Source: Candidatus Brocadia sp.
GTDB taxonomy: Bacteria > Planctomycetota > Brocadiia > Brocadiales > Brocadiaceae
NCBI GenBank assembly: GCA_021646415.1
Contig: SOEU01000005.1
Coordinates: 62,001-126,000 of the forward strand
Length of the DNA stretch: 64,000 nucleotides
Direction of reading: 5' to 3'
Below the pieces are notes generated by a model. That model ran no database searches, was not told where the DNA came from, and saw only the letters and a list, made by a program, of their open reading frames with translations. Shown piece after piece: positions 1-64,000 of this stretch; position 1 is the first letter of the stretch; each line of letters begins with the position of its first letter. A program made the translations under genes and the position numbers.

Positions 1-659
1 TCAGCTTCTGCAACTTTTTTTATTGCCTCCGCTTGCCCTTCAGCCTTAAGGATTGCTGATTGCTTGTGGCCCTCTGCCTCAAGAATCATTGCCCGCCTCT
101 CTCGTTCAGCCTTCATCTGTCGGTGCATGGCCTCCGTAACGTCCTTGGGAGGTTCTATTCTCTGGAGTTCGACCCTTGTTACCTTGGTCCCCCATTTGTC
201 TGTTGCAGTATCAAGAATTTCCCGCAATTTCGTGTTTATTATCTCTCGTGAAGTAAGCGATTCGTCCAGGGCTAAATCACCGATGAGATTCCTCAAATTC
301 GTCTGCGCAAGTTTGGTAGCAGCCATGTAATAATTGGCGACATTATACGTAACCTGTACCGGATCGGTAACCATATAATAGATTACTGCATCTACCTCGA
401 CAACGACATTATCCTTGGTAATTACTGCCTGTGGAGGGACATCAACCACCTGTTCCCGCATATCTACTTTAAGCATTCTCTCCAGAAAAGGTACGATAAC
501 GGTAAGTCCGCTATCAGCTGTACGTTGATATTTTCCCATCCTTTCTATCAGCCCTTTTTGCCATGGTCTGACGATTTTAATTCCGGTAGCAGCGATCACA
601 AACACAACAATTGCTAAGATAGCAAATACCAGTATTTCGGCAGATATCATTTCCTGCAT
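1..659 (-). CDS. SPFH/band 7 (stomatin-like, paraslipin) protein, 3' end outside window
   Basis: About 219 codons are visible; the gene runs off the left edge. The start ATG at 659 follows a strong AAGGAGGGTGAT Shine-Dalgarno. Residues 7-27 form a single hydrophobic anchor. An SPFH domain follows, with the typical segments [14 protein letters not shown] and [15 protein letters not shown], and then a charged helical stretch ([19 protein letters not shown]) that normally drives oligomerisation. This is the QmcA/YbbK or slipin type of membrane scaffold protein. It sits one base downstream of an nfeD gene on the same strand, the classic NfeD-stomatin pairing, which implies co-transcription and a joint role in membrane microdomain organisation. 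Family assignment is firm; the physiological role is inferred from family knowledge. Confidence 0.93.
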
Positions 660-660
660 A

Positions 661-1104
661 TCACCCTCCTTCACTCAAAATTTTGACCACAAGGTGTGTT
701 CCAACCACCTTTATCACCTCAACCTTTTTTCCGACAGGTATTATTTCTCCCGTATCGCTATCAGCTCTCCAGTTCTCATTTCTTATTCTGACAAGACCGG
801 TATTTTTTATAGTATCGATTTCTTCCAGTACGACGCCTTTTTCACCAATATACCGGTTAGCACCGATACCCAACGGTTGCTTTTTGGTAAACCGTTCCGC
901 AAATCTTCTGGAAATCGCAAAAAGCACACTTGCAATAAGGAGAAAAGCGCCCCATTGCCAGCCCATACCGAATCCCAGGATCGCTAAAATACCCGCTACT
1001 GCCGCTCCAATACCAAACCACAAAAGAAAAAATCCAGGGGTAAATATCTCACCAATAATAAAAGCGGCAGCAATAGACATCCATATCCACCAGATCTGAG
1101 TCAC
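661..1104 (-). CDS. NfeD family membrane protein
   Basis: This 147-residue protein starts at a GTG preceded by GAGGAAATAAAAAA. Residues 5-65 contain two or three hydrophobic helices rich in Gly and Phe (for example [20 protein letters not shown]). The C-terminal ~75 residues form the small OB-fold NfeD domain ([12 protein letters not shown] ... [17 protein letters not shown]), with the W-A-x-S/D pattern common to the family. It has no protease domain, so it is the short NfeD1b-type partner. It directly precedes the slipin gene and probably forms a complex with it in the cytoplasmic membrane. Confidence 0.92.
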
Positions 1105-1465
1105 TTTTTTATTTCCTCGTTTTTATGAATGAGAGGGTAGCGGGTCAGATATTCATCTTTCAAAGCCAATTATGAGAGACAAGTATTGAGTTATGAAGGT
1201 CTGAACTGTTTCCCACTTGACCCTATTTTCGCGCCAATTCCTGAAGTAAATACCCCGCTAGCCGGGTGTGAATCGCAAAATATATGGTGTAGTATTTACA
1301 AAAGAAGCCCCCTTCACGATATTGCGATAGGAAATGCTTGAGATTCCCAATAGGAGAGAAGGAGTAGAAGACAAAAAAAGTCTATCACATACAGTGTGTG
1401 AGTGCAAGTATCATTTTTTGCTTATACGAAAGAGATATTTTTTAAAATATCCAGCTTTTTTATTC
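1105..1465. other. intergenic stretch without recognisable gene
   Basis: No reading frame with a plausible start, ribosome-binding site and protein-like composition was seen on either strand. The stretch ends at the promoter-like TTGACA of the truncated riboswitch copy. The nfeD promoter should lie here, but I cannot place it with confidence. Confidence 0.4.
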
Positions 1466-1612
1466 TTGACACAATTGATAGTTCCCGTTTAAGATGAGGG
1501 GACGCAAGTAAAGGATCTTGCTAGCCGTTTAAGCAGTTTAAACCACTTATAAGACAGCCTTACTGCCGAAGGTGTTTCTGATGAATATCCTTCCAGTAAG
1601 GCTTTTTTGTTT
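1466..1612 (+). promoter_or_regulatory. Truncated GEMM-type riboswitch copy with promoter and terminator (copy 1)
   Basis: A TTGACA (1466-1471) is followed about 30 bases later by GGGGACGCAAG, a shortened form of the GACGCAAAG core, and then by GTAAAGGATCTTGCTAGCCG. The arm region is TTTAAAC-rich. A strong hairpin whose arms begin CAGCCTTACTGCCGAAGG (from about 1555) and return as CCAGTAAGGC runs into TTTTTTG at 1603-1609. The 5' core box GGCAAACC present in the other three copies is missing and one A of GACGCAAAG is lost, so this copy should not fold into a working aptamer. No gene on the plus strand follows it for almost 2 kb. It is most likely a decayed relic. Confidence 0.7.
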
Positions 1613-1681
1613 TTACGGGTAAAAAAGAGCTATGCTGAAGCCTATAGCTGTTTTCAATTCACCGAAAAACCTGATAATCTC

Positions 1682-1795
1682 TCATTTTATGCCAGGAATA
1701 TCCTCTTTTTCCGCATCCATTTTGTTTACTGTGATGATTCTTCGGTCGTCCGGGAAGTGCTCTTGTTTGTAGTCGATCATCTGATTGATGATCAT
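1682..1795 (-). pseudogene. Fragment of an unidentified protein gene
   Basis: A 37-codon frame (MIINQMIDYKQEHFPDDRR ... VNKMDAEKEDIPGIK) has protein-like composition, and the same frame stays open a further ~12 codons upstream without a start. I do not recognise the family. There is no ribosome-binding site, and the region lies among decayed sequence, so a gene remnant is more likely than a functional short gene. Confidence 0.25.
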
Positions 1796-1862
1796 CTCAG
1801 AAAGTTTTTCGCTGCATTTGGTATTTGAATTTCGAATTTGTCAAATAAACAAATGATAGTAT

Positions 1863-1940
1863 AGTCAAGTTAAACACGGACAAACAAAGTTCGTTCATAC
1901 CACCCTGTAACCCGAATAAATAAACTGAAAATTCCTATAC
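1863..1940. repeat. Interspersed repeat, family A (CACGGACAAA...CCACCCTGTAACCC)
   Basis: This segment shares the ordered blocks CACGGACAAA, CCACCCTGTAACCCG, AATAAA and TGAAAATTCCTATA with 62961-63036, and a shorter match is found at 30545-30592. In the two other copies the centre is a small palindrome (GGACAAA...TTTGTCC). It looks like a dispersed intergenic repeat rather than coding sequence. Confidence 0.6.
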
Positions 1941-1989
1941 AATCGAGTTAACTCTTTCACGTATCCTTGCCCATAAAAGTTGTACCCGT

Positions 1990-2418
1990 TCATATACCAC
2001 ACGCGCAACAATACTTGAAAAACTTCTTCCATAGTCTCTTTGCCGGATCAACCAATCCTGCAATCCGTTTGTGAAACGGAATGGGTGCCACGTCTGCATG
2101 TGCGGCTTCCTTAATCTTTACCGGATATGCCACTGGGTTAGCATTTTCATTATACAACCAAACGAGACGGCATTCAGGTCCTCGTCGATAAGCACATTGC
2201 ACCATCATGGAATGGTTGGGTCTCTATGGTATCTACCACCCAACCCCCGGTGTTATACACATTCATCCAGCCTTGATATTCTTTAAACACCATATCGTTC
2301 TTGAAAAGTATTAGGGGTTTTGACCAAATACAAAGGTTACATCAGATGGTATATTTTGTTTGCATTCCGTCATGATCTGTTGCTTCAGGTGTACGCTCGG
2401 GTACTTCCGATGACCCAT
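1990..2418 (-). pseudogene. Frameshifted remnant of an unidentified gene
   Basis: Three protein-like segments occur in order on the minus strand but in different frames. The first is MGHRKYPSVHLKQQIMTE... from an ATG at 2418. The second is MVFKEYQGWMNVYNTGG... from about 2292. The third is RLVWLYNENANPVAYPVK...RIAGLVDPAKRLWKKFF, ending near 1990. Joined, they would give a protein of about 140 residues, so at least two frameshifts are needed. It lies directly downstream of the riboswitch-controlled membrane protein on the same strand and may once have been its operon partner. The family is not recognised. Confidence 0.45.
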
Positions 2419-2450
2419 AAATATTTTTACTAAGCGCCTAATATACTGGT

Positions 2451-3020
2451 TTATGTATCAAGATGCTTTCCTTCAGAACGAAGACTGAGAATGAAAAAAA
2501 TAAGGGATACAAACCATACAACCAGAGTAAAAAAGAGCATGTAGATAAAGGTTTCTCCTCCTGATATATCCCATACCCTTTTAGCTGTCCCCTGAACCCA
2601 TTCATGATAAGAACCAAGATAGCTTGTCCTCCCCCAAAGGCCAAATACCCACAGGAAGGCATAAATAAAAATACTCACATATGTGATTCTCACCCAGGAA
2701 AGCTTGTTCTTTCGTATCAGGAATGTTGAAATAGAGAACCCACTGTTTGCAGCGAAAAAGAATGCCAGGAGAAATATGGACAGAAAGAAAGGGTAATCTG
2801 TCACCGAATCCTTATGCCACCACATATGAGTGGTTTCCCAGCCAAAGTAATTCACAAGGAAATAAACGGGAATCCAACTGAAAAAGAATATGTGGAACAA
2901 GTTATTCTTTACCAATGCGCTCAGGTAATACTCCGGCCTTCGGGTCAGTAATTGTTTCCGGGCTGCATCAGCGAAGATGTGGCCTATGGCAAATGCTATC
3001 GGTATATCGATTTGAACCAT
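2451..3020 (-). CDS. Multi-pass membrane protein of unknown function, riboswitch-controlled
   Basis: The frame is open from 3101, but codons before 3020 fall inside the riboswitch terminator hairpin, so the ATG at 3020 (MVQIDIPIAFAIGH) is the probable start, giving 189 residues. At least four hydrophobic segments are visible, for example NNLFHIFFFSWIPVYFLV, FLSIFLLAFFFAA, ITYVSIFIYAFLWVFGLW and MLFFTLVVWFVSLIFFIL. Several His and Trp residues (WETTHMWWHK) lie between helices. No family is recognised. A GEMM-class riboswitch and terminator stand 50 bases upstream on the same strand, so expression probably depends on a cyclic dinucleotide. A broken gene follows downstream. Confidence 0.75.
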   Translation of the reverse strand: MVQIDIPIAFAIGHIFADAARKQLLTRRPEYYLSALVKNNLFHIFFFSWIPVYFLVNYFGWETTHMWWHKDSVTDYPFFLSIFLLAFFFAANSGFSISTFLIRKNKLSWVRITYVSIFIYAFLWVFGLWGRTSYLGSYHEWVQGTAKRVWDISGGETFIYMLFFTLVVWFVSLIFFILSLRSEGKHLDT

Positions 3021-3071
3021 GTTTATACGGCTATCTTTCTTGCTTATTTGGAATAACCAGAATAAGCTAAA

Positions 3072-3226
3072 ATAAAAATGCCTTACCGCAAAGATATTCA
3101 TTCAAAAACATCTTCGGCAGTAAGGCTATCTTTCCCTAAGCCGTTTAAACAGTTTAAATCGTTTAAACAGCTTACAAGGACCCTTTACTTTGCGTCCCCC
3201 TGACCACTCAGGGTTTGCCTTTATCG
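3072..3226 (-). promoter_or_regulatory. c-di-GMP-I/GEMM-class riboswitch with intrinsic terminator (copy 2)
   Basis: Read on the minus strand, GATAAAGGCAAACC is followed by a short hairpin (CCTGA-GTGG-TCAGG) and GGGACGCAAAGTAAAGGGTC, the two hallmark boxes of GEMM RNA in the right order and spacing. A TTTAAAC-rich arm follows, then a hairpin opening AGCCTTACTGCCGAAGATG and closing CTTTGCGGTAAGGC before a T-rich run at 3072-3079. The terminator 5' arm overlaps the aptamer 3' strand, which fits transcriptional control. The loop GTGG is not a GNRA tetraloop, unlike copies 3 and 4. A TTGACA (3295-3290) and TTTAAT, 18 bases apart, form a likely promoter upstream. Confidence 0.83.
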
Positions 3227-3528
3227 TCATGTTTTTATATATCGGCTTATATTGTATTTTGCCTTATTAAACACAGGAAAACTAATTTATGTCAAGTAAA
3301 AATATAAAATGATGCAAAGCAAAGATAAAAAGATATAGAATTCAACAGAATGAAAATGCTATGATATCCGGGCAATTTTTTATGCCACCAGACACAAAGT
3401 CAGAAAGAAAACCTTCGTGCCACCCCCGTGTCCCTCTCAATGAGGGGGAGGCGGCAACATGAAGTTCCTTGGGCATTGAATTACCGGTTTAAATAATTAG
3501 AAAATTACGTAAAAAGGAAACATCCATC

Positions 3529-4344
3529 ATGGTAAAAGAAAAAATTGGGTTTATCGGTGGCGGGAAGATGGGAGAAGCATTGAGCAAGGGTATTATCAAT
3601 GCCAAATTAAATACCCCTGATAATATCATGGTAAGCGATGTGATTGCGGAACGATGCAAACTTTTAAACAAGGAAATTGGTATAAAGACTACCCAAAACA
3701 ACAAAGACGTTGTCTCCTTCGCTGATGTTATTATATTAGCCATAAAACCACAAATGATGAACGAAGTACTCAGCAATTTAAAAAATGACATCACCCCCCG
3801 GCATTTAGTGGTGTCTATTGCGGCAGGTATCCCTATCCGATTTATTGAATCCAGATTGCAGGCGGGTATTCGAATCATCCGGGTGATGCCCAATACCCCA
3901 TGTCTGATAGGCGCCTCGGCCACTGCCTTCGCTCTGGGTAAATGCGCCACGGATGCAGACGGACAATTGGTGTTTCATCTGTTTAACGCCGTTGGAAGGG
4001 TATTCCAACTGGATGAAAAGTATCTTGATGCTGTAACAGGATTGAGCGGAAGTGGCCCTGCATACGTCTACATGTTTATTGAGGCATTGTCTGATGGTGG
4101 CGTCAAGATGGGTTTACCAAGGGATGTGGCCACCATACTTGCAGCACAAACCGTACTGGGGGCAGCAAAAATGGTGCTGGAAACAGGACAACACCCCGCA
4201 CAGCTCAAGGATGCCGTGACCTCGCCCGGTGGAACAACCATTGAAGGGATAAGCAAATTGGAAGACAGCGGCCTCAGATCAGCCATGATAAACGCCGTTG
4301 AGGCTGCCACCTTAAAATCGAAGAAATTAGGTGAATTATTATAA
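3529..4344 (+). CDS. proC: Pyrroline-5-carboxylate reductase
   Basis: This 271-residue protein has the N-terminal Rossmann dinucleotide motif IGFIGGGKMGEAL (residues 5-17), the mid-protein VVSIAAGIP and RVMPNTPCLIG segments, and the C-terminal signature LKDAVTSPGGTTIEGI. These are all hallmarks of ProC, which reduces 1-pyrroline-5-carboxylate to proline with NAD(P)H. Length is typical. AAAAAGGAAACATCC precedes the ATG. Transketolase starts 15 bases after its stop, so the two are probably co-transcribed. Confidence 0.97.
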   Translation: MVKEKIGFIGGGKMGEALSKGIINAKLNTPDNIMVSDVIAERCKLLNKEIGIKTTQNNKDVVSFADVIILAIKPQMMNEVLSNLKNDITPRHLVVSIAAGIPIRFIESRLQAGIRIIRVMPNTPCLIGASATAFALGKCATDADGQLVFHLFNAVGRVFQLDEKYLDAVTGLSGSGPAYVYMFIEALSDGGVKMGLPRDVATILAAQTVLGAAKMVLETGQHPAQLKDAVTSPGGTTIEGISKLEDSGLRSAMINAVEAATLKSKKLGELL

Positions 4345-4359
4345 ACAGAGGAGTTATAG

Positions 4360-6372
4360 ATGCTGATACATAAGATTGATAGAAACAAAATTGACCTTGC
4401 CGTAAACACCGTAAGAATGCTTTCCGCAGACGCCGTTGAAAAGGCTCAATCAGGCCATCCCGGTCTCCCTATGGGATTTGCCGACATCGCCTTTGTCCTC
4501 TGGATGCAATTCCTGCGGTTTAATCCGAAAGACCCGCAATGGCCCAATCGAGACCGATTTATCCTTTCTGCAGGTCACGGTTCCATGTTGTTATATGCAT
4601 TACTCCATCTCTTCGGATATGATTTGTCATTAGACGACATAAAACAATTCCGACAATTTGGGAGCAAGACACCCGGCCATCCTGAATATGGACATACACC
4701 GGGAGTAGAAGTTACTACGGGACCTTTAGGACAGGGATTTGCAAACGGGGTGGGTATGGCATTGGCTGAAAAAATACTGGCAGAACGATTTAACAGAGAC
4801 GGCAGAACTATTTTCGATCACCACATTTACGGGGTTGTAAGTGACGGGGACATGATGGAAGGGATTACCTCTGAGGCCGCCTCATTCGCCGGACACCTTG
4901 GCCTTTCCAATATTATCTATATTTACGATAGCAATCAAATCTCCATTGAGGGAAATACATCTCTTACCTTCACTGAAGACGTTGCAAAACGTTTTGAGGC
5001 GTATAATTGGCGGATTTTTAAGATTGACGGGCATAACCATAACGAAATTGCTGCAGCCATCGAGGCAGCACGGAATGAAAAAGAGAGACCTTCCCTGATC
5101 ATTGCCAGGACCCACATTGGTAAAGGAAGCCCCAACAAACAGGATACTGCCGCCGCGCATGGCGAACCGCTGGGTGCTAAAGAACTCGAATTAACAAAGG
5201 AAAAACTTGGCTGGCCAAAAAGCCCGGCATTCTCCATCCCGGACGAAGTAAAACAACTTTGTGAGGCTCGTGTAATCGAACTAAAAGGAGAATATGAAAT
5301 CTGGCAATCACGGTTCAATACCTCTATCAAAGAAGACCCAAATCTATCCCAATTCTGGGATGACTACTTTAAAAAAGAAATCCCTGACAATCTGGAATCT
5401 GAATTATTCAAAACTATCAGGAAGGATTCGATGGCCACCCGCTCAGCCTCCGGTGAGATGATGCAGGTGATTGCACAACAGATACCCTCTTTTATCGGTG
5501 GTTCTGCTGACCTTTGCCCATCCACAAAGACCTACATCAAAAGTGCACCTTCTCTGGACAAAGAGAAATTCGCCGGGAGAAATATTCATTTTGGGGTCAG
5601 GGAACACGCCATGGGCAGTGTTTTAAACGGATTGGCGCTGTACGGGGGAATTATTCCCTTTGGCTCAACCTTTCTGATGTTCTCTGATTATATGCGACCC
5701 ACTATCCGGCTAGCCGCCATGATGAAGATCCAGGTTATCTATGTGTTTACCCACGATAGTATCTTTCTCGGAGAAGATGGACCCACCCACCAGCCCATTG
5801 AACATCTGCCATCCCTGCGTGCAATCCCTAACCTTCACGTGATAAGACCAGCAGATGCCACCGAAACAGCAGCAGCCTGGGTAGCGGCACTCAATCACAA
5901 AAGCGGTCCAACGGCGCTGATCCTGACCCGTCAGGACATCCCGGTAATCAACCGCTCTATCTATCCGTCACACAGTCAACTAAAATATGGTGCTTATATA
6001 TTGAAGGATTCGGCAAAATCTCCCGAGATTATTCTCATGGCAACGGGATCAGAGGTCTCTATTGCCCTTGAAGCCACATTACAATTACAAGGAAAAGGGA
6101 TCCAGGCAAGGCTGATCAGTGTACCTTGCTTTGAGTTGTTCAGATCAAACCCTGATGAATATAAGAACCGCATACTGCCACCCACATGCAAGAAACGGGT
6201 AGCCATTGAAGCCGCGGCAAAAAGCGATTGGTATGAATTTGTTGGATTGGATGGTCTTATCATTGGGCTTGATCGATACGGTACCTCTGCACCAGCAAAA
6301 ACATTAGCCGAGCACTTTGGTTTTACGGCAAAAAATATCTTGAATGAAATTAATAAAAAATGGGGTATTTAA
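4360..6372 (+). CDS. tkt: Transketolase
   Basis: The 670-residue protein has normal transketolase length. The TPP-binding segment [15 protein letters not shown]-type motif (here VSDGDMMEG, near residues 152-160) ends in the usual Asn-containing strand ([11 protein letters not shown]). [17 protein letters not shown] near the N-terminus, [15 protein letters not shown], and the pyrimidine-domain motif [19 protein letters not shown] (with the catalytic Glu) are all present, as is the C-terminal transketolase domain. It transfers two-carbon units in the non-oxidative pentose phosphate pathway. GAGGAGTTATAG precedes the ATG. Confidence 0.97.
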
Positions 6373-6463
6373 AATAAATGGAATAACTACACAGGCACGG
6401 AGTATACAAAAGAATATGTTTTATCTTTGTGTTCTTTGTGTCTTTGTGGTTACAAAATAAATC

Positions 6464-8242
6464 ATGCTTGGATTTGAAATCTGGTATACAGCTGCCTTAC
6501 TGCTCATTATGAGCATCCTCCTTTTCAAGGAGGTGCTGGAAATAGAAGTGGTCATTTTTTCGACTTTACTGCTCCTTATTATTGGGAAGGTTATCACACT
6601 GAAAGAGGCGTTCGTTGGGTTCTCCAACGAGGGGATGTTAACCATTGCACTGATGTATGTGGTAGTTGGGGCTTTTAGTAATACCGGTATGCTCAATCAG
6701 GTTACCCATATCATTTTTGGCAAAAAAAATACCGGCGATTCCCGCAAACTCCTGAGGCTTTTATTCCCGGTGTCTGTTGTTTCTGCATTTATTAATAATA
6801 CTCCGGTTGTGGCAATGTTTATTCCGGTTATACGTTCCTGGGCAGAAAAACATCATTATGCATCTTCCAAGTACCTGATTCCCCTGTCTTACGCAGCAAT
6901 TCTGGGGGGAACGTGTACCCTGATTGGCACAAGCACCAATTTGATCGTTCACGGGCTAATGATCGATTCAGGAATGAAAGGAATATCTTTTTTTGAAATT
7001 TCCAAGATTGGGATACCGCTTGCTCTTCTGGGTATTTTATTCATTAGTTTTCTAGGTCACCGATTGCTTCCTAACCGGAAAGACCCCTTGGTTGAACTGG
7101 GAGAACATACCAGAGAATTTGTTATCGAACTGAAAGTTACACCAGAATATGAAAATATAGGGAAAACAATTGAAGGTGCAGGATTGAGGCATTTGCAAGG
7201 TTTATTCCTTTTTCAGATAGAACGCAGGGGTCGGATTATTGCGCCGGCAGAACCAAACGAGAAACTATTGTTAGGTGATCGGCTGTTTTTTACAGGCATA
7301 CCGAAAATGATATTAGAATTACAAAAGTTACCTGGCTTGCAATTGATACAGGATTCCCATTTTGATTTAAAGCAATATGATTCTGCCGTGATAAATACCT
7401 TTGAAGCTGTCGTATCCCCCGGCTCTCCCTTAGTTGGAAAAACGGTTCGTGAAAGTGATTTTCGGGCCAAATACGAGGCAGTTATCATTGCCATCCATCG
7501 TCATGGAGAGCGGATACAGAAGAAAATCGGTAACATAAGCTTACGGCCAGGTGATACATTACTGTTACTGGCAGGAAAGAATTTCCGTAAGAAATGGTAC
7601 CATTCAAACGATTTTTATCTTATTGCAGATGCAGAAACATTACCTTCCAAGCCACAGTGGCGGGGATATTTGTCTCTTGGTGTATTTTTGCTAACAATCC
7701 TGTTAACCATCCTGGAAGTACTTCCATTGTTATCTGCAGCAGGTTTAGGAGTAATTATCCTGATGGCAACACGGACGATACGAATGGCGGAAGCAAGAAA
7801 GGCGATAGACTGGCGGACACTCATTATTATTGCTATGTCCCTGGGCATCGCAACGGCAATTGAAGAATCTGGGCTTGCAGAGTTATTGGCCAACGGAATC
7901 GCCAGGATTGGCTGTCATTTTGGTGTAATAGGCGTTTTAACAAGTATTTATATAATGACGAGTTTTTATACTCTCTTCATCACCAATAATGCAGCCGCTG
8001 CAATACTGTTCCCTATAGCTATTTCTTCAGCCTCGACAATTCATGCTGAGAGTCGTGCCTTTGCCCTCACAGTCCTTTTTGCCGCCTCAGCCAGTTTTGC
8101 AACACCAATTAGTTATCAAACGAATTTAATGGTGTACGGACCGGGTGGCTACAGGTTTAAAGACTACCTGAAAATTGGCATTCCATTACAGTGCCTCATT
8201 GGCATAATTACTATTTTTTTGGTCTATTACTTCTATTTTTGA
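6464..8242 (+). CDS. SLC13/DASS family permease with two TrkA-C (RCK_C) domains
   Basis: The 592-residue membrane protein has about five N-terminal helices (residues 3-200), a soluble insert of roughly residues 205-390, and a C-terminal helical block. The insert contains two RCK_C/TrkA-C modules, seen in FVIELKVTPEYENIGKTI and VVSPGSPLVGKTVRESDF. The paired SNT-like motifs GTSTNLIVHG and ITNNAAAAILFP are typical of SLC13 carriers. Such proteins move di- or tricarboxylates, sulfate or similar anions with Na+; the substrate cannot be read from the sequence. The ribosome-binding site is weak. It lies downstream of tkt on the same strand with a 91-base gap. Confidence 0.9.
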   Translation: MLGFEIWYTAALLLIMSILLFKEVLEIEVVIFSTLLLLIIGKVITLKEAFVGFSNEGMLTIALMYVVVGAFSNTGMLNQVTHIIFGKKNTGDSRKLLRLLFPVSVVSAFINNTPVVAMFIPVIRSWAEKHHYASSKYLIPLSYAAILGGTCTLIGTSTNLIVHGLMIDSGMKGISFFEISKIGIPLALLGILFISFLGHRLLPNRKDPLVELGEHTREFVIELKVTPEYENIGKTIEGAGLRHLQGLFLFQIERRGRIIAPAEPNEKLLLGDRLFFTGIPKMILELQKLPGLQLIQDSHFDLKQYDSAVINTFEAVVSPGSPLVGKTVRESDFRAKYEAVIIAIHRHGERIQKKIGNISLRPGDTLLLLAGKNFRKKWYHSNDFYLIADAETLPSKPQWRGYLSLGVFLLTILLTILEVLPLLSAAGLGVIILMATRTIRMAEARKAIDWRTLIIIAMSLGIATAIEESGLAELLANGIARIGCHFGVIGVLTSIYIMTSFYTLFITNNAAAAILFPIAISSASTIHAESRAFALTVLFAASASFATPISYQTNLMVYGPGGYRFKDYLKIGIPLQCLIGIITIFLVYYFYF

Positions 8243-8294
8243 TGACCCTTTTCCCGTATTAATTTAATATTTTAAAAGTTCGTCACATTATAAA

Positions 8295-8966
8295 TTAAAC
8301 ATAAGGAATCGGGTCTTTAACACCGGCTTCTTTAAAGGCCTTCAGACGTAAGAAACAACTGTGACATTGTCCACACGCCTTATCGGTATTTTTGTAACAG
8401 GACCAGCTGAAGTGGAGGGGGGCATGTAAAGATACGCCCATTTTTACAATCTCTGATTTGCTCTTGTGTATCAGGGGCGTTTCTACCTCGATACAGGTTG
8501 TTGGCCTTGTACCCACCTTGATGAGTTTATTAAAGGCCTCATAATAGATGGGCCTGCAATCGGGATAGCCGGGGCTGTCCTGCTCCACAGCGCCGATAAA
8601 TACCTTCCACGCGCCAATAACCTCACCCCAGGAGACGGCAATTGCCAGTAAGTGTGTATTTCGGAAGGGGACATACGAGGTAGGAATTTCTTTGGTATCT
8701 ACTTGTGCATCCTGTACGTTCATGCGCGGGTCTGTCAGACTCGATCCCCCGATTTTGCTGAGATAGTCAATATTTGATATGAGGATTCTGTCTTTGGGGA
8801 TGTTGTAATATGATGCAATATCGTTAAAGGCCTTAAGCTCCCTCGATTCTGTGCGCTGACCGTAGTTAATATGTAAGAGTGCAAGTTGATACTGTGTATG
8901 CGCAATGGCAGCAGTTATGCAGCTGTCCATGCCACCACTCACCAGCACAATGGCTAAATCCTTCAT
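8295..8966 (-). CDS. queC: 7-cyano-7-deazaguanine synthase
   Basis: The 223-residue protein begins with the ATP pyrophosphatase P-loop VSGGMDS (residues 9-15). It ends with the zinc site CYKNTDKACGQCHSC, whose four cysteines are characteristic of QueC. The enzyme turns 7-carboxy-7-deazaguanine plus ammonia into preQ0, a queuosine precursor. The gene follows queE by six bases on the same strand, so the pair is translated from one transcript. queD and queF were not seen in this window. Confidence 0.96.
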   Translation of the reverse strand: MKDLAIVLVSGGMDSCITAAIAHTQYQLALLHINYGQRTESRELKAFNDIASYYNIPKDRILISNIDYLSKIGGSSLTDPRMNVQDAQVDTKEIPTSYVPFRNTHLLAIAVSWGEVIGAWKVFIGAVEQDSPGYPDCRPIYYEAFNKLIKVGTRPTTCIEVETPLIHKSKSEIVKMGVSLHAPLHFSWSCYKNTDKACGQCHSCFLRLKAFKEAGVKDPIPYV

Positions 8967-8972
8967 GTAATG

Positions 8973-9608
8973 TTAAACCCCCCGTGTTTGTGGTTCCCAG
9001 ATATATTTGTGGAGTTGCAGTTGAAATCGGACATGGAGGTTGTCTTCCAGGATCCATTGGGCAACCGTTCTCGGCACGATGCCATCAAAGACGGTTCCCA
9101 TCAATACATTGGTAATCTCGGATAAACGATATTTCTCTATCACTTCTTTTGCCCATTCGTAATCACTTCGGGAATTTAAGACAAATTTTACCTCGTCAGA
9201 TTTCGCAAGATAGTTAATATTTTGCCAGTGCATCAAATGACTCATGTTGCTATCTGGGCACTTAATATCCATAATTTTTATGGCTTCTTGTGGAATTATA
9301 CGGATGTCGTAACTACCGTTTGTTTCCACTAAAACCGTATACTTTTTATCGAGCAATTCACCTATTAATAACGGCATATCTTTATCTGATAGAGGTTCAC
9401 CACCAGTTATGCAAACCAATTTCGTTTTGAATCCAGCAACACGACCAAGGACTGAGCCAATCGACACCTCCGTCCCTTCTTCATATGCATAGGTGGTATC
9501 ACAGTAACTGCACCGTAAGTTACATCCCGTTATGCGTATGAAGGTGCACGGCATACCGGCATATGACGTCTCTCCCTGGATACTCTTAAATATCTCATTT
9601 ATTTTCAT
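8973..9608 (-). CDS. queE: 7-carboxy-7-deazaguanine synthase (radical SAM)
   Basis: This 211-residue protein carries the radical SAM cluster motif CNLRCSYCD (CX3CX2C) near residues 29-37, after the QueE N-terminal segment SIQGETSYAGMPCTFIRITG. The SAM-binding motif CITGGEPL is present. Length matches short bacterial QueE. It converts 6-carboxytetrahydropterin to CDG in queuosine synthesis. It is the first gene of a queE-queC unit. I looked for a preQ1 riboswitch in the upstream 230 bases and saw none. Confidence 0.96.
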   Translation of the reverse strand: MKINEIFKSIQGETSYAGMPCTFIRITGCNLRCSYCDTTYAYEEGTEVSIGSVLGRVAGFKTKLVCITGGEPLSDKDMPLLIGELLDKKYTVLVETNGSYDIRIIPQEAIKIMDIKCPDSNMSHLMHWQNINYLAKSDEVKFVLNSRSDYEWAKEVIEKYRLSEITNVLMGTVFDGIVPRTVAQWILEDNLHVRFQLQLHKYIWEPQTRGV

Positions 9609-9837
9609 ATATCACTAATTTTATTGGATTTTTCACGCATCTCAAGTGCATTATCATTTTTTTCATATGGAATTGCCAATAGATAATTCTATTTATTATC
9701 TTTGTATATTTAAATATACTATATAACCAAATAATACAATTAGTTGTTCTACCTATACAGTCATGTACGTTGAATAAAGCATGGGCCAAACCCAACACTA
9801 ATCTATATCAGATTAACTATTTTAGAAAGGAGAACCT

Positions 9838-10815
9838 ATGTCGAGATACTGGATGATCACGAATCGCAATGTGGAGAATGACGGCTTCGGCCCAAATCTG
9901 GCACCGCGGACTTACTGGATCAGCGAAGGAGGACCTCTTGATAAATTCAAAAATTGGAAGCAGGTGACCGGCAATCAGTTTCAATTGGAACTGATTAAGG
10001 CAGCTGATAAATTTCCTTTAATTTTAGATCCGGAAAGGCACGAAGACCAGAAACACGTCTCCATCTTCGTTCATGGATACAACAACGATTGGAAAGATGC
10101 GGCACAAAGATACGAATCGCTAAACGCCAAATTGTTTGAGGGTAATCAGGGTTTAGGTTTGTGCATCCTGTTTAGCTGGCCTTCGGATGGATTTGTGTTA
10201 GGATACTATCCGGACCGGATGGATGCCCGTAAATGTGCGCCAGACCTTTCAGAGGTGTTGAATGCGCTCTACGATTGGATGCTGGAGAAACAAAAAGCCG
10301 CCATTGAAGATCGGACACAATCTTGCCGTGCGAAGGTCTCAGTGATTGCTCATAGTATGGGTAATTACGTGCTTCAGAATGCCATGCAGTATACCTGGAC
10401 CCGTAAAAACCAACCCCTGCTCGTCTCTCTCGTCAACCAATTATTGATGGTGGCGGCGGATGTAGACAATGATCTGTTTAAAAGCGGGGAAGAAATTGAT
10501 AAAAGTGATGGTGACGCAATTGCAAACCTTACCTATCGGGTTACAGCGCTTTTCACCGGTCGCGATAATGTGCTTGGCATGTCGGCAGGTCTCAAGCATT
10601 TTGGCAAACGCCGTCTCGGCCGCAGCGGATTGGATCGCACATATCCAATTCCCGATAACGTCTGGGATGTAGATTGTACAACGTTAATTTCTAAGGACGC
10701 GGATAACATCCATTCAGCATATTTCGACGAGCCCAAAACAATAAAACTCATGCGACAAATCCTCCGCGGCGTTGACAGGAAAGTCCTGGCCTTGCAAAAA
10801 CTCGCTCCGCAGTAG
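9838..10815 (+). CDS. Alpha/beta hydrolase of the DUF900 type
   Basis: This 325-residue protein has the DUF900-like pattern: an early strand and oxyanion turn (HVSIFVHGYNNDW, about residues 77-89), a SWPSDG motif, and the nucleophile elbow IAHSMGNYVLQ (Ser near residue 178). A late Asp/His pair is plausible near the C-terminus (DNIHSAYF). It has no signal peptide and is likely a cytoplasmic serine hydrolase of unknown substrate. GAAAGGAGAACCT precedes the ATG. The gene stands alone between two oppositely oriented operons. Confidence 0.8.
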   Translation: MSRYWMITNRNVENDGFGPNLAPRTYWISEGGPLDKFKNWKQVTGNQFQLELIKAADKFPLILDPERHEDQKHVSIFVHGYNNDWKDAAQRYESLNAKLFEGNQGLGLCILFSWPSDGFVLGYYPDRMDARKCAPDLSEVLNALYDWMLEKQKAAIEDRTQSCRAKVSVIAHSMGNYVLQNAMQYTWTRKNQPLLVSLVNQLLMVAADVDNDLFKSGEEIDKSDGDAIANLTYRVTALFTGRDNVLGMSAGLKHFGKRRLGRSGLDRTYPIPDNVWDVDCTTLISKDADNIHSAYFDEPKTIKLMRQILRGVDRKVLALQKLAPQ

Positions 10816-10819
10816 TTTC

Positions 10820-10939
10820 ATGGAACGAATACTCGAAGTAGAAGAAATACGTGAACAAGTGAAAGCGGCGAAATTAGATCATCTCCAGTTAAAAGTAACA
10901 AGTGATCGGCATATTGTTATCGCTGGATATATGGCTTAA
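10820..10939 (+). CDS. Possible 39-residue small protein
   Basis: An ATG four bases after the hydrolase stop opens a 39-codon frame (MERILEVEEIREQVKAAKLD...IVIAGYMA) with sensible protein composition: a charged helix followed by a strand. There is no good ribosome-binding site and no recognised family. It could be a translationally coupled small gene or a truncated remnant of a longer one. Confidence 0.3.
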   Translation: MERILEVEEIREQVKAAKLDHLQLKVTSDRHIVIAGYMA

Positions 10940-10965
10940 CTTTGACATGAAACTGGTTGCAAATT

Positions 10966-12975
10966 TTATGACCACTTAGGGTGTTGGGGAGTCTCATTTA
11001 AATCGATAGCGGGTTCATGTGCTACAACTACTTCCGCCTTTGCAAACCCTGTTTCAGCCCCTTCTAACTTCACCTTTTCCTGAGTATCGAACTGCATCTC
11101 AAAGAGTTTTTTATAGAGCCCTCCATTTGCAAGAAGTTCATGATGGAGTCCTGTTTCCACAATCCTCCCCTTCTCCAGGACCACGATCAAATCGGCATGT
11201 AATATGGTCGATAACCGGTGTGCTATGACGAATGTTGTCCGGTTTTTTACCAATCGGTAGATGGCATTCTGGATGAGTTGTTCGGTCTCTGTATCAACAG
11301 ATGATGTGGCCTCGTCCAGGATGAGTATCCGGGGATTGGCGAGGATGGCACGGGCAATGGCGATGCGTTGTTTTTGTCCACCGGAGAGTTTCACGCCGCG
11401 TTCGCCGATCACGGAATCATACCCCTTCGGCAATTCAACGATAAAATCATGTGCATTAGCAGCACGGGCAGCTTCTTCAATTTCCTTATCCATTGCATCG
11501 GATCGGGCATAAGCAATATTCGCCTTTACCGTATCATTAAACAGAAAAGATTCCTGGAGTACCATGGCCATTTGCTTGCGCAGGGAGTGGAGTTTGACTT
11601 CTCTGATATTATAACCATCAATGAAAATCCCTCCCTTCGTCGGGTCATAGAATCGGGGGATGAGTTTTGTAAGGGTGGTCTTACCGCTACCGCTGGGGCC
11701 CACAAAGGCAATCATCTGGCCGGGGCGCGCAGTGATATTGATGCCTCTCAGGACTTCTGTATCCGGATTATACCTGAAGTAGACATGTTTGAATTCAACT
11801 ACACCACGCACGGGCGGCAAATCAATAGCATTGGGGGCATCTTTCAAATCGCACGGCGTATCCAGTATCTCAAAGATGCGCTCGGTGGATGCGATGGCAC
11901 GTTGCACTTGATTGTAAAAGCGTGTAAGACCGGTAATGGGACTGTACATCATCTGGAGATAGGGAAAGAATATTACAAAGGTGCCCGCAGAGAGTTGTCC
12001 CTGAAGTACCTTATATCCACCGAGACAGATGACGACCACGGCCCCCGTCTCGGTTATCAGGTCTACAATGGGCCTTAATGCTGAAACAAGTTTCAATATG
12101 CGAACGTAGAGGTTGTAGTTCTCATAGTTTTTATTCCGGAAACGTCCCATTTCTTCGGCCTCTTTCGCAAATCCAGCAATAACCCGGATACCGGAGATAT
12201 TGTCCTGAATGAGAGAGTTCAGTTCAGCCGTCTTGTCCCTCAGGGAGCGAAAGACCTTTCTGATCCTTTTCCCAAAATTATAGGTACATAAAGAGATAAA
12301 AGGGCAAACAAATAAGGCAATACTGGTGAGTTGCCAGTCGAGTTTTAAGCAAAAATACAGTATCCAGCCAAATTTAAACATGTCGGTAATAAAGGTAATA
12401 ACAGGACCCACAACTGCCTGTTCCAGGGAATTAACGTCATTCATGAGACGGCTCATGATATCACCGGTCTTCGTATTTTCAAAATATTGTAGGGGGAATC
12501 GCTGGATATGGCTGTAGAGTTGATTCCGCATATCATAAATGAGCCTCTGTCCTAATTCGGAAGTAATGAAGCCGTGTGCCAGAGTAATACCGCTATGAAA
12601 GGTATGCATGAGGATAAAACTCACGGCAAGAAAGACCAGCGTAACGATAGTAGAATTATAACCTTCAAACCAATGCTTATAAATAGAACGGGAGGCAGTT
12701 AGTAAAGGTTTCGAGAGTGGGATAGGGTTCTTTTGTTCATAAAGGTAAGTTTTATCGGATGGGTTTTCCTCAGATGGATTGCCGGGTATCGTTTTTATAA
12801 ATTTGTCAGCTATCTTGATCTCATCCACCGCAATGCCCAATATCTGGGTCGGTAAGACAGCAACATAAGCGCTTACAGCCGAGAGGATAAGAATAATTAC
12901 TGATTTATGCCAATAAGGCTTTAGATAACCCAGCAGTCTGATATAGGTGTTTTTAGAAGAAATGTCTTTTTTCAT
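10966..12975 (-). CDS. ABC exporter, fused permease and ATPase (MsbA/MDR-like)
   Basis: The 669-residue half-transporter has an N-terminal six-helix ABC exporter domain (about residues 20-350). An unusual ~60-residue hydrophilic insert follows the first helix (DEIKIADKFIKTIPGNPSEE...). The C-terminal nucleotide-binding domain has Walker A GPSGSGKTTL, Q-loop VLQESFLF, signature LSGGQKQR, Walker B ILILDEATS and switch His in IAHRLST. It probably works as a homodimer exporting lipids or hydrophobic compounds; the substrate is unknown. The stop lies at 10966, and a likely ~140-base leader with unclear regulation precedes the ATG. Confidence 0.93.
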   Translation of the reverse strand: MKKDISSKNTYIRLLGYLKPYWHKSVIILILSAVSAYVAVLPTQILGIAVDEIKIADKFIKTIPGNPSEENPSDKTYLYEQKNPIPLSKPLLTASRSIYKHWFEGYNSTIVTLVFLAVSFILMHTFHSGITLAHGFITSELGQRLIYDMRNQLYSHIQRFPLQYFENTKTGDIMSRLMNDVNSLEQAVVGPVITFITDMFKFGWILYFCLKLDWQLTSIALFVCPFISLCTYNFGKRIRKVFRSLRDKTAELNSLIQDNISGIRVIAGFAKEAEEMGRFRNKNYENYNLYVRILKLVSALRPIVDLITETGAVVVICLGGYKVLQGQLSAGTFVIFFPYLQMMYSPITGLTRFYNQVQRAIASTERIFEILDTPCDLKDAPNAIDLPPVRGVVEFKHVYFRYNPDTEVLRGINITARPGQMIAFVGPSGSGKTTLTKLIPRFYDPTKGGIFIDGYNIREVKLHSLRKQMAMVLQESFLFNDTVKANIAYARSDAMDKEIEEAARAANAHDFIVELPKGYDSVIGERGVKLSGGQKQRIAIARAILANPRILILDEATSSVDTETEQLIQNAIYRLVKNRTTFVIAHRLSTILHADLIVVLEKGRIVETGLHHELLANGGLYKKLFEMQFDTQEKVKLEGAETGFAKAEVVVAHEPAIDLNETPQHPKWS

Positions 12976-13270
12976 ACGTAACTATTATAAGGGAAAAACA
13001 TCGTTTTACAAACCTTAGCATGTGCTGAGGGTTGTGTATTATTCCGGGGACAAAGTGAAAATACTACGCTTCCAAAGGACTTGTTACCTAAAATTGCCAG
13101 GACAAACGCATGTGGCGCGGCTGTTATTTCCGTAAAGAAAAAAATATTTGCTGATTTAAAAAAAGATAACTATTTAGCCTGGTGAAATAACAGGGTTTTG
13201 GAAGATGCCATAAAGCACAGAATGTCGTTTGGTTTTTAAGTCTGACATTCTGTCACGCTGTTCAATGGAA

Positions 13271-13459
13271 TCACTGATCCTGTATCACAAAGTTGGCGCC
13301 ATCATCTTGCGAAGCTATGTATGAGCCTACAGGACAAAGTACTTTACTGTCCGATTCACAGCGTATCAGTATCTTCCATAGTGCCTCAAGATTCTCCTTC
13401 TCGTGTTCGGATTCCGGAATCATTTTAATCCTTGTTTTGCCTTCAACAGAAATTCTCAT
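13271..13459 (-). CDS. Small conserved-looking protein of unknown function
   Basis: An AGGAGCCATACC site precedes the ATG at 13459, which gives a 62-residue protein (MRISVEGKTRIKMIPESEHE...). Its pattern is a short beta strand, an acidic helix (HEKENLEALWKILIRCES) and a Cys-containing strand. The good ribosome-binding site and codon composition support expression. I do not recognise the family. It stands alone between the ABC exporter and the MacB-type operon. Confidence 0.6.
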   Translation of the reverse strand: MRISVEGKTRIKMIPESEHEKENLEALWKILIRCESDSKVLCPVGSYIASQDDGANFVIQDQ

Positions 13460-13602
13460 GGTATGGCTCCTTTCAACTTTTGTCTGGTGCATTATAATTC
13501 TCTGTAAATCACAGATACTAGTAATACATGATTTTTAAGAAATCAATAATGTAAACGAAAATCAACATATATTCAATCTTCTTTTTAACTCAAATCACCG
13601 TT

Positions 13603-14811
13603 TCATTCATACCTGAGCGCCTCAATCGGGTTAAGCCTCGACGCCTTCCTCGCCGGATAATAACCAAAGAAGATACCGACCATGTTTGAAAAGAGGAATG
13701 CAACGGCGATAGATGGTGAAGATAGTAACGATGGCCATCCCCCATAGTAAGAAACCAATTTTGACGTGAAAATGCCAAAAATTATCCCGACTATCCCACC
13801 AATGGAGCTAAGAACAGTAGATTCTATCAGAAACTGGAAGAGGATATCCTTTTCCTTGGCACCGACTGCCATTCTGATGCCAATCTCTCTGGTCCTTTCG
13901 GTTGTGGAAACCAGCATGATATTCATGATGCCGATACCACCTACAAACAGGGATACTAATGCAATACTACCGAGGAGAACGGTCATCGTATGACTTGTTT
14001 CCATCACCGTTGAGGCAAATTCTACCTGGCTGATAACCGTGAAATCATTCTCTTCATTGGATCTCAGCCGGTGGCGTTGCCTTAAAAGAGAAGTAATTTG
14101 TTCGATTGCCTCAAACCGTGACTCTGCGGTAGTCGATGAAGCAAGCATATAACCAATATATGTAACCCCCATAATCTTTCTCTGTAAGGTCGTGTATGGC
14201 AGGAGAACCATATCGTCCTGATCCTGGCCTGTAGGAGATTGTCCTTTGGCGCTCAGTACACCGATTACTTTAAATGGTATATTGTTTACACGAACCCACT
14301 TGTCAACGGGGTCCAACGTTCCAAAAAGATTGGTTACAACAGTCTGCCCAAGGACACAAACCTTTGCCATGGTATTTACATCCTGCTGAGTAATAAATCT
14401 CCCGTCTTTTAACGGCCAGTTCCGTATAATCTGATAGTCAGGTCCTGCCCCCGACACCCCGGTTGTCCAGTTCATATTTCCGTAAACAACCTGCGTGGTT
14501 GTCCTGATACCGGGCGAAATATAACTTACGGCACTACATTCCTTTACTATAGCAAAGGCGTCTTCTGCCGTTAAGGTGATGGTTCCTGTGGTACCCCTGG
14601 CAGCGGCATGTGTGGTACTTATGGGGATAATAATAAGGACGTTTGTCCCTAAACTCTCCAGTTGTTTTTCAACAAAGGCTTTGGCTCCTTGCCCGATACT
14701 TACCATAACAATTACAGCGCCAACACCAATAACGATGCCAAGGATCGTCAGGGAGGAACGTAACTTGTTCCTCATAATTGCACGTAAAGCTATTTTAAAA
14801 AGTGCCGTCAT
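13603..14811 (-). CDS. MacB-type ABC transporter permease
   Basis: The 402-residue protein has an N-terminal helix (RNKLRSSLTILGIVIGVGAVIVM, residues 15-37), a ~220-residue periplasmic MacB_PCD domain, and three C-terminal helices beginning VLLGSIALVSLFVGGIGIMNIML. The conserved cytoplasmic loop ERTREIGIRMAVGA is present. This is the FtsX-like mechanotransmission permease of tripartite exporters. Unlike E. coli MacB, the ATPase is a separate gene just upstream (41 bases). Together with the adaptor it should export a periplasmic peptide, siderophore or lipoprotein-like substrate. Confidence 0.93.
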   Translation of the reverse strand: MTALFKIALRAIMRNKLRSSLTILGIVIGVGAVIVMVSIGQGAKAFVEKQLESLGTNVLIIIPISTTHAAARGTTGTITLTAEDAFAIVKECSAVSYISPGIRTTTQVVYGNMNWTTGVSGAGPDYQIIRNWPLKDGRFITQQDVNTMAKVCVLGQTVVTNLFGTLDPVDKWVRVNNIPFKVIGVLSAKGQSPTGQDQDDMVLLPYTTLQRKIMGVTYIGYMLASSTTAESRFEAIEQITSLLRQRHRLRSNEENDFTVISQVEFASTVMETSHTMTVLLGSIALVSLFVGGIGIMNIMLVSTTERTREIGIRMAVGAKEKDILFQFLIESTVLSSIGGIVGIIFGIFTSKLVSYYGGWPSLLSSPSIAVAFLFSNMVGIFFGYYPARKASRLNPIEALRYE

Positions 14812-14852
14812 AGGCGAAAAAGTCGTTCATTATAAAACCATAAGGCTGCTTC

Positions 14853-15578
14853 TCAAGATGCCTGAACCACAGGCGTAGCGGCGGATGGAGAAGGAGTGTC
14901 GCTTAACACCGTACCGTCTTTGAGAACAACAACCCTGCGGGCGTATCCGGCAATATCTGTTTCATGGGTAACGAGCACAATGGTAATACCCAGGTTAAGA
15001 TTGAGGTCGGTGAGTACGTTCATGACATCTTTGCTGGTAGCGCTATCCAGGTTTCCCGTTGGTTCGTCGGCAAGGAGCAAGGTGGGGTCATTGATGATGG
15101 CACGTGCAATAGCAACGCGCTGCTGTTGTCCACCGGATAGTTGATTGGGATAGTGTTTTTGAAACCCCTCAAGGCCCAAAATACGCATTATCTGATGAAT
15201 CTTATCGATGTCTTTTCCGGATATTTTCCTACTATAAATAAGGGGAAGTTCGATATTCTCTACTATCGTAGTCCGGCTGAGCAGGTTAAAACTCTGAAAC
15301 ACAAATCCTAGTTTCTTATTCCGGATTTCGGCCAACTCATTTTTTGAAAACCGGGAAACTTCGACACCTTCCAGATAATATTTCCCCCGGGTGGGACTAT
15401 CGAGACATCCGAGTATATTCATCAAGGTGGACTTACCTGACCCGGATGCCCCCATAATAGCCACAAATTCCCCTTTTTTTATAGACAAAGACACCCCTTT
15501 TAAGGCCGTGACCTTAAACTCTCCCATCGTATATATCTTATAGATGTCATTCAACAATACGATATCATGCATGTTCAA
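14853..15578 (-). CDS. MacB-type ABC transporter ATPase
   Basis: This 241-residue protein has Walker A MGASGSGKST (about residue 40), Q-loop FVFQSFNLL, signature LSGGQQQR, Walker B LLLADEPTGNLDS and switch VTHETD. The DEPTGNLD sequence marks the MacB/LolD/FtsE group. The start overlaps the stop of the upstream adaptor gene by an ATGA, so the two are translationally coupled. A short Ser/Pro/Ala-rich tail follows the domain. Confidence 0.95.
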   Translation of the reverse strand: MNMHDIVLLNDIYKIYTMGEFKVTALKGVSLSIKKGEFVAIMGASGSGKSTLMNILGCLDSPTRGKYYLEGVEVSRFSKNELAEIRNKKLGFVFQSFNLLSRTTIVENIELPLIYSRKISGKDIDKIHQIMRILGLEGFQKHYPNQLSGGQQQRVAIARAIINDPTLLLADEPTGNLDSATSKDVMNVLTDLNLNLGITIVLVTHETDIAGYARRVVVLKDGTVLSDTPSPSAATPVVQAS

Positions 15579-16777
15579 TAACGGCCTCTGCTCCAGGGAA
15601 CCCTTTGCTGGCCTTTTACAGTTGCCCTAGGAAGGGTCTCACTTATCACAACCTCCTGGCCTTCTTTTACATCACCCTCCAGGATTTCTGTAAAGCTATC
15701 ATTACCTATTCCCAGCTTCACAGCCACTTGTTTCAATTTTCCCTTGTCTAACACCCAAATGTGCGAGACGGTTTTTTTAGCTAATTTCCTGTCAGCAAGC
15801 ACCTTTTTATCTACTTCTCCTTTTAAGATTTCAGAAGGGGTATATCGCAGTGCCGCATTGGGAACCCTTAAAACGTTCTCTGCCTTAGCCACTAAAATGG
15901 AAGTATTTGCCGTCATTCCGGGCTTGAGCTTCAGGGATGTATTATCGACATTAATTATCGTATCGTATGTCACAACATTTTGAAAAATAATAGGTGCCAT
16001 ACGGATCTCGGAGACCTTACCCTCAAACAGGTCCTCAGGAAAGGCATCTACCGTAAACTTTGCATCCTGTCCTGCCTGAACCATACCGATATCGGCTTCA
16101 TCGACATTCGTATTGACCTGCATATGAACCAGATCTTCGGCAATATTAAAGAGGGTGGGAGTTTGAAAACTGGATACCACAGTTTGCCCTACGTCCACAT
16201 TTCTGGAGATCACAATCCCGTTTAATGGGGAGACAATTACCGTATGTTCTAAATCTGTTTTTGCAATTTCCAGGGCTGCTTTGGCTTGTAATACCTGCGA
16301 CTCGGCCAGTTTTATATCAGCCAGACCCGCCTGATATGTAGTCCGGGCAACATCAAGTTCTTCGATGGAGACAACACTTTTAGCAAACAATTTCTTTGAA
16401 CGATGGTAATTTCTCCTATTATTTTTAGAATTCACTTTGGCCTTTTCAAGGGAAGCTATAGCAGTGGCAAGGGCTGCTTCCGCCTGTTTAACCCGATGTT
16501 CAAAGGGGACCGGGTCAATCTGGGCCACGACTTGGCCCACCTTAACTTCAGAATTATAGTCAACATACAGTTTCGAAATAATGCCAGTGACCTGACTACC
16601 GATTATAACGGTTCTTACAGGGTTTATGGTACCGGTTGCAGTGACATATCTCCTGATATTTTCTCTGTCTATTTTTTCTGTCTTGTAGTGAATAGATTCC
16701 TTATTGCCAAGGAAATAAATTGACGCTACGACAATGGCAATGAGACATAGGATACCAATAATCATGTATTTTTTCAT
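15575..16777 (-). CDS. MacA-like periplasmic adaptor (HlyD/RND membrane fusion family)
   Basis: The 400-residue protein has one N-terminal membrane helix (MIIGILCLIAIVVASIYFLG) and then the lipoyl-barrel halves (GTINPVRTVIIGSQVTG and VIVSPLNGIVISRNVDVG). These flank an ~80-residue alpha-helical hairpin, and a beta-barrel and membrane-proximal domain follow. This is the adaptor that bridges a MacB exporter and an outer-membrane channel. It is the first gene of a three-gene adaptor-ATPase-permease operon. No TolC-like gene is adjacent, so the channel must be encoded elsewhere. Confidence 0.93.
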   Translation of the reverse strand: MKKYMIIGILCLIAIVVASIYFLGNKESIHYKTEKIDRENIRRYVTATGTINPVRTVIIGSQVTGIISKLYVDYNSEVKVGQVVAQIDPVPFEHRVKQAEAALATAIASLEKAKVNSKNNRRNYHRSKKLFAKSVVSIEELDVARTTYQAGLADIKLAESQVLQAKAALEIAKTDLEHTVIVSPLNGIVISRNVDVGQTVVSSFQTPTLFNIAEDLVHMQVNTNVDEADIGMVQAGQDAKFTVDAFPEDLFEGKVSEIRMAPIIFQNVVTYDTIINVDNTSLKLKPGMTANTSILVAKAENVLRVPNAALRYTPSEILKGEVDKKVLADRKLAKKTVSHIWVLDKGKLKQVAVKLGIGNDSFTEILEGDVKEGQEVVISETLPRATVKGQQRVPWSRGRY

Positions 16778-16852
16778 AAGCTAAATTAAGATAATACAAT
16801 TTACCAAGGATAGCAATTACAATTTTAAACGCCTTCTTTCGTGTAAATGACC

Positions 16853-16880
16853 TTGACACCTTATAATTCAACTATATAAT
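16853..16880 (+). promoter_or_regulatory. Sigma-70-type promoter of the lipoprotein operon
   Basis: TTGACA at 16853-16858 and TATAAT at 16875-16880 match the sigma-70 consensus exactly, with a 16-base spacer. The promoter points toward the COG3014 gene at 16953, leaving a leader of roughly 65 bases. Confidence 0.75.
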
Positions 16881-16952
16881 TCCAATCATAAAACAGATAC
16901 ATAAGAGTAAAGAAGTGACTGCCATTACGTGGGATGACAAAGAGACGAGAAA

Positions 16953-18416
16953 GTGGCCGATAGATATAGATTTATGTTGTGTCGATTGAGACGACTTTTT
17001 TTTTGCGCTTCAGTCTTTTTTGTGCTACCTGTCGCCGGTTGTTCCACTACAAGCGTCTTCACTTCTTATACATCTAAAATGAATTTGTTGATTGACGATC
17101 TCGCAACCCGCCAGTTTGACAAGTCCCTTAAAATTCTTAATAAGTACCGGAAAAGCAATGACAAAATTCTCTATCTCCTGGAGCGCGGTCGTATTGCACA
17201 GATAAAGAATGATACAGATTCAAGCATGAAAGATTTTGAGGCAGCCATAGCAGCTGTTCGTCAGATGGAGGAAAAGGCAGTCATAAGCGCCTCTGATGTT
17301 GGAGCACAGACCGCCTCTTTATTAGCAAATGATAACACCATTCCTTACAGGGGAGATGGGTATGAAAAAGTATTTATGTACCAATTCCAGGCATTTAACT
17401 ATCTGGCGAAAAAAGATCTTGAAGGCGCTGGCGTTGAGGTCAGACGTGCAAATCTTGAACAGAAATTAGCATTAGAAATGCATGAAAAGGAACTTGCCAG
17501 GGCGGAAGAAAAGGCAAGGGACAAAAAGATTGATACACAACAGGCCTATAACAATCTTAATTCAGCCTATCAGGGTATGGATGATGTTGCCGGCAAGGTA
17601 AAGAACTCTTTCCAAAATGCTTACACATTTTATATGTCCGGAATAGTATATGAATTGCTGAATCAACCGAACGATGCGTACATTGACTATAAAAAAGCCC
17701 TTCAAATATTTCCTGACAATGCTTACTTACAACGGGATGTAATGCGCCTGGCAAAAGATCTTGAAATGAACCAGGAATATGAAGATTATGCTTCCCGGTT
17801 TGGCATCAACTCTGTTAAAGGTAAGAAGAGTACGGGTGGTGGGAAAACCGGAGAGCTTGTGGTATTCTTTGAGAATGGTTTGGTTCCGCAAAAAAGGGAA
17901 ATTCAAATCCCGATTCCTACTCCAAATGGTCTATTGGCAATTGCGTTTCCTATTTATCATATAAAATGGTCTGAGGTAGAACCGCTTTCTCTGTCTGAAT
18001 CCGGTGGTAGCGGTTTTTTGGGTACGGCGGAATCTATTTGCCATGTACAGGCACTGGCTGTGAAATCGTTAAAGGAAAAAGTACCTGCCATGGTCATCAG
18101 ACACATCATCAGGGCAGCAGCCAAGGCTGCCATTCAACAAAAGGCAAAAGATTCAGCAGGAAGTTTAGGACAGATATTTTCCTCGTTTTACAATGTAGTT
18201 TCGGAGAGGGCAGACGTAAGAAGCTGGTTAACATTACCACAAGATGTTCAGATCATGCGTATTCATCTTCCGGAAGGAGCACATCGTTTGCATCTGGTAC
18301 ATGAAGCATCGAAAGCATCCTCATATATTGATATTTTAATAAATCAAAATAAAAAAACTATACTAAGAGTGATACGGATAAAATCAGAACTTTACACTAC
18401 ATCAATAACTTTTTAA
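16953..18416 (+). CDS. COG3014-like lipoprotein with TPR-like repeats
   Basis: This 487-residue protein begins with a lipoprotein signal (FFCASVFFVLPVAGCSTTS; lipobox Cys near residue 30). Helical repeats with TPR character follow (RGRIAQIKNDTDSSMKDFEAA; GIVYELLNQPNDAYIDYKKA). The C-terminal ~200 residues are beta-rich. It resembles the COG3014 family, which often stands next to ycfL- and lpoB-like genes, and both follow here on the same strand behind one promoter. A role in cell-envelope or peptidoglycan synthase control is inferred from that context. The start codon is GTG and its ribosome-binding site (GAGACGAGAAA) is weak. Confidence 0.8.
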   Translation: MADRYRFMLCRLRRLFFCASVFFVLPVAGCSTTSVFTSYTSKMNLLIDDLATRQFDKSLKILNKYRKSNDKILYLLERGRIAQIKNDTDSSMKDFEAAIAAVRQMEEKAVISASDVGAQTASLLANDNTIPYRGDGYEKVFMYQFQAFNYLAKKDLEGAGVEVRRANLEQKLALEMHEKELARAEEKARDKKIDTQQAYNNLNSAYQGMDDVAGKVKNSFQNAYTFYMSGIVYELLNQPNDAYIDYKKALQIFPDNAYLQRDVMRLAKDLEMNQEYEDYASRFGINSVKGKKSTGGGKTGELVVFFENGLVPQKREIQIPIPTPNGLLAIAFPIYHIKWSEVEPLSLSESGGSGFLGTAESICHVQALAVKSLKEKVPAMVIRHIIRAAAKAAIQQKAKDSAGSLGQIFSSFYNVVSERADVRSWLTLPQDVQIMRIHLPEGAHRLHLVHEASKASSYIDILINQNKKTILRVIRIKSELYTTSITF

Positions 18417-18450
18417 ATAGAAGGATCAGGAAAGGGTAGGTATACATATC

Positions 18451-18915
18451 ATGTCCAGCCATACAAAAGTAACTTCGAAGCATACAAAATTAAACTATTA
18501 TGGGTTTATAATTATTTTGATGGCATTGTCCTTCATTGGTTGTTCCACCACAGCTGGTATTGAAGGCTCTCTGTCTGCAACTACCGGACAAGACGGGCAA
18601 ACAGTATACAGAAAAAATGTGATCATTCATAACGACAGTTTAGCCCGGAACATTCAACTAGTGGATATGAAATCTGATTTTGTTGGAAACCTGCTCAGGG
18701 CTCATGTCTTTTTGCTTAACAAAGACAATGATACCTTAAATTTGCAGTTCAAGTTCTCCTGGTTTGATGAAGGCGGACGCGAATTAGACCCTGACACCGA
18801 TGCATGGACTCCTGTAATACTCTATGGAAACGAATCCAAGTCATTGCAAGGTGTCGCTCCTAATCCCAATGCTAAAGAATTTAAGATAAAAATACGGGAG
18901 TTGCATAACGATTAA
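18451..18915 (+). CDS. YcfL-like (DUF1425) lipoprotein
   Basis: The 154-residue protein has a lipoprotein signal ending in LSFIGCSTT (Cys near residue 31). A ~110-residue beta-sandwich-like domain follows, with the DUF1425 pattern: a long stretch of alternating strands, and FKFSWFDEGGRELDPDTDAW near the middle. Its position between COG3014 and LpoB-like genes repeats the known ycfL-lpoB neighbourhood. The function of the family is not settled. Confidence 0.8.
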   Translation: MSSHTKVTSKHTKLNYYGFIIILMALSFIGCSTTAGIEGSLSATTGQDGQTVYRKNVIIHNDSLARNIQLVDMKSDFVGNLLRAHVFLLNKDNDTLNLQFKFSWFDEGGRELDPDTDAWTPVILYGNESKSLQGVAPNPNAKEFKIKIRELHND

Positions 18916-18997
18916 GTTGATGAAAGAGGCACGAGCTTTTCCCTTTTCAAATTTGAGATAAACGTATGAGAATTATAAAACAAGGAGGATACAGAGA

Positions 18998-19591
18998 ATG
19001 CCGGGGTTAAAGAAATTTGTATGCGGATTAAGTATCGTAATTGTTACAGGGTGCTCTACGAGCGTAAAGTATGAAGATGCCACAAAGGTCGAAACAACAA
19101 CAACCGACTTTGGGTCTACCGATTTACAGCAGATTGTTAACAAAATGGTTGACTCGCTCCTTACCTTTCCCCCCATTGTACAGGTGACCAATGAACGCCG
19201 CCCTGTTATATTTGTAAATACCATTAAAAATAAAACGTTAGAACATATCGATACAGAATCAATTACTGATTCTATAAGGACGAAGATCTTGCGTTCTGGC
19301 AAGTTTCGATTTGTTGACATGACAAAGGTAGATGCTGTTGAGAAACAGTTTGAATTCCAAAATGAAAGTGGCATGGTTAATAAAGCCACAGCCGCAGCCT
19401 TTGGTCAGCAGATTGGGGCTGAATATATGCTCTACGGTAATTTTTCGAGCATTGTAAAAAAAGCTGAAGATGTTCGCGACATTTATTATAAATTCACTCT
19501 TAATCTGATGCATCTGGAAACAGGTATTATTGAATGGGCAGACGAAAAAGAAATACGAAAAATTTCAGAGCGTAGCTTTTTCGGTTGGTAG
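18998..19591 (+). CDS. LpoB-like penicillin-binding protein activator, lipoprotein
   Basis: The 197-residue protein has a short signal with lipobox IVTGCSTS (Cys near residue 19) and then an LpoB/CsgG-like domain. Recognisable elements are RRPVIFVNTIKNKT, IDTESITDSIRTKILRSGKFRFVD, FGQQIGAEYMLYGNFSS and TGIIEWADEKEIRK. In Enterobacteria LpoB is an outer-membrane lipoprotein that activates the synthase PBP1b. AAGGAGGATACAGAGA precedes the ATG. In an anammox-like bacterium it would support regulated peptidoglycan synthesis, although the synthase partner is not in the window. Confidence 0.85.
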   Translation: MPGLKKFVCGLSIVIVTGCSTSVKYEDATKVETTTTDFGSTDLQQIVNKMVDSLLTFPPIVQVTNERRPVIFVNTIKNKTLEHIDTESITDSIRTKILRSGKFRFVDMTKVDAVEKQFEFQNESGMVNKATAAAFGQQIGAEYMLYGNFSSIVKKAEDVRDIYYKFTLNLMHLETGIIEWADEKEIRKISERSFFGW

Positions 19592-19607
19592 AGAATACCT
19601 ATATTCA

Positions 19608-20369
19608 TTAAAAATCGATCACGAGTCCATCAAAGGCAAACTCGACGCCCGCCGGAAGCTTCCTGTTGTCTTCTTCATGCTCAATATCATGACACATATG
19701 AGTAAAGTAAGCCTTCCGTGGTTTTAACTGCTCGACGATACGTAATGCCTGCTCGATGCTGAAGTGTTTTACGTGAGGGATATAGCGAAGTGCTCCCAAA
19801 ACAAGTACATCCAGGTCTTTTAATTTTTCCAGCGATCCGGCTGGTATCTCGCTTGCATCGGTAATGTAAGCGAATTTCTCAAACCGGTAACCCGTTACCT
19901 GCCCACCACCGTGAATCGCTTCTATAGGCACGACAGAAAGGCTGCCTATTTTTACTTTATCATGAATGACGTTCATAGAAAATCTGGGTTTATAACCACC
20001 CGGATCTGATTCGTTGTTAAAAACATAGGAAAAGGCATTTCGTATGGTAGCGAGTGTCTTAGAAGTGCCATAAATGGGGATATCCATATGTTGAACCATA
20101 TTGAATCGCCGAAGATCGTCCAGACCAAAAATGTGGTCGGCATGGGGATGGGTAATAAGCACTGCATCCAGTCTTGTGACATTGTTTTTAATGCACTGAA
20201 GTCTCAGTTCCGGTGTGGCATCAATGAGGATATTGCACCCATTTTTACTGACCAATACAGAAGTACGCATCCGTTTATTTTTCGGATTATTAGACGTACA
20301 AACCCTGCAATTACAAGCTATCATGGGAACGCCGTGTGAAGTACCGGTGCCCAGGAATGTTACCTTCAT
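19608..20369 (-). CDS. MBL-fold metallohydrolase (PhnP-like)
   Basis: The start is set at the ATG of MKVTFLGTGTSHGVP, since that strand opens the fold; an upstream in-frame ATG at 20399 would add ten residues. The 253-residue protein has the metal site HPHADHIFGLDDL, a Cys pair CNCRVC near the N-terminus, and later His (EAIHGGG) and Asp (YITDAS) ligands. PhnP-type enzymes of this subgroup are cyclic phosphodiesterases with a zinc-binding cysteine region. The substrate here is unknown. It is convergent with the LpoB-like gene. Confidence 0.88.
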   Translation of the reverse strand: MKVTFLGTGTSHGVPMIACNCRVCTSNNPKNKRMRTSVLVSKNGCNILIDATPELRLQCIKNNVTRLDAVLITHPHADHIFGLDDLRRFNMVQHMDIPIYGTSKTLATIRNAFSYVFNNESDPGGYKPRFSMNVIHDKVKIGSLSVVPIEAIHGGGQVTGYRFEKFAYITDASEIPAGSLEKLKDLDVLVLGALRYIPHVKHFSIEQALRIVEQLKPRKAYFTHMCHDIEHEEDNRKLPAGVEFAFDGLVIDF

Positions 20370-20498
20370 AAATTCTGCAATCCCATTTGTGGCAGACAAA
20401 CAGTTTTTCTCCTATACACTATTGGCTAAATTCTGTTATTATTATATGGATAATTTTGCAATGATTTCAAGGATTCTTTCGTGTTATTGTGAATAAAA

Positions 20499-21095
20499 AT
20501 GAGAAAAAAATTTCTTTTCTTGTGGATGATGGTTCTGCTTTTCGCCTTTTCCAAAGATGCGGATGCTGTATACTTTTTCCTGTCTGATGAGCAAATCAAA
20601 GAGGCTATTGAATATGGTGAAAAAAACAAAGACCTCGATTATATCTCCTTCTTCAGTGATTGGGTAAATGTATCGAATGATGGATATGAATGGGCTGCAT
20701 TAAATACGAAATTCAGCCTCCTGGCGTATGAAGCAAGAGAGGCAGCCCTGGCCGCCGGGAAGTTAACGGAAGCACAAATATATCAGTCTATTTCAGAGAT
20801 GGAGGATATTTTGTCGTTTCGTGTTGTACTATATGGAAATTCTCCTGATTTTGCCAGGGATTATCGAGCAATATTATTGTATAAAAATAAACCTATTCAA
20901 CCTGTCAATGAGCAAAACGATACACATGCCAAACCTGCAAACATTGGAATCAGAATCCCCACAACCTATCGCGCCACATGTCGGTATGATTTCCCAAATT
21001 ATTATATAGAACCCGATGAGGAGGTCACGCTCATAATCCTTAGTACACTCAATAAAGAACGAAGTTTTGTTTTTAACTTGAAGGAAATGCGATGA
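20499..21095 (+). CDS. Secreted or periplasmic protein of unknown function
   Basis: A 198-residue protein with an N-terminal signal peptide (KKFLFLWMMVLLFAFSKDADA, likely cleaved near residue 23). The mature part is helical at first (SDEQIKEAIEYGEKNKDLD) and beta-rich near the C-terminus. No family is recognised. Its stop overlaps the nitrilase start by ATGA, so the two are translationally coupled. Confidence 0.7.
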   Translation: MRKKFLFLWMMVLLFAFSKDADAVYFFLSDEQIKEAIEYGEKNKDLDYISFFSDWVNVSNDGYEWAALNTKFSLLAYEAREAALAAGKLTEAQIYQSISEMEDILSFRVVLYGNSPDFARDYRAILLYKNKPIQPVNEQNDTHAKPANIGIRIPTTYRATCRYDFPNYYIEPDEEVTLIILSTLNKERSFVFNLKEMR

Positions 21096-21895
21096 AGGTT
21101 GGTTTTTTGCAAACATCACCCATTTTTGGGAAAAAGGATGAGAATCTACAGAATGCTATTCAGCTAATAAAGCAACTAGATGCCGACCTGGTGGTCTTAC
21201 CGGAATTATTTAATACCGGTTATCAGTTTACATCAAAAGAAGAAACCCTTGCGTTGGCAGAAAAAGTTCCTGATGGAGAAACGACACGTACACTGATCAA
21301 TCTGTCAAAAGAAAAACATCTTTATATCGTAGCAGGCCTGTCTGAACGGGAAAAAGGGCATTGTTATAACTCGGCTGTATTGGCAGGACCAAATGGATTC
21401 ATTGGCTGCTATAGAAAGCTCCATCTATTCCACAATGAAAAAAAGTGGTTCGAGCCGGGAAATGTGGAATTGAACGTCTATAACATCGGGTATGCAAAGA
21501 TTGGTATCATGATCTGTTTTGATTGGTTCTTTCCCGAAGTCCCAAGATACCTGGCCTTAAAGGGAGCAGATATTATCTGTCACCCAGCTAACCTTGTCCT
21601 GCCGTATTGTCCACAGGCTATGATAACACGATGTCTTGAAAATAGGGTCTTTGCTATTACTGCTAATCGTATCGGTACCGAGAAACGTTCGGAAGAAGCG
21701 CTTACTTTTATCGGTACCAGCCAGATTGTAGGGACAAAGGGGGAAGTCTTATATCGTGCCTCATCTGATCAGGATGAGGCAATCGTTCTTGAAATTAACC
21801 CAAAAATCGCACGTGATAAGCAAGTGACCCCAATGAATCATCTATTCAGTGACCGACGGTTAAAGTTCGTTATTCCCGGTGAGGAAAGAGAGTAA
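21092..21895 (+). CDS. Carbon-nitrogen hydrolase (nitrilase superfamily amidase)
   Basis: The 267-residue protein carries the full catalytic set: Glu38 in LPELFNTGY, Lys in CYRKLHLFH, and Cys in MICFDWFFPE. The fold length is normal and the protein is cytoplasmic. The subgroup resembles amidases such as omega-amidase or deaminated-glutathione amidase, but the substrate cannot be assigned. It overlaps the preceding secreted protein gene by four bases. Confidence 0.9.
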   Translation: MKVGFLQTSPIFGKKDENLQNAIQLIKQLDADLVVLPELFNTGYQFTSKEETLALAEKVPDGETTRTLINLSKEKHLYIVAGLSEREKGHCYNSAVLAGPNGFIGCYRKLHLFHNEKKWFEPGNVELNVYNIGYAKIGIMICFDWFFPEVPRYLALKGADIICHPANLVLPYCPQAMITRCLENRVFAITANRIGTEKRSEEALTFIGTSQIVGTKGEVLYRASSDQDEAIVLEINPKIARDKQVTPMNHLFSDRRLKFVIPGEERE

Positions 21896-21948
21896 ACAAA
21901 TTCGAAATTCGAATATCGAAATCCGAAACAAATTGGAGGAGGAATGCT

Positions 21949-22452
21949 ATGAAGGCACTGATAATAAGCGCAGACAATTTCGAAGACTCTGAACTTCTTG
22001 TCCCGTATTATCGATTAAAAGAAGAGGGAATTCAGGTAGACATTGCATCCATAAGAAAGGACAAGATAAAGGGGAAGCACGGTTATGAGGTAACAGTAGA
22101 CAAAACTTTGCAGGAGGTGAGTCCCGGTGATTATGATGTTCTTATCCTCCCTGGTGGAAAGGCCCCTGAAACCATAAGGAAAGAAAGGGCAGCCATTGAA
22201 ATAGTAAAACATTTTTTTCAGAAGAACAAACCCGTTTCTGCCATATGTCACGGGCCGCAGACACTGATAACAGCAGGCTTGTTAAAAGGCAGACATGCAA
22301 CCTGTTATAAGTCTGTGGCTCAGGAAATGAAGGATGCCGGTGCCATGTATGAGGATAAGGAGGTTGTTGTCGATGGTAATCTTGTCACATCAAGACAGCC
22401 TTCGGATTTACCCGCTTTTTTAAGAGAGATGATGAACACACTAAACTTATAA
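21949..22452 (+). CDS. DJ-1/PfpI family protein
   Basis: This 167-residue protein has the conserved Glu in FEDSELLVPYY and the nucleophile-elbow Cys in AICHGPQTLITAG (about residue 99). These define the PfpI/YhbO group, which has reported deglycase or protease activity. GGAGGAGGAATGCT precedes the ATG. The 53 bases between the nitrilase and this gene include a palindromic AT-rich run. Confidence 0.92.
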   Translation: MKALIISADNFEDSELLVPYYRLKEEGIQVDIASIRKDKIKGKHGYEVTVDKTLQEVSPGDYDVLILPGGKAPETIRKERAAIEIVKHFFQKNKPVSAICHGPQTLITAGLLKGRHATCYKSVAQEMKDAGAMYEDKEVVVDGNLVTSRQPSDLPAFLREMMNTLNL

Positions 22453-22460
22453 TCCCCCCT

Positions 22461-22488
22461 CTTTCCCCGCCCTGCAAGGCGGGGAAAG
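22461..22488. repeat. GC-rich palindrome downstream of the PfpI gene
   Basis: CTTTCCCCGCC (22461-22471) and its exact reverse complement GGCGGGGAAAG (22478-22488) form an 11-bp hairpin with a six-base loop. It lies between two convergent genes. It may act as a processing or termination hairpin, though no T-run follows on the plus strand. Confidence 0.7.
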
Positions 22489-22525
22489 AGAGACGACGTT
22501 TGGTGATGCTATACTGCGCAAGGGA

Positions 22526-23080
22526 TTAACCACCGCTTATTTGCATCCATTCCGGCCACTCTGGCCATTTTGGCCGGGCAGTCTCATGGCAGGTAAAACA
22601 CGCATTTTTCAACATTGCATCAAGGCTTTTATACGTTTCTACAATATTGTGCTTTTTTGAAGTTTCGGCAACATTCTTTGCGGCATCAGCAACAGTTTTC
22701 ATATATTTTTCAAAATCCTTTTTTACAGCCTGTACATCCTCAGCGTTTTTTGGATCCTTACCCGTCTCTTTGAACCACTCTCCAACTTGTCCACCCTCAG
22801 GAAAGAAATTTTTCATTATGGCTTGACTACTTTCTGCAACGGCATTAGACTCCTTAATTACAGCATCATGATCACCATCCATTATGGCCTCAAGGATCCT
22901 GGACATATGGGAACTGATCACTCGCATCAATGAACGGGTAGGTGTAGGCTCTGCACTATGCTTGGCCTCTATATCTTCTTTCGCAAGAACTATACCACCC
23001 TTCCATGCATAGGAAATACCTACCGCAGCTACAACAACCAAACAACTCGCTGTAATACGCAATAGACCAGCTTTTTTCAT
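22526..23080 (-). CDS. Cytochrome c'-like haem protein, riboswitch-controlled
   Basis: AAAGGAGGCAGGAAA precedes the ATG at 23080; the frame extends to 23107, but the internal start has the better site. The 184-residue protein has an N-terminal signal (LLRITASCLVVVAAVGIS). Charged, helix-rich sequence follows, and a single haem-binding motif CFTCH lies close to the C-terminus, as in the four-helix cytochrome c' family. Such proteins bind NO and other gases in the periplasm. It follows a GEMM-class riboswitch with its own promoter, and the neighbouring upstream gene is NnrS-like, so a link to NO handling or haem electron transfer is plausible. Confidence 0.85.
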   Translation of the reverse strand: MKKAGLLRITASCLVVVAAVGISYAWKGGIVLAKEDIEAKHSAEPTPTRSLMRVISSHMSRILEAIMDGDHDAVIKESNAVAESSQAIMKNFFPEGGQVGEWFKETGKDPKNAEDVQAVKKDFEKYMKTVADAAKNVAETSKKHNIVETYKSLDAMLKNACFTCHETARPKWPEWPEWMQISGG

Positions 23081-23189
23081 TTTCCTGCCTCCTTTCCAAA
23101 ATAGCACACTTACGTTTTAATAAAGTAATACACGATTACCACAGAGTAATAGGGTTGTGCACGAAACTTTTTGCAAGACATCCATAAAA

Positions 23190-23335
23190 TAAAAAAGCCT
23201 TACTGCAAAGACATTTGTTACCATCTTCGGCAGTAAGGCTGTCTCATATGCGGTTTAAACTGTTTAAACCGCTTAAACGGCTAGCAAGACCCTTTACTTT
23301 GCGTCCCCTGATTGCTCAGGGTTTGCCTTTATCGT
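23190..23335 (-). promoter_or_regulatory. c-di-GMP-I/GEMM-class riboswitch with intrinsic terminator (copy 3)
   Basis: On the minus strand GATAAAGGCAAACC, a hairpin CCTGA-GCAA-TCAGG with a GNRA loop, and GGGGACGCAAAGTAAAGGGTC form the GEMM core. TTTAAAC-rich arms follow. The terminator hairpin (5' arm AGCCTTACTGCCGAAGATG, 3' arm CTTTGCAGTAAGGC) then runs into TTTTTTA at 23196-23190. This is the most complete-looking copy. The next gene on the strand is the cytochrome c'-like gene, whose ATG lies 110 bases downstream. Ligand choice (c-di-GMP or 3',3'-cGAMP) cannot be settled by eye. Confidence 0.87.
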
Positions 23336-23355
23336 TATGTTATTCTTTCTGGATA

Positions 23356-23385
23356 CTTATATTATACTCATGGTATTTACGTCAA
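23356..23385 (-). promoter_or_regulatory. Promoter of riboswitch copy 3 and cytochrome c'
   Basis: TTGACG (23385-23380) and TATAAG (23361-23356), separated by 18 bases, lie just upstream of the GEMM aptamer. Copies 2 and 4 have a TTGACA with the same 18-base spacing, which supports the assignment. Confidence 0.55.
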
Positions 23386-23404
23386 GTAAAAAATCAAAAT
23401 GCTT

Positions 23405-25150
23405 TTATTTTTTTGAAGCAATTTTGTCGTTAAGGACCTTTAGGAATTTGTCAATATCAACATTGTGCATCTTGGTTGCCATTTCTATGCTTGCAACCCT
23501 GCCCATAGTGTTTCTCATCACCGGGTTCGCCATCTGACTAAACCCAAAGTCGAGAAATATTTGTAGCGTTTCCGGGTATTGGTCTACTGCATCAAAGACC
23601 TTTGTGTCCTTTGTGATCTCGGTTAACTTCTTAGCGGAGACCAGCGGTTTTGCCTCCTGCGTAGTATTCAGGGTTTTCCACAGATTATAACCAAAGATAC
23701 CCAATGCCGCTAGTTCAAACCAACCAGAACTCCCCATAGTAGCATAGAATATGGTCTTGCCTCCACTCGTGCCCACTAATATCTGTGAAAATACCCTAAG
23801 AAAACAACCCGTGTTCAATAAGATAAAGGTAATGTTTGATAATTTTAAGCTATACATGTCGATCCCTTTAAACGTAGGGATCATTTTCGATGCATACCCA
23901 ATAATCATCATCGTGATAAAACCCACAGTAACGGCATGATTCAGTGATCCGTGAAACCTTCGTTGTAATTCGGAACCATGCCCCAGAAATGGGATTATGA
24001 GCAGAATAACCGTGGTGACAATGAGCCAGATATATGCAGTGCGAATAGTTTTGGCGTAACTCCTGTCCATCACCACGTCATGAAGTTCCTTGGTAGACCG
24101 CTCAAAGATACGCAGACCGTATATGAACATGATAATCGCAAAGGCTATAGGAAATACGATAAATTGTGAAAGCCGAAGCGCAACAATGCTATTATTCGCA
24201 AACATGTGGGTAACAAAATAAATCGGAACCGATATATTCATGACCCAAAACGTCAAATCGACTGCCTTTTCTCTGACGGGCTTGATATCAAGAAAGGCAA
24301 ATACCGTCCTGATATTTATGGCAAAGATGAACATGAATACAAAACCGAAGAGGTAGAGATGCACAAAAGGACTGAAAACGACCTTGGGAATTTCATAAAT
24401 AGCATGTTTATATATATACCATATCATCCCAAAATTTATGAACGTGGAGATGAGAAACCAGATAATTCCCGCCTTGAAAAACTTATCAAAGATGCCAACC
24501 TTTTCTTTGCTGGAAAATATGGTACTAAAGATAATAAATGCAAAGAGACATATCGAAGTAATCTCACAGATAGCGGATATGGGAAGTAAGAACCTGATGG
24601 CATGAAACGGCATGGGTTGTAATATAGTCCTTAGCGAAATACCTGTTATAATGAGTCCGTAACAGAGGTTTGTCAGGTTCCTGTGTTTGAGTTCGGCATT
24701 TTTTACCCTCGGTACAATATATAAGGCAAAGCCCATAACGCAAAGTCCCACCCAGCCAAAAAGCTGCGCATGACCGTGCGCCTGAATGAGTGTATAATAA
24801 ATTGAATTAAAATTTAATTTAATAGCGATGTAACTCAGTATGATGGCGCCAAATGTCACACCTACGGTAAGCGTTAAAACAATCGCTGTTTTAACAAACT
24901 TTTCATAAATCTTGTCTTCTTCAAGCTTTGGGATTTCAATATGCTCCCCACCACCCTTCTCAATAGCCTCGTTGAGCTCCTTAACAAGGGTGTCATAATC
25001 AACTTCGTGCGCCTTGGCAAAAAAGGCTATGGGTTCATTAGGCCCACGAACCCCGCCCGCTATGACAAGGTTATACTTTTTGAATACAGCGAGTGTCTCT
25101 GGATGAGATTCGATGAGGTCTTTAATTATCGTATTTCTGTTTATTTCCAT
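23405..25150 (-). CDS. NnrS-like multi-haem membrane protein flanked by two DUF1858 domains
   Basis: The 581-residue protein starts with a DUF1858 domain (residues 1-65, NTIIKDLIESHPETLAVFKK). About 12 transmembrane helices follow. The His-rich motifs QAHGHAQLFGWVGLCVMG and GSLNHAVTVGFITMMIIGYASKM are typical of NnrS haem-copper proteins. The C-terminus carries a second DUF1858 domain (about residues 508-581, FDAVDQYPETLQIFLDFGF). NnrS proteins are linked to nitric oxide and nitrosative stress. DUF1858 is usually a small stand-alone domain, so two copies clamped onto NnrS are notable. The cytochrome c' gene follows on the same strand with its own promoter. Confidence 0.85.
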   Translation of the reverse strand: MEINRNTIIKDLIESHPETLAVFKKYNLVIAGGVRGPNEPIAFFAKAHEVDYDTLVKELNEAIEKGGGEHIEIPKLEEDKIYEKFVKTAIVLTLTVGVTFGAIILSYIAIKLNFNSIYYTLIQAHGHAQLFGWVGLCVMGFALYIVPRVKNAELKHRNLTNLCYGLIITGISLRTILQPMPFHAIRFLLPISAICEITSICLFAFIIFSTIFSSKEKVGIFDKFFKAGIIWFLISTFINFGMIWYIYKHAIYEIPKVVFSPFVHLYLFGFVFMFIFAINIRTVFAFLDIKPVREKAVDLTFWVMNISVPIYFVTHMFANNSIVALRLSQFIVFPIAFAIIMFIYGLRIFERSTKELHDVVMDRSYAKTIRTAYIWLIVTTVILLIIPFLGHGSELQRRFHGSLNHAVTVGFITMMIIGYASKMIPTFKGIDMYSLKLSNITFILLNTGCFLRVFSQILVGTSGGKTIFYATMGSSGWFELAALGIFGYNLWKTLNTTQEAKPLVSAKKLTEITKDTKVFDAVDQYPETLQIFLDFGFSQMANPVMRNTMGRVASIEMATKMHNVDIDKFLKVLNDKIASKK

Positions 25151-25418
25151 AACTCAATATACTAGCAAACTTTACTTAAAATTTTCAAGAAAATTAAAAA
25201 TTACTTTCATAAATAATGCCATTTTATAACGCAACACTGCCATATTGACAGCATTAATCATACCAAGATGAATACCATCATTATCTTATAAATTATTTTT
25301 TTGCAATAGGTTATACAAAAAAATATAGACAAATCCATAATTGGCACTGTTTTAGCTAACACAATAAAGTAAATGTATTTCATATCTTTCATTTTCATTT
25401 TTTGAAAGGAGCAATCGT

Positions 25419-25871
25419 ATGGCTAAAGATTTGATAAAGTGGTCGCAGTTGCCATCCATTTCTTCCATGCAGGAGGAAATGAATCGGATGTTTGACCGGT
25501 TTTTCAGAGGAGGAGAGTTAACTGAATTTGGCATGGCGGGTACGTGGGTACCACCTATTGATTTATCGGAAACGGCTGACAAAGTTACCGTGAAGGCAGA
25601 AATCCCTGGTATGGACCCGAAGGAAATAGACATCTCGATCCAGGGAGATACCCTCATAATTAAGGGTGAAAAGAAGGAAGAAAAAGAGGAAAAGGGGAAA
25701 AATTACTATCGCATGGAAAGACGCTATGGCAGTTTCTCACGTTCCATAGATCTCCCTTCCTCCGTAGACACAAACAAAGTAACGGCAGAGTGCAAAAACG
25801 GGGTGCTCGAGATTACCATGCAAAAGAAAGAGGAAGTAAAGCCGAAACAGATTTCGGTAAAGGTTGGTTAA
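25419..25871 (+). CDS. Small heat shock protein Hsp20
   Basis: The 150-residue protein has the alpha-crystallin domain (about residues 47-140) with the family signatures DLSETADKVTVKAEIPGM and KNGVLEITMQKK, and an N-terminal amphipathic segment (MNRMFDRFF). It acts as an ATP-independent holdase. TGAAAGGAGCAATCGT precedes the ATG. No CIRCE or other heat-shock operator was recognised upstream. Confidence 0.95.
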   Translation: MAKDLIKWSQLPSISSMQEEMNRMFDRFFRGGELTEFGMAGTWVPPIDLSETADKVTVKAEIPGMDPKEIDISIQGDTLIIKGEKKEEKEEKGKNYYRMERRYGSFSRSIDLPSSVDTNKVTAECKNGVLEITMQKKEEVKPKQISVKVG

Positions 25872-25993
25872 GGTAAAGGCGAACAGGGCAGGTATTCTGT
25901 GAACAGCAAAACAGGATGCTTGCCCTATTTATTTTTTTCACTGCAATTCTGAGAAACTTCTTTTTCAAGTGATTATTAGCTCATTCGTCTTAA

Positions 25994-26060
25994 GTTGACA
26001 GTAAGCAGTTGGCAATAGACAGAAGGTATAAATTCCCATTGCCAACTGCTTACTGTCAAC
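25994..26060. repeat. Long palindrome between convergent hsp20 and murB (repeat family B)
   Basis: Two 23-bp arms at 25994-26016 and 26038-26060 are exact reverse complements around a 21-base loop; the core is AGTAAGCAGTTGGCAAT. Related sequence (CAGTTGGCAGTAAACAG) recurs at 27021-27110 on the other side of murB. It may serve as a bidirectional terminator, and the CAGTTGGCA core suggests a dispersed repeat. Confidence 0.75.
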
Positions 26061-26117
26061 TGGCTATTGCTTACTACATATTTTAATAGCAGATAAGCCA
26101 CTCTATAATATTCGCAG

Positions 26118-27020
26118 TTACAACTCTCCAACTACCGTAATCTCTGTTTCCAAGTCGTAACCTAATTTCCGTTTCACTTCCTCCTGCACATGCTGAATTA
26201 ACTGCAGGATATCGGCAGCCCTGGCATTGCCTGTATTGACGATAAAGTTTGCGTGTTTCCTCGATACCTCCGCTCCACCAATACGTGCACCCTTAAGCCC
26301 GACCTGCTCTATTAGCCTTCCAGCCCCAACATCTTTAATTTTTTTAAATACTGAGCCACAGCTTGGGTATTCTGCTAGTTGCGGCTGCTTTGCATTACGC
26401 CATGCCATATTTGCATCCATCACCGCCTGTATTTCTTCTTTCTGCTTTGGACTGAGTTGAAATGTAACATCAAGCACAATATCTTTCCGCTTCTGCAAGA
26501 TACTCTTGTCATAATCAAACTGAAAGTAATCAACCCTGACCGTACAAAACTGCCCATCTTCTGCAAGAATGCGGCTGGTCTGTACTATTTCCTCAACAAA
26601 CACCGTCCGCTTTCTGTCGGGTGATAAAAAATGTAAGTTCTGCCACATAGCCCCGCCAACGGTACTGGGAATACCGACAAAATGTTCGAATCCGGATAAA
26701 CCACGGTCGCAACATTGCACGATAAGATCAGCAACAATTGTACCACTTTCTGCCACTACTTTACCGTTATCGGAGAAGGTGACTTTATTTGCTAAATTAC
26801 GAATCACCAACCCCCGAAACCCCTTATCCGTAACCAAAATATTAGCCCCGCAGCCCAGTAAAAAAAAGGGAATGCCGTTACGGCGAGACTCTAATAAGGC
26901 ATGTATTAATTCATCAATGGTATGAACCTCGACAAACAAATCCGCCGGCCCACCGATTTTGTATGTGGTAAATGGGGCTAAGAGTTTATTCTTTTCTAGG
27001 TTTGGAATGTTCAGTGACAT
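26118..27020 (-). CDS. murB: UDP-N-acetylenolpyruvoylglucosamine reductase
   Basis: The 300-residue protein is counted from the ATG at 27020 (MSLNIPNLEKNKL); codons upstream lie in a repeat. FAD-binding segments FTTYKIGGPAD and LLGCGANILV, the middle GFEHFVGIPSTVGGA, and the catalytic Ser region YPSCGSVFKK are present. It reduces the enolpyruvyl adduct to UDP-N-acetylmuramate in peptidoglycan synthesis. With murA in this window it supports a wall-building organism. No clear ribosome-binding site precedes the start. Confidence 0.95.
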   Translation of the reverse strand: MSLNIPNLEKNKLLAPFTTYKIGGPADLFVEVHTIDELIHALLESRRNGIPFFLLGCGANILVTDKGFRGLVIRNLANKVTFSDNGKVVAESGTIVADLIVQCCDRGLSGFEHFVGIPSTVGGAMWQNLHFLSPDRKRTVFVEEIVQTSRILAEDGQFCTVRVDYFQFDYDKSILQKRKDIVLDVTFQLSPKQKEEIQAVMDANMAWRNAKQPQLAEYPSCGSVFKKIKDVGAGRLIEQVGLKGARIGGAEVSRKHANFIVNTGNARAADILQLIQHVQEEVKRKLGYDLETEITVVGEL

Positions 27021-27110
27021 AGGGCAGTAAACAGTTGGCAGTAAACAGTTGGCAGTTGGCAATGAAAATTTTTCATCTTCTGTCTACTGCCAACTGTCTA
27101 CCGCTTACGA
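27021..27110. repeat. Repeat family B copy upstream of murB
   Basis: Two direct copies of a CAGTAAACAGTTGGCAGT-like unit lie at 27023-27056. They are followed by an inverted relative (CTACTGCCAACTGTCTACCG) up to about 27103. The shared CAGTTGGCA core links it to 25994-26060. It occupies the murB 5' region, so it may alter the murB start or leader. Confidence 0.65.
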
Positions 27111-27258
27111 CACTTTAAATATTACATCTTTATTGACAAAATAGCTCACTTTATTATATATTTGCAACATAAATTTTCATGATAGCCGTAATAAAAGGCT
27201 GCATATAGGCAGTATAATCCCATGTAGACGTCCGGAGGGAAAACCTGGGGAGGTAATC

Positions 27259-27540
27259 ATGGCTTCATATTGGTTGGAAAGCCCATCTCGTGCTTACGCG
27301 GAGAAACAGGTGCAGGTAACGGCTAAGACGGACGATGATTCGGTTAAGAAAGTCTCCTTTGAATTGAGTGGCGCGATTAGCTATTCGGAAACGATATACG
27401 ATACCGGGTGGAAAGCGTTCACCTGCAAGACCTACGCAAGTAGCAGCACAGGCAGGGTCGATGTCAAGGTCGTCTTTATGGACGAGCATGGCTGGACGAA
27501 AGAGACGAAATACTGCTGGTTCGATGTAGTTACCTGGTAA
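27259..27540 (+). CDS. Small beta-rich protein of unknown function
   Basis: GGGGAGGTAATC precedes the ATG. The 93-residue product (SYWLESPSRAYAEKQVQVTA...) shows alternating polar and hydrophobic residues typical of a small Ig-like or jelly-roll domain, with two Cys (FTCKTY, KYCWFD). No signal peptide is visible and no family is recognised. It stands alone upstream of the interrupted SDR gene. Confidence 0.6.
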   Translation: MASYWLESPSRAYAEKQVQVTAKTDDDSVKKVSFELSGAISYSETIYDTGWKAFTCKTYASSSTGRVDVKVVFMDEHGWTKETKYCWFDVVTW

Positions 27541-27741
27541 CCTGCGGTAGTTCATGCTTCTGTCTTATCGTTCTGACCTTCGCTTCGGGCAATCGGAAAC
27601 GCCACGCATTTCCTCTGCCAGAGTTCAAACATTATAAGTTAAGAAATGAAACAAAAATAATATGGCGAAGAAAGCAATCATTATTGGCGCAACATCAGGA
27701 ATAGGAAAAGAATTAGCCAAAGTTGTATCCCAAAATAATTA

Positions 27742-29120
27742 GGGTCTTCTCCCTATCGAGTGGGTAAAAATGAGAGGAAAAAGTCTCAGAACCCTTGATT
27801 TGAGAGAGTTTTACGCTTGTTTCTGCATCTAAAAATGTGATATAAAATTGCATGAGAAAAAAACGATCACTGTATGATGCATATCAGTTCTGTAGTTTTA
27901 AGCCACAGCATAAGGTATCAGGTGTTTTTGGTGATTCCAATGCCGTAGTAATAAAGCTCACCCGACAGGGAAAAAAACCGTCTGCGGTACCTGCGGCAGA
28001 GTACACCGAACCACCTATGACCGCAAAGATAGGCAAGTTCGTGATCTTTCCTGCGGCAACAGGCGTGTGTACCTCGAACTTGAGATTCGCCGTGTTTTCT
28101 GTCTTAGTTGCAACAAGGTGAAGCAAGAGAAGCTGGAGTTCCTTGCGGATAATCCTTTCTACACCAAGCGCTTTGCCTTCTATGTTGGCAAGCGATGCAA
28201 TACCCAGACGATTAAAGACGTTGCCGAGGAATTGCGCCTGGACTGGAAGACCGTCAAGGAACTCGAGAAGCAGTACCTGCGGGAGAAACTCCGCCGTGCC
28301 GGAAAACCAGGTCCAAAGGTAATCGGTATTGATGAAATTTCTATTCGTAAAGGTCACAGTTACCGCATCGTAGTGAGCGACCTTGAGAGGAAGCGAGCGA
28401 TTTGGTTTGGTGGCAAAGACCGTTCAGAAGAGAGCATGAATCTCTTCTATGACGGGCTGGGGCTGCACAAAACCAAGAAGATACGGCTTGCGGTTATGGA
28501 CATGTGGAAGGCCTTTGAAAATGCCACCCGTTGTCACGCACCACAGGCTGCCATCCTTTACGATAAATTTCATGTCATAAGGCATCTGAACGATGCCTTA
28601 GACAAAGTGAGAAAGAGCGAATATGCCAGACTGAGTGGCAAAGATCGTAAGTTCATTAAGGGTCAGAAATATACCCTCCTCTCTCATCGTGAGAACCTTA
28701 CGATAGACGGGAGAAAGGCATTAAAGACGCTTCTGACTGCCAACAAACGGCTGAACACAGCATATGTCCTCAAAGAGACATTTGGACAGTTATGGAGCTA
28801 TACGTCAGAGGCCTGGGCCAGAAAGTTTTTTGATAACTGGAAGGCCTCGTTAAAATGGCAACGGCTTAAGCCTTATGAGGAGTTTGCAGAACTGGTTGAA
28901 CGCCACTGGGATGGCATCGCCGCCTTCTGCAAACCCGAAAATAAGGTTTCGCTCGGATTTGTCGAAGGTCTGAACAATAAAATCAGAGTCATTCAACGCC
29001 GAGCTTATGGTCTACGAGACGAAGAATATCTCCGGCTCAAAATCTTGACCTGCATGCTGCCTGATAGTTAATTCGAAACAAAAATGGCTCATTTTTACCC
29101 ACTCGATAGGGAGAAGACCC
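27742..29120 (+). mobile_element. Complete ISL3-family insertion sequence
   Basis: The 1379-bp element is bounded by perfect 33-bp terminal inverted repeats starting GGGTCTTCTCCCTATCGAG (left 27742-27774, right 29088-29120). It is flanked by an 8-bp direct duplication AATAATTA (27734-27741 and 29121-29128). Target size, ends and transposase type all fit ISL3. It is inserted in an SDR gene. Confidence 0.95.
27852..29071 (+). CDS. ISL3 transposase, two frames joined by a -1 shift at an A7 run
   Basis: The first frame starts at 27852 (MRKKRSLYDAYQF) and reads VIKLTRQGKK up to seven As at 27971-27977. The -1 frame from there continues TVCGTCGRVHRTTYDRK...LSCGNRRVYLELEIRRV and stays open to 29071. 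The zinc-finger cysteines and a DDE domain (VIGIDEISIRKG; AVMDMWKAF; GFVEGLNNKIRVIQRRAYG) are then in one protein of about 405 residues, the normal ISL3 length. The A7 run is a classic slippage site, so shift-dependent production is possible; a simple one-base loss is the alternative. Without the shift only a 37-40 residue N-terminal piece or an internally started C-terminal part is made. Confidence 0.85.
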
Positions 29121-29878
29121 AATAATTATATTGTTGGGCTTGCAGGAAGGCGTACGCACTTACTTGATGAACTTAAGGACGGACTCCCTAACGATTCTTT
29201 TATCAAGCATATTGATGTAGCGAAGCCTGATGAAGCAATGAATCAACTGAACGACCTGATTTCTGAAATGAGAGATGTTGATCTTATTGTAATCAGTTCA
29301 GGTATCGGATTTATTAATAACGATTTGCATTGGTCCGATGAAAGAGAAACTATTGATATCAATGTCACTGGTTTTACTGCAATGGCAAATGTTGCTATGC
29401 ATCATTTTTTGTTAAAAGGTTCGGGTCATTTAGTAGGTATATCGTCAATAGCAACTCTAAGAGGTGATAGTAGTTCTCCAGCCTATAACGCATCAAAAAG
29501 CCTTTATTTCAAATTACATGGAGGACTACGAAAAAAAATATCACAAAAGGGCTTGCCAATTATTGTAACTGACATTCAGCCAGGTTTTGTGGATACAGCA
29601 CTTGCAAAAGGTGAAGGTCTTTTTTGGGTAGCTTCTCCACAGAAAACGGCACAACAAATTTATAATGCTATTGAAAGAAAAAAGAAACATGCCTATATCA
29701 CTAAAAGATGGAGACTTATTGGATGGTTAATGAAAACCATGCCTGAATTTATCCATAACAGAATCTAGTTTTTATAAGGATAGGTTAAGCAAAGCAAACC
29801 CATCATTACTTAAATCCCCTTTTCCAAAGGGAAACTCGATGGATTATGTTGATGCATTCCGCATTACCCAACCTTGAG

Positions 29879-30649
29879 TTAGTATTTATTCAGAAAAATA
29901 TCCGAGTACCATGCCTCAACCTTTCCGTGAGTGCGGTCGGCGTTGGTCTGAATCCCTACATAGATAATCCTGGGTGGTTCCTCTCTAAATTCCCTGATAT
30001 AGTCCTGGTAATGGTTCACCTTGTAACTGAGCCATTTCCCCGCATCTTTTTCACCACTCTGCATGACAATCATCCTTGCCTTGACCTCACAGGGATTTTC
30101 AAATCGTTCCCCCACAGGCACGTTATTTCCATAAACATAGATTAATATCCTGTACCAATATGGTATGGAAAGAACCGTCTTACCATAAACCACACACACA
30201 GCGGCAGGGTAATCGTCGCCACCGATTTCTTTTTCCCGGCTTTCCGGCAGGATGTTGGATATCTTCCAGTCCCAGCTCAAAAAGGGATATTCTTTCGGGT
30301 TTAAACCAGTCGGTTTAAAAAGGATAGAGCCGTTATCGCGGGCATTCACATACAGCATCTTTCGGCCTTCTATTTCCACTATTTTTGGCATAATCCTGTT
30401 CTTAATCTCCCTGCAAATACCTTTGTGGGTCTTCCAGCCCACAGGCTCGCCTTTAGCCAGTTCCTCCTTACTAAAGTCTGTAATGGGAAAAAAATCTTGT
30501 GAATACATTTTAGCAGAAAAGGCACAAGTACAGAAAAAAAAGATAGTCAAGTTGACCAAGGACAAACAACTTTGTCCGTGCCACCCTTTAACATTAAAAT
30601 TACTAAACATCAAGATTTTACTTCTTGTGAAAATCTTTTGAATAATCAA
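29879..30649 (-). CDS. DUF3047 protein, secreted
   Basis: The C-terminal ~205 residues match the DUF3047 pattern (GWKTHKGICREIKNRIMP...LSWDWKISNILPE...VGIQTNADRTHGKVEAWYSDI). The N-terminus is uncertain: the ATG at 30649 and the one at 30610 translate through a dispersed repeat (30545-30592). A hydrophobic signal-like stretch (LTIFFFCTCAFSA) begins inside that repeat. A later start, perhaps a TTG near 30575, is likely, making the true protein about 230 residues and periplasmic. The function of the family is unknown. Confidence 0.75.
   Translation of the reverse strand: MIIQKIFTRSKILMFSNFNVKGWHGQSCLSLVNLTIFFFCTCAFSAKMYSQDFFPITDFSKEELAKGEPVGWKTHKGICREIKNRIMPKIVEIEGRKMLYVNARDNGSILFKPTGLNPKEYPFLSWDWKISNILPESREKEIGGDDYPAAVCVVYGKTVLSIPYWYRILIYVYGNNVPVGERFENPCEVKARMIVMQSGEKDAGKWLSYKVNHYQDYIREFREEPPRIIYVGIQTNADRTHGKVEAWYSDIFLNKY
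30545..30592. repeat. Interspersed repeat, family A, short copy
   Basis: GTCAAGTTGACCAAGGACAAACAACTTTGTCCGTGCCACCC-like sequence shares the blocks GTCAAGTT, GGACAAA, TTTGTCC and CCACCC with 1863-1940 and 62961-63036. It lies across the 5' end of the DUF3047 gene, where it may have supplied part of the leader. Confidence 0.55.
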
Positions 30650-30776
30650 ATAAGCAACTACACCTCATTATTTTACTGTACACGAAACAGAGTTTCGTTA
30701 CATTGATGTTCCCAAACAGAGTTTGGGAACAAGCAAAGTAAAAACCTTGAAAGATGAAAAGGCTTGTTTTCGGATC

Positions 30777-32405
30777 TCAACTTTTATATGAAAGAAGCAT
30801 CGATTCCAATTCCTGTGCTGACTTCCCAAGTGACTCTCTTACCCGGTCAAGGAAACGGTAGCTTTCTTCAATCTTGTCTTTCAATATCAATTGGATGATA
30901 AGGATTTGGCCAATCTTTTCGATGATTTTGTCGGCGTTGGGTATGTTTAAGCTATAAATCTTTTCCTTGATTTCGAGTTTTTGATAGATCAGGTCTACAG
31001 AGGGAGTCAGGGTGCCGGTAAAGTCGTCAAACAAGGCATTTTCCTTCTTCAAGTTCAATTGGTTGGCTGCTGCGTCAATAACGGTAACGGTCATAGGTGA
31101 TGGCCCACAGAGATAAAACGCAATATTTAAATCAGGCGAGAGATATTTTCTCAGCAGTGGCCCGATAAACCCGACTTCACCCTTCCATTGATTGTCCGTC
31201 TCATCCACAAGCCCTTGTTCTTTGATAATCTGCTTGCCTTCCGGAGAAACGCAATGAAGACATTTTTTGTCCACATCATTCAGCTCGGCAGGATTATCGC
31301 CCCGAAATGCACCTGAAAGCACTGGCACAAATTTATAGTTGTGGTTCTTTCTTTGCCAGTTTAACCACTTAGGTAAATAAGCCATGGGAATATCCTGGAA
31401 TCGTCTTTCACCCAGGAAAAATATCGCCTTATCCTGCCTGCCTTCCTGAAACCATTGTTCCAAAAGTGCCATAATGGGCGCCAAACCTGCCCCGCCAGCC
31501 ACAAAGACGGCGGTATGCGGTTCCTCCTTCAGAGTAAAATGGCCATATGGTCCGGTAAAACGAATCTTTTCACCACGGAAAAAATTCCACAGGCTTTTCT
31601 CCAGGATATAGTTATGCACACAACTCGGCCCTATGCAGGGAGGGCCGCCCTTTTCTATGGACATGGTCGGATCAACAGGGGCCATTCGAACAATGAGTTT
31701 TAAAAGTTCCGGCTCTGTGGAAGCCAGAGAATATCCTCTGTACAGCGTGGTACCTGGCATATACGGAATGAATTCTTTTCCCACGTTCTTGCAGGCTTCC
31801 TTGATAAAGTCCCCATACTTTTTATAATGCTCTTCTACAAAATCTTCAGGAATTGCTAATTGGATATATTGTCCGGGTTTATATTGAATAGGTTTTGATG
31901 GTTTGAGCCACACCTCCATCTTATCGCTGGTAAGCGCCCTTTTCTTAATCACCCGGGCGGTGTATTTTTTCACATGCAAAGTATCTTTCGGAAGATACAG
32001 GTTAATATCCTTTTCGACCCTGACCTGGCAGGCCAGTCGCACATATCCATCACCTTCTCCCTGCTCTAAAAATTTCCTGGCTGCCTCTCTTGTACGCATG
32101 TCAAAATGGGGAGTTTCTACAGCCGTATAAGTCCCAACATCGGTGAGGAGTTTTACCTTACACTGGCCACAGGTAGCCATACCCCCACAGGCGGCAGGAA
32201 TGTTAAATCCCCTATTTTGAAGTAAAGAAAGAAGCCTTTCCCCCCCTTCGATATCTAACTCCTTCTTGTACTCGTCATCACTCAATACCGTAAGCTTGCG
32301 TTTTTCACCGCGCCCAAAGAATTGGTAGGCTATCTCGCTAAATATACTGAGCAGCAAAACCAACAATGCAAGTATACCTGCACCAAGTATAAGGGGGATG
32401 GTCAT
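30777..32405 (-). CDS. nqrF: NADH-oxidising subunit of an NQR-type complex (NqrF) with C-terminal extension
   Basis: This 542-residue protein has one N-terminal helix, a [2Fe-2S] ferredoxin domain (CGGMATCGQC ... RLACQV, residues ~72-128), an FAD domain (RGYSLAS) and an NADH domain (GGAGLAPIMALL; YLCGPSPMTVTVID). It passes electrons from NADH to the membrane subunits. About 70-80 residues follow the usual NqrF end (FDDF): a helical tail DLIYQKLEIKEKI...SYRFLDRVRESLGKSAQELESM. The gene is last in the operon nqrA-B-C-DE-F. The tail is absent in standard NqrF and may dock a partner. Confidence 0.92.
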   Translation of the reverse strand: MTIPLILGAGILALLVLLLSIFSEIAYQFFGRGEKRKLTVLSDDEYKKELDIEGGERLLSLLQNRGFNIPAACGGMATCGQCKVKLLTDVGTYTAVETPHFDMRTREAARKFLEQGEGDGYVRLACQVRVEKDINLYLPKDTLHVKKYTARVIKKRALTSDKMEVWLKPSKPIQYKPGQYIQLAIPEDFVEEHYKKYGDFIKEACKNVGKEFIPYMPGTTLYRGYSLASTEPELLKLIVRMAPVDPTMSIEKGGPPCIGPSCVHNYILEKSLWNFFRGEKIRFTGPYGHFTLKEEPHTAVFVAGGAGLAPIMALLEQWFQEGRQDKAIFFLGERRFQDIPMAYLPKWLNWQRKNHNYKFVPVLSGAFRGDNPAELNDVDKKCLHCVSPEGKQIIKEQGLVDETDNQWKGEVGFIGPLLRKYLSPDLNIAFYLCGPSPMTVTVIDAAANQLNLKKENALFDDFTGTLTPSVDLIYQKLEIKEKIYSLNIPNADKIIEKIGQILIIQLILKDKIEESYRFLDRVRESLGKSAQELESMLLSYKS

Positions 32406-32420
32406 TGTTTCACTCCAAGC

Positions 32421-33836
32421 TTAAAATATATGAATCATACCAATACCAGTAAAGATGGCAGCCATTATACCCAAAAGCAAAATAGCAATGGTATCTTCAT
32501 CCCATGCCGTAGTTGGAACGAAGAGACGCTGACGTCTCAACAAGGCAAGCCACACAACGACCATCATCCAGTGAAGTCCGTATCCAAGCGCCGTCACGGT
32601 TGTGACCAGAAACTTTGCCCCTGTAGGAATCGTAAACGTGGCGCTGGCAAGGACAATACAGTTGACCGTGATGAGTTCCAGGAACTGACCCATCTGTTCG
32701 TATACATTCTTTGCAAATTTCCTTAATAGCACACTCAAAATTTGCACGAACACGGCAATAGTAACGATGAAGACCGTCAGATAGAAAATAGTTTCTAACC
32801 GGATAGGGAGAGGCGAATATGTGGACAGGAAATCACTGCACCTGACCAGGATTTGATGATATACCAACCAGTTTAATGCCGTGGATAATGTTATTACAAT
32901 AATCACAGCGACTCCCATCTTCCATGCCGCATCAATTTGGCGTGATTTGTTTAGCAAGGGGCATATCCCTAACAGTTTACTGAGCACAATCCCATCAAAG
33001 AAAAGGGCATTGAGCAGGACAGGGAAAAGAATGAGGAAATGCTGATGAAGAGTCGGGATTGTTTGCATATGAATAATAAGGCTAACAAACAGACAAGCAC
33101 CCAACCCTATTGCAATCAAAGATACCCTGGAAATTCCCCGCTTCGGACGGGATGTGACAATGGGAACTCCTCCGTTTGTAGCAGCGGCACATTCACAAGA
33201 AGAAACCTCCTGATATACAATCCCCGCCCTGAGAAGAAAAGGGCGTAACAAGAGCCTGAAGGCGGCAAGCGCAAAGAATCCCCCCACCGGTGTAACCATG
33301 AGAACAACCCTCGGGAATGTTTCCGAAAGCACGGGAAAGCCCATAACAGTTCCAAAACCCAGAGGTTCCCGCAAAAATGCAAGCAGGATCAAAGCCATGG
33401 AATATCCAAGGCAGGCCTTCAATATCTTCTTTTGCGCCTCCCAAAAGTCAACGGTCAACCCCTCGGAGATAACGGCAAGCACGATGCAATTCGTCGTAAT
33501 AAGGTCGATGTATGCCTTTATATTGGCCGTAATCTCAGGAACAAATGCCTGTGCAAAAAATCCAAAGATGGCCACAAAGACAGATACAATAATCATCAAA
33601 AGGGAAATCTTATGATGCGTCCCGGCTGTAGATATAAGCCGCTTGAAGGGGTAGACCATGCAAAAGCTGCCAGCCGTTACCAGTGTTACACCGATTCCCA
33701 TGGTCAGGGAATTTTCCAGTTTATTCGTTACCGCAAGGGAAGAGCAGAACCCAAGTCCGGCACCGGCCGTTAAGATAAGGTTATCCCTCATGAAATATTT
33801 AGAAATTTTTCGTATGTTTCGCTTTAGCCCTACCAT
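32421..33836 (-). CDS. Fused NqrD-NqrE (RnfE/RnfA-type) membrane subunit
   Basis: This is a 471-residue protein instead of two ~200-residue subunits. Residues ~15-205 look like NqrD (AGLGFCSSLAVTNKLENSL; DLITTNCIVLAV). A polar linker with two close Cys follows (SSCECAAATNGG, about residues 210-225). Residues ~240-471 look like NqrE (LLGICPLLNKSRQIDAAWKMG; ELITVNCIVLASATF). The four cysteines that bind the intramembrane iron-sulfur site in Vibrio NqrD/E have equivalents (GFCSS, TNCIV, GICPL, VNCIV). The frame is open throughout. It overlaps nqrC by a few bases. Confidence 0.88.
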   Translation of the reverse strand: MVGLKRNIRKISKYFMRDNLILTAGAGLGFCSSLAVTNKLENSLTMGIGVTLVTAGSFCMVYPFKRLISTAGTHHKISLLMIIVSVFVAIFGFFAQAFVPEITANIKAYIDLITTNCIVLAVISEGLTVDFWEAQKKILKACLGYSMALILLAFLREPLGFGTVMGFPVLSETFPRVVLMVTPVGGFFALAAFRLLLRPFLLRAGIVYQEVSSCECAAATNGGVPIVTSRPKRGISRVSLIAIGLGACLFVSLIIHMQTIPTLHQHFLILFPVLLNALFFDGIVLSKLLGICPLLNKSRQIDAAWKMGVAVIIVITLSTALNWLVYHQILVRCSDFLSTYSPLPIRLETIFYLTVFIVTIAVFVQILSVLLRKFAKNVYEQMGQFLELITVNCIVLASATFTIPTGAKFLVTTVTALGYGLHWMMVVVWLALLRRQRLFVPTTAWDEDTIAILLLGIMAAIFTGIGMIHIF

Positions 33837-34549
33837 TTAATATCCCCTTGCCCTTCCCAAAATTCTTTCATGGCATCATTCAGAAAAGACTCGATTCCTT
33901 TGCTTGTATTCGTGGCGCCTGTAATCGCATCCACCTCATTGATACCTCCAGCCTTCCTTTCCTTGACCACCAGTATCTTAGGTCTCAACTTCTTCCCAAT
34001 AAATTGTCTCTTAAACTGATCCTCGGTAATCCTGCCTCCCAAACCTGGTGTTTCACTATGGTCCAGCACCTCAATACCTTTCAGTGTTTCCAGATCAGGC
34101 TCAACACAGATAAAAAGAGACATACTACTCGATTTGTTGTAACCGTAACCCATCTTGGATTCAACAAATCCAATACCCTGCAGTTTCCCGTCTTTTACAT
34201 ATTTGAATATCCTTTTCCCACCCTTTGGTCTTTCTCCGACCGTTTGCGTGTCGGTCGGTTGAACATCCCAGGATACCGCTGTTGGTTCTTCGACGGTTAT
34301 GTTTTTCTCAAAAACCTCCTTGATATCCTTTTTGTCGTATCTCTTAAAATGAAAACCTAATATTCTATTTTCCTTAACACGGTAAGGTATATTAAAAATA
34401 TCCAATACGGCACGCTTCTCCTTCACATCGTAGTATTCTGCAATTTTGGGAGACGTGTAAAAATATACCATCAGAAGCCCCGCGCAGGGCAAAAAGGTAA
34501 TCAGGAGGATCGAAACAACCCGAAGTATAATTTTTTTAAGTTCTTCCAT
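33830..34549 (-). CDS. nqrC: FMN-binding subunit NqrC (RnfG-like)
   Basis: The 239-residue protein has an N-terminal helix (VVSILLITFLPCAGLLMVYFY), then a periplasmic FMN_bind domain. The flavinylation motif D-A-I-T-G-A-T-N-T (SGAT type; Thr near residue 211) lies close to the C-terminus. A covalent FMN on that threonine passes electrons in NQR and RNF complexes. The stop overlaps the start of the fused nqrDE gene. A 130-base gap separates it from nqrB upstream. Confidence 0.93.
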   Translation of the reverse strand: MEELKKIILRVVSILLITFLPCAGLLMVYFYTSPKIAEYYDVKEKRAVLDIFNIPYRVKENRILGFHFKRYDKKDIKEVFEKNITVEEPTAVSWDVQPTDTQTVGERPKGGKRIFKYVKDGKLQGIGFVESKMGYGYNKSSSMSLFICVEPDLETLKGIEVLDHSETPGLGGRITEDQFKRQFIGKKLRPKILVVKERKAGGINEVDAITGATNTSKGIESFLNDAMKEFWEGQGDIKW

Positions 34550-34679
34550 GTATTTTTAAGAAACCGCACATTTCAGAGATGAAACAGATTTTTCGGTTAT
34601 TCGTCATGGCACCGTTTGATATACATTTTATGTCGTTTTATGCCGTTTGGGTTAAACTGACCAAGCTTTGGCGTTATTC

Positions 34680-35783
34680 TCATACACGATACCGTATTTT
34701 CACCATGAATGATTGAATCGGTATGGCCAGGAGGTTCATGAGCAAGATGGAATACATTACCCCTTCAGGCAATGTGGTAAAATCCCTTATCAGCACGGTA
34801 ACAAATCCACACCCGGCGCCAAATATCCACTTTGCAGTCTGATTGTATGTTGCCGTTATGGGGTCGGTGGCCATAAAAAATGCCCCGAGGATCAATCCAC
34901 CGCTCAGAAGCTGAAAGAGTGGCGGGGCAACCGACTTACCCAAAATAAATGAGAAGAATACCGAAAAGACAAGTACACTGCCCAGATAAGACACAGGTAT
35001 CCGCCAGTTTGCAACCCTCATTTTGATTAACCACAAACCAGATAGTATCAACACCAACCGGCATGTTTCACCCAAAGAACCGCTTGCCGTACCCAGTAAC
35101 AGTGAAAGATACGATGCAACTTCTCCATTGGCCTTGAATGCCGTCAAAGGAGTGGCATGGGTAACGGCATCCAGCCCGTAGCGAAAGGTATGGAGGTCTG
35201 GCATACCAACAAAGGGCGTTTGATAACCGGTAACCAAAAGTGCGGGAAAACAAATGGTTAAAAACAAACGGCTGAAAAGGGCTGGATTTACAAGATTATT
35301 CCCCACTCCACCCATGATATTTCTAAAAATAATGGCCAGCGCCGCCCCCAAACCTACCAACCAGAGTGGCGCCTGCGGGGGCAAAATGGCCGGGATGAAC
35401 AGGCAAGAAACAAATCCACCCTCGCTGATATGTTCCTCCCGGGCAACAATAGCCCAGATCACATCCACAACAAATATACCAACAACAAATGAAACGAGCA
35501 GTTTGGTTGCCACGCACTGCCAGCCATAAAAATACATGGCCGGTAATACCCATCCGGCTACCAATGCCACCAGCACCGCACCCATAAACCGTTTCACATC
35601 GTAATTGTTCCGGATAAAGGGTTGCGTATGCGTCGTTTCCTTAGAACTTCGGAGAAGGCCGTCAAACGCTCCAAAAATGGCGCCAAAGAGAAAATTTACT
35701 TTAGGATGGGTATGAATAAAAGATTCCACATTGTCAAGACCCTTATCGAGAATGGGTTCTATCGGTTTGAGTAATTTTTTCAT
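34680..35783 (-). CDS. nqrB: Membrane FMN subunit NqrB (RnfD family)
   Basis: A 367-residue protein with about nine to ten helices and an N-terminal cytoplasmic part (SFIHTHPKVNFLFGAIFGAFDG). The covalent FMN site is seen as DAVTHATPLTAFK (Thr near residue 212). NPALFSRLFL and MATDPITATYNQTAKWIFG are typical of the NqrB/RnfD family. Its start overlaps the stop of the A-subunit gene by ATGA. It is the main membrane redox subunit coupled to Na+ movement in NQR. Confidence 0.93.
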   Translation of the reverse strand: MKKLLKPIEPILDKGLDNVESFIHTHPKVNFLFGAIFGAFDGLLRSSKETTHTQPFIRNNYDVKRFMGAVLVALVAGWVLPAMYFYGWQCVATKLLVSFVVGIFVVDVIWAIVAREEHISEGGFVSCLFIPAILPPQAPLWLVGLGAALAIIFRNIMGGVGNNLVNPALFSRLFLTICFPALLVTGYQTPFVGMPDLHTFRYGLDAVTHATPLTAFKANGEVASYLSLLLGTASGSLGETCRLVLILSGLWLIKMRVANWRIPVSYLGSVLVFSVFFSFILGKSVAPPLFQLLSGGLILGAFFMATDPITATYNQTAKWIFGAGCGFVTVLIRDFTTLPEGVMYSILLMNLLAIPIQSFMVKIRYRV

Positions 35784-36820
35784 TTTTGTTTATCCAGCGC
35801 CTTGCATTCTTTAATGATTTGTAAGAGTTCTAACTTCGACGGACAGATAAAGCTGCACAAGCCGCATTCGATACATTTTCCCAGATTATAAAGGCGCGCC
35901 TTATGCTTTTCTCCTCTCATATAACTGTGATAATAAAGTGCGGGCTCTAAATCTACCGGACAAATACCGTCACAAAAATTACAGTAGACGCATCGCCGTA
36001 ATTCACCAAGCAAGTTTGTGGTCAATACTAATTCATCCGACTTGATCATGGGAAACATTACTTTCCGATTTATCTCCTCTAAGACCACAATATGATTGAC
36101 AGACCAGTCTATTTTCTGCGACAAGTCGGTTATTTCTTGACCACGTAAGGGACCGTTGATAAACACACGATACTTGCTCATAGCTTTTACTCTGTCCTTC
36201 ATGATCTTTTCAAGAGATGTCCCCAGTTGCACATTGATAATCTCGTTCTCCTTTAAACACGTACCAGAAACAACTATAAAGCGCGAATTCACGTTCCTTC
36301 TCTGAATACAACTTTCATAAATAGCCAAAACTGTTTGGGCATCCAGTATCAATACGCCGAGCGATTTCGTATCCTGACCAAAATGAACATCCATACCCAG
36401 AATGGACTTCATCAATAAGACCGGGTCGTCTTGAGGATATTTCGCATACAATGGAAAGACCTGTATCCAATCTTCATTGGATGCAAAACTCTTTATATCT
36501 TCAACAACTCTGTCTTCTTTTTCATTTATGGCTAGAGAAAACCTTGCATCCGGGAAATAACTCGTTTTTATTTCTTTTAACATGTTGAGGAACGCGGGAG
36601 TTTTATGTTTCAGGATTACCCAGTTGGGTAATGCCCATGGTTCGGTGGGACAGAGATTTACAATAATATGCGCTACCTTTTGGTCAGGGACACGGAATTG
36701 AAATGTCTCAGGTATGCCGTCAGAGGAAATCTCATCTATAATATTGCAAAATTTTAGCGGATAAACATCCAGGAGATTTAAACCACCCTTAAAGCCCGTA
36801 TTTTCTTTTTTTACGAACAC
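35780..36820 (-). CDS. NqrA/RnfC-like subunit with two [4Fe-4S] ferredoxin motifs
   Basis: The 346-residue protein begins with an NqrA/RnfC-type region (FKGGLNLLDVYPLKFCNII...; FRVPDQKVAHIIVNLC) and carries an RnfC/Nqr core (FINGPLRGQEITDL). The C-terminus has two ferredoxin motifs, CVYCNFCDGICPVDL (from about residue 279) and CIECGLCSFICPSKL (from about residue 319). Canonical NqrA has no such clusters; RnfC does. The other subunits here are NqrB, NqrC, NqrD/E and NqrF in type, and no RnfB is present, so this A subunit mixes both plans. It is the first gene of the operon. Confidence 0.85.
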   Translation of the reverse strand: MFVKKENTGFKGGLNLLDVYPLKFCNIIDEISSDGIPETFQFRVPDQKVAHIIVNLCPTEPWALPNWVILKHKTPAFLNMLKEIKTSYFPDARFSLAINEKEDRVVEDIKSFASNEDWIQVFPLYAKYPQDDPVLLMKSILGMDVHFGQDTKSLGVLILDAQTVLAIYESCIQRRNVNSRFIVVSGTCLKENEIINVQLGTSLEKIMKDRVKAMSKYRVFINGPLRGQEITDLSQKIDWSVNHIVVLEEINRKVMFPMIKSDELVLTTNLLGELRRCVYCNFCDGICPVDLEPALYYHSYMRGEKHKARLYNLGKCIECGLCSFICPSKLELLQIIKECKALDKQK

Positions 36821-37405
36821 GTTTTTCAGCCTTGATAATAAAGGGATAATTTAAATAGCACACAACGCTTCATTATATTTAAAAAGATTCCATAAAATAT
36901 CAACTAGGATTTAAGATGTCAAGAAAACTTATTTGCATTATGAAAGAGATCTTTACATAGATACGAGGATACGAGCGATTTTGTTGATGGTATGGAGAAA
37001 TGATGAAAAATTGAATCAAGCCGCTGAGAAAGAGGGAATTATCGTTTTATAGTTGGTATAGTCGGTATGTTTGGTAGGACGTATGCAAAACCCAACATCA
37101 ACTATTCATGGCATTTAAAATTTGGGTTGGGCTGCGCGACTCTATCTAACATCCATGAGTATGTTTAATTTCTCGCGCTGGTTCAGGATTGCAGCCTGAA
37201 CCAGGTCATTTGGGACTATCCAAAAACCAGACATAAGGTTGGGAAGAACATAACAGACTGGGTCAAATGAACTTTTTTGCTTCAAAAGTGGGGGAAAAAC
37301 TAATATTATTGCCATTTTTATTCTCATTTTGCTGTTTAGCGACTAATGTTGGGAAGAAGCCTCACGAAATAGGGTAAAATTACCCATTATCCACGCAAAT
37401 TACCC
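36821..37405. other. Intergenic stretch upstream of the NQR operon
   Basis: No convincing gene was seen in the ~585 bases. A perfect 10-bp hairpin (CTGGTTCAGG, loop, CCTGAACCAG) sits at 37178-37204, and its sequence resembles the GGTTCAATC palindromes at 62748-62861. The NQR operon promoter should be near 36830-36900, but no clear -35/-10 pair was found. Confidence 0.5.
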
Positions 37406-37414
37406 AACATAAAT

Positions 37415-38730
37415 CAGCATTGTCCGGTTAAGTTTTTGCGTGGTCATAATTTTTAGCATGTTCTTTGAAATTGTAGTTGCCAAAAGGAGAAAAGTTTAAG
37501 TTTCTGGCTTCATTATTTATTTTGATTCTCAACTCTCTGACTCTTTTGATGGAAACTTTTTCTTTGAAATTATTGTGACAGTAAATAGCAAGTAGAAGAT
37601 AGGTAATTAACCCTGCAAGTATTTGAACCATTAATCCGTGCTGTGATCGTGCGATAAGATGATAGACCTTGAGGTGGCGCTTCCACCAACCAAAGAATAT
37701 TTCAATATTCCAGCGAAGCTTGTAAAGAGAAGCGATATCTTCAGCAGTAAGGTCATGGCGGTCAGTTGCAACCCAATACTCTTTAGCGTCTATACAATAC
37801 CCGATAAGGCGAACAGGTTTTTCTGTCTGATTCACCTGGGGTGTTCCAAGCAGGACAAGGGCATCATAAAAGACTATGCTCCCTGGCTTGAGAGGATTGG
37901 TTTTTATAACGGATTTATTTGTATTCTCTTTGATACGGCAGACAAAATGCTTTCCTTCTGTCTGCCATAGATCAAAGTCTTTATGGCACTGATAATAACG
38001 GTCCATGATTCCCGTCTGACCAGGGGAGAGTATTTTGTTTACGAAAGGGCGTTCGTCACCTTTACCATCGGTAAGGTAAATTTTTGATGGAATAGAATGG
38101 TTAAGGTTAAAACCAAGGTGGGTTTTTGCTTTTTTTGCCCCCTTTCGGTAATCTGCCCAATGCATGGAAAGGACTGCGTCAATGAGTGAACCATCAATAC
38201 TGACGAGTTCCCCCAGATGTTCATATTCCTTGGGGAGCACCTTTGCGGCATCGGCTTGAAGTTTCGTGAAAATAAAGAGGAGTTGTTCGAGGCCTCTGTG
38301 GTTGATGGCCTCGAAAAAGCTGCTCTTTTTGATACCATCGGGAGGCGCTATTTCGGTTCTGGCAAAATCATCCTCTTGGAGTTCCTGAAGGAAATCTCTG
38401 CCTGAGGAATGTTCTTCGAGATGGTAATAAATAAGTGCTTTGAGTTGTTTTTCGAAATTCATCTGCAACGGCCTGTTTCCTTTTGATTCAAGAGGTGGCA
38501 CCGAATGAAAAATATTCTGTACAGGAATAAACAGTTCATGAAACGTGGGAATTTTTTGCTGTTTGCAAAACGGATCAATGGTATATGGCATTTTTATAAC
38601 TCCTTTATGATTAAAGTGTTATAAAAATTTTGCCATTGTTGCCTATTTCGAAAAGTCAAGCAAAAAATACCTCTTTCTAAAAAAATTTATTGTTTTTTAT
38701 TTTGCGCAAATTTCTAACCGGACAATGCTG
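37415..38730 (-). mobile_element. IS4-type insertion sequence with terminal inverted repeats
   Basis: The 1316-bp element starts with CAGCATTGTCCGGTTA (37415-37430) and ends with its inverted form (38715-38730). A direct 9-bp duplication AACATAAAT flanks it (37406-37414 and 38731-38739), possibly 10 bp because the next base is shared. One transposase gene fills most of the element, so the copy looks complete. Confidence 0.92.
37428..38591 (-). CDS. IS4-family DDE transposase
   Basis: This 387-residue protein has the first Asp in LVSIDGSLIDAV, the second in GIMDRYYQ, and the Y-R-E-K signature Y(2)R(3)E(6)K seen in YKLRWNIEIFFGWWKRHLK (about residues 300-318). The N-terminal HTH-like region precedes the DDE domain. 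The frame is intact. Confidence 0.93.
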   Translation of the reverse strand: MPYTIDPFCKQQKIPTFHELFIPVQNIFHSVPPLESKGNRPLQMNFEKQLKALIYYHLEEHSSGRDFLQELQEDDFARTEIAPPDGIKKSSFFEAINHRGLEQLLFIFTKLQADAAKVLPKEYEHLGELVSIDGSLIDAVLSMHWADYRKGAKKAKTHLGFNLNHSIPSKIYLTDGKGDERPFVNKILSPGQTGIMDRYYQCHKDFDLWQTEGKHFVCRIKENTNKSVIKTNPLKPGSIVFYDALVLLGTPQVNQTEKPVRLIGYCIDAKEYWVATDRHDLTAEDIASLYKLRWNIEIFFGWWKRHLKVYHLIARSQHGLMVQILAGLITYLLLAIYCHNNFKEKVSIKRVRELRIKINNEARNLNFSPFGNYNFKEHAKNYDHAKT

Positions 38731-38803
38731 AACATAAATCAGAAATAAATGGTAGGCGATGCCTACCCGGCTGTTAGGGAAAATGAGGAAACAAAAGGGT
38801 TGT

Positions 38804-39184
38804 TTAAAGGCCCAACACCTTTTTCAATATAAAAGCCACATTCTCCATAGTATCCGCCTTTACCGTTCCCCATCGTTCTGAAAACCGTTGGATAGAAAGA
38901 GATTTCACTTGGTCGCACCGTATAATTGAATTTTGGCGGATACCTCCTTCAGGGGGAGATATGGGGACATGAAGTCTGAACGGTTTATTCTTTCTGAAAG
39001 TTGTAATAGGGCAGACAACGATCAATCCCCACGGACTCTTGTTAAGTTCATCAACGGAAACAATGAGGGCAGGGTGCAGGTCTTGTATTTCTGAACCGAT
39101 GGAAGGGTTGAAATCAACGAGCCAAATTTCGCCCCTTTTTGGCGGCCCTTCGTGTTTCAATGCCGTCTCCTGATGCCTTTTCAA
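38804..39184 (-). CDS. Type II toxin of the MazF/PemK family
   Basis: The frame gives 126 residues. The MazF fold elements KRGEIWLVDFNPSIGSEI, RPALIVS-like HPALIVS, LIVVCPIT and NSIIRCDQVKSLS are clear. MazF-type toxins cut RNA. The start at 39184 lies 71 bases inside the antitoxin gene, and the usual MazF N-terminus would begin near RGEIW, so an internal start is likely. The antitoxin lies directly upstream on the same strand. Confidence 0.88.
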   Translation of the reverse strand: MKRHQETALKHEGPPKRGEIWLVDFNPSIGSEIQDLHPALIVSVDELNKSPWGLIVVCPITTFRKNKPFRLHVPISPPEGGIRQNSIIRCDQVKSLSIQRFSERWGTVKADTMENVAFILKKVLGL

Positions 39185-39377
39185 AGGTCTTCCGTGTTTC
39201 TATCTCTTCCTTATCGAGAAAAACCATTGATTCCTCTTCAAACCCTTTCCAGAAAGACCTTTCATGCTCATCGACGAGTTTGTCAACCAAATCCGTAATA
39301 CTGATATGTTCAGCCGCGGAAATCTTTTTAAGTCTTGACTGCGTTGTCTTGCGTACCCTTAGAGTCGTAGTTTCCAT
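39114..39377 (-). CDS. Antitoxin partner of the MazF-like toxin
   Basis: A protein of 87 residues with an N-terminal ribbon-helix-helix-like region (TTLRVRKTTQSRLKKISAAEHISITDLVDKLVDEHE) and an acidic C-terminal tail that would wrap the toxin. It precedes and overlaps the mazF-like gene, the usual arrangement for autoregulated toxin-antitoxin operons. Confidence 0.82.
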   Translation of the reverse strand: METTTLRVRKTTQSRLKKISAAEHISITDLVDKLVDEHERSFWKGFEEESMVFLDKEEIETRKTFEKASGDGIETRRAAKKGRNLAR

Positions 39378-39506
39378 AATAATCCTCCATCTATTTGTCT
39401 ACAAATATATCAATTATACAGAGTTTGTCAATTTTATTAAATTATTTTATCTTGACAATATTTTTTATACGATAGTAAAAAACAGAAAGGATGGGGGTAA
39501 TTCAAC

Positions 39507-39770
39507 ATGAAGATAGAATAGGATAAAGAAGCAGATGCCTTGTATATCCAACTAAAAGAGGAACGTGTACTCGATAATATTGACATCGAAGACGGAGTTA
39601 CCATTGACATTGATGAAAAAGGGCACATCATTGGCATCGAAATCCTCGATGCAACCAAAAAACTGTCTCGTAAGGATCTCTCAAACATAATTATCGAGAA
39701 CCTTCCTCTTGAGAAAGTTGAAACTGCTTCGATTAAAAAAAATAAAGCCGTGTGGCTACAATCCATGTAA
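39507..39770 (+). pseudogene. DUF2283 gene with an early amber stop
   Basis: The sequence reads ATG AAG ATA GAA TAG GAT AAA GAA GCA GAT. Family members begin M-K-I-x-Y-D-x-E-A-D-A, so TAG (39519-39521) stands where a tyrosine codon is expected. The rest is intact (LYIQLKEERVLDNIDIEDG ... HIIGIEILDATK) and could restart from the TTG at 39540, giving 76 residues without the first strand. DUF2283 proteins are often encoded next to toxin-like genes. It lies beside, and divergent from, the mazEF-like pair. Confidence 0.75.
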
Positions 39771-39829
39771 GGTGGATTCGCTTTCGCTTAATCCACTCTA
39801 CCCGGCTGCAGAACCACGATCGTGCAGGA

Positions 39830-42800
39830 TCAGAGCTCCGGCACAGTCACCTTTACCGGGCCAAGCGAGGAGTGGGCCATGTCGGGGCCGAAGTAAAAGA
39901 GCATCAGTTCTCCGGGCCCTGGAGGCATGTAGTCGAGAAGGACTGAGAAGCCACCGTTGTTATCGGTTTTTGCGGTGCCTTCGTAGGCCTTGCGGTCAGA
40001 GGCAACGAGTGCAGCATCGACCGGCTGATTGGCTCTGAAATCACCTTCGAGCCTGCCGAAGACTCGAAATTTCCTCTGTGGTTCGCGGATGAGTTCCTGA
40101 AAAACGAGCCGCGATTTAACCCCAGGCGCAACGCCAATCGAAATGCCACCGAACGGGAGGACGGAATCCTCGGTCCGTTGCATGGCGTGGAGGTTGAACC
40201 GGTAATCGCACCGTCGCTCACGGGGGCCAGGCCGTATTTTGTTCTCATCGAGCGTGAGCCGGCCGCGCAGCGTGATCTCCTCGTCCGGCGCGAGGACGAC
40301 ATAGCCACGTTCGAGCTCGAGCTTCATCCCGTCAGCGAGGCCGGCTGGGATGAGGTCCACGACGATGGGGCGGTCGAAGTCGTTGTTGACCTTGAACTGG
40401 AATTCGACCGGCTCGTATGGGCTGTTGCCGGGGGCTGGAGAAAAGGTGGTCACATTTTCCTGGGCTGAGTTGTTGTTGAGATCAAGCTCACCGTACTGCG
40501 AGCTGTGGCTGAAAATCTCAGCGCGCAGACAGGTGTGGCCGCGTCCTTTCGGTGGCCACTCGAACTTGAAATCGCGGAACTGGCCGCCGGGAATGTCCTG
40601 CGGCGCGGAGTCCGGAAGCGCGACGAATGTGCCTTTGTCGCCGACGCCCATCGGTTCGTTGACTGACGCACGCACGATCACGCCGGTGGCGTCGAGATTG
40701 CCGCGATTGTGGACGCGGACTTTGATGAGGTTCACGACCGAACCTTCCGGGTGCCAGTGGACTTCATCGCCGGTGCCAAGGGGCGGGTCGGAGTTCGGAT
40801 AATCTTCTGCGCCGTTGCCGGGCCAATCGATCCAGATGTCATGCGTGGCGTATTCCGTCGGCGAGTGCCATGGGCGGATTTCGAGATCGAGGAACTTGCC
40901 AGGCCAGCGATCGATCTCAACGGCGAGGGCTTCTGGTTTTCCGGCCATCGGGTTCGGGAGCGATTGAACGACGCGGACGCGGATGCCGTCGTAAGCTGGA
41001 TAGGTCGTGTTCAAATCAAGCGCGTCGCCGACGTGCATGGCACGTGACTGAAGTGTGGCCGGGGCGACTGCGACACCACCGCCGTGAGGATTGAGCGCGG
41101 TGACGGATGAGCGGTACAGCACTTCACTGAAGGGATCGGCGGTATCGGTTACGAGGATGCCGCCTGCCTGGCCGCTCGCGTCAGGCGGCGAAAGGCCGAG
41201 GGCGTCATCGGGAAGATTCTGAGACGCAACCGGCGCGGGCTGCCGATTTTCCACATGAATCCAATGATGATCGCTGAGCTTGATGCGCAGGAGCTGGCGG
41301 GCCGGATTTCCCGGCGTACCCATGCCGGGATACTCGGTGGTCTTCCATTCGAGCGGCAGCAGTTCGTAGCGGTGCGTCTCGGGCATGCCGTTGACCGGCG
41401 GCGGCACTTCGGCAATCGCGGCGGGCGGAATCCAGCGGATTTTCCGCTTGTGCCAGGCATCGACGTGGCTGGCGGGCGGGTGGTCGTCCATGAGGCTCCA
41501 GGCGTTGAGATAATCATGCGTTACGTCGAACTTCTGGTTGTAAGTCTTCTTGTGGTAAAGATCGACAAAGCCAAGGACGTGGCCGAGCTCATGCGCCCAG
41601 GTCTGCCACGTTCTGTGGCCGGAGCCGACCATTGCGCCGGCTTGTTTCTGCGCGGTGAAAACGTATCCGCCCGCGCCCGGAATACGGACGTTGAAGTAGT
41701 TCGACGGTCTGGCGCCGGCGCGTCGGCTGTCAATGCCTGTCCCCTGTTCGACGAAGAGGATGAGATAGGACTCGAAGTTACCCATCTCGTTGTGAAACAG
41801 GGCATTGAGATCGTCCTCGTGCGCTAAGTCGATGGGGATGCCAAGTTCAGCCGCACGCGCAGCGAGGAGATTCGAGAGCGCCTCGGAGACGATATTCGCC
41901 ATATCCCCGCGGACGGTGATCGTGCCATCCTCACGGATCACACCGTCCACACGGACGGGGCCATCGAGGCCGATCGGCGTAAGGCCGATGCCGCCGAGCA
42001 CACGGATCATGGCATAATCGTTCGAAAACTCTACGCGCAGCCTGAGACCGAGTTTGTCGGGACCTGCATCGAAAGATTCGACCCAGTTGAACTCGGCATT
42101 AAGCGCAGGCAGCAGCAGCGCCGCGAGCGTGCCGGGATTTGCTATTGTGCCGGCAGGCAGCGGAATCTGAAACTGGCGAACTTTGGCGTCTTCGTCTTTT
42201 GGGTCACCTTTGCCGCGCACCTCAATGTCCACGCGCGCATTTGCTGCAAGCGTTGCCGGGAACACGACCGGCCTCCCAGTAAGCCATGCGGGGACCGGCC
42301 CTGAGCCTGGCGTTTCGCGAGGCCCGTCGAGGCCAAGCGCGCCGAGGCTCGCACCATCCTTTACCCGAATGAAGGAACCTTCGCCGGTTTCGAGCTTCTT
42401 GAGTTCCAGGTGTACCTCTCCGCCCAAGACCGAGCAGGTAATCCAGTTGGATGGAACGTCTTTCACTGCGTTGACGCTGTTTTGAAAGGCGATCATCAGA
42501 GCCGCGGCATTCGGAAACGTGCCCGTCGGCGCGATGAGGATGTCTCTGTTGCGGTTCTTCGCGTCGCGGACGTGGAGCGTGGCGTTTGCGCTGCCATCAA
42601 GCGTGAGCGGAAAGGAGCCGGCGAGGCCTCGGGTCGTGAGCGAAGCGGCGACGAAGGTACGATTGAAATAATCGTTGTAAATACCGTTCATCGGCACGAT
42701 GCGGTCGGGCATCGTCCACTGGATGCTGACGTTTTGATACGAGGTCTCGCGCCAGTACTGGTGCGTCTTCGACTGGTAGTCGGAGAGCTTGGCGTTGCGG

Positions 42801-43135
42801 TAATTCGTGAGATCGGCGGGCGAGCCGGTAAAGCGATGATCGCGCGTATCGACGATCATCGCAAAGACGCGTAACAGCGGGTCATCTCCGGCATCATAAA
42901 CTTCCGACTCGGGCGCAAGGACCCGTCGCGACTCTTCCCGACATGGCGCCACATACCACGGATCGAAAATATTCTGATTCTTCGTCGAGCCATGGAATGT
43001 GACGGCATCAGTGCCGAGTGTCGGAAGAACTTTTACCGAAGGTGGCGGAGGAGGCTCGCACCCCGCGAGCGCAACCACCAGCAAAACCATCACAACCGCA
43101 CTGTACCGCCAAGCCTGCGTAAGGTGAACTTTCAC
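39830..43135 (-). CDS. Large M6-like metalloprotease lipoprotein
   Basis: The start is placed at the GTG at 43135, nine bases after GGAGG, which gives 1101 residues; an upstream ATG at 43225 lacks a site. A lipoprotein signal (YSAVVMVLLVVALAGCE, Cys near residue 26) precedes a proline-rich segment. The zinc motif HELGHVLGFVD begins at His515 and a downstream WSLMDDHPP could be the Met-turn, as in M6/immune-inhibitor-A-like peptidases. The C-terminal ~400 residues look like Ig-like or jelly-roll modules. GC content and codon choice (GCG, CGC, GGC, CTC) are far higher than in the genes outside the island, so it was probably acquired. Confidence 0.75.
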   Translation of the reverse strand: MKVHLTQAWRYSAVVMVLLVVALAGCEPPPPPSVKVLPTLGTDAVTFHGSTKNQNIFDPWYVAPCREESRRVLAPESEVYDAGDDPLLRVFAMIVDTRDHRFTGSPADLTNYRNAKLSDYQSKTHQYWRETSYQNVSIQWTMPDRIVPMNGIYNDYFNRTFVAASLTTRGLAGSFPLTLDGSANATLHVRDAKNRNRDILIAPTGTFPNAAALMIAFQNSVNAVKDVPSNWITCSVLGGEVHLELKKLETGEGSFIRVKDGASLGALGLDGPRETPGSGPVPAWLTGRPVVFPATLAANARVDIEVRGKGDPKDEDAKVRQFQIPLPAGTIANPGTLAALLLPALNAEFNWVESFDAGPDKLGLRLRVEFSNDYAMIRVLGGIGLTPIGLDGPVRVDGVIREDGTITVRGDMANIVSEALSNLLAARAAELGIPIDLAHEDDLNALFHNEMGNFESYLILFVEQGTGIDSRRAGARPSNYFNVRIPGAGGYVFTAQKQAGAMVGSGHRTWQTWAHELGHVLGFVDLYHKKTYNQKFDVTHDYLNAWSLMDDHPPASHVDAWHKRKIRWIPPAAIAEVPPPVNGMPETHRYELLPLEWKTTEYPGMGTPGNPARQLLRIKLSDHHWIHVENRQPAPVASQNLPDDALGLSPPDASGQAGGILVTDTADPFSEVLYRSSVTALNPHGGGVAVAPATLQSRAMHVGDALDLNTTYPAYDGIRVRVVQSLPNPMAGKPEALAVEIDRWPGKFLDLEIRPWHSPTEYATHDIWIDWPGNGAEDYPNSDPPLGTGDEVHWHPEGSVVNLIKVRVHNRGNLDATGVIVRASVNEPMGVGDKGTFVALPDSAPQDIPGGQFRDFKFEWPPKGRGHTCLRAEIFSHSSQYGELDLNNNSAQENVTTFSPAPGNSPYEPVEFQFKVNNDFDRPIVVDLIPAGLADGMKLELERGYVVLAPDEEITLRGRLTLDENKIRPGPRERRCDYRFNLHAMQRTEDSVLPFGGISIGVAPGVKSRLVFQELIREPQRKFRVFGRLEGDFRANQPVDAALVASDRKAYEGTAKTDNNGGFSVLLDYMPPGPGELMLFYFGPDMAHSSLGPVKVTVPEL

Positions 43136-43293
43136 AAAATGGTCCTCCATGCAACCAAAGGTTGTAAGTAAAATGATGAAAAAACGCACGCGAAAACGAA
43201 TGCCTTGATTTTCAATGGCCTCCACAGATTGTCCGAGAATTCAGTGACAATCTCAAACACATACAGTATATTGACTAATATTAATATGATTGG

Positions 43294-43449
43294 TCAATAT
43301 ATAGTACTACATCTGGTGCTCAAAGCAATTCTCGGACAGTCTGCCAAGGTCAGACCCCAAGATCTCTCACCCAAGTCATTGGGAATGCCAGCTAACCGGT
43401 AGCGCCCGCTGGTCTTGTATAGTGATGCTTCTGCAATAAATCCAGGCAG
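43294..43449 (-). pseudogene. Leader-peptide paralogue 7 with CTG at the start position
   Basis: GGGAGGAAAAAAC is followed by CTGCCTGGATTTATTGCAGAAGC, that is the usual leader with CTG where the siblings have ATG (LPGFIAEASLYKTSGRYR). It reads on to about 51 codons with two Cys. No ATG, GTG or TTG lies nearby; the next in-frame ATG is at 43515, inside peptide 6. It is either non-functional, started from CTG, or read through from upstream. Confidence 0.6.
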
Positions 43450-43463
43450 GTTTTTTCCTCCCT

Positions 43464-43820
43464 TTAATCTCCTAACGGCCGGTTCAACAAGGCGAAAGCA
43501 CACCCTCTGTCGCAATCGGATGCCGCATTAAGGCATTTCTGACAGGTCGCTCCGAACGGTTCAATTCTGCATGGTGCTTCACATGCACGGTAGATCAAAT
43601 TACAATAGAGAGAGCACCACAAGAAGTCAACCTCACCTCTTGAGATCCTTGAGTTACCCTTAAAGGGTAACCTGGTGTTTGCGACAGTTGGCCGTTTGCC
43701 CTGTGAAATAAGTGACCGGTCAGACACGGGCTGACCAAAGCTGGTGGTCAAATGATAGGTTTGACTTGACCTTTAAAGAGACAATTCAGCAGTGAATCCA
43801 GGCATATTCATGGTGTTCAT
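43464..43820 (-). pseudogene. Leader-peptide paralogue 6 with internal TAA
   Basis: The ATG at 43820 opens MNTMNMPGFTAELSL, then a TAA at 43773-43775 falls where siblings have the tyrosine of SLY. In the same frame the sequence continues RSSQTYHLTTSFGQPV... for 103 codons. Eight Cys follow, in pairs such as CSLYC, CEAPC, CQKC and CDRGC. The frame is otherwise intact, so a single TAC or TAT to TAA change explains it. Confidence 0.75.
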
Positions 43821-44024
43821 TTCACATCTCCCTTCGATTAGTGACGAAATTCATGAGTCAACCCTGTCAGGGTTAATTATTTTTTCTAAAAACGTCAAAA
43901 TTATCTTTGGTATATGCTAACAGCCAAGTAGCCGGAATGCAGCGCAGTGTAACCTGTATACAATTTACCGAGAAAAGTGCGCCTGGCCTCTTAGGAATTC
44001 GTTCCTTAGTCCTTCTGCATGGGC

Positions 44025-44318
44025 TCAAAACGCAAGCCAGGGATTACGCACAGCCTCAGGGGTACACCTCTCGAACCAACATACCGATGTCAACTCAAGT
44101 TGTTTTGTTATCGGGTTCCACTCCCAGACCTTTTCACAACAAGATCTTAATCCTATACCTCTTATGCTACCCAAAGCGCCAACTGTCCCGCAGTTGCCAC
44201 ATTGTTCCAACATGGGCAAAACATCACCGGTACCTGATCTGCCGAAAACAGCCTTCCCGCCATATATGCCCTTGGTTGGGCCAAGCGATGATTCTGCATT
44301 AAATCCAGGTATGTTCAT
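44025..44318 (-). CDS. Leader-type precursor peptide paralogue 5
   Basis: GGGAGGATGAA precedes the ATG at 44318. The 97-residue product starts MNIPGFNAESSLGP, with the conserved PGFxAE leader. The tail has six Cys (QCGNCG, SCC, VCW, RCT), is Trp/Gly-rich and shares no sequence with the other tails. The upstream spacer TATGACCGTTGAAC copies the 3' end of the PatG-like gene. Confidence 0.75.
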   Translation of the reverse strand: MNIPGFNAESSLGPTKGIYGGKAVFGRSGTGDVLPMLEQCGNCGTVGALGSIRGIGLRSCCEKVWEWNPITKQLELTSVCWFERCTPEAVRNPWLAF

Positions 44319-44429
44319 TTCATCCTCCCTAATCACATTTTCAAGTTCAACGGTCATAGTAAGTACCCCAGATGCAGAGAAGAGTCATCCGAGGAGATAT
44401 TTCCAGGATTCCACTCCATGCCATGCGGG

Positions 44430-44777
44430 CTACATTCTCACATAGTAAAAGACATCTACTGGATCGTACCAGACGACAATTGGGGGGCGAATCGCGGCCG
44501 CTTTCGCTTTGCAGAAGTCATAGGGCTCCGATCCCTTCGCGAACACCTCCTTGTCTTTGCACACACTAGCACATTGACCGGTGACGTCCTCCCCCTTTGC
44601 ACCGCATCCCTTGCAAGTACATTTGTGGTTCGGGAAATCCTGCCCCGGCGCTGCCAAGTAGATCGCGCTAATCATTTGTGTGGAGGAATTGATTGCATGT
44701 TTATCGGTGTGGTAATGCCCGCTCGTCTTGTAGAGCGAGGCCTGTGCGGTAAATCCAGGCATATTCATGGTATTCAT
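44430..44777 (-). CDS. Leader-type precursor peptide paralogue 4
   Basis: AAGGAGATGTGAA precedes the ATG at 44777. The 115-residue product starts MNTMNMPGFTAQASLYKTSG, carrying the leader shared by the group. The tail contains KCTCKGCGAKGED and QCASVCKD plus one further Cys, six Cys in all, and ends in a Tyr/Val-rich stretch. The frame is open further upstream, but the leader and site fix this start. Confidence 0.78.
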   Translation of the reverse strand: MNTMNMPGFTAQASLYKTSGHYHTDKHAINSSTQMISAIYLAAPGQDFPNHKCTCKGCGAKGEDVTGQCASVCKDKEVFAKGSEPYDFCKAKAAAIRPPIVVWYDPVDVFYYVRM

Positions 44778-44814
44778 TTCACATCTCCTTTCTTGGTTAG
44801 CCCGTACGCTCAGA

Positions 44815-45087
44815 TCATAGCCGGGCAGTAAATGAAGATTCATAACATGTGCTCTGGCAGTCATTCATGCACCGGTCAAAAAACCCACCAAACGTCATGC
44901 AGACGTGCAAACATGCCCCGTAACAGTCTTGACCGGGAAATCCTATAGGTCCGTACGGGCCAGTCGCTCGACACATTTGCGGGTATACAGTGGTGCTTAA
45001 CTGTATGGCTTGGAGAGTTCCAGCCATACCGTAAGGCTTGCTTCCTTTGTAGAGCGAAGTCTCAGCGGTAAATCCTGGCATATTCAT
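44815..45087 (-). CDS. Leader-type precursor peptide paralogue 3
   Basis: TAGGAGGTGTGAA precedes the ATG at 45087. The 90-residue product starts MNMPGFTAETSLYKGSKPYG. Its tail has one isolated Cys and then CYGACLHVC and CMNDCQSTC, a CX3CX3C pair of triplets that could form a cysteine-stapled helical hairpin. The upstream spacer again copies the CATAACCGTTGAAC cassette end. Confidence 0.78.
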   Translation of the reverse strand: MNMPGFTAETSLYKGSKPYGMAGTLQAIQLSTTVYPQMCRATGPYGPIGFPGQDCYGACLHVCMTFGGFFDRCMNDCQSTCYESSFTARL

Positions 45088-45210
45088 TTCACACCTCCTA
45101 TTGTTTTTAAAGTTCAACGGTTATGGCAAATCGCCCGAATGCAGCGAAGCATAATCCGGGGACACCTTTCACGAGCTCCACCTCGTTCCATCCGAGCTAC
45201 ACTCGCTGCC

Positions 45211-45546
45211 TCAGGCAATGTCCCGACTACATGCTTGCAGGCATGCCCGGTAATTCTCATCGCAAATCAGGCAGTTCCTGGATGGCTTCGGATTCTCCCA
45301 CGTTCCTTCACAGGTGTCCAAACATGTGGAGTAGGTAGCTTCACAACTACTCTTGCAAACCCAGTAGTCTCCAAGACCGCCAAATACTCCACCACCGCGC
45401 GGCCTGGAAAACATACTACCCGCAAGCTGAGAGACAATCTCTTGACTCCAGGTGGTATAGACACGGTTAGCAACAGATTGGTAATGCCCCCTTGTCTTAC
45501 CGTGCGATACTTCTGCGGTAAATCCTGGAATATTCATGGTGTTCAT
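45211..45546 (-). CDS. Leader-type precursor peptide paralogue 2
   Basis: TTAGGAGGTTTGAA precedes the ATG at 45546. The 111-residue product starts MNTMNIPGFTAEVSHGKTRG. A Gly-rich middle (RPRGGGVFGGLGD) leads to eight Cys in CX3C-type pairs (CKSSC, CLDTC, CLIC, CLQAC). This twin-pair pattern resembles helical-hairpin Cys proteins. Confidence 0.78.
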   Translation of the reverse strand: MNTMNIPGFTAEVSHGKTRGHYQSVANRVYTTWSQEIVSQLAGSMFSRPRGGGVFGGLGDYWVCKSSCEATYSTCLDTCEGTWENPKPSRNCLICDENYRACLQACSRDIA

Positions 45547-45601
45547 TTCAAACCTCCTAATCGTTTTCGGTCTAACAGTTACGGCAATTTGCCTGTTGAG
45601 G

Positions 45602-45856
45602 TCATGCGTCAGAAGTTACTTGATAACAAATACCGTCGTAGAAACAAAGGGTATCTACGCGCACGTAACCAGGAACGGTTATCGATGATTTACAGAAACG
45701 ATGACGATCATCACAAAAGTAATAAGACTTGAAGGCGGAGGGAACTACTTCTCCTCCTTGCTTAAAACCAGTATACACTGCACCTACTTGGTGGTGTGCA
45801 CTACTCCGATACAACGAAGCTTCTGCTGAAAAGCCTGGAATATTCATGATGTTCAT
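45602..45856 (-). CDS. Leader-type precursor peptide paralogue 1
   Basis: AAGGGAGATGCGAA precedes the ATG at 45856, 27 bases after the PatG-like stop. The 84-residue product starts MNIMNIPGFSAEASLYRSSA. Its tail has four Cys (FCDDRHRFC, LCFYDGICY) and is aromatic-rich. It is the first of seven tandem members. Confidence 0.78.
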   Translation of the reverse strand: MNIMNIPGFSAEASLYRSSAHHQVGAVYTGFKQGGEVVPSAFKSYYFCDDRHRFCKSSITVPGYVRVDTLCFYDGICYQVTSDA

Positions 45857-45883
45857 TTCGCATCTCCCTTCACATAATCAGGT

Positions 45884-46806
45884 TCAACGGTCATAGTACG
45901 GCGACAACTTGGTCACCAGGAACGGAAACTCCTCGGTCACATCCACCCTCACAAAAAACTTCTCCGTGAATTCGGTGTTGCGATTCGTGTAAGAGAAGAT
46001 GACCTCGACGATCTTGCGGGTACTGCTGAGCGGCGATGGACGTACCTCTAACCCGGTCAGCGAAAAATCCCGTGCAAACTCTTCGGCCGCCTTGACATAG
46101 ATGGCGGGGTAACGCATGGCCATGTAGTTCAATGCCCGGTGATCGTCCGTCGCCCCGGCATTATCCGTCATCTGCAGGATCCTGTCAAAGACCTCCTCGG
46201 CTGCCGGTCTAAACGTCTCCGGTTTGGCCTTCTCAGGACATGGAATAGCTTTCATGAGCACATCACGACCGAAGGAATAAATCTGGTCGAACGCAACGAT
46301 GGGCACCATGAGCCCATTACACATCTCCGGTGGGGCAATAGGTCCCCGCACTCCGATGATGACACAATGTCCATAGGACTCAGCTGAGGTTGGATGGCTT
46401 CCACCAGCCGGTCAAAATCCCCTGGATCTCTCGGTTGAAGCAGGTAGGTTTCCAGCCCCTGAATAGTGAACACCCAGCACATCTGGCGCGCGAGGTAGCG
46501 GTTCTCGCGCTTAGACAGCGCGTTATGGAATGCCTGCTGGTCGGTTTGTTCTTTGGTCTCCGCGCGCCCTATAGCCTGGGCAAATTCCTTTTCCACCGAA
46601 AGGCGCGGGAAGCGCGCCTCGATCCTGCCAATTGCATACACGTAAGAGACGGACACTGAGGCAGCTCCAGAATCACAGGTCGGACAGGGACTCTGTTTGA
46701 CAGGTGGGGTTGTGACGATCTCTTCCTGGGATGGTGTGATCACGGCCACACCCTGTCCCGTCGTCGTTTGGCTTACCGGTTGTTCTTTTATTTCATTCTG
46801 TTCCAT
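45884..46806 (-). pseudogene. PatG C-terminal-domain-like protein, broken by a one-base frameshift
   Basis: The ATG at 46806 follows CGGAGGAGAACC. The first frame runs EARFPRLSVEKEFAQAIGR...YLARQMCWVFTIQGLETYLL...QPQLSPMDI and then goes out of frame. A second frame continues VIIGVRGPIAPPEMCNGLM...IVAFDQIYSF...RALNYMAMRYPAIY...YTNRNTEFTEKFFVRVD...TKLSPYYDR and ends at 45884. One missing base just after MDI (about 46364-46370) joins both into a ~307-residue protein like the domain found at the C-terminus of cyanobactin PatG proteases. An SPCPTCDSG segment lies near residue 40. It is either a pseudogene, a sequencing error or a shift site. Confidence 0.8.
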
Positions 46807-46844
46807 GGTTCTCCTCCGTTTGAAATGGTTTCCTGTACTTTGTT

Positions 46845-47063
46845 TCACCTCGTGCCCCGGCCAGTAAAAACGAGCCAGTGGTTCAGCGCGGCGGCACGAC
46901 GTTCGCATCCACCGCAGGGTCTGATTCCGAAAGCCGAGGTAACTCGTTTGATGACGTCGCCAAGGCCAATCTCCTCGTCGGCAATAAATCCCGGTAGGCG
47001 CACCCGATAGGGCTGATGTTCACCCCGCTCAACTTGATCACCTTTTTCCTCTTTTTCACTCAT
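46845..47063 (-). CDS. 72-residue peptide with PGFIADEE motif and CGGC
   Basis: GAGGAGATGAAGGT precedes the ATG at 47063, five bases after the protease stop. The charged N-terminus (MSEKEEKGDQVERGEHQPYR) is followed by VRLPGFIADEEIGLGDVIKR, which shares the PGFxA(E/D) core with the peptide leaders. The tail has IRPCGGCERRAAALNHW. It may be a processing partner, a carrier or an eighth substrate of the system. Confidence 0.8.
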   Translation of the reverse strand: MSEKEEKGDQVERGEHQPYRVRLPGFIADEEIGLGDVIKRVTSAFGIRPCGGCERRAAALNHWLVFTGRGTR

Positions 47064-47067
47064 ACCT

Positions 47068-47979
47068 TCATCTCCTCGTATTCGCTGTCATCAGGAATTG
47101 ATAAGACCCCCACGCGTTCAACAACGGCGGCACCACCGTCGTTCGCCTGGGTGCATACGCTTGTGTGACGGCAAATTTCACTTGCGCCGCAGTCGCCGCG
47201 GGAAACGCTGACCACAACAACGCAATGGCGCCGGTCACAAAAGGGGCGGCGGCACTGGTGCCACCGAGTGTCAAGGGCTGACCCGTCGATCCGAGACTGG
47301 TAACGTTCTCACCGGGCGCGCCCAGTCCCCGCCGTCCAATTGAATTTCCCAGGTTCGAGTGATTCATAGGCTTGCGTTGAAGATCATACGCCACCACCGG
47401 TATGACCCAGGGGTGGCGGGTAATAGCGGTGCTGCCAAGGGTTCCCTGATTGCCCGCCGCTACAACCACGAGCACCTCGCGCTTAGCGGCATAATCCAAA
47501 GCTTCTTCTAATGCGCGCTCGCTTTTGAGGGAGGGTTGGGCGAGAGACGCGCTAACGTTCAGTACTTGAGCACCCGCGTTAATACTGCCGAGAATGGCCT
47601 GGGCAAGTTCCTCTGGGGTTGCGCTCGGCATCTCACCGTTGGTCATTTCCGTTTCGGTAAAGATAGGATGCACCAGGAGAGTACAGCCAGGGCAAATCGC
47701 TGGAGCCACCGATCCCCGCCTTGCGGTTAGAATCCCAGCTACAAAGGTACCATGCAGACAGGCGCTGCTGCTGGTTTGGGTACAGGTGCTGCTCATTCTT
47801 CGTGAGACTTCGCTGATATTTCCGCGGGCTAGATCAGGATGGTCCAGAGCGATGGGTCCATCGATGAGCCCAATTTTCAACTCCCCGCGACCACTTGTGC
47901 GTTCCATCAAAGAGGGAAGTTTAACCAATTCCAAAGGGGTCATAGAGGTTCGTTCTTGGCCCATATAACACCCTGACAT
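47068..47979 (-). CDS. PatA-like subtilisin-family (S8) protease
   Basis: The 303-residue protein has the full S8 triad: Asp40 (GLIDGP), His76 (CLHGTFVAG) and Ser242 (GGTSAAAPF), with the oxyanion Asn177 (AAGNQG). No signal peptide or prodomain is visible, so it probably acts in the cytoplasm, as PatA does in cyanobactin assembly, where it removes the leader. Cys pairs (SSTCTQTSSSACLH; CPGC) are present. Starts at 47979, 47964 or 47943 are all possible. It opens the operon, 57 bases after the riboswitch terminator. Confidence 0.87.
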   Translation of the reverse strand: MSGCYMGQERTSMTPLELVKLPSLMERTSGRGELKIGLIDGPIALDHPDLARGNISEVSRRMSSTCTQTSSSACLHGTFVAGILTARRGSVAPAICPGCTLLVHPIFTETEMTNGEMPSATPEELAQAILGSINAGAQVLNVSASLAQPSLKSERALEEALDYAAKREVLVVVAAGNQGTLGSTAITRHPWVIPVVAYDLQRKPMNHSNLGNSIGRRGLGAPGENVTSLGSTGQPLTLGGTSAAAPFVTGAIALLWSAFPAATAAQVKFAVTQAYAPRRTTVVPPLLNAWGSYQFLMTANTRR

Positions 47980-48036
47980 AAAATACTTAATGTTAATACG
48001 TGATTTTTAGGCCACAATCTTTTTGACTCATAAAAA

Positions 48037-48207
48037 TAAAAAAGCCTTACTGCAAAAATGTTCTCTTAAAACATCTTCGGCAGTAAGGCTGTCTTTATAT
48101 TGCTTTATTGCTACGATAAATTCGTCTTTTGAAACCTACATCCGTGTATGTCTAGAAAAGACCCTTTACTTTGCGCCCCCTGATTACTCAGGGTTTGCCT
48201 TTATCGT
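48037..48207 (-). promoter_or_regulatory. c-di-GMP-I/GEMM-class riboswitch with intrinsic terminator (copy 4)
   Basis: Minus strand: GATAAAGGCAAACC, hairpin CCTGA-GTAA-TCAGG with a GNRA loop, and GGGGGCGCAAAGTAAAGGGTC. The second box is GGCGCAAAG rather than GACGCAAAG, a possibly important change. The P3-like region is longer and different in sequence from the other copies. The terminator (AGCCTTACTGCCGAAGATG / TTTTGCAGTAAGGC) ends in a T-rich run at 48043-48037. The first gene downstream is the PatA-like protease. Confidence 0.82.
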
Positions 48208-48245
48208 GATTTTTTTATTACTCTCCTTTTATAAGGAATGGCTGT

Positions 48246-48275
48246 TGTATACCAAATATCTCTTTTGGATGTCAA
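48246..48275 (-). promoter_or_regulatory. Promoter of riboswitch copy 4 and the peptide operon
   Basis: TTGACA (48275-48270) and TATACA (48251-48246), with an 18-base spacer, lie about 40 bases upstream of the aptamer. Copies 2 and 3 have the same 18-base spacing. Confidence 0.65.
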
Positions 48276-48283
48276 GATAAAAC

Positions 48284-48763
48284 TTAAGAAGCAGTACCTC
48301 TTCCATTGTTTTTATTCAATTCGTAAATCAGCGGGATTTCCCCACAGTCAGGGAATTTGTGGCATTTGACACATTCTGACCATATCTTGTGAGGAAGGGT
48401 TTCTTTTTCTACCCTGCGGAATCCGCATTTCTCAAAGAATTCAGGCACATAGGTAAGGACAAACATCTTCGCAATTTGCAATTTCTTTGCCTCCCGTATG
48501 CAGGCCATCGCGAGTTTTTTACCAACACCTTTACGTTGGTGAGATTCCAGCACAGCGACCGATTTTATCTCTGCGAGATCCTTCCAGAAAATATGCAGGG
48601 CTGCACAACCAACCAGGTTATCATCCTCTATGAATACAAAAAAATCCCGGATATTTTCATAGAGTTCGCTTAACGAACGAGGCAGCATCACATTTTTTGC
48701 TGCAAAGTCGTTAATGAGTTTATAAATCTTTTCTACATCTTCAATGATTGCTTTTCGTAACAT
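48284..48763 (-). CDS. GNAT acetyltransferase, N-acetylglutamate synthase-like
   Basis: The 159-residue protein has the acetyl-CoA motif A (ESHQRKGVGKKLAMACI, about residues 75-91), preceded by the LAEIKSVAV strand, and then FEKCGFRRVEKETLPHKIWSEC. The CVKCHKFPDC segment near the end is typical of the ArgA-like short GNAT proteins. It probably acetylates glutamate for arginine synthesis. The start is set at MLRKAIIEDV; an upstream in-frame start would add twelve residues. Confidence 0.85.
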   Translation of the reverse strand: MLRKAIIEDVEKIYKLINDFAAKNVMLPRSLSELYENIRDFFVFIEDDNLVGCAALHIFWKDLAEIKSVAVLESHQRKGVGKKLAMACIREAKKLQIAKMFVLTYVPEFFEKCGFRRVEKETLPHKIWSECVKCHKFPDCGEIPLIYELNKNNGRGTAS

Positions 48764-48922
48764 GTATTTCTCACACGCCACTATGGCACAAAGACACAAA
48801 AGAAAAAATAGTTTTGTTCTTTGCGTCTTGGTGGATTCATGGCAAAAGGCAATTTAAGTTATTCCTTTTAAGGGGGTTGTGTTTTTCCCATGATTATTTT
48901 ACAATCCCCGATGCCCCCCTTT

Positions 48923-48950
48923 GTAGGGACACGGAGCACCGTGTCCCTAC
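48923..48950. repeat. Perfect palindrome, 12-bp arms
   Basis: GTAGGGACACGG (48923-48934) and CCGTGTCCCTAC (48939-48950) form a hairpin with a four-base loop. It lies between the GNAT gene and the TatD fusion. The GTAGGG ends resemble the longer palindrome at 62876-62938. Confidence 0.75.
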
Positions 48951-49014
48951 GGGGATCTTTATGATTCGTACCCTGAGACCCGCTTAAATAAAATGAAAAT
49001 TCTTTGCAATCAAA

Positions 49015-50385
49015 TTAACCAAGCACATTATATTTTCTTACCCTGAAATCGACTCCCAACTCCCGGGCTATCTTTTTACATTTTTCAACATCAACACCAG
49101 GTATTTCGACAATAGAAACCTGTACATTGGGTATCACCTGCTTTGCGTCCTTAATAAACTGAATGAGGGCAGGATATGCCTTTTCCCCAAAAACCGGTTT
49201 ACAGATCTCTTCATACTTTTCTGCCGTATCAGCATTCAAACTAATGCAAATGGTATCGATCAGGCCTTTTAACTCATTGATAATGGGCCTCCCGTTGATC
49301 AGGTCACCATGACCGTTTGTGTCTAATCGAATACGCTTTCCCTTCGATTTCAGGAATCGAGCAACGGCTATCAACACATCCAGTCGTTCCGTAGGTTCAC
49401 CATAACCACAAAAGACGGCCTCGTCATAACCACCCGGATCTCCAATGGCGTGTATTACCTCTTCTGCAGTCGGTTCTTTCTTTAATCCCAAGTGGTGTCC
49501 CTTAACAATAGGATAGGTCTCCCTCATGCAAAAGGTACACACATTTGAACACCGATTTGTGAGATTTATGTATAATGAATTTCGTATGGCGTAAGCAACC
49601 TTCCCTTCTTGCTCAGGCTCACCGATTCCAAATAATTTATACGCGTTAAAGGTGGTAATTCGTTTAATATCCTGTACAGACAATCCATAGACATCGGCTA
49701 GTACAGGAATAATGAAAGATAGATAGGATGGCTCGTTGCGCTCACCTCTTTTGGGTTGAGGCGACAAGAAAGGGCAATCTGTTTCCAAAAGGAGCCTTTC
49801 GACAGGAACTGAGTTGGCAACCTCTCTCAAATTGTTTGCATTTGAAAAGGTAATCGGCCCTGCGAAAGATATGTATAATCCCAACTCTATACATTTCTCT
49901 GCTAACTCCTTCGTTCCACTGAAACAATGCACAACCCCTTTTAACATACCATTTTTGTGCTCGTTTAATATTGTTAAGCAATCGTTACCGGCATCACGGC
50001 AATGGATGATCACCGGCAAATTGTGGGATTTCGCCAGGGTCAGGTGTTTACGAAAAATACGCTGCTGATCGTCATGGGGGCTGCGATTCCTGTAATAGTC
50101 AAGCCCTGTTTCCCCTATTGCTATCACCTTCGGCTCTTTAACCAGGGATTCCAGGGTTTGCCAATCCTGCTCGGAAACCTTTGAGGCATCATGGGGATGG
50201 ATCCCAATACTGGCATATATATTGTCAAATCGATTAGCTAACGCGATACTTTTCTTGCTCGAAGCAAGACTTGTGCCCACATTAATCATACAACCCACAT
50301 CGGCTTCCTTTGCGCGAGACAAAACAGATTCCAGGTCTGCTTTATACTCAGGAAAATCGAGATGGGCATGGGTATCGATAATCAT
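49015..50385 (-). CDS. TatD-family metal-dependent hydrolase fused to a radical SAM domain
   Basis: A 456-residue protein. Residues 1-255 are TatD: HAHLDFPE (HxH), IGETGLDYY, PVIIHCRDAG, VHCFSG and LLETDCPFLSP. Residues 270-456 are a radical SAM domain with the CX3CX2C motif in RCSNVCTFCMRE (about residue 283) and a downstream CGYGEPTERLD. TatD-associated radical SAM proteins are usually a separate gene; here they are one polypeptide. TatD is a DNase in other bacteria, and the role of the radical SAM part is unknown. It lies last in the ffh-rplS operon. Confidence 0.9.
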   Translation of the reverse strand: MIIDTHAHLDFPEYKADLESVLSRAKEADVGCMINVGTSLASSKKSIALANRFDNIYASIGIHPHDASKVSEQDWQTLESLVKEPKVIAIGETGLDYYRNRSPHDDQQRIFRKHLTLAKSHNLPVIIHCRDAGNDCLTILNEHKNGMLKGVVHCFSGTKELAEKCIELGLYISFAGPITFSNANNLREVANSVPVERLLLETDCPFLSPQPKRGERNEPSYLSFIIPVLADVYGLSVQDIKRITTFNAYKLFGIGEPEQEGKVAYAIRNSLYINLTNRCSNVCTFCMRETYPIVKGHHLGLKKEPTAEEVIHAIGDPGGYDEAVFCGYGEPTERLDVLIAVARFLKSKGKRIRLDTNGHGDLINGRPIINELKGLIDTICISLNADTAEKYEEICKPVFGEKAYPALIQFIKDAKQVIPNVQVSIVEIPGVDVEKCKKIARELGVDFRVRKYNVLG

Positions 50386-50394
50386 ACTGAAGCT

Positions 50395-50850
50395 TTACGT
50401 CCCGGAAGCGACCAAATCATTTTTAGTAAAGGCATTTTTAAAAAGTGTTATCGTCGGATGTTTTTTATTTGGCGAGTAAAAGATGGAAACTACGTCAAAG
50501 CGCAGGTTTATACCTTCTATCTTCTTTTCTGCAACATACTGCGAGGCGACCTTGATAATTTGCCTCTTTTTGGCTCCTGTAACAGAGAGTTCCGGAGGAC
50601 CATATTTGTCAGAATAGCGTGTCTTTACCTCAACAAATGCGATGGTTCCATGATCATAACAAACAACATCTATTTCCCCGTTTCTGCGCCAGTAATTTCG
50701 CTGCAGTATTTTATATCCCTTTTTTTTCAAAAATTTTACAGCAAGCAGCTCCCCTTTTGTACCGATAGCCCTCTTGTAAGGTAGTTCCTGAATTTTGCGT
50801 TTGAACAAATGTATTATCGAAGTAACATATTTAGCATAAAATAGTTGCAA
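50395..50850 (-). CDS. YraN/UPF0102 family protein
   Basis: This 151-residue protein (from an ATG at 50850, start uncertain) has the endonuclease-like core: GTKGELLAVKFLKKKGYKILQRNYW, GEIDVVCYDHGTIAFVEVKTRY (D, E and VEVK motif) and LRFDVVSIF. It follows rplS and precedes the TatD fusion, a common yraN neighbourhood. Confidence 0.9.
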   Translation of the reverse strand: MQLFYAKYVTSIIHLFKRKIQELPYKRAIGTKGELLAVKFLKKKGYKILQRNYWRRNGEIDVVCYDHGTIAFVEVKTRYSDKYGPPELSVTGAKKRQIIKVASQYVAEKKIEGINLRFDVVSIFYSPNKKHPTITLFKNAFTKNDLVASGT

Positions 50851-50930
50851 TATTCTTTATCCCTAAAACTGCTCGTTTGTTTTTCTGACAAATTTCAAAT
50901 TCAAATAAAGAAGTGTACGATAAAATTATG

Positions 50931-51332
50931 CTATTTATCTTGTCCCTGACCTTTGGTGTTTTGTGTTGAGCCACTTTTCGGCGCCACAGTTTCAAATTTT
51001 TCCTGCAATCTTGTTCCCTTGCTTGTTCTCTCACGCATATAATAAAGTTTTGCGCGCCTTACTCTACCTGATTTTATGACTTTAATATCAACGATCTTTG
51101 GTGAATGAACAGGAAACACCCGCTCAACGCCTTCGCCCTGAACAATTCGTCTTACGGCAAAAGTTTCTTTGAAACCACCCCCATTCTTTGCAATTACCAC
51201 GCCACTAAAAACCTGTACACGCTCCTTATCGCCCTCAACAATCTTTACTGATACATCCACCTGATCCCCCACAGAAAATTGCGGGGTTGCTTTTTTCATT
51301 TGTTCTTTTTCAATAGCATCAATAATATTCAT
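50931..51332 (-). CDS. rplS: 50S ribosomal protein L19
   Basis: CAGGAGATGATGACC precedes the ATG at 51332, giving 133 residues (MNIIDAIEKEQMKK). The L19 core is VGDQVDVSVKIVEGDKERVQVFSGVVIA, RRIVQGEGVERVFPVHSP and RRAKLYYMRERTSKGTRL. A short Gln/Gly-rich tail follows. It is co-transcribed with trmD. Confidence 0.95.
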   Translation of the reverse strand: MNIIDAIEKEQMKKATPQFSVGDQVDVSVKIVEGDKERVQVFSGVVIAKNGGGFKETFAVRRIVQGEGVERVFPVHSPKIVDIKVIKSGRVRRAKLYYMRERTSKGTRLQEKFETVAPKSGSTQNTKGQGQDK

Positions 51333-51402
51333 GGTCATCATCTCCTGTTTTAGCTTATAAAATTCCTGGCGCGGCATAGCCGCAACCAAACGAAAAGTTA
51401 GA

Positions 51403-52083
51403 TTATATCTTATTTAAGAGATCCGGTCTTCTTTCCATGGTTCTTTTCATAGCATGGTCTCTTTGCCATTCTTTTATCTTCTGATGATTCCCGGACATCA
51501 ACACATCAGGTACCTTCATACCCCTGTATTCCGCCGGCCGGGTATATTGCGGATACTCCAAAGAAATCTCAGTAAAAGATTCTTTGGTTGTGGAATCCAG
51601 ATCACCTAATACCCCCGGAATCAGGCGAACCACGGCATCTATAACCGCCATCGCCGGTATCTCGCCCCCAGAAAGTACATAATCGCCAATAGAAAGCTCC
51701 ATCACATCCAATCCTATCCGTACCCTCTCATCAAACCCTTCATAATGACCGCATATCAGCATTAAATAAGGTTCTTTTGCCAGTTCTCTGGCAATGGGTT
51801 GTGAAAACCGGTACCCCTGAGGTGTTAACAATATCTTTTTAGGACAAACATCTGTTTGTTGTTCGATAGCCTCTATCGTATTGAAAATAGGTTCGGGCTT
51901 CATTACCATGCCAGGCCCTCCGCCATAAGGTCGATCATCCACACATCGTCTGTTTTCTGCATATTCACGGATATTGAAGAGGTTATATTGCACAAGCCCT
52001 TTCTCTTTGGCAATCTTCAAAATGCTATGCCCAAGCACATTTTCAAACATCTCCGGGAATAATGTTAAAATATCGATACGCAT
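51403..52083 (-). CDS. trmD: tRNA (guanine-N1)-methyltransferase
   Basis: The 226-residue protein has DDRPYGGGPGMVMKPEP, ICGHYEGFDERVR and IGDYVLSGGEIPA, the trefoil-knot SAM-binding motifs of TrmD. It methylates G37 of tRNA. It lies three bases after rpsP. The usual rimM gene between them is absent. Confidence 0.96.
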   Translation of the reverse strand: MRIDILTLFPEMFENVLGHSILKIAKEKGLVQYNLFNIREYAENRRCVDDRPYGGGPGMVMKPEPIFNTIEAIEQQTDVCPKKILLTPQGYRFSQPIARELAKEPYLMLICGHYEGFDERVRIGLDVMELSIGDYVLSGGEIPAMAVIDAVVRLIPGVLGDLDSTTKESFTEISLEYPQYTRPAEYRGMKVPDVLMSGNHQKIKEWQRDHAMKRTMERRPDLLNKI

Positions 52084-52086
52084 GTC

Positions 52087-52344
52087 TTATTTTTTGAATG
52101 GAATACCAAACTTTTTCAGTACGGCAGCAACTGACTCCGTCGGCTTTGCACCCACACTCAACCAATACTCCACCCGGTCTTTTTTCAAAGTAACCTGCTT
52201 TTCATTATTTGATTCCAGAGGGTCATACGTTCCCAGATTTTCAATCACCTTTCCGTCTCGTTCTTCATGGGCATCAAATGCCCCAATCCTATAATACGGC
52301 CTATTCTTACGGCCCATCCTCTTCATTCTAATCCTTACAGCCAT
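52087..52344 (-). CDS. rpsP: 30S ribosomal protein S16
   Basis: This 85-residue protein has the S16 pattern VRIRMKRMGRKNRPYYRIGAFD...GTYDPLESN...DRVEYWLSVGAKPTESV. It is placed between ffh and trmD in the usual order. Confidence 0.97.
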   Translation of the reverse strand: MAVRIRMKRMGRKNRPYYRIGAFDAHEERDGKVIENLGTYDPLESNNEKQVTLKKDRVEYWLSVGAKPTESVAAVLKKFGIPFKK

Positions 52345-52368
52345 TTTTTTCTCCTAACAAAATATACA

Positions 52369-53721
52369 TTATCGCATCATCCCCTTACCAAAGGGCAAAC
52401 TATTGGATAACTGTTTCATTTTCTTCAGACTTTTTTCATTTCCTTTAAAATGTTTCATCAATTTCTTCATTGACTTAAACTGTTTTAGCAATTGATTTAC
52501 ATCCTGAATGGTTGTTCCGCTTCCATTGGCTATTCGCTGTCTCCTGCTCCCGTTAATAATGTCCGGTACCGCCCTTTCCTGAATTGTCATGGATCTGATT
52601 ATCGCTTCAACCCTCTGTAGCTGCTTTTCATCCACATTCAGGCCATCCATCTTATTTCCCATACCCGGAATCATCCCCAGAATTTCCTTTATCGGCCCCA
52701 TCTTTTTAATCTGTTGAAGTTGCATAAGAAAATCGTCCAGGCTAAGCGTGTCGTCTTGTATTTTCCTGCTCAGCTTCTGGGCCTCTTCCAGATCAATCGC
52801 TTGCTGGGCCCGTTCTACAAGAGATACAACGTCTCCCATCCCAAGTATCCTTGAGGCCATGCGATCCGGATGAAACTCTTCCAGGCGATCTAACTTCTCT
52901 CCGATACCTACAAATTTAATCGGCTTCCCGGTAACCGCCCGTATCGAGAGGGCAGCCCCACCCCTCGTATCACCATCGAGCTTGGTTAAAATCGCACCAT
53001 CAAACCCTAACTGGGTGTTGAATTCCTTTGCGCTGTTAACGGCATCCTGACCCGTCATCGAATCACAAACAAAATAGATCTGATCCGGCTTGAGTTTTTC
53101 TTTGATCTCCTTTAATTCCAACATCAGTTCATCGTCGATATGTAACCTTCCTGCAGTATCAAGGATAACAACATCATTTGTATTCTCTCTGGCATGCCTG
53201 ACGGCATTCTTGCATATCTTGACAGGCTGAGAATTCGCTTCAAAGTACACCGGGACATTGAGTTGTTGACCCAACACCTTCAACTGCTCGATCGCAGCGG
53301 GTCGCTGCACATCCGCGGCCACGAGTAGGGGCTTTCTCCCTTTCGAAAGTATCGTTTTGGCAAGTTTTCCCGCCGTGGTCGTTTTTCCGCTACCCTGCAA
53401 CCCCACCAGCATGATCAACATCGGCTCACCATCCTTAAAAGGAATCGATGTATCAGACTCCCCCATCAGTTTAATCAACTCATCGTGAACAATCTTGATA
53501 ACTTGCTGGCCTGGGGCAATACTCTTAATCACTTCTTCACCAACGGCACGCTCCGTAGCATGTTGGATAAAATCCTTAACGACTTTATAATTTACATCTG
53601 CCTCAAGGAGCGCCAAACGTACCTCATGCAACCCATCCTTGATGTTGGCCTCCGTGAGACGTCCCTTCCCGCGAAGTTTGCTAAAAACACCTTCCAAACT
53701 ATTTGCAATTGCTTCAAACAT
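52369..53721 (-). CDS. ffh: Signal recognition particle protein Ffh
   Basis: The 450-residue protein has the N-terminal helical bundle, the GTPase P-loop GLQGSGKTTTAG (about residues 107-118), DTAGRLHID and LTKLDGDTRGG. The C-terminal M domain is Met- and Lys-rich (MKKLMKHFKGNEKSLKKMKQ). It is the first gene of the ffh-rpsP-trmD-rplS unit. Confidence 0.97.
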   Translation of the reverse strand: MFEAIANSLEGVFSKLRGKGRLTEANIKDGLHEVRLALLEADVNYKVVKDFIQHATERAVGEEVIKSIAPGQQVIKIVHDELIKLMGESDTSIPFKDGEPMLIMLVGLQGSGKTTTAGKLAKTILSKGRKPLLVAADVQRPAAIEQLKVLGQQLNVPVYFEANSQPVKICKNAVRHARENTNDVVILDTAGRLHIDDELMLELKEIKEKLKPDQIYFVCDSMTGQDAVNSAKEFNTQLGFDGAILTKLDGDTRGGAALSIRAVTGKPIKFVGIGEKLDRLEEFHPDRMASRILGMGDVVSLVERAQQAIDLEEAQKLSRKIQDDTLSLDDFLMQLQQIKKMGPIKEILGMIPGMGNKMDGLNVDEKQLQRVEAIIRSMTIQERAVPDIINGSRRQRIANGSGTTIQDVNQLLKQFKSMKKLMKHFKGNEKSLKKMKQLSNSLPFGKGMMR

Positions 53722-53946
53722 AAACCCTTAAATCCTATATCTCAACAATGAAACAGGTAAATATAAACCTAAAATTTCTATTATATGTAATTACTATAAA
53801 TATTCAAATGAATTTTTAACACTATTATAAAATTCTATTGCAGAATGTTAACTGGTCTGTTAAAATTTTTAACGTGTTCAGGATAATTTGGTTGTCTCAT
53901 TTTATTATGCGTTCTATGAACGCATTGTTTATTTCAGGAGAAAGCA

Positions 53947-54177
53947 ATGAAGGAAGGAATTCATCCGGAATATAGAGAAACTATTGTAACATGTGGATGT
54001 GGTGAGACTTTCAAGACACGGTCAACAAAACAGAAAATTGCTGTAGAAGTCTGCTCGAAGTGCCACCCATTTTATACAGGCAGACAGAAGTTTGTTGATA
54101 GTGCAGGCCAAATAGAAAAGTTTCACAAGAGGTTTCAAAAGAGTCAAAAGACTGAAGAAGTTGTAAAACAAAAATGA
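53947..54177 (+). CDS. rpmE: 50S ribosomal protein L31, zinc-binding type
   Basis: The 76-residue protein has the zinc cysteines of C+ L31 ([13 protein letters not shown] and [17 protein letters not shown]). CAGGAGAAAGCA precedes the ATG. Its stop overlaps the prfA start by ATGA. It begins a plus-strand rpmE-prfA-prmC-murA unit. Confidence 0.97.
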
Positions 54178-55265
54178 ATGATAAGTTGTTAAAAAAATTA
54201 GAAAAAATATACGAAAGATACACTGAACTGGAGAAGCTGTTGTCTGACCCTGAGGTGATTGCAGATTCGGGTCGTTATACCGCATGTATAAAGGAACACG
54301 GCAGCCTTTCGAAAATGGCAAACAAATATATGCAACTGACGGAAACCCTTGCCAGGAAGAAGGAAACTGAGGGTCTTTTATCCCAGGAGGGCGAAGATAA
54401 GGAATTAGCCAGGATGGCTCAGGATGAGTTAGGGTTCCTGGAAAAACAGGAAGAAGCATTATTTGATGAAATTAAGGGGTTGTTTGTCACGGAGGATAAA
54501 ATTTCTGGCAAAAATGTAATTGCCGAAATACGTGCCGGCACAGGTGGCGAGGAGGCTGCTATCTTTGCGGCCGACCTGTTCCGCATGTACACTAAATATG
54601 CAGAAAATCAGGGGTGGAAGGTAGAGCTTTTTGACTGCAGCGAAACAGACCTGGGGGGATTCAGAGAAGTCACCTTTTCCATCGAAGGAAACAACGTGTA
54701 CCAAAAGTTGCGCTTCGAAAGTGGAACCCATCGTGTTCAAAGGGTGCCGCGGACAGAAGCCAGCGGCAGGGTTCACACATCAACGGCAACGGTAGCTATT
54801 CTCCCGGAAATTGAAGAGGTAGAAATTGATATCAACCCAAACGATATTTTAGTGGACACATTCCGCGCCTCTGGCCCTGGCGGGCAAAAGGTCAATAAAA
54901 CCAGTTCTGCTGTCAGGATTACGCACGTTCCTACGGGGTTAGTTGTAAAATGCCTTGATGAAAAATCCCAGCACAAAAACCGGGCAAAGGCCATGCGTAT
55001 CTTAAGAAGTCGCTTGTACGAATTAATCGAGGGACAAAAGCGGAATGAACGTGACCAAATACGCCGGGATCAGATTGGAACCGGGGACCGCAGTGAGAAA
55101 ATACGCACCTATAACTATCCGCAAAATCGAGTTACTGATCATCGGATAAACTTCTCCGTGCACAATCTGGAACAAGTCATGCTGGGACATCTTGACGAAA
55201 TCATTGACGCTTTAATGGGCTATTATAAAGAAGAGCAATTAAAGCAACTTGCAGCAAGCATCTAA
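54174..55265 (+). CDS. prfA: Peptide chain release factor 1
   Basis: The 363-residue protein has the GGQ motif in [17 protein letters not shown] (about residues 231-247) and the N-terminal coiled coil. The [11 protein letters not shown] segment is typical of RF1/RF2. Length is that of RF1, and the next gene is the methylase of the GGQ glutamine. The gene overlaps rpmE by four bases. Confidence 0.96.
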
Positions 55266-55291
55266 AAGAACCGTTAATAAACCAGACAAAG

Positions 55292-56305
55292 ATGCCGCCC
55301 GAGACTCATGAAACAAACACGCCCCATAAAGATTCAAAACAAAATGCAAATTACCACCCATTAATTCCGGATTCCCAGGATAAAGACGTTACCGGAGGAA
55401 TTAAAAATGCATTTCCAGACAAATATACCGTATCCAGTCTCGTTCAGTGGGCAAGTAAGATGTTACAAATGCATGGCGTCGATTCCCCACGTCTGGATGC
55501 GGAGGTTATTTTATCATATCTCCTGGGTTGTAAACGCATCGACCTCTATGTAAATCCTGAAAAGCCCGTAGAAAATACTATTGTAATAAGTTACCAAAAA
55601 GCCGTCCGGAGGCGCGCACAGCGGGTTCCGCTACAATATATCACAAATCATGCAGAATTTATGTCCCTGGATTTTTACGTAGATGAACGGGTGTTAATCC
55701 CACGCCCTGAAACGGAATTACTCGTAGAGGCCGTTTTAAAAAGATCGCAAATTCTGTCTCAAGAAAATAAAATCATTGTTGTAGATATTGGGGTAGGAAG
55801 TGGTAACATTGCAATAACTTTGGCAAAAAAGCTAGAGAAAGCCAGGATATTTGCCATAGACATATCACCTAATGCCTTAGCGGTAGCCAGGATCAATGCC
55901 CAAAGACACGAAGTACTCGATAAGATCACATTTTTATGTGGCGATATCTTCAAACCGCTCGAAGGATACGGAATCGAATCAAAGGTAAATTTCATAGTAT
56001 CCAACCCCCCTTACATATCAAGTGACGAATTCAATACCTTACAAAAGGAGGTAAGGGATTATGAACCGTATGCAGCACTTGTCAGTAGCCAGGATGGTTT
56101 GCACATGTTCAAACGTATTATCTCACAGGCAAATACATGGCTCAAGCCAGGAAGTTTTATCATTTTTGAGGTCGGTGAAAAGCAGGCACAACAGGTAGCG
56201 TGGTTGTTCGAGAAGACAGGGTGTTTTAAAAAGCCGGAATGTATGAAGGACTATCAGCACATATACCGCATCGTCATTGCACAAAGGGAGGGAGATTGTG
56301 GATAA
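55292..56305 (+). CDS. prmC: Release-factor glutamine N5-methyltransferase PrmC
   Basis: A 337-residue protein with the PrmC N-terminal helical domain (HGVDSPRLDAEVILSYLLGC), LIPRPETELLVEAVL and the catalytic NPPY in IVSNPPYISSDEF. About 45 polar residues precede the normal start, so an internal start is possible, but no better site was found. It methylates the Gln of the GGQ motif in release factors. It overlaps the murA start. Confidence 0.95.
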   Translation: MPPETHETNTPHKDSKQNANYHPLIPDSQDKDVTGGIKNAFPDKYTVSSLVQWASKMLQMHGVDSPRLDAEVILSYLLGCKRIDLYVNPEKPVENTIVISYQKAVRRRAQRVPLQYITNHAEFMSLDFYVDERVLIPRPETELLVEAVLKRSQILSQENKIIVVDIGVGSGNIAITLAKKLEKARIFAIDISPNALAVARINAQRHEVLDKITFLCGDIFKPLEGYGIESKVNFIVSNPPYISSDEFNTLQKEVRDYEPYAALVSSQDGLHMFKRIISQANTWLKPGSFIIFEVGEKQAQQVAWLFEKTGCFKKPECMKDYQHIYRIVIAQREGDCG

Positions 56306-57563
56306 AATCGTCATCGAGGGAGGAAATTGTTTGGAGGGAAGTGCAAGAATCAATGGAGCAAAAAACGCTGCCTTACCCATCATGGCAGCCTGTTTACTAT
56401 TAAATGGCCGGTCTCGAATAAAAGGAATACCAAACATTGTCGATATCCAGACACAATCGGAAATACTGAGGAATCTTGGAGGAGAAGTAAAAAAGCTTGA
56501 GGATGGAACCCTTGAAATAATGTTCAGGGACGGGGAAAATATCGATAAATTCACGGCACCCTACGAACTTGTCAGAAAAATGAGGGCATCCATATGCGTT
56601 TTAGGCCCGTTATTAAGCAAGAGACGCAGGGCAAAAGTCTCCTATCCCGGGGGGTGTGTTATTGGTCAACGTCCCATCGATTTGCATATAAAAGGGCTTA
56701 GCGCATTGGGCGCCCAGATAGAAACGACGGAAGGTTATGTAAACGCCTCAGTGGATAGATTAATAGGGACAAATATTTCCTTCACGGGAAAAACCGTGCT
56801 TGGAACCTGTAATGTCATGACAGCAGCCGTATTGGCAGAAGGTACAACCACAATTGAGTATGCGGCATGTGAACCGGAAGTGCAGGATCTTGCAAATTTC
56901 TTAAACAAGGCAGGCGCAAAAATTACGGGAATTGGAGAGAACAAACTGACGATTGAAGGCGTTCAGGAATTACGTGGTGTTGACTATGAAATTATTCCTG
57001 ATCGGATAGAGGCAGGGACCTTTATGATTGCCGGCGCTATTACCAGGGGTGACATAACACTGGAAAATGTGAAGGCAGAACATATGGGTGCGGTAATCGA
57101 TAATTTAAGAGAAATCGGTGTAGAAATAACCACTATCGGTAATACCGTCAGAGTCAAAGGGAATAATGTATATCATGCCGTTGACCTGACAACGTTACCT
57201 TACCCAGGTATGCCTACCGACATGCAGGCCCAGTTTATGGCCTTGTTGTGCATTGCAGAAGGAAAAAGTATTATCACCGAAAAGATATTCCCCGATAGAT
57301 TTATCCATGCTGCGGAATTACGGCGGATGGGTGCCGATATCCGGATAGATGGGCCCAGTGCGATCATAAGAGGGACGCCCTTTCTCTCCGGTACCGAAGT
57401 AATGGTCTCCGATCTGCGCGCCGGTGCAGGTCTTGTACTTGCTGGTTTGGTGGCAAAAGGGACTACGCATGTCCATCGCGTTTATCATTTAGACCGGGGA
57501 TACGAGCGGCTCGAAGATCGGCTATCAAAACTAGGGGCGGCCATAAAACGCATTGGAGATTAG
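56298..57563 (+). CDS. murA: UDP-N-acetylglucosamine 1-carboxyvinyltransferase
   Basis: GGGAGGGAGATT precedes a GTG at 56298, giving 421 residues (DKIVIEGGNCLEGSARINGAKNAALP). The fosfomycin-target cysteine is present in PGGCVIGQRPIDLH. The GTE and RAGAGLVLAGLVAKG segments match MurA. It starts peptidoglycan synthesis and overlaps prmC by eight bases. Confidence 0.96.
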   Translation: MDKIVIEGGNCLEGSARINGAKNAALPIMAACLLLNGRSRIKGIPNIVDIQTQSEILRNLGGEVKKLEDGTLEIMFRDGENIDKFTAPYELVRKMRASICVLGPLLSKRRRAKVSYPGGCVIGQRPIDLHIKGLSALGAQIETTEGYVNASVDRLIGTNISFTGKTVLGTCNVMTAAVLAEGTTTIEYAACEPEVQDLANFLNKAGAKITGIGENKLTIEGVQELRGVDYEIIPDRIEAGTFMIAGAITRGDITLENVKAEHMGAVIDNLREIGVEITTIGNTVRVKGNNVYHAVDLTTLPYPGMPTDMQAQFMALLCIAEGKSIITEKIFPDRFIHAAELRRMGADIRIDGPSAIIRGTPFLSGTEVMVSDLRAGAGLVLAGLVAKGTTHVHRVYHLDRGYERLEDRLSKLGAAIKRIGD

Positions 57564-57703
57564 ACCGCTCTATAGCATTCCTCTGAAAAACTTCTTTTTT
57601 TGTGGTTAAATTTTCTTGGTTGCTGCTACGCCGCGATGGGGTATTACCTTGTAAAAATTTTATACATTAAGGATACAAAAGAGGTAAACGGGATTTGGGA
57701 AAG

Positions 57704-58564
57704 ATGTCATCTATTTCAGATGAAAAGAAGCTATACCACCGCATAAAGGTCCTCTCGGACGCTTTTTTGCTATCATCCAGAGCTTTAGAGTACAAATCAT
57801 TTTTACGGACGATAACAAGACACTTTAAGGTATTTACCGAAGCAGATGCATCAGTACTTCTGTTAAATAATGAAGAAAACCTCACACCGGTTTGTTCTGT
57901 AGGAATTCCTTTCTCCAAGATTAAGGATGCGTGCCTGCCATGTTCTACACGGTTGAAAGACATTATTACCCGTCCCGTCATAGATGTACGATATACGTCC
58001 TTTATGAATACCCCCATTATTCACAACCGGAAACTGATCGGGCTATCGGCTGTATTTAGTATTATACCCGAGAAATTTCATACTTTTGAACATGATAAAT
58101 ACGAAAGCCTTCTCCTGACTATGCTGGCCGGTTATATCGCCGTGAGTATTGAAAATGCAACTTTGATTAATACACTCAAGTCAATAGAACGTTCTAAATC
58201 GGAGTGGGAATGCGCCTTCGATACCATTGATGATTTAATCAGCATACACGATGCAGACTTTACTATTATCAGGGCGAACAAGGCGGTAGCCAAAAAATTC
58301 AATATGGATATTAAGTCGATTATTGGAAAAAAGTGTTATAAGATTTTTCACGGCACGGAAGCACCATGGAAGAAATGTCCACACCGTAAATCTATGGAGA
58401 CGATGACTCCATGTACAGAAGAGATCGAAGACCCCCATATGTGCGGCATCTTTCATATCTCTGCATTTCCCTATTTTGATGATGCGGGGAAGTTCATAGG
58501 TTCAATACACGTAACGAAGGATATAACCATACAAAAGAAGCTGCTGGATCAAGTGACTCAGTAA
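57704..58564 (+). CDS. GAF-PAS sensor protein without an output domain
   Basis: The 286-residue protein (start at ATG 57704; an upstream TTG is possible) has a GAF-like domain (about residues 15-150) and then a PAS domain ([20 protein letters not shown]...). The PAS loop holds Cys residues (KKCYKIFHG...KKCPHRKSM...TPCTEE...MCGIFH), and it closes with [15 protein letters not shown]. No kinase, GGDEF or DNA-binding domain follows before the stop. It may be a stand-alone sensor, or the next part was lost. Confidence 0.78.
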
Positions 58565-58619
58565 ACAGGCCTATGGCTTTCGATCTGTAACCAGGATTAT
58601 TCCTGGTGCGGCATCAAAT

Positions 58620-59795
58620 ATGATACCAATTCAAAGAGTTATCATTATTGTACTGGATAGTGTAGGTATTGGCGCTATGCCCGATGCGCATTTATACGGA
58701 GACGAATACAGCAATACCCTGGGGAATATTGCGGATGCTTTGGGAGGATTGCAATTACCCCATCTGGAAAGTTTAGGACTGGGAAAGATTGCGCCTATCA
58801 AGGGTATTTCCTCTTCAATTATTCCTTCAGGATTCTATGGCAAGATGTCAGAAGTTTCCAAGGGAAAGGACACAACTTGTGGTCATTGGGAGATGATGGG
58901 GATTATCACCCCAAAACCATTCCCAACCTATCCGAATGGTTTTCCAAAAGAAGTTATCGACATCTTTGTGGGAAAAATTGGCAGGCCCATTTTAGGGAAT
59001 AAATCTGCATCAGGCACTGAGATTATTCGGGAGCTGGGAAAAGAGCACATCAGGACTGGTTTCCCAATAGTATACACCTCCGCCGACAGTGTCTTTCAGA
59101 TTGCTGCAAGCGAGGATGTCATCCCCGTTCCCGACTTATACCAGATGTGTGAAATAGCACGGGGAATATTGACAGGGAAACATGCCGTAGGGAGGGTTAT
59201 TGCACGCCCTTTTATTGTAAAAAACGGTCAATTCATCAGAACGGACAGGCGTAAGGATTTTTCTCTGGCACCGCCATCACCTACCGTTTTGGATCACGCA
59301 CTCCAGGATGGATTCGAGGTAATCGGAGTCGGCAAGATCGGGGATATATTCGCGCACAGAGGGTTGTCAGAAGAGATCCATACTCAGGACAATCAGGATG
59401 GCATTATCCAGACGACAAAATGGATAAAAAGAGATTTTAAAGGAATACTTTTTACCAACCTCGTTGATTTCGATATGAAATATGGTCACAGAAACGACGT
59501 AAAAGGTTATGCTGATGCGTTAAAAACCTTTGACACGAGTATTCCCGAAATCATGGAAGCACTTACCGAAAGTGACATTTTGTTTATTACGGCAGATCAT
59601 GGTTGTGACCCCACCACCCCCAGCACAGACCACTCCAGGGAGTATGTACCTCTGCTGGCTTATGGAAAGGGGTTACATCATCCCAAATCATTGGGCATTC
59701 GCCAATCCTTTGCGGACGTGGGAGCCACTATCACCGAAATATTAAGTCTTAAACCCCTCCGGTGTGGCGGGAGTTTTTACAAGGACATGGCATAA
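58620..59795 (+). CDS. deoB: Phosphopentomutase
   Basis: The 391-residue protein has the metal-binding N-terminus [16 protein letters not shown], the catalytic segment [14 protein letters not shown], and the late ITADHGCDP and [13 protein letters not shown] motifs of the alkaline-phosphatase superfamily. It interconverts ribose-1- and ribose-5-phosphate in nucleoside salvage. The length is typical. Confidence 0.96.
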
Positions 59796-59996
59796 AAAGC
59801 CTTCGCGTTGGCCAAAGACTCAGGAAAGGTGAAATAATTTAAATACATTGATTTTTATTAACCATAAATTAGAATATACGAAAATATAGTCCGCTATCTA
59901 AAGAAACGATTATTTTCGTGGTTTCAGGATACCGCTTATGCAACATGATGACCGTGATTAAGTTTGTCATACCTGGGTGAGAAAAGGAATTATGTG

Positions 59997-60470
59997 GTGA
60001 AAGGGGGGAGTGTGAAACTCTCAGATGTTCTGACCAAAGAACGCATAATCATCAACTTGAACGGAAGGGATAAATATGATGTGCTGGAAAAAATGGTACA
60101 AGTGACCAGGACATCGGAAAGGGTGACAAACGAAATAGACCTCCTGAAAAAGGTAATCGAACGAGAGAAAATTAAAAGTACTGGCATCGGCGGAGGAATT
60201 GGGATTCCCCATGCCCAAACCTCCGGGGTAAGTGATATTATTGCATGTCTTGGGATTTCGGAGCAAGGAATCGAATTCAATGCAGTAGACGGGAAACCCG
60301 TTCATTTAGTCTTTTTGATTGCCACCAAAGAGCGAACGGATAGCAGGTATCTCGGCCTTTTAAGTCGAATAGCCCGTTTATTTATCGATGAGCCCTTCAA
60401 GCAACGAATTATAAAATCTAACTCGTCTGAAGAGATCATGCGCCTTATCATTGAAAAAGAAAAGGAATAA
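59997..60470 (+). CDS. PTS IIA-like nitrogen-regulatory protein (PtsN type)
   Basis: AAAAGGAATTAT precedes a GTG at 59997, giving 157 residues. The phosphorylatable His lies in GIGGGIGIPHAQTSGV (about residue 69). GKPVHLVFLIATKERTDSRYLGLLSRIARLF matches the IIA-Ntr/fructose fold. With no sugar permease nearby it is probably regulatory. A second GTG at 60012 is possible. It overlaps nothing; the CNNM gene follows by 40 bases. Confidence 0.88.
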   Translation: MKGGSVKLSDVLTKERIIINLNGRDKYDVLEKMVQVTRTSERVTNEIDLLKKVIEREKIKSTGIGGGIGIPHAQTSGVSDIIACLGISEQGIEFNAVDGKPVHLVFLIATKERTDSRYLGLLSRIARLFIDEPFKQRIIKSNSSEEIMRLIIEKEKE

Positions 60471-60510
60471 TATTTACTTATGCCGAAAGAAGCAAGAAGG
60501 AGTTGCCTTT

Positions 60511-61533
60511 ATGGATCACATGCATTTTTCCACCCCAACAATCATTTTTATGTTGATACTCTTTCTTATCCTCCTGATTGTCTCAGCCTTTTTTTCGCTA
60601 ACCGAAACGTCCCTTTTTTCCATTAACAAGATACGCTTGGATTACCTGATCAAGCAGCGGAACAAAAGGGCCATCTCCATTTATAATAGTATCAATGAGC
60701 CAGACAAGCTTCTCAGTACCATCCTCACGGGAAATAACATTGTCAATACTATAGTATCAACGATAGGAACGACGATCGCAATATATTATTTGCATGAGTG
60801 GGGCGTAATTCTGGCACCTGTAATCGTCGCCTTTATTTTACTTTTGTTTGCAGAAACGTTTCCGAAAGTGTTAGCAACCCAGTTTCCTGAACAACTTTCC
60901 CTGCTGATCATCAAACCATATGAGTGGATACGATGGGTCTTATCACCCAGCGTTACATTAATTACCTATATTACCTACCTGTTTTTTAAACTATTTGGTG
61001 TGAAAATTGAGTATAAAAAAACAATTTTCAGCCGTGAAGAAGTAAAACATATTATCAGGGAAAGTGGAGAGACAGGTGTATTGGCTGATGGTGAGCACAA
61101 GTTATTGCACAAAATATTTGAATTTAGTGATAAGCTCGCTAAAGAGGTTATGGTACCCAGACAACAGATTGTTGCCATAAATGCAGATATGGGACGTGAG
61201 GACATAGTAAGAGTCGTTACTGAAGAAGGCTACACCCGGTATCCGGTATACCGGCAGTGCATCGATAAGATAATTGGGATCGTCCATGCAAAAGGAATCA
61301 TTAACATGGTAGCGAATAATTCACTTTTTGTCCTTGAAGACCTTATGATGGAACCCTATTTTGTCTCTGAAAACAACAAGATTAGTAAGATATTCACAGA
61401 ATTTCAGCAAAAGGGATTGCACATCGCCATTGTCAAGGATGCCAGAGGCACTGTCTCAGGTTTAATTGAGATAAAAGATATCTTAAAGGTCATTTTCGGG
61501 GAATTAAGGGAAAAGACCAGTCCGGAAGAATAA
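60511..61533 (+). CDS. CNNM/DUF21 and CBS-domain membrane protein (CorB/HlyC type)
   Basis: AAGAAGGAGTTGCCTTT precedes the ATG at 60511. The 340-residue protein has three to four N-terminal helices with the DUF21 pattern (SAFFSLTETSLFSINKIRLDYL; LLLFAETFPKVLA). A CBS pair follows (VMVPRQQIVAINAD; RDARGTVSGLIEIKDIL). The usual C-terminal CorC_HlyC transporter-associated domain is absent. Members are linked to magnesium or cobalt transport. Confidence 0.9.
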   Translation: MDHMHFSTPTIIFMLILFLILLIVSAFFSLTETSLFSINKIRLDYLIKQRNKRAISIYNSINEPDKLLSTILTGNNIVNTIVSTIGTTIAIYYLHEWGVILAPVIVAFILLLFAETFPKVLATQFPEQLSLLIIKPYEWIRWVLSPSVTLITYITYLFFKLFGVKIEYKKTIFSREEVKHIIRESGETGVLADGEHKLLHKIFEFSDKLAKEVMVPRQQIVAINADMGREDIVRVVTEEGYTRYPVYRQCIDKIIGIVHAKGIINMVANNSLFVLEDLMMEPYFVSENNKISKIFTEFQQKGLHIAIVKDARGTVSGLIEIKDILKVIFGELREKTSPEE

Positions 61534-61652
61534 ATATTATGCAACCATGGATCAGCATCGACAGATAGCTGGTAACCAAAAGCGGTTTAAACTGTTACTA
61601 TAAAATAATGGTCTGGAATTAAGATACCTCAGGGTGTGGTAAAGGATTTAGT

Positions 61653-62663
61653 ATGCCTATCTTTGTTACCGGCGGAACGGGATTCCTGGGAAAACAGCTC
61701 ATAAAGGAGCTAAGTTATTTAAGTGAAGATATACATCTCTTGGTGAGAGAAACCAGCAATTTAAGGGATCTTGATAATAAGCGATTTAAAATATTTCCCG
61801 GAGATATAACGGATGCCAAAACAATCAGAAATGCAATCAAAGGATGCAAAACAGTATTTCATGTGGCGTCTCTGGTAAAGGAGAGGGTGAGTAATTCCTC
61901 AGAATATTATCAGGTCAATGTAAAAGGCATTAAAAATGTTATGGAATGTGCCATGGATGAAGACATCGTCAAGCTTGTGTACACCTCTTCCTTTATGGCG
62001 CTGGGCCCGTCTCGTGGAAAAAACAACACTGAGGAGACTATTCATGACCCGAACCATTTCCATAACCATTACGAACGGACAAAGTATATTGCCGATCAAT
62101 TAATCCCTGAATACCTAGATAAGGGATTGCCTGTAATAACGGTATATCCCTGCGTCATTTATGGGCCGGGTGAAATTACCGAAGGGAATCTGGTTGTCCG
62201 TATTATCCTGGACTATCTGGAAGGAAGGATATCTGATATCCTGGGCGATGGAAGCAGGTTGTGGAATTATGCATTTATTACCGACGTGGTAAAAGGCCAT
62301 TTACTGGCATGGGAGAGGGGCAAGGTTGGGCAAAAGTACCTTCTTGGGGGAGAAAATGCTTCGATGGGGAACTTTTTTAAACTCCTGGAAGAATTGACCG
62401 GACTCAAGGGTCCCAAACGTCATATACCATTTTGGGTTGCAAAAATGTCTGCATGGTGGGAGGAATCCCTTGGCTCCTTATTGGGGAAAAGACCAAAATA
62501 TATACCTTCCACCATTGAAATTTATAAACACGATTGGGCATACAGTTCTGAAAAAGCAGAACGAGAATTGGAATATACACACATTCCTTTAAAAGAAGGT
62601 CTGAAGCGTACACTCGATTGGATATTGAAAAACCGTAAGCATTCAGCGATCAGTTATCAGTAA
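61653..62663 (+). CDS. NAD-dependent epimerase/dehydratase (extended SDR)
   Basis: The 336-residue protein has the Rossmann motif VTGGTGFLGKQLIKEL, the active-site YERTK (HYERTKYIADQL), and a substrate region typical of extended SDRs close to dihydroflavonol-4-reductase or HpnA. The cofactor is probably NADP(H). The substrate is unknown. Confidence 0.88.
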   Translation: MPIFVTGGTGFLGKQLIKELSYLSEDIHLLVRETSNLRDLDNKRFKIFPGDITDAKTIRNAIKGCKTVFHVASLVKERVSNSSEYYQVNVKGIKNVMECAMDEDIVKLVYTSSFMALGPSRGKNNTEETIHDPNHFHNHYERTKYIADQLIPEYLDKGLPVITVYPCVIYGPGEITEGNLVVRIILDYLEGRISDILGDGSRLWNYAFITDVVKGHLLAWERGKVGQKYLLGGENASMGNFFKLLEELTGLKGPKRHIPFWVAKMSAWWEESLGSLLGKRPKYIPSTIEIYKHDWAYSSEKAERELEYTHIPLKEGLKRTLDWILKNRKHSAISYQ

Positions 62664-63044
62664 TCAGGGATCGCAGTAACAGGCTGAATACGGACGGCTG
62701 ATGGCTGAACGTTTATTTAATTAGGTTGGGTTTTAAAAGACAAAATTTGCTGGTTCAATCGTCCTCGATTGAACCGAAACATTCGGTATAATTCCGTCTC
62801 ACAGCACGAGCTTTAGAGTACCGTTCAAATATATGGTTCAATCTGCAAGATTGAACCAGCCTTGAGACAGCTTGTGTAGGGTGCGTCCTACGCACCAAAA
62901 CAATCCAACGTATGGATGGTGCGTAGGACGCACCCTACAGGATTGAAACTCCTGAACAACAAGTTAAGATGAGCACGGACAAAGTTTGTCCATGCCACCC
63001 TGTAACCCGCATGAATAAAATGAAAATTCCTATATTATCAAGCT
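62664..63044. repeat. Repeat-rich intergenic region with two nested palindromes and a family A copy
   Basis: There is no gene in these 381 bases. A nested inverted repeat with arms TGCTGGTTCAATC and GATTGAACCAGC spans about 62748-62861; it contains the smaller palindromes 62752-62775 and 62835-62857. A perfect 21-bp inverted repeat (62876-62896 and 62918-62938, with GTAGGG ends) follows. A family A repeat (CACGGACAAA, CCACCCTGTAACCCG, TGAAAATTCCTATA) fills 62961-63036 just before the next ATG. Confidence 0.8.
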
Positions 63045-64000
63045 ATGACAAGTGAAACGAAACGCAAGATTGAACACATCGTACCAGTCATATTCGCTTT
63101 TTTATTGAGGTATTTCAATACCTGGCAAGCACTCCTTTTTGCATTTGTAGGAATTATGTATGGACTTTTTTTATCAAAGATATTCGTAAAGGGCGCTTTC
63201 CGGGAACATGAACAGGAAAGGGGCTTTTCCTTCGGTAAACTGATCTACGGGATAATGGTCTTTGTCCTTATCCTCCTTTTTAACAAAAAAATGTATATTG
63301 TAGCAGGCGCCTGGGCCATCATGTCCCTGGGTGACGGCTGCTCTAATATCTTTGGAAAGGCTTATGGGAAAAAGAAACTTCCCTGGAATCCTGAAAAGTC
63401 ATGGATCGGTTCTCTGTCCTTCGTCTTCTTTGGCGGACTGGGCGCCACCCTCCTCATGTGGTGGGTAAATCTGAATCCGCTACAGATACCGTTACCGTGG
63501 TATCATCTGCTGATCACGGCGTTTTTGGCCTCTTTCGTAACGGCAGGAGTAGAATCATTGCCGCTGAAAATCGATGACAATATTACGGTACCGCTGGCTG
63601 CGGGGCTATTTCTTTATGCTACTACTCTTGTGATTTGGGAACATCTCAGTCATGCCTATAGCATCTTCGCCGCCTTAAGTATCAACGTTTCATTCGGCCT
63701 GCTTGCCTATTCTTTAAAAACCGTAAGCAAGTCGGGATTAATCGGCGGTGTTGTTCTTGGTACTGTAATCTATCTTTGCCTGGGGCCGGGGGGATTTTTA
63801 ATCCTCTTTACATTTTTTTTACTCGGCAGCTGGTCATCCAGGTATAAGTATGCGTGGAAGGCTTCGCATGGAGTTGCTCAGGAAAACAAGGGCAGGCGCG
63901 GTTCAAAGCACGCAATCGCAAAGGGTGGAGTTGGGCTTGTGATGGCCGTTATGGCCTTATTGACCAATACCCCGGAAATTTTCAAGATTGCCTTTGTTGC
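63045..64000 (+). CDS. Phosphatidate cytidylyltransferase-like and DUF92 membrane protein, partial
   Basis: From the ATG at 63045 (MTSETKRKIEHIVPV) to the window end, 318 codons remain open. Residues ~1-200 have many helices with the CTP-transferase/dolichol-kinase-like segment SLGDGCSNIFGKAYGKKKLPW and EKSWIGSLSFVFFG, and AGVESLPLKIDDNITVPL. The later part carries the DUF92 motif SKSGLIGGVVLGTVIYLCLGPGG and SSRYKYAWK. The fusion is cut by the edge. The start has no clear ribosome-binding site, since it lies inside a dispersed repeat. Confidence 0.85.
   Translation, partial: MTSETKRKIEHIVPVIFAFLLRYFNTWQALLFAFVGIMYGLFLSKIFVKGAFREHEQERGFSFGKLIYGIMVFVLILLFNKKMYIVAGAWAIMSLGDGCSNIFGKAYGKKKLPWNPEKSWIGSLSFVFFGGLGATLLMWWVNLNPLQIPLPWYHLLITAFLASFVTAGVESLPLKIDDNITVPLAAGLFLYATTLVIWEHLSHAYSIFAALSINVSFGLLAYSLKTVSKSGLIGGVVLGTVIYLCLGPGGFLILFTFFLLGSWSSRYKYAWKASHGVAQENKGRRGSKHAIAKGGVGLVMAVMALLTNTPEIFKIAFV

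What the first reader, a model, noticed from the sequence alone, without database searches (positions are those of the whole stretch)
43294..48275. Candidate undescribed RiPP-like system: PatA-like protease, PatG-C-like protein and a tandem family of PGFxAE leader peptides
Seen directly: one minus-strand run of genes encodes an intact S8 protease (Asp40, His76, Ser242), a 72-residue CGGC peptide, a PatG C-terminal-like protein and seven small paralogues, at least five with good starts. All seven share an N-terminal PGFxAE/Q leader and differ completely afterwards. Established: PatA and PatG proteases trim cyanobactin precursors at leader and follower sites, and PatG C-terminal domains occur outside cyanobactin loci. 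Inference: the common leader is the recognition site and the tails are the varied products, so this is a modular precursor family. No YcaO, LanB/C/M, radical SAM or export gene is visible within 43-48 kb, which makes the chemistry, if any, unknown.
Basis: partly seen in the sequence, partly recalled or inferred. Interest (0 to 1): 0.92.

Follow-up and report, generated by a model that had tools for sequence, protein, structure and literature searches.

The report
Portable factory for disulfide-rich peptides
A small set of genes, found in ten phyla of bacteria and archaea and once complete inside a transposon, pairs a leader-cutting protease and a mystery domain known from cyanobactin pathways with arrays of small proteins that share one N-terminal tag but carry very different cysteine-rich tails, which look like the disulfide-bonded products of an undescribed peptide pathway.

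Summary
[quoted passage not shown] The same operon, with 1-11 leader genes, occurs in 43 further loci from ten phyla including archaea; every locus with enough downstream sequence has leader genes. In 125 Nitrosomonadaceae genomes all 16 with PatG-DUF have leaders, against 1 of 109 without (p=3e-19). The leader ends in a second conserved motif, [VI]xP[QA], at residue ~33. After it, cysteine numbers are even in 101 of 103 peptides (background 63%; p~1e-17). So the leader is most likely removed there and the tails are disulfide-bonded products. The genome has no YcaO and no second PatA/PatG-type protease; no other gene is conserved within 10 kb. A Streptomyces plasmid carries the whole four-gene set inside Tn3 inverted repeats. 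It is cyanobactin-related but not a cyanobactin: a new, minimal, mobile variant. Biochemistry, export and biological role are untested.

The parts
47068..47979 (-). PatA-like S8 serine protease, no signal peptide seen (conserved start probably ATG at 47943)
   Evidence: Pfam S8 1.3e-25; best PDB matches PatA/PagA 4h6w, 4h6v, 3zxx, 3zxy; model Z 34.9 to PatA 3zxy, tied within 1-2 with subtilisins, pLDDT 87; catalytic residues and four Cys (66, 74, 96, 99) conserved in 41-43 of 43 rows
46845..47063 (-). 72-aa CxxC protein, RVRLPGFIADEEIGLGDVIKR...RPCGGCERRAAALNHW; shares LPGF with the leaders
   Evidence: same gene between S8 and PatG-DUF in 28 of the 43 other loci; no credible family in Pfam or NCBIfam
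46252..46806 (-). PatG-DUF gene, 5' part (PatG_D domain); frame broken near 46350
   Evidence: PF18047 1.8e-30
45884..46351 (-). PatG-DUF gene, 3' part (PatG_C domain)
   Evidence: PF18065 5.3e-37; model of the intact relative has one significant match, 4uvq, the PatG DUF, E 7.7e-13
45602..45856 (-). leader peptide gene p1, MNIMNIPGFSAEASLYRSS...VVPS | tail with 4 Cys
45211..45546 (-). leader peptide gene p2, tail with 8 Cys
44815..45087 (-). leader peptide gene p3, ...TVYPQ | tail with 7 Cys (one of two odd cases)
44430..44777 (-). leader peptide gene p4, tail with 6 Cys
44025..44318 (-). leader peptide gene p5, ...DVLPM | tail with 6 Cys; related tail in an acidobacterium (L045 520-816)
43464..43820 (-). 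leader peptide gene p6, interrupted by TAA at codon 16; 8 Cys beyond it
43294..43449 (-). leader peptide gene p7, no ATG (LPGFIAEASLYKTS...); ribosome-binding site and CTG present
43397..45898 (.). direct repeats that cover leader starts and ribosome-binding sites and (29 nt at 44333, 45100, 45870) a copy of the PatG gene's 3' end
   Evidence: the same kind of remnant in 8 of 40 other loci

Best explanation
A minimal, heterocyclase-free, PatA-type system for making disulfide-rich peptides. Many precursors share one ~35-residue leader: PGFxAEASLYxTSxxYR, a loose linker, then [VI]xP[QA]. The standalone PatG-DUF acts with the S8 protease as one functional unit (they are one polypeptide in some relatives) and presents the leader to it; the S8 protease cuts at or just after [VI]xP[QA]; the released tail (median 57 residues, mostly 4-10 Cys) folds into a disulfide-bonded mini-protein that acts outside the cell, most plausibly in competition with neighbours. 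The CxxC protein, which carries the same LPGF motif, is an accessory that docks in the same place and helps with thiol chemistry or regulation. Shown by sequence: the operon, its conservation, co-occurrence, leader architecture, cysteine parity, intact catalytic residues, absence of YcaO. Inferred: cleavage by this protease and its exact site, disulfides, the DUF as leader adaptor (likelihood about 0.45), the role of the CxxC protein (about 0.3), export and biological role.
For: Operon S8-(CxxC)-PatG-DUF-leaders in 41 loci of ten phyla plus two planctomycetes; 40 of 43 have leader genes and the other three contigs end within 31-169 nt of the PatG gene. Co-occurrence in 125 genomes, Fisher 2.7e-19. 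Leader columns P, F, A and the second P invariant in 40 diverse rows, E, S, Y nearly so (the rows were chosen to hold the second motif). Cys parity: whole peptide 80 even/12 odd; counted from 30-33 residues after the P of PGF 90/2; later cuts lose the signal; with the cut at the motif 101/2 of 103, about 8e-18 against the 63% even background of control ORFs, 2.6e-13 at the level of 79 tail families; peptides not used to find the effect 21 of 22 even. Cys counts are 2 mod 4 in 58 and 0 mod 4 in 43, which speaks against four-Cys metal sites. S8 nearest to PatA in sequence. S8-DUF fusions with the same leader type (L062) or a related layout (L006, L108). No further gene family recurs widely within 10 kb. 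Solitary leader genes far from the operon in Nitrosospira genomes. Complete set inside Tn3 inverted repeats.
Against: No biochemical or mass-spectrometric evidence. No exporter in the locus, and the protease has no signal peptide, so how cut tails reach an oxidising place is unexplained. An isolated PatG DUF did not bind PatE by NMR (PMC4259220), which weakens the adaptor idea, though the PatA DUF was not tested. The CxxC gene was not found in about a third of the loci. Two of 103 tails, one of them window p3, have odd Cys. In the window itself PatG-DUF, p6 and p7 are damaged, so this copy may be decaying or misassembled.
Confidence: 0.72

Rival explanations
1. The tails are modified by an enzyme encoded elsewhere (for example radical SAM thioether or lanthionine chemistry), and the disulfide reading is wrong; the S8/PatG-DUF pair only removes the leader at the end.
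For: Radical SAM genes lie next to the operon in two lineages: L005 7145-8185 (Radical_SAM 2.9e-11, with SPASM) and Nitrosocosmicus L057 (8.9e-21).
Against: No modification gene recurs within 10 kb across loci; the window genome has no YcaO; even Cys counts are what disulfides need and thioethers to other residues do not; one transposon carries the four-gene set with no modification gene.
Confidence: 0.13
2. It is a cyanobactin pathway: the S8 enzyme also macrocyclises the tails.
For: PatA-like protease plus the cyanobactin DUF; precursor arrays with a conserved leader.
Against: A single protease of this kind in the genome; S8 closer to PatA than to the PatG macrocyclase in sequence; no AYDG-like follower seen in the peptides; no YcaO; tails far longer than cyanobactin cores.
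Confidence: 0.05
3. A defence or toxin-antidote system: the protease is held silent by PatG-DUF and the leader peptides are triggers or toxins released on infection or plasmid loss.
For: Mobile (transposon, conjugative plasmid), patchy across phyla, fast-changing tails; S8 proteases occur in anti-phage systems.
Against: PADLOC gives only subtilase and IetS-protease matches for the S8 protein and none for the DUF, CxxC protein or peptide; no sensor or ATPase gene recurs widely; large precursor arrays and solitary precursors in trans fit a product family better.
Confidence: 0.09
4. Noise: a degenerate repeat region with spurious short ORFs.
For: Damaged p6, p7 and PatG-DUF in the window.
Against: Conservation of leader and reading frames across ten phyla with an even-Cys rule.
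Confidence: 0.01

Closest known systems
Cyanobactin pathways (PatA, PatG, PatE; patellamide, prenylagaramide)
   Same: PatA-type S8 protease; the PatA/PatG C-terminal domain of unknown function (PatG_D + PatG_C, fold of 4uvq); precursor genes with a conserved leader and hypervariable products. In a fused S8-DUF relative (L108) the precursors start with LPxQxxPVxR, as in the leader segment NILPQQGQPVIR used in PMC5108345.
   Different: Protease and DUF are usually separate genes; no PatG macrocyclase, no YcaO, no RSII/RSIII sites; long, even-cysteine tails; ten phyla instead of cyanobacteria; extra CxxC protein.
Prochlorosin-type multi-precursor families (one enzyme set, many precursors)
   Same: One maturation set, many precursors with a common leader and diverse cores, some far from the operon. 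Comparison from general knowledge.
   Different: No LanM seen; leader not alike; tails not matched to any Pfam family.
Disulfide-rich bacteriocins with double-glycine leaders and C39 exporters
   Same: Small precursors with a leader and a cysteine-rich product. Comparison from general knowledge.
   Different: Leader ends in [VI]xP[QA], not GG/GA; no C39 transporter recurs at the loci.

Membership tests
Cyanobactin | PatA-type N-terminal protease | tested here: met
   PatA/PagA structures are the best sequence matches, E 2.6e-45 with the family profile
Cyanobactin | PatG macrocyclase (second S8 protease) | tested here: not met
   one protease of this kind in the whole genome at E<=0.001; no second S8 family recurs at other loci
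Cyanobactin | C-terminal DUF of PatA/PatG | tested here: met
   PF18047 and PF18065 over cut-off; 4uvq 7.7e-13 by structure
Cyanobactin | precursor with short core between RSII (G(L/V)E(A/P)S) and RSIII (AYDG-like) | tested here: not met
   read in the peptide sequences; recognition sites as given in PMC10885120
Cyanobactin | YcaO heterocyclase (most, not all, members) | tested here: not met
   no PF02624 match in a 99.96%-complete genome
Cyanobactin | PatB and PatC genes | not tested
   no such conserved neighbour, but PatB/PatC were not searched for by profile
RiPP (general) | leader cut off from a ribosomal precursor, with post-translational modification of the core | not testable with these tools
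   leader, motif and Cys parity fit; needs mass spectrometry
System described here (split PatA with PGFxAE leaders) | S8 + PatG-DUF + PGFxAE leader genes together | tested here: met
Lanthipeptide | LanB/C/M-type enzyme | tested here: inconclusive
   no recurrent neighbour family; no profile search of the genome

The most novel reading that the evidence does not exclude
A new class of ribosomal peptide system: a four-gene, transposable factory in bacteria and archaea whose leader-reading unit is the long-unexplained PatA/PatG DUF, with products that are diverse disulfide mini-proteins and arrays that grow by copying the PatG 3' end plus leader as a cassette.
Probability: 0.5. Interest if true: 0.9.

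Novelty: new variant of a known kind. Interest (0 to 1): 0.82.

Why it matters
The DUF of PatA/PatG has a solved structure and no known function; it is kept in all characterised cyanobactin pathways yet bound neither PatE nor heterocyclised PatE (PMC4259220). Here it is a free-standing gene kept in ten phyla with little more than a PatA-like protease, a CxxC protein and leader peptides, so its role must be separable from heterocyclisation and macrocyclisation and can be tested with three or four small genes. The leader and tails are not in Pfam or NCBIfam, and the precursor genes were unannotated in the plasmid tables examined, so a family of natural disulfide-rich peptides with an interchangeable leader has probably been overlooked. 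Its presence in anammox bacteria, nitrifiers, methanotrophs and archaea bears on competition in nitrogen- and methane-cycling communities.

Tried and rejected
Metal-site reading of the tails (multiples of four Cys): rejected, 58 of 101 even counts are 2 mod 4. Anti-phage system: PADLOC gave only subtilase/IetS protease matches. Extra enzyme or exporter: all-against-all comparison of the flanks found no family besides the core in more than five lineages (an ABC ATPase in five, common anyway). Function from neighbours of solitary precursors: they sit by unrelated genes such as a DNA polymerase III alpha and an ImuB-like gene. Phage carriage: no match in 50,697 phage records. The weak G055 leader hit lies across an unrelated gene and holds a stop: chance.
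Full report
WHAT IS THERE. The window is contig 5, bases 62001-126000, of a 3.81-Mb genome. The S8 protein is 83% identical to that of Candidatus Brocadia sp. WS118 (locus L030), so the host is probably a Brocadiaceae (anammox) planctomycete; this is inference. On the minus strand one run holds an S8 protease (47979-47068), a 72-aa CGGC protein (47063-46845), a PatG-like gene whose frame breaks near 46350 (46806-45884) and seven small genes (45856-43294). Pfam finds Peptidase_S8 (1.3e-25), PatG_D (1.8e-30) and PatG_C (5.3e-37); no Pfam or NCBIfam family gives a credible match to the CGGC protein or the five small proteins scanned. Five small genes are intact and have near-identical ribosome-binding sites; p6 has an early TAA and p7 lacks ATG. 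A leader profile finds these seven and nothing else credible in the genome.

THE OPERON IS CONSERVED. Among 199 planctomycete genomes PatG_C occurs in three. In one, of another genus of the same family, the order S8, CGGC protein, PatG (intact, 315 aa), leader peptide is the same. A scan of 85,000 species genomes with the PatG protein gave 41 loci in ten phyla by NCBI name: Pseudomonadota, Acidobacteriota, Nitrospirota, Nitrososphaerota, Actinomycetota, Methanobacteriota, Myxococcota, Planctomycetota, Chloroflexota, Cyanobacteriota. A profile from eight leaders found 100 leader ORFs in 34 of 44 loci, nearly all just downstream of PatG on the same strand. The archaeal, Streptomyces and one acidobacterial locus that it missed also carry them on inspection. 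So 40 of 43 PatG-bearing loci have leaders and the remaining three contigs end 31-169 nt after PatG. The CGGC gene was found in 28 of the 43; its CxxC is kept while the two middle residues vary, and it carries RLPGFIxDEE, like the leaders. All-against-all comparison of the flanks found no other widely recurrent family.

CO-OCCURRENCE TEST. In 125 genomes of one family (that of Nitrosovibrio sp. Nv6, Nitrosomonadaceae) 17 have leaders and 16 have PatG-DUF; all 16 are among the 17; Fisher p = 2.7e-19. In 294 planctomycete genomes leaders were found in the genomes with the operon, in one same-genus genome with a single relic beside a transposase-like gene, and in one chance hit. Nitrosospira genomes also hold solitary leader genes far from the operon, by unrelated genes: precursors may be served in trans.

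LEADER AND PRODUCT. The leader is PGFTAEASLYxTSxxYR, then a loose stretch, then [VI]xP[QA] at residue ~30-37 (69 of 92 peptides, 17 expected from shuffled segments). Only 12 of 680 cysteines lie in the first 30 residues. Cysteine parity marks the boundary: 80 even and 12 odd in whole peptides, 90 and 2 when counted from 30-33 residues after the P of PGF, falling to noise with later cuts. With the cut fixed at the motif (or at residue 33 where it is absent), 101 of 103 are even. Control ORFs of similar size are 63% even, so the conservative probability is 8e-18, or 2.6e-13 counting 79 tail families. Of 22 peptides found later, 21 are even. Ten of the 12 odd whole peptides become even because their extra cysteine lies before the boundary. 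This is strong indirect evidence that the leader is separated from the tail and that cysteines pair within the tail. Counts are 2 mod 4 more often than 0 mod 4, so four-cysteine metal sites do not explain them. Tails fall into many families, some shared across phyla; window p5 has a 52%-identical tail relative in a Terriglobia genome, while no tail of the window matches one from Brocadia WS118 at E<=1 despite 83% protease identity.

THE ENZYMES. The protease is closest to the PatA protease domain by sequence (E 2.6e-45 with the family profile; subtilisins about 1e-27 to 1e-32; PatG macrocyclase 2e-22); the predicted structure (pLDDT 87) matches PatA best, but within 2 Z of many subtilisins. 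Catalytic D40, H76, S242 and N177 are conserved. Four further cysteines (66, 74, 96, 99) are nearly invariant; in the alignment with PagA only the last has a counterpart. Their role is unknown. The PatG-like protein has one significant structural match, 4uvq, the DUF of PatG (E 7.7e-13). That DUF is of unknown function and did not bind PatE (PMC4259220). S8 and DUF are fused in a Chloroflexi locus with the same leader type (L062), in a planctomycete whose following peptides begin MKLP/MRLP and end in six-Cys tails (L006), and in an acidobacterium whose peptides begin MFLPVQAKPVSR and MHLPIQSKPVNR with 8 and 6 Cys (L108). These match LPxQxxPVxR in the cyanobactin leader segment NILPQQGQPVIR (PMC5108345; that it is from PatE is from my own knowledge). 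Protease, DUF and an N-terminal LP motif in the precursor therefore travel together in cyanobactins and here; that the DUF reads this motif is a hypothesis.

MOBILITY AND GROWTH OF ARRAYS. The PatG tree is patchy across phyla, though that alone is no proof of transfer. PatG-DUF relatives lie on Mesorhizobium, Sinorhizobium (conjugative) and Streptomyces plasmids, annotated as hypothetical protein next to an S8 peptidase; the leader genes there are not in the annotation table, which is itself incomplete. In Streptomyces sp. NBC_01568 a recombinase, S8, CGGC-position protein, PatG-DUF, one ten-Cys leader peptide and a Tn3 transposase lie between 38-bp inverted repeats, 95% complementary: the four-gene set is transposon cargo, which argues that it is self-sufficient. 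In 8 of 40 loci, pieces of the 3' end of the PatG gene (28-315 nt) lie between precursor genes, and in the window a 29-nt copy recurs; new precursors seem to arise by copying the PatG end with the leader.

VERDICT. A real, conserved, mobile peptide system, related to cyanobactins through PatA and the DUF but failing cyanobactin membership on the macrocyclase and the core recognition sites, and lacking YcaO. I file it as a new variant of a known kind. The main gaps are biochemical proof of cleavage and disulfides, the exporter and the biological role. The held paper library shows no earlier description, but it is incomplete.

Noticed in passing
L112 1899-9075 (NZ_CP109351.1, Streptomyces sp. 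NBC_01568 plasmid): Complete S8-small protein-PatG-DUF-leader set with recombinase and Tn3 transposase between 38-bp inverted repeats.
   Followed up: partly
L024, L028, L036, L038, L045, L054, L055, L061 downstream of PatG: Pieces of the PatG gene's 3' end (28-315 nt, 65-100% identical) between precursor genes.
   Followed up: partly
L108 6769-11153 (acidobacterium G492): PatA-like fused S8-DUF protein followed by cysteine-rich peptides with the cyanobactin-type N-terminal motif LPxQxxPVxR; no YcaO among the neighbours scanned.
   Followed up: partly
L108 5599-6681: 361-aa neighbour with a weak, below-cut-off match (0.0028) to the ETX_MTX2 pore-former family.
   Followed up: no
L005 7145-8185; L057 5065-6096; L058 2813-3844: Radical SAM genes with small peptide genes beside the operon in a Brocadiaceae relative and in Nitrosocosmicus archaea; possibly a second peptide pathway or a tailoring enzyme.
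   Followed up: partly
window 39830-43225, minus strand: 1131-aa protein with a lipoprotein-like signal and HELGH metalloprotease motif directly downstream of the leader array; no Pfam match; not recurrent at other loci.
   Followed up: partly
window 49015-50385, minus strand: TatD DNase fused to a radical SAM domain in one protein.
   Followed up: no
L029 11442-11855, L038 12173-12610, L030 12326-13090: Tails with CC...CC spacing that looks granulin-like by eye; no Pfam match.
   Followed up: partly
L111 8412-9563 (Sinorhizobium mexicanum plasmid): Omptin-family outer-membrane protease gene just downstream of the leader array.
   Followed up: no
L113 4494-5669 (Photobacterium sp. GJ3 plasmid): Distant PatG-DUF relative (27% identity) without an obvious S8 gene beside it.
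   Followed up: no
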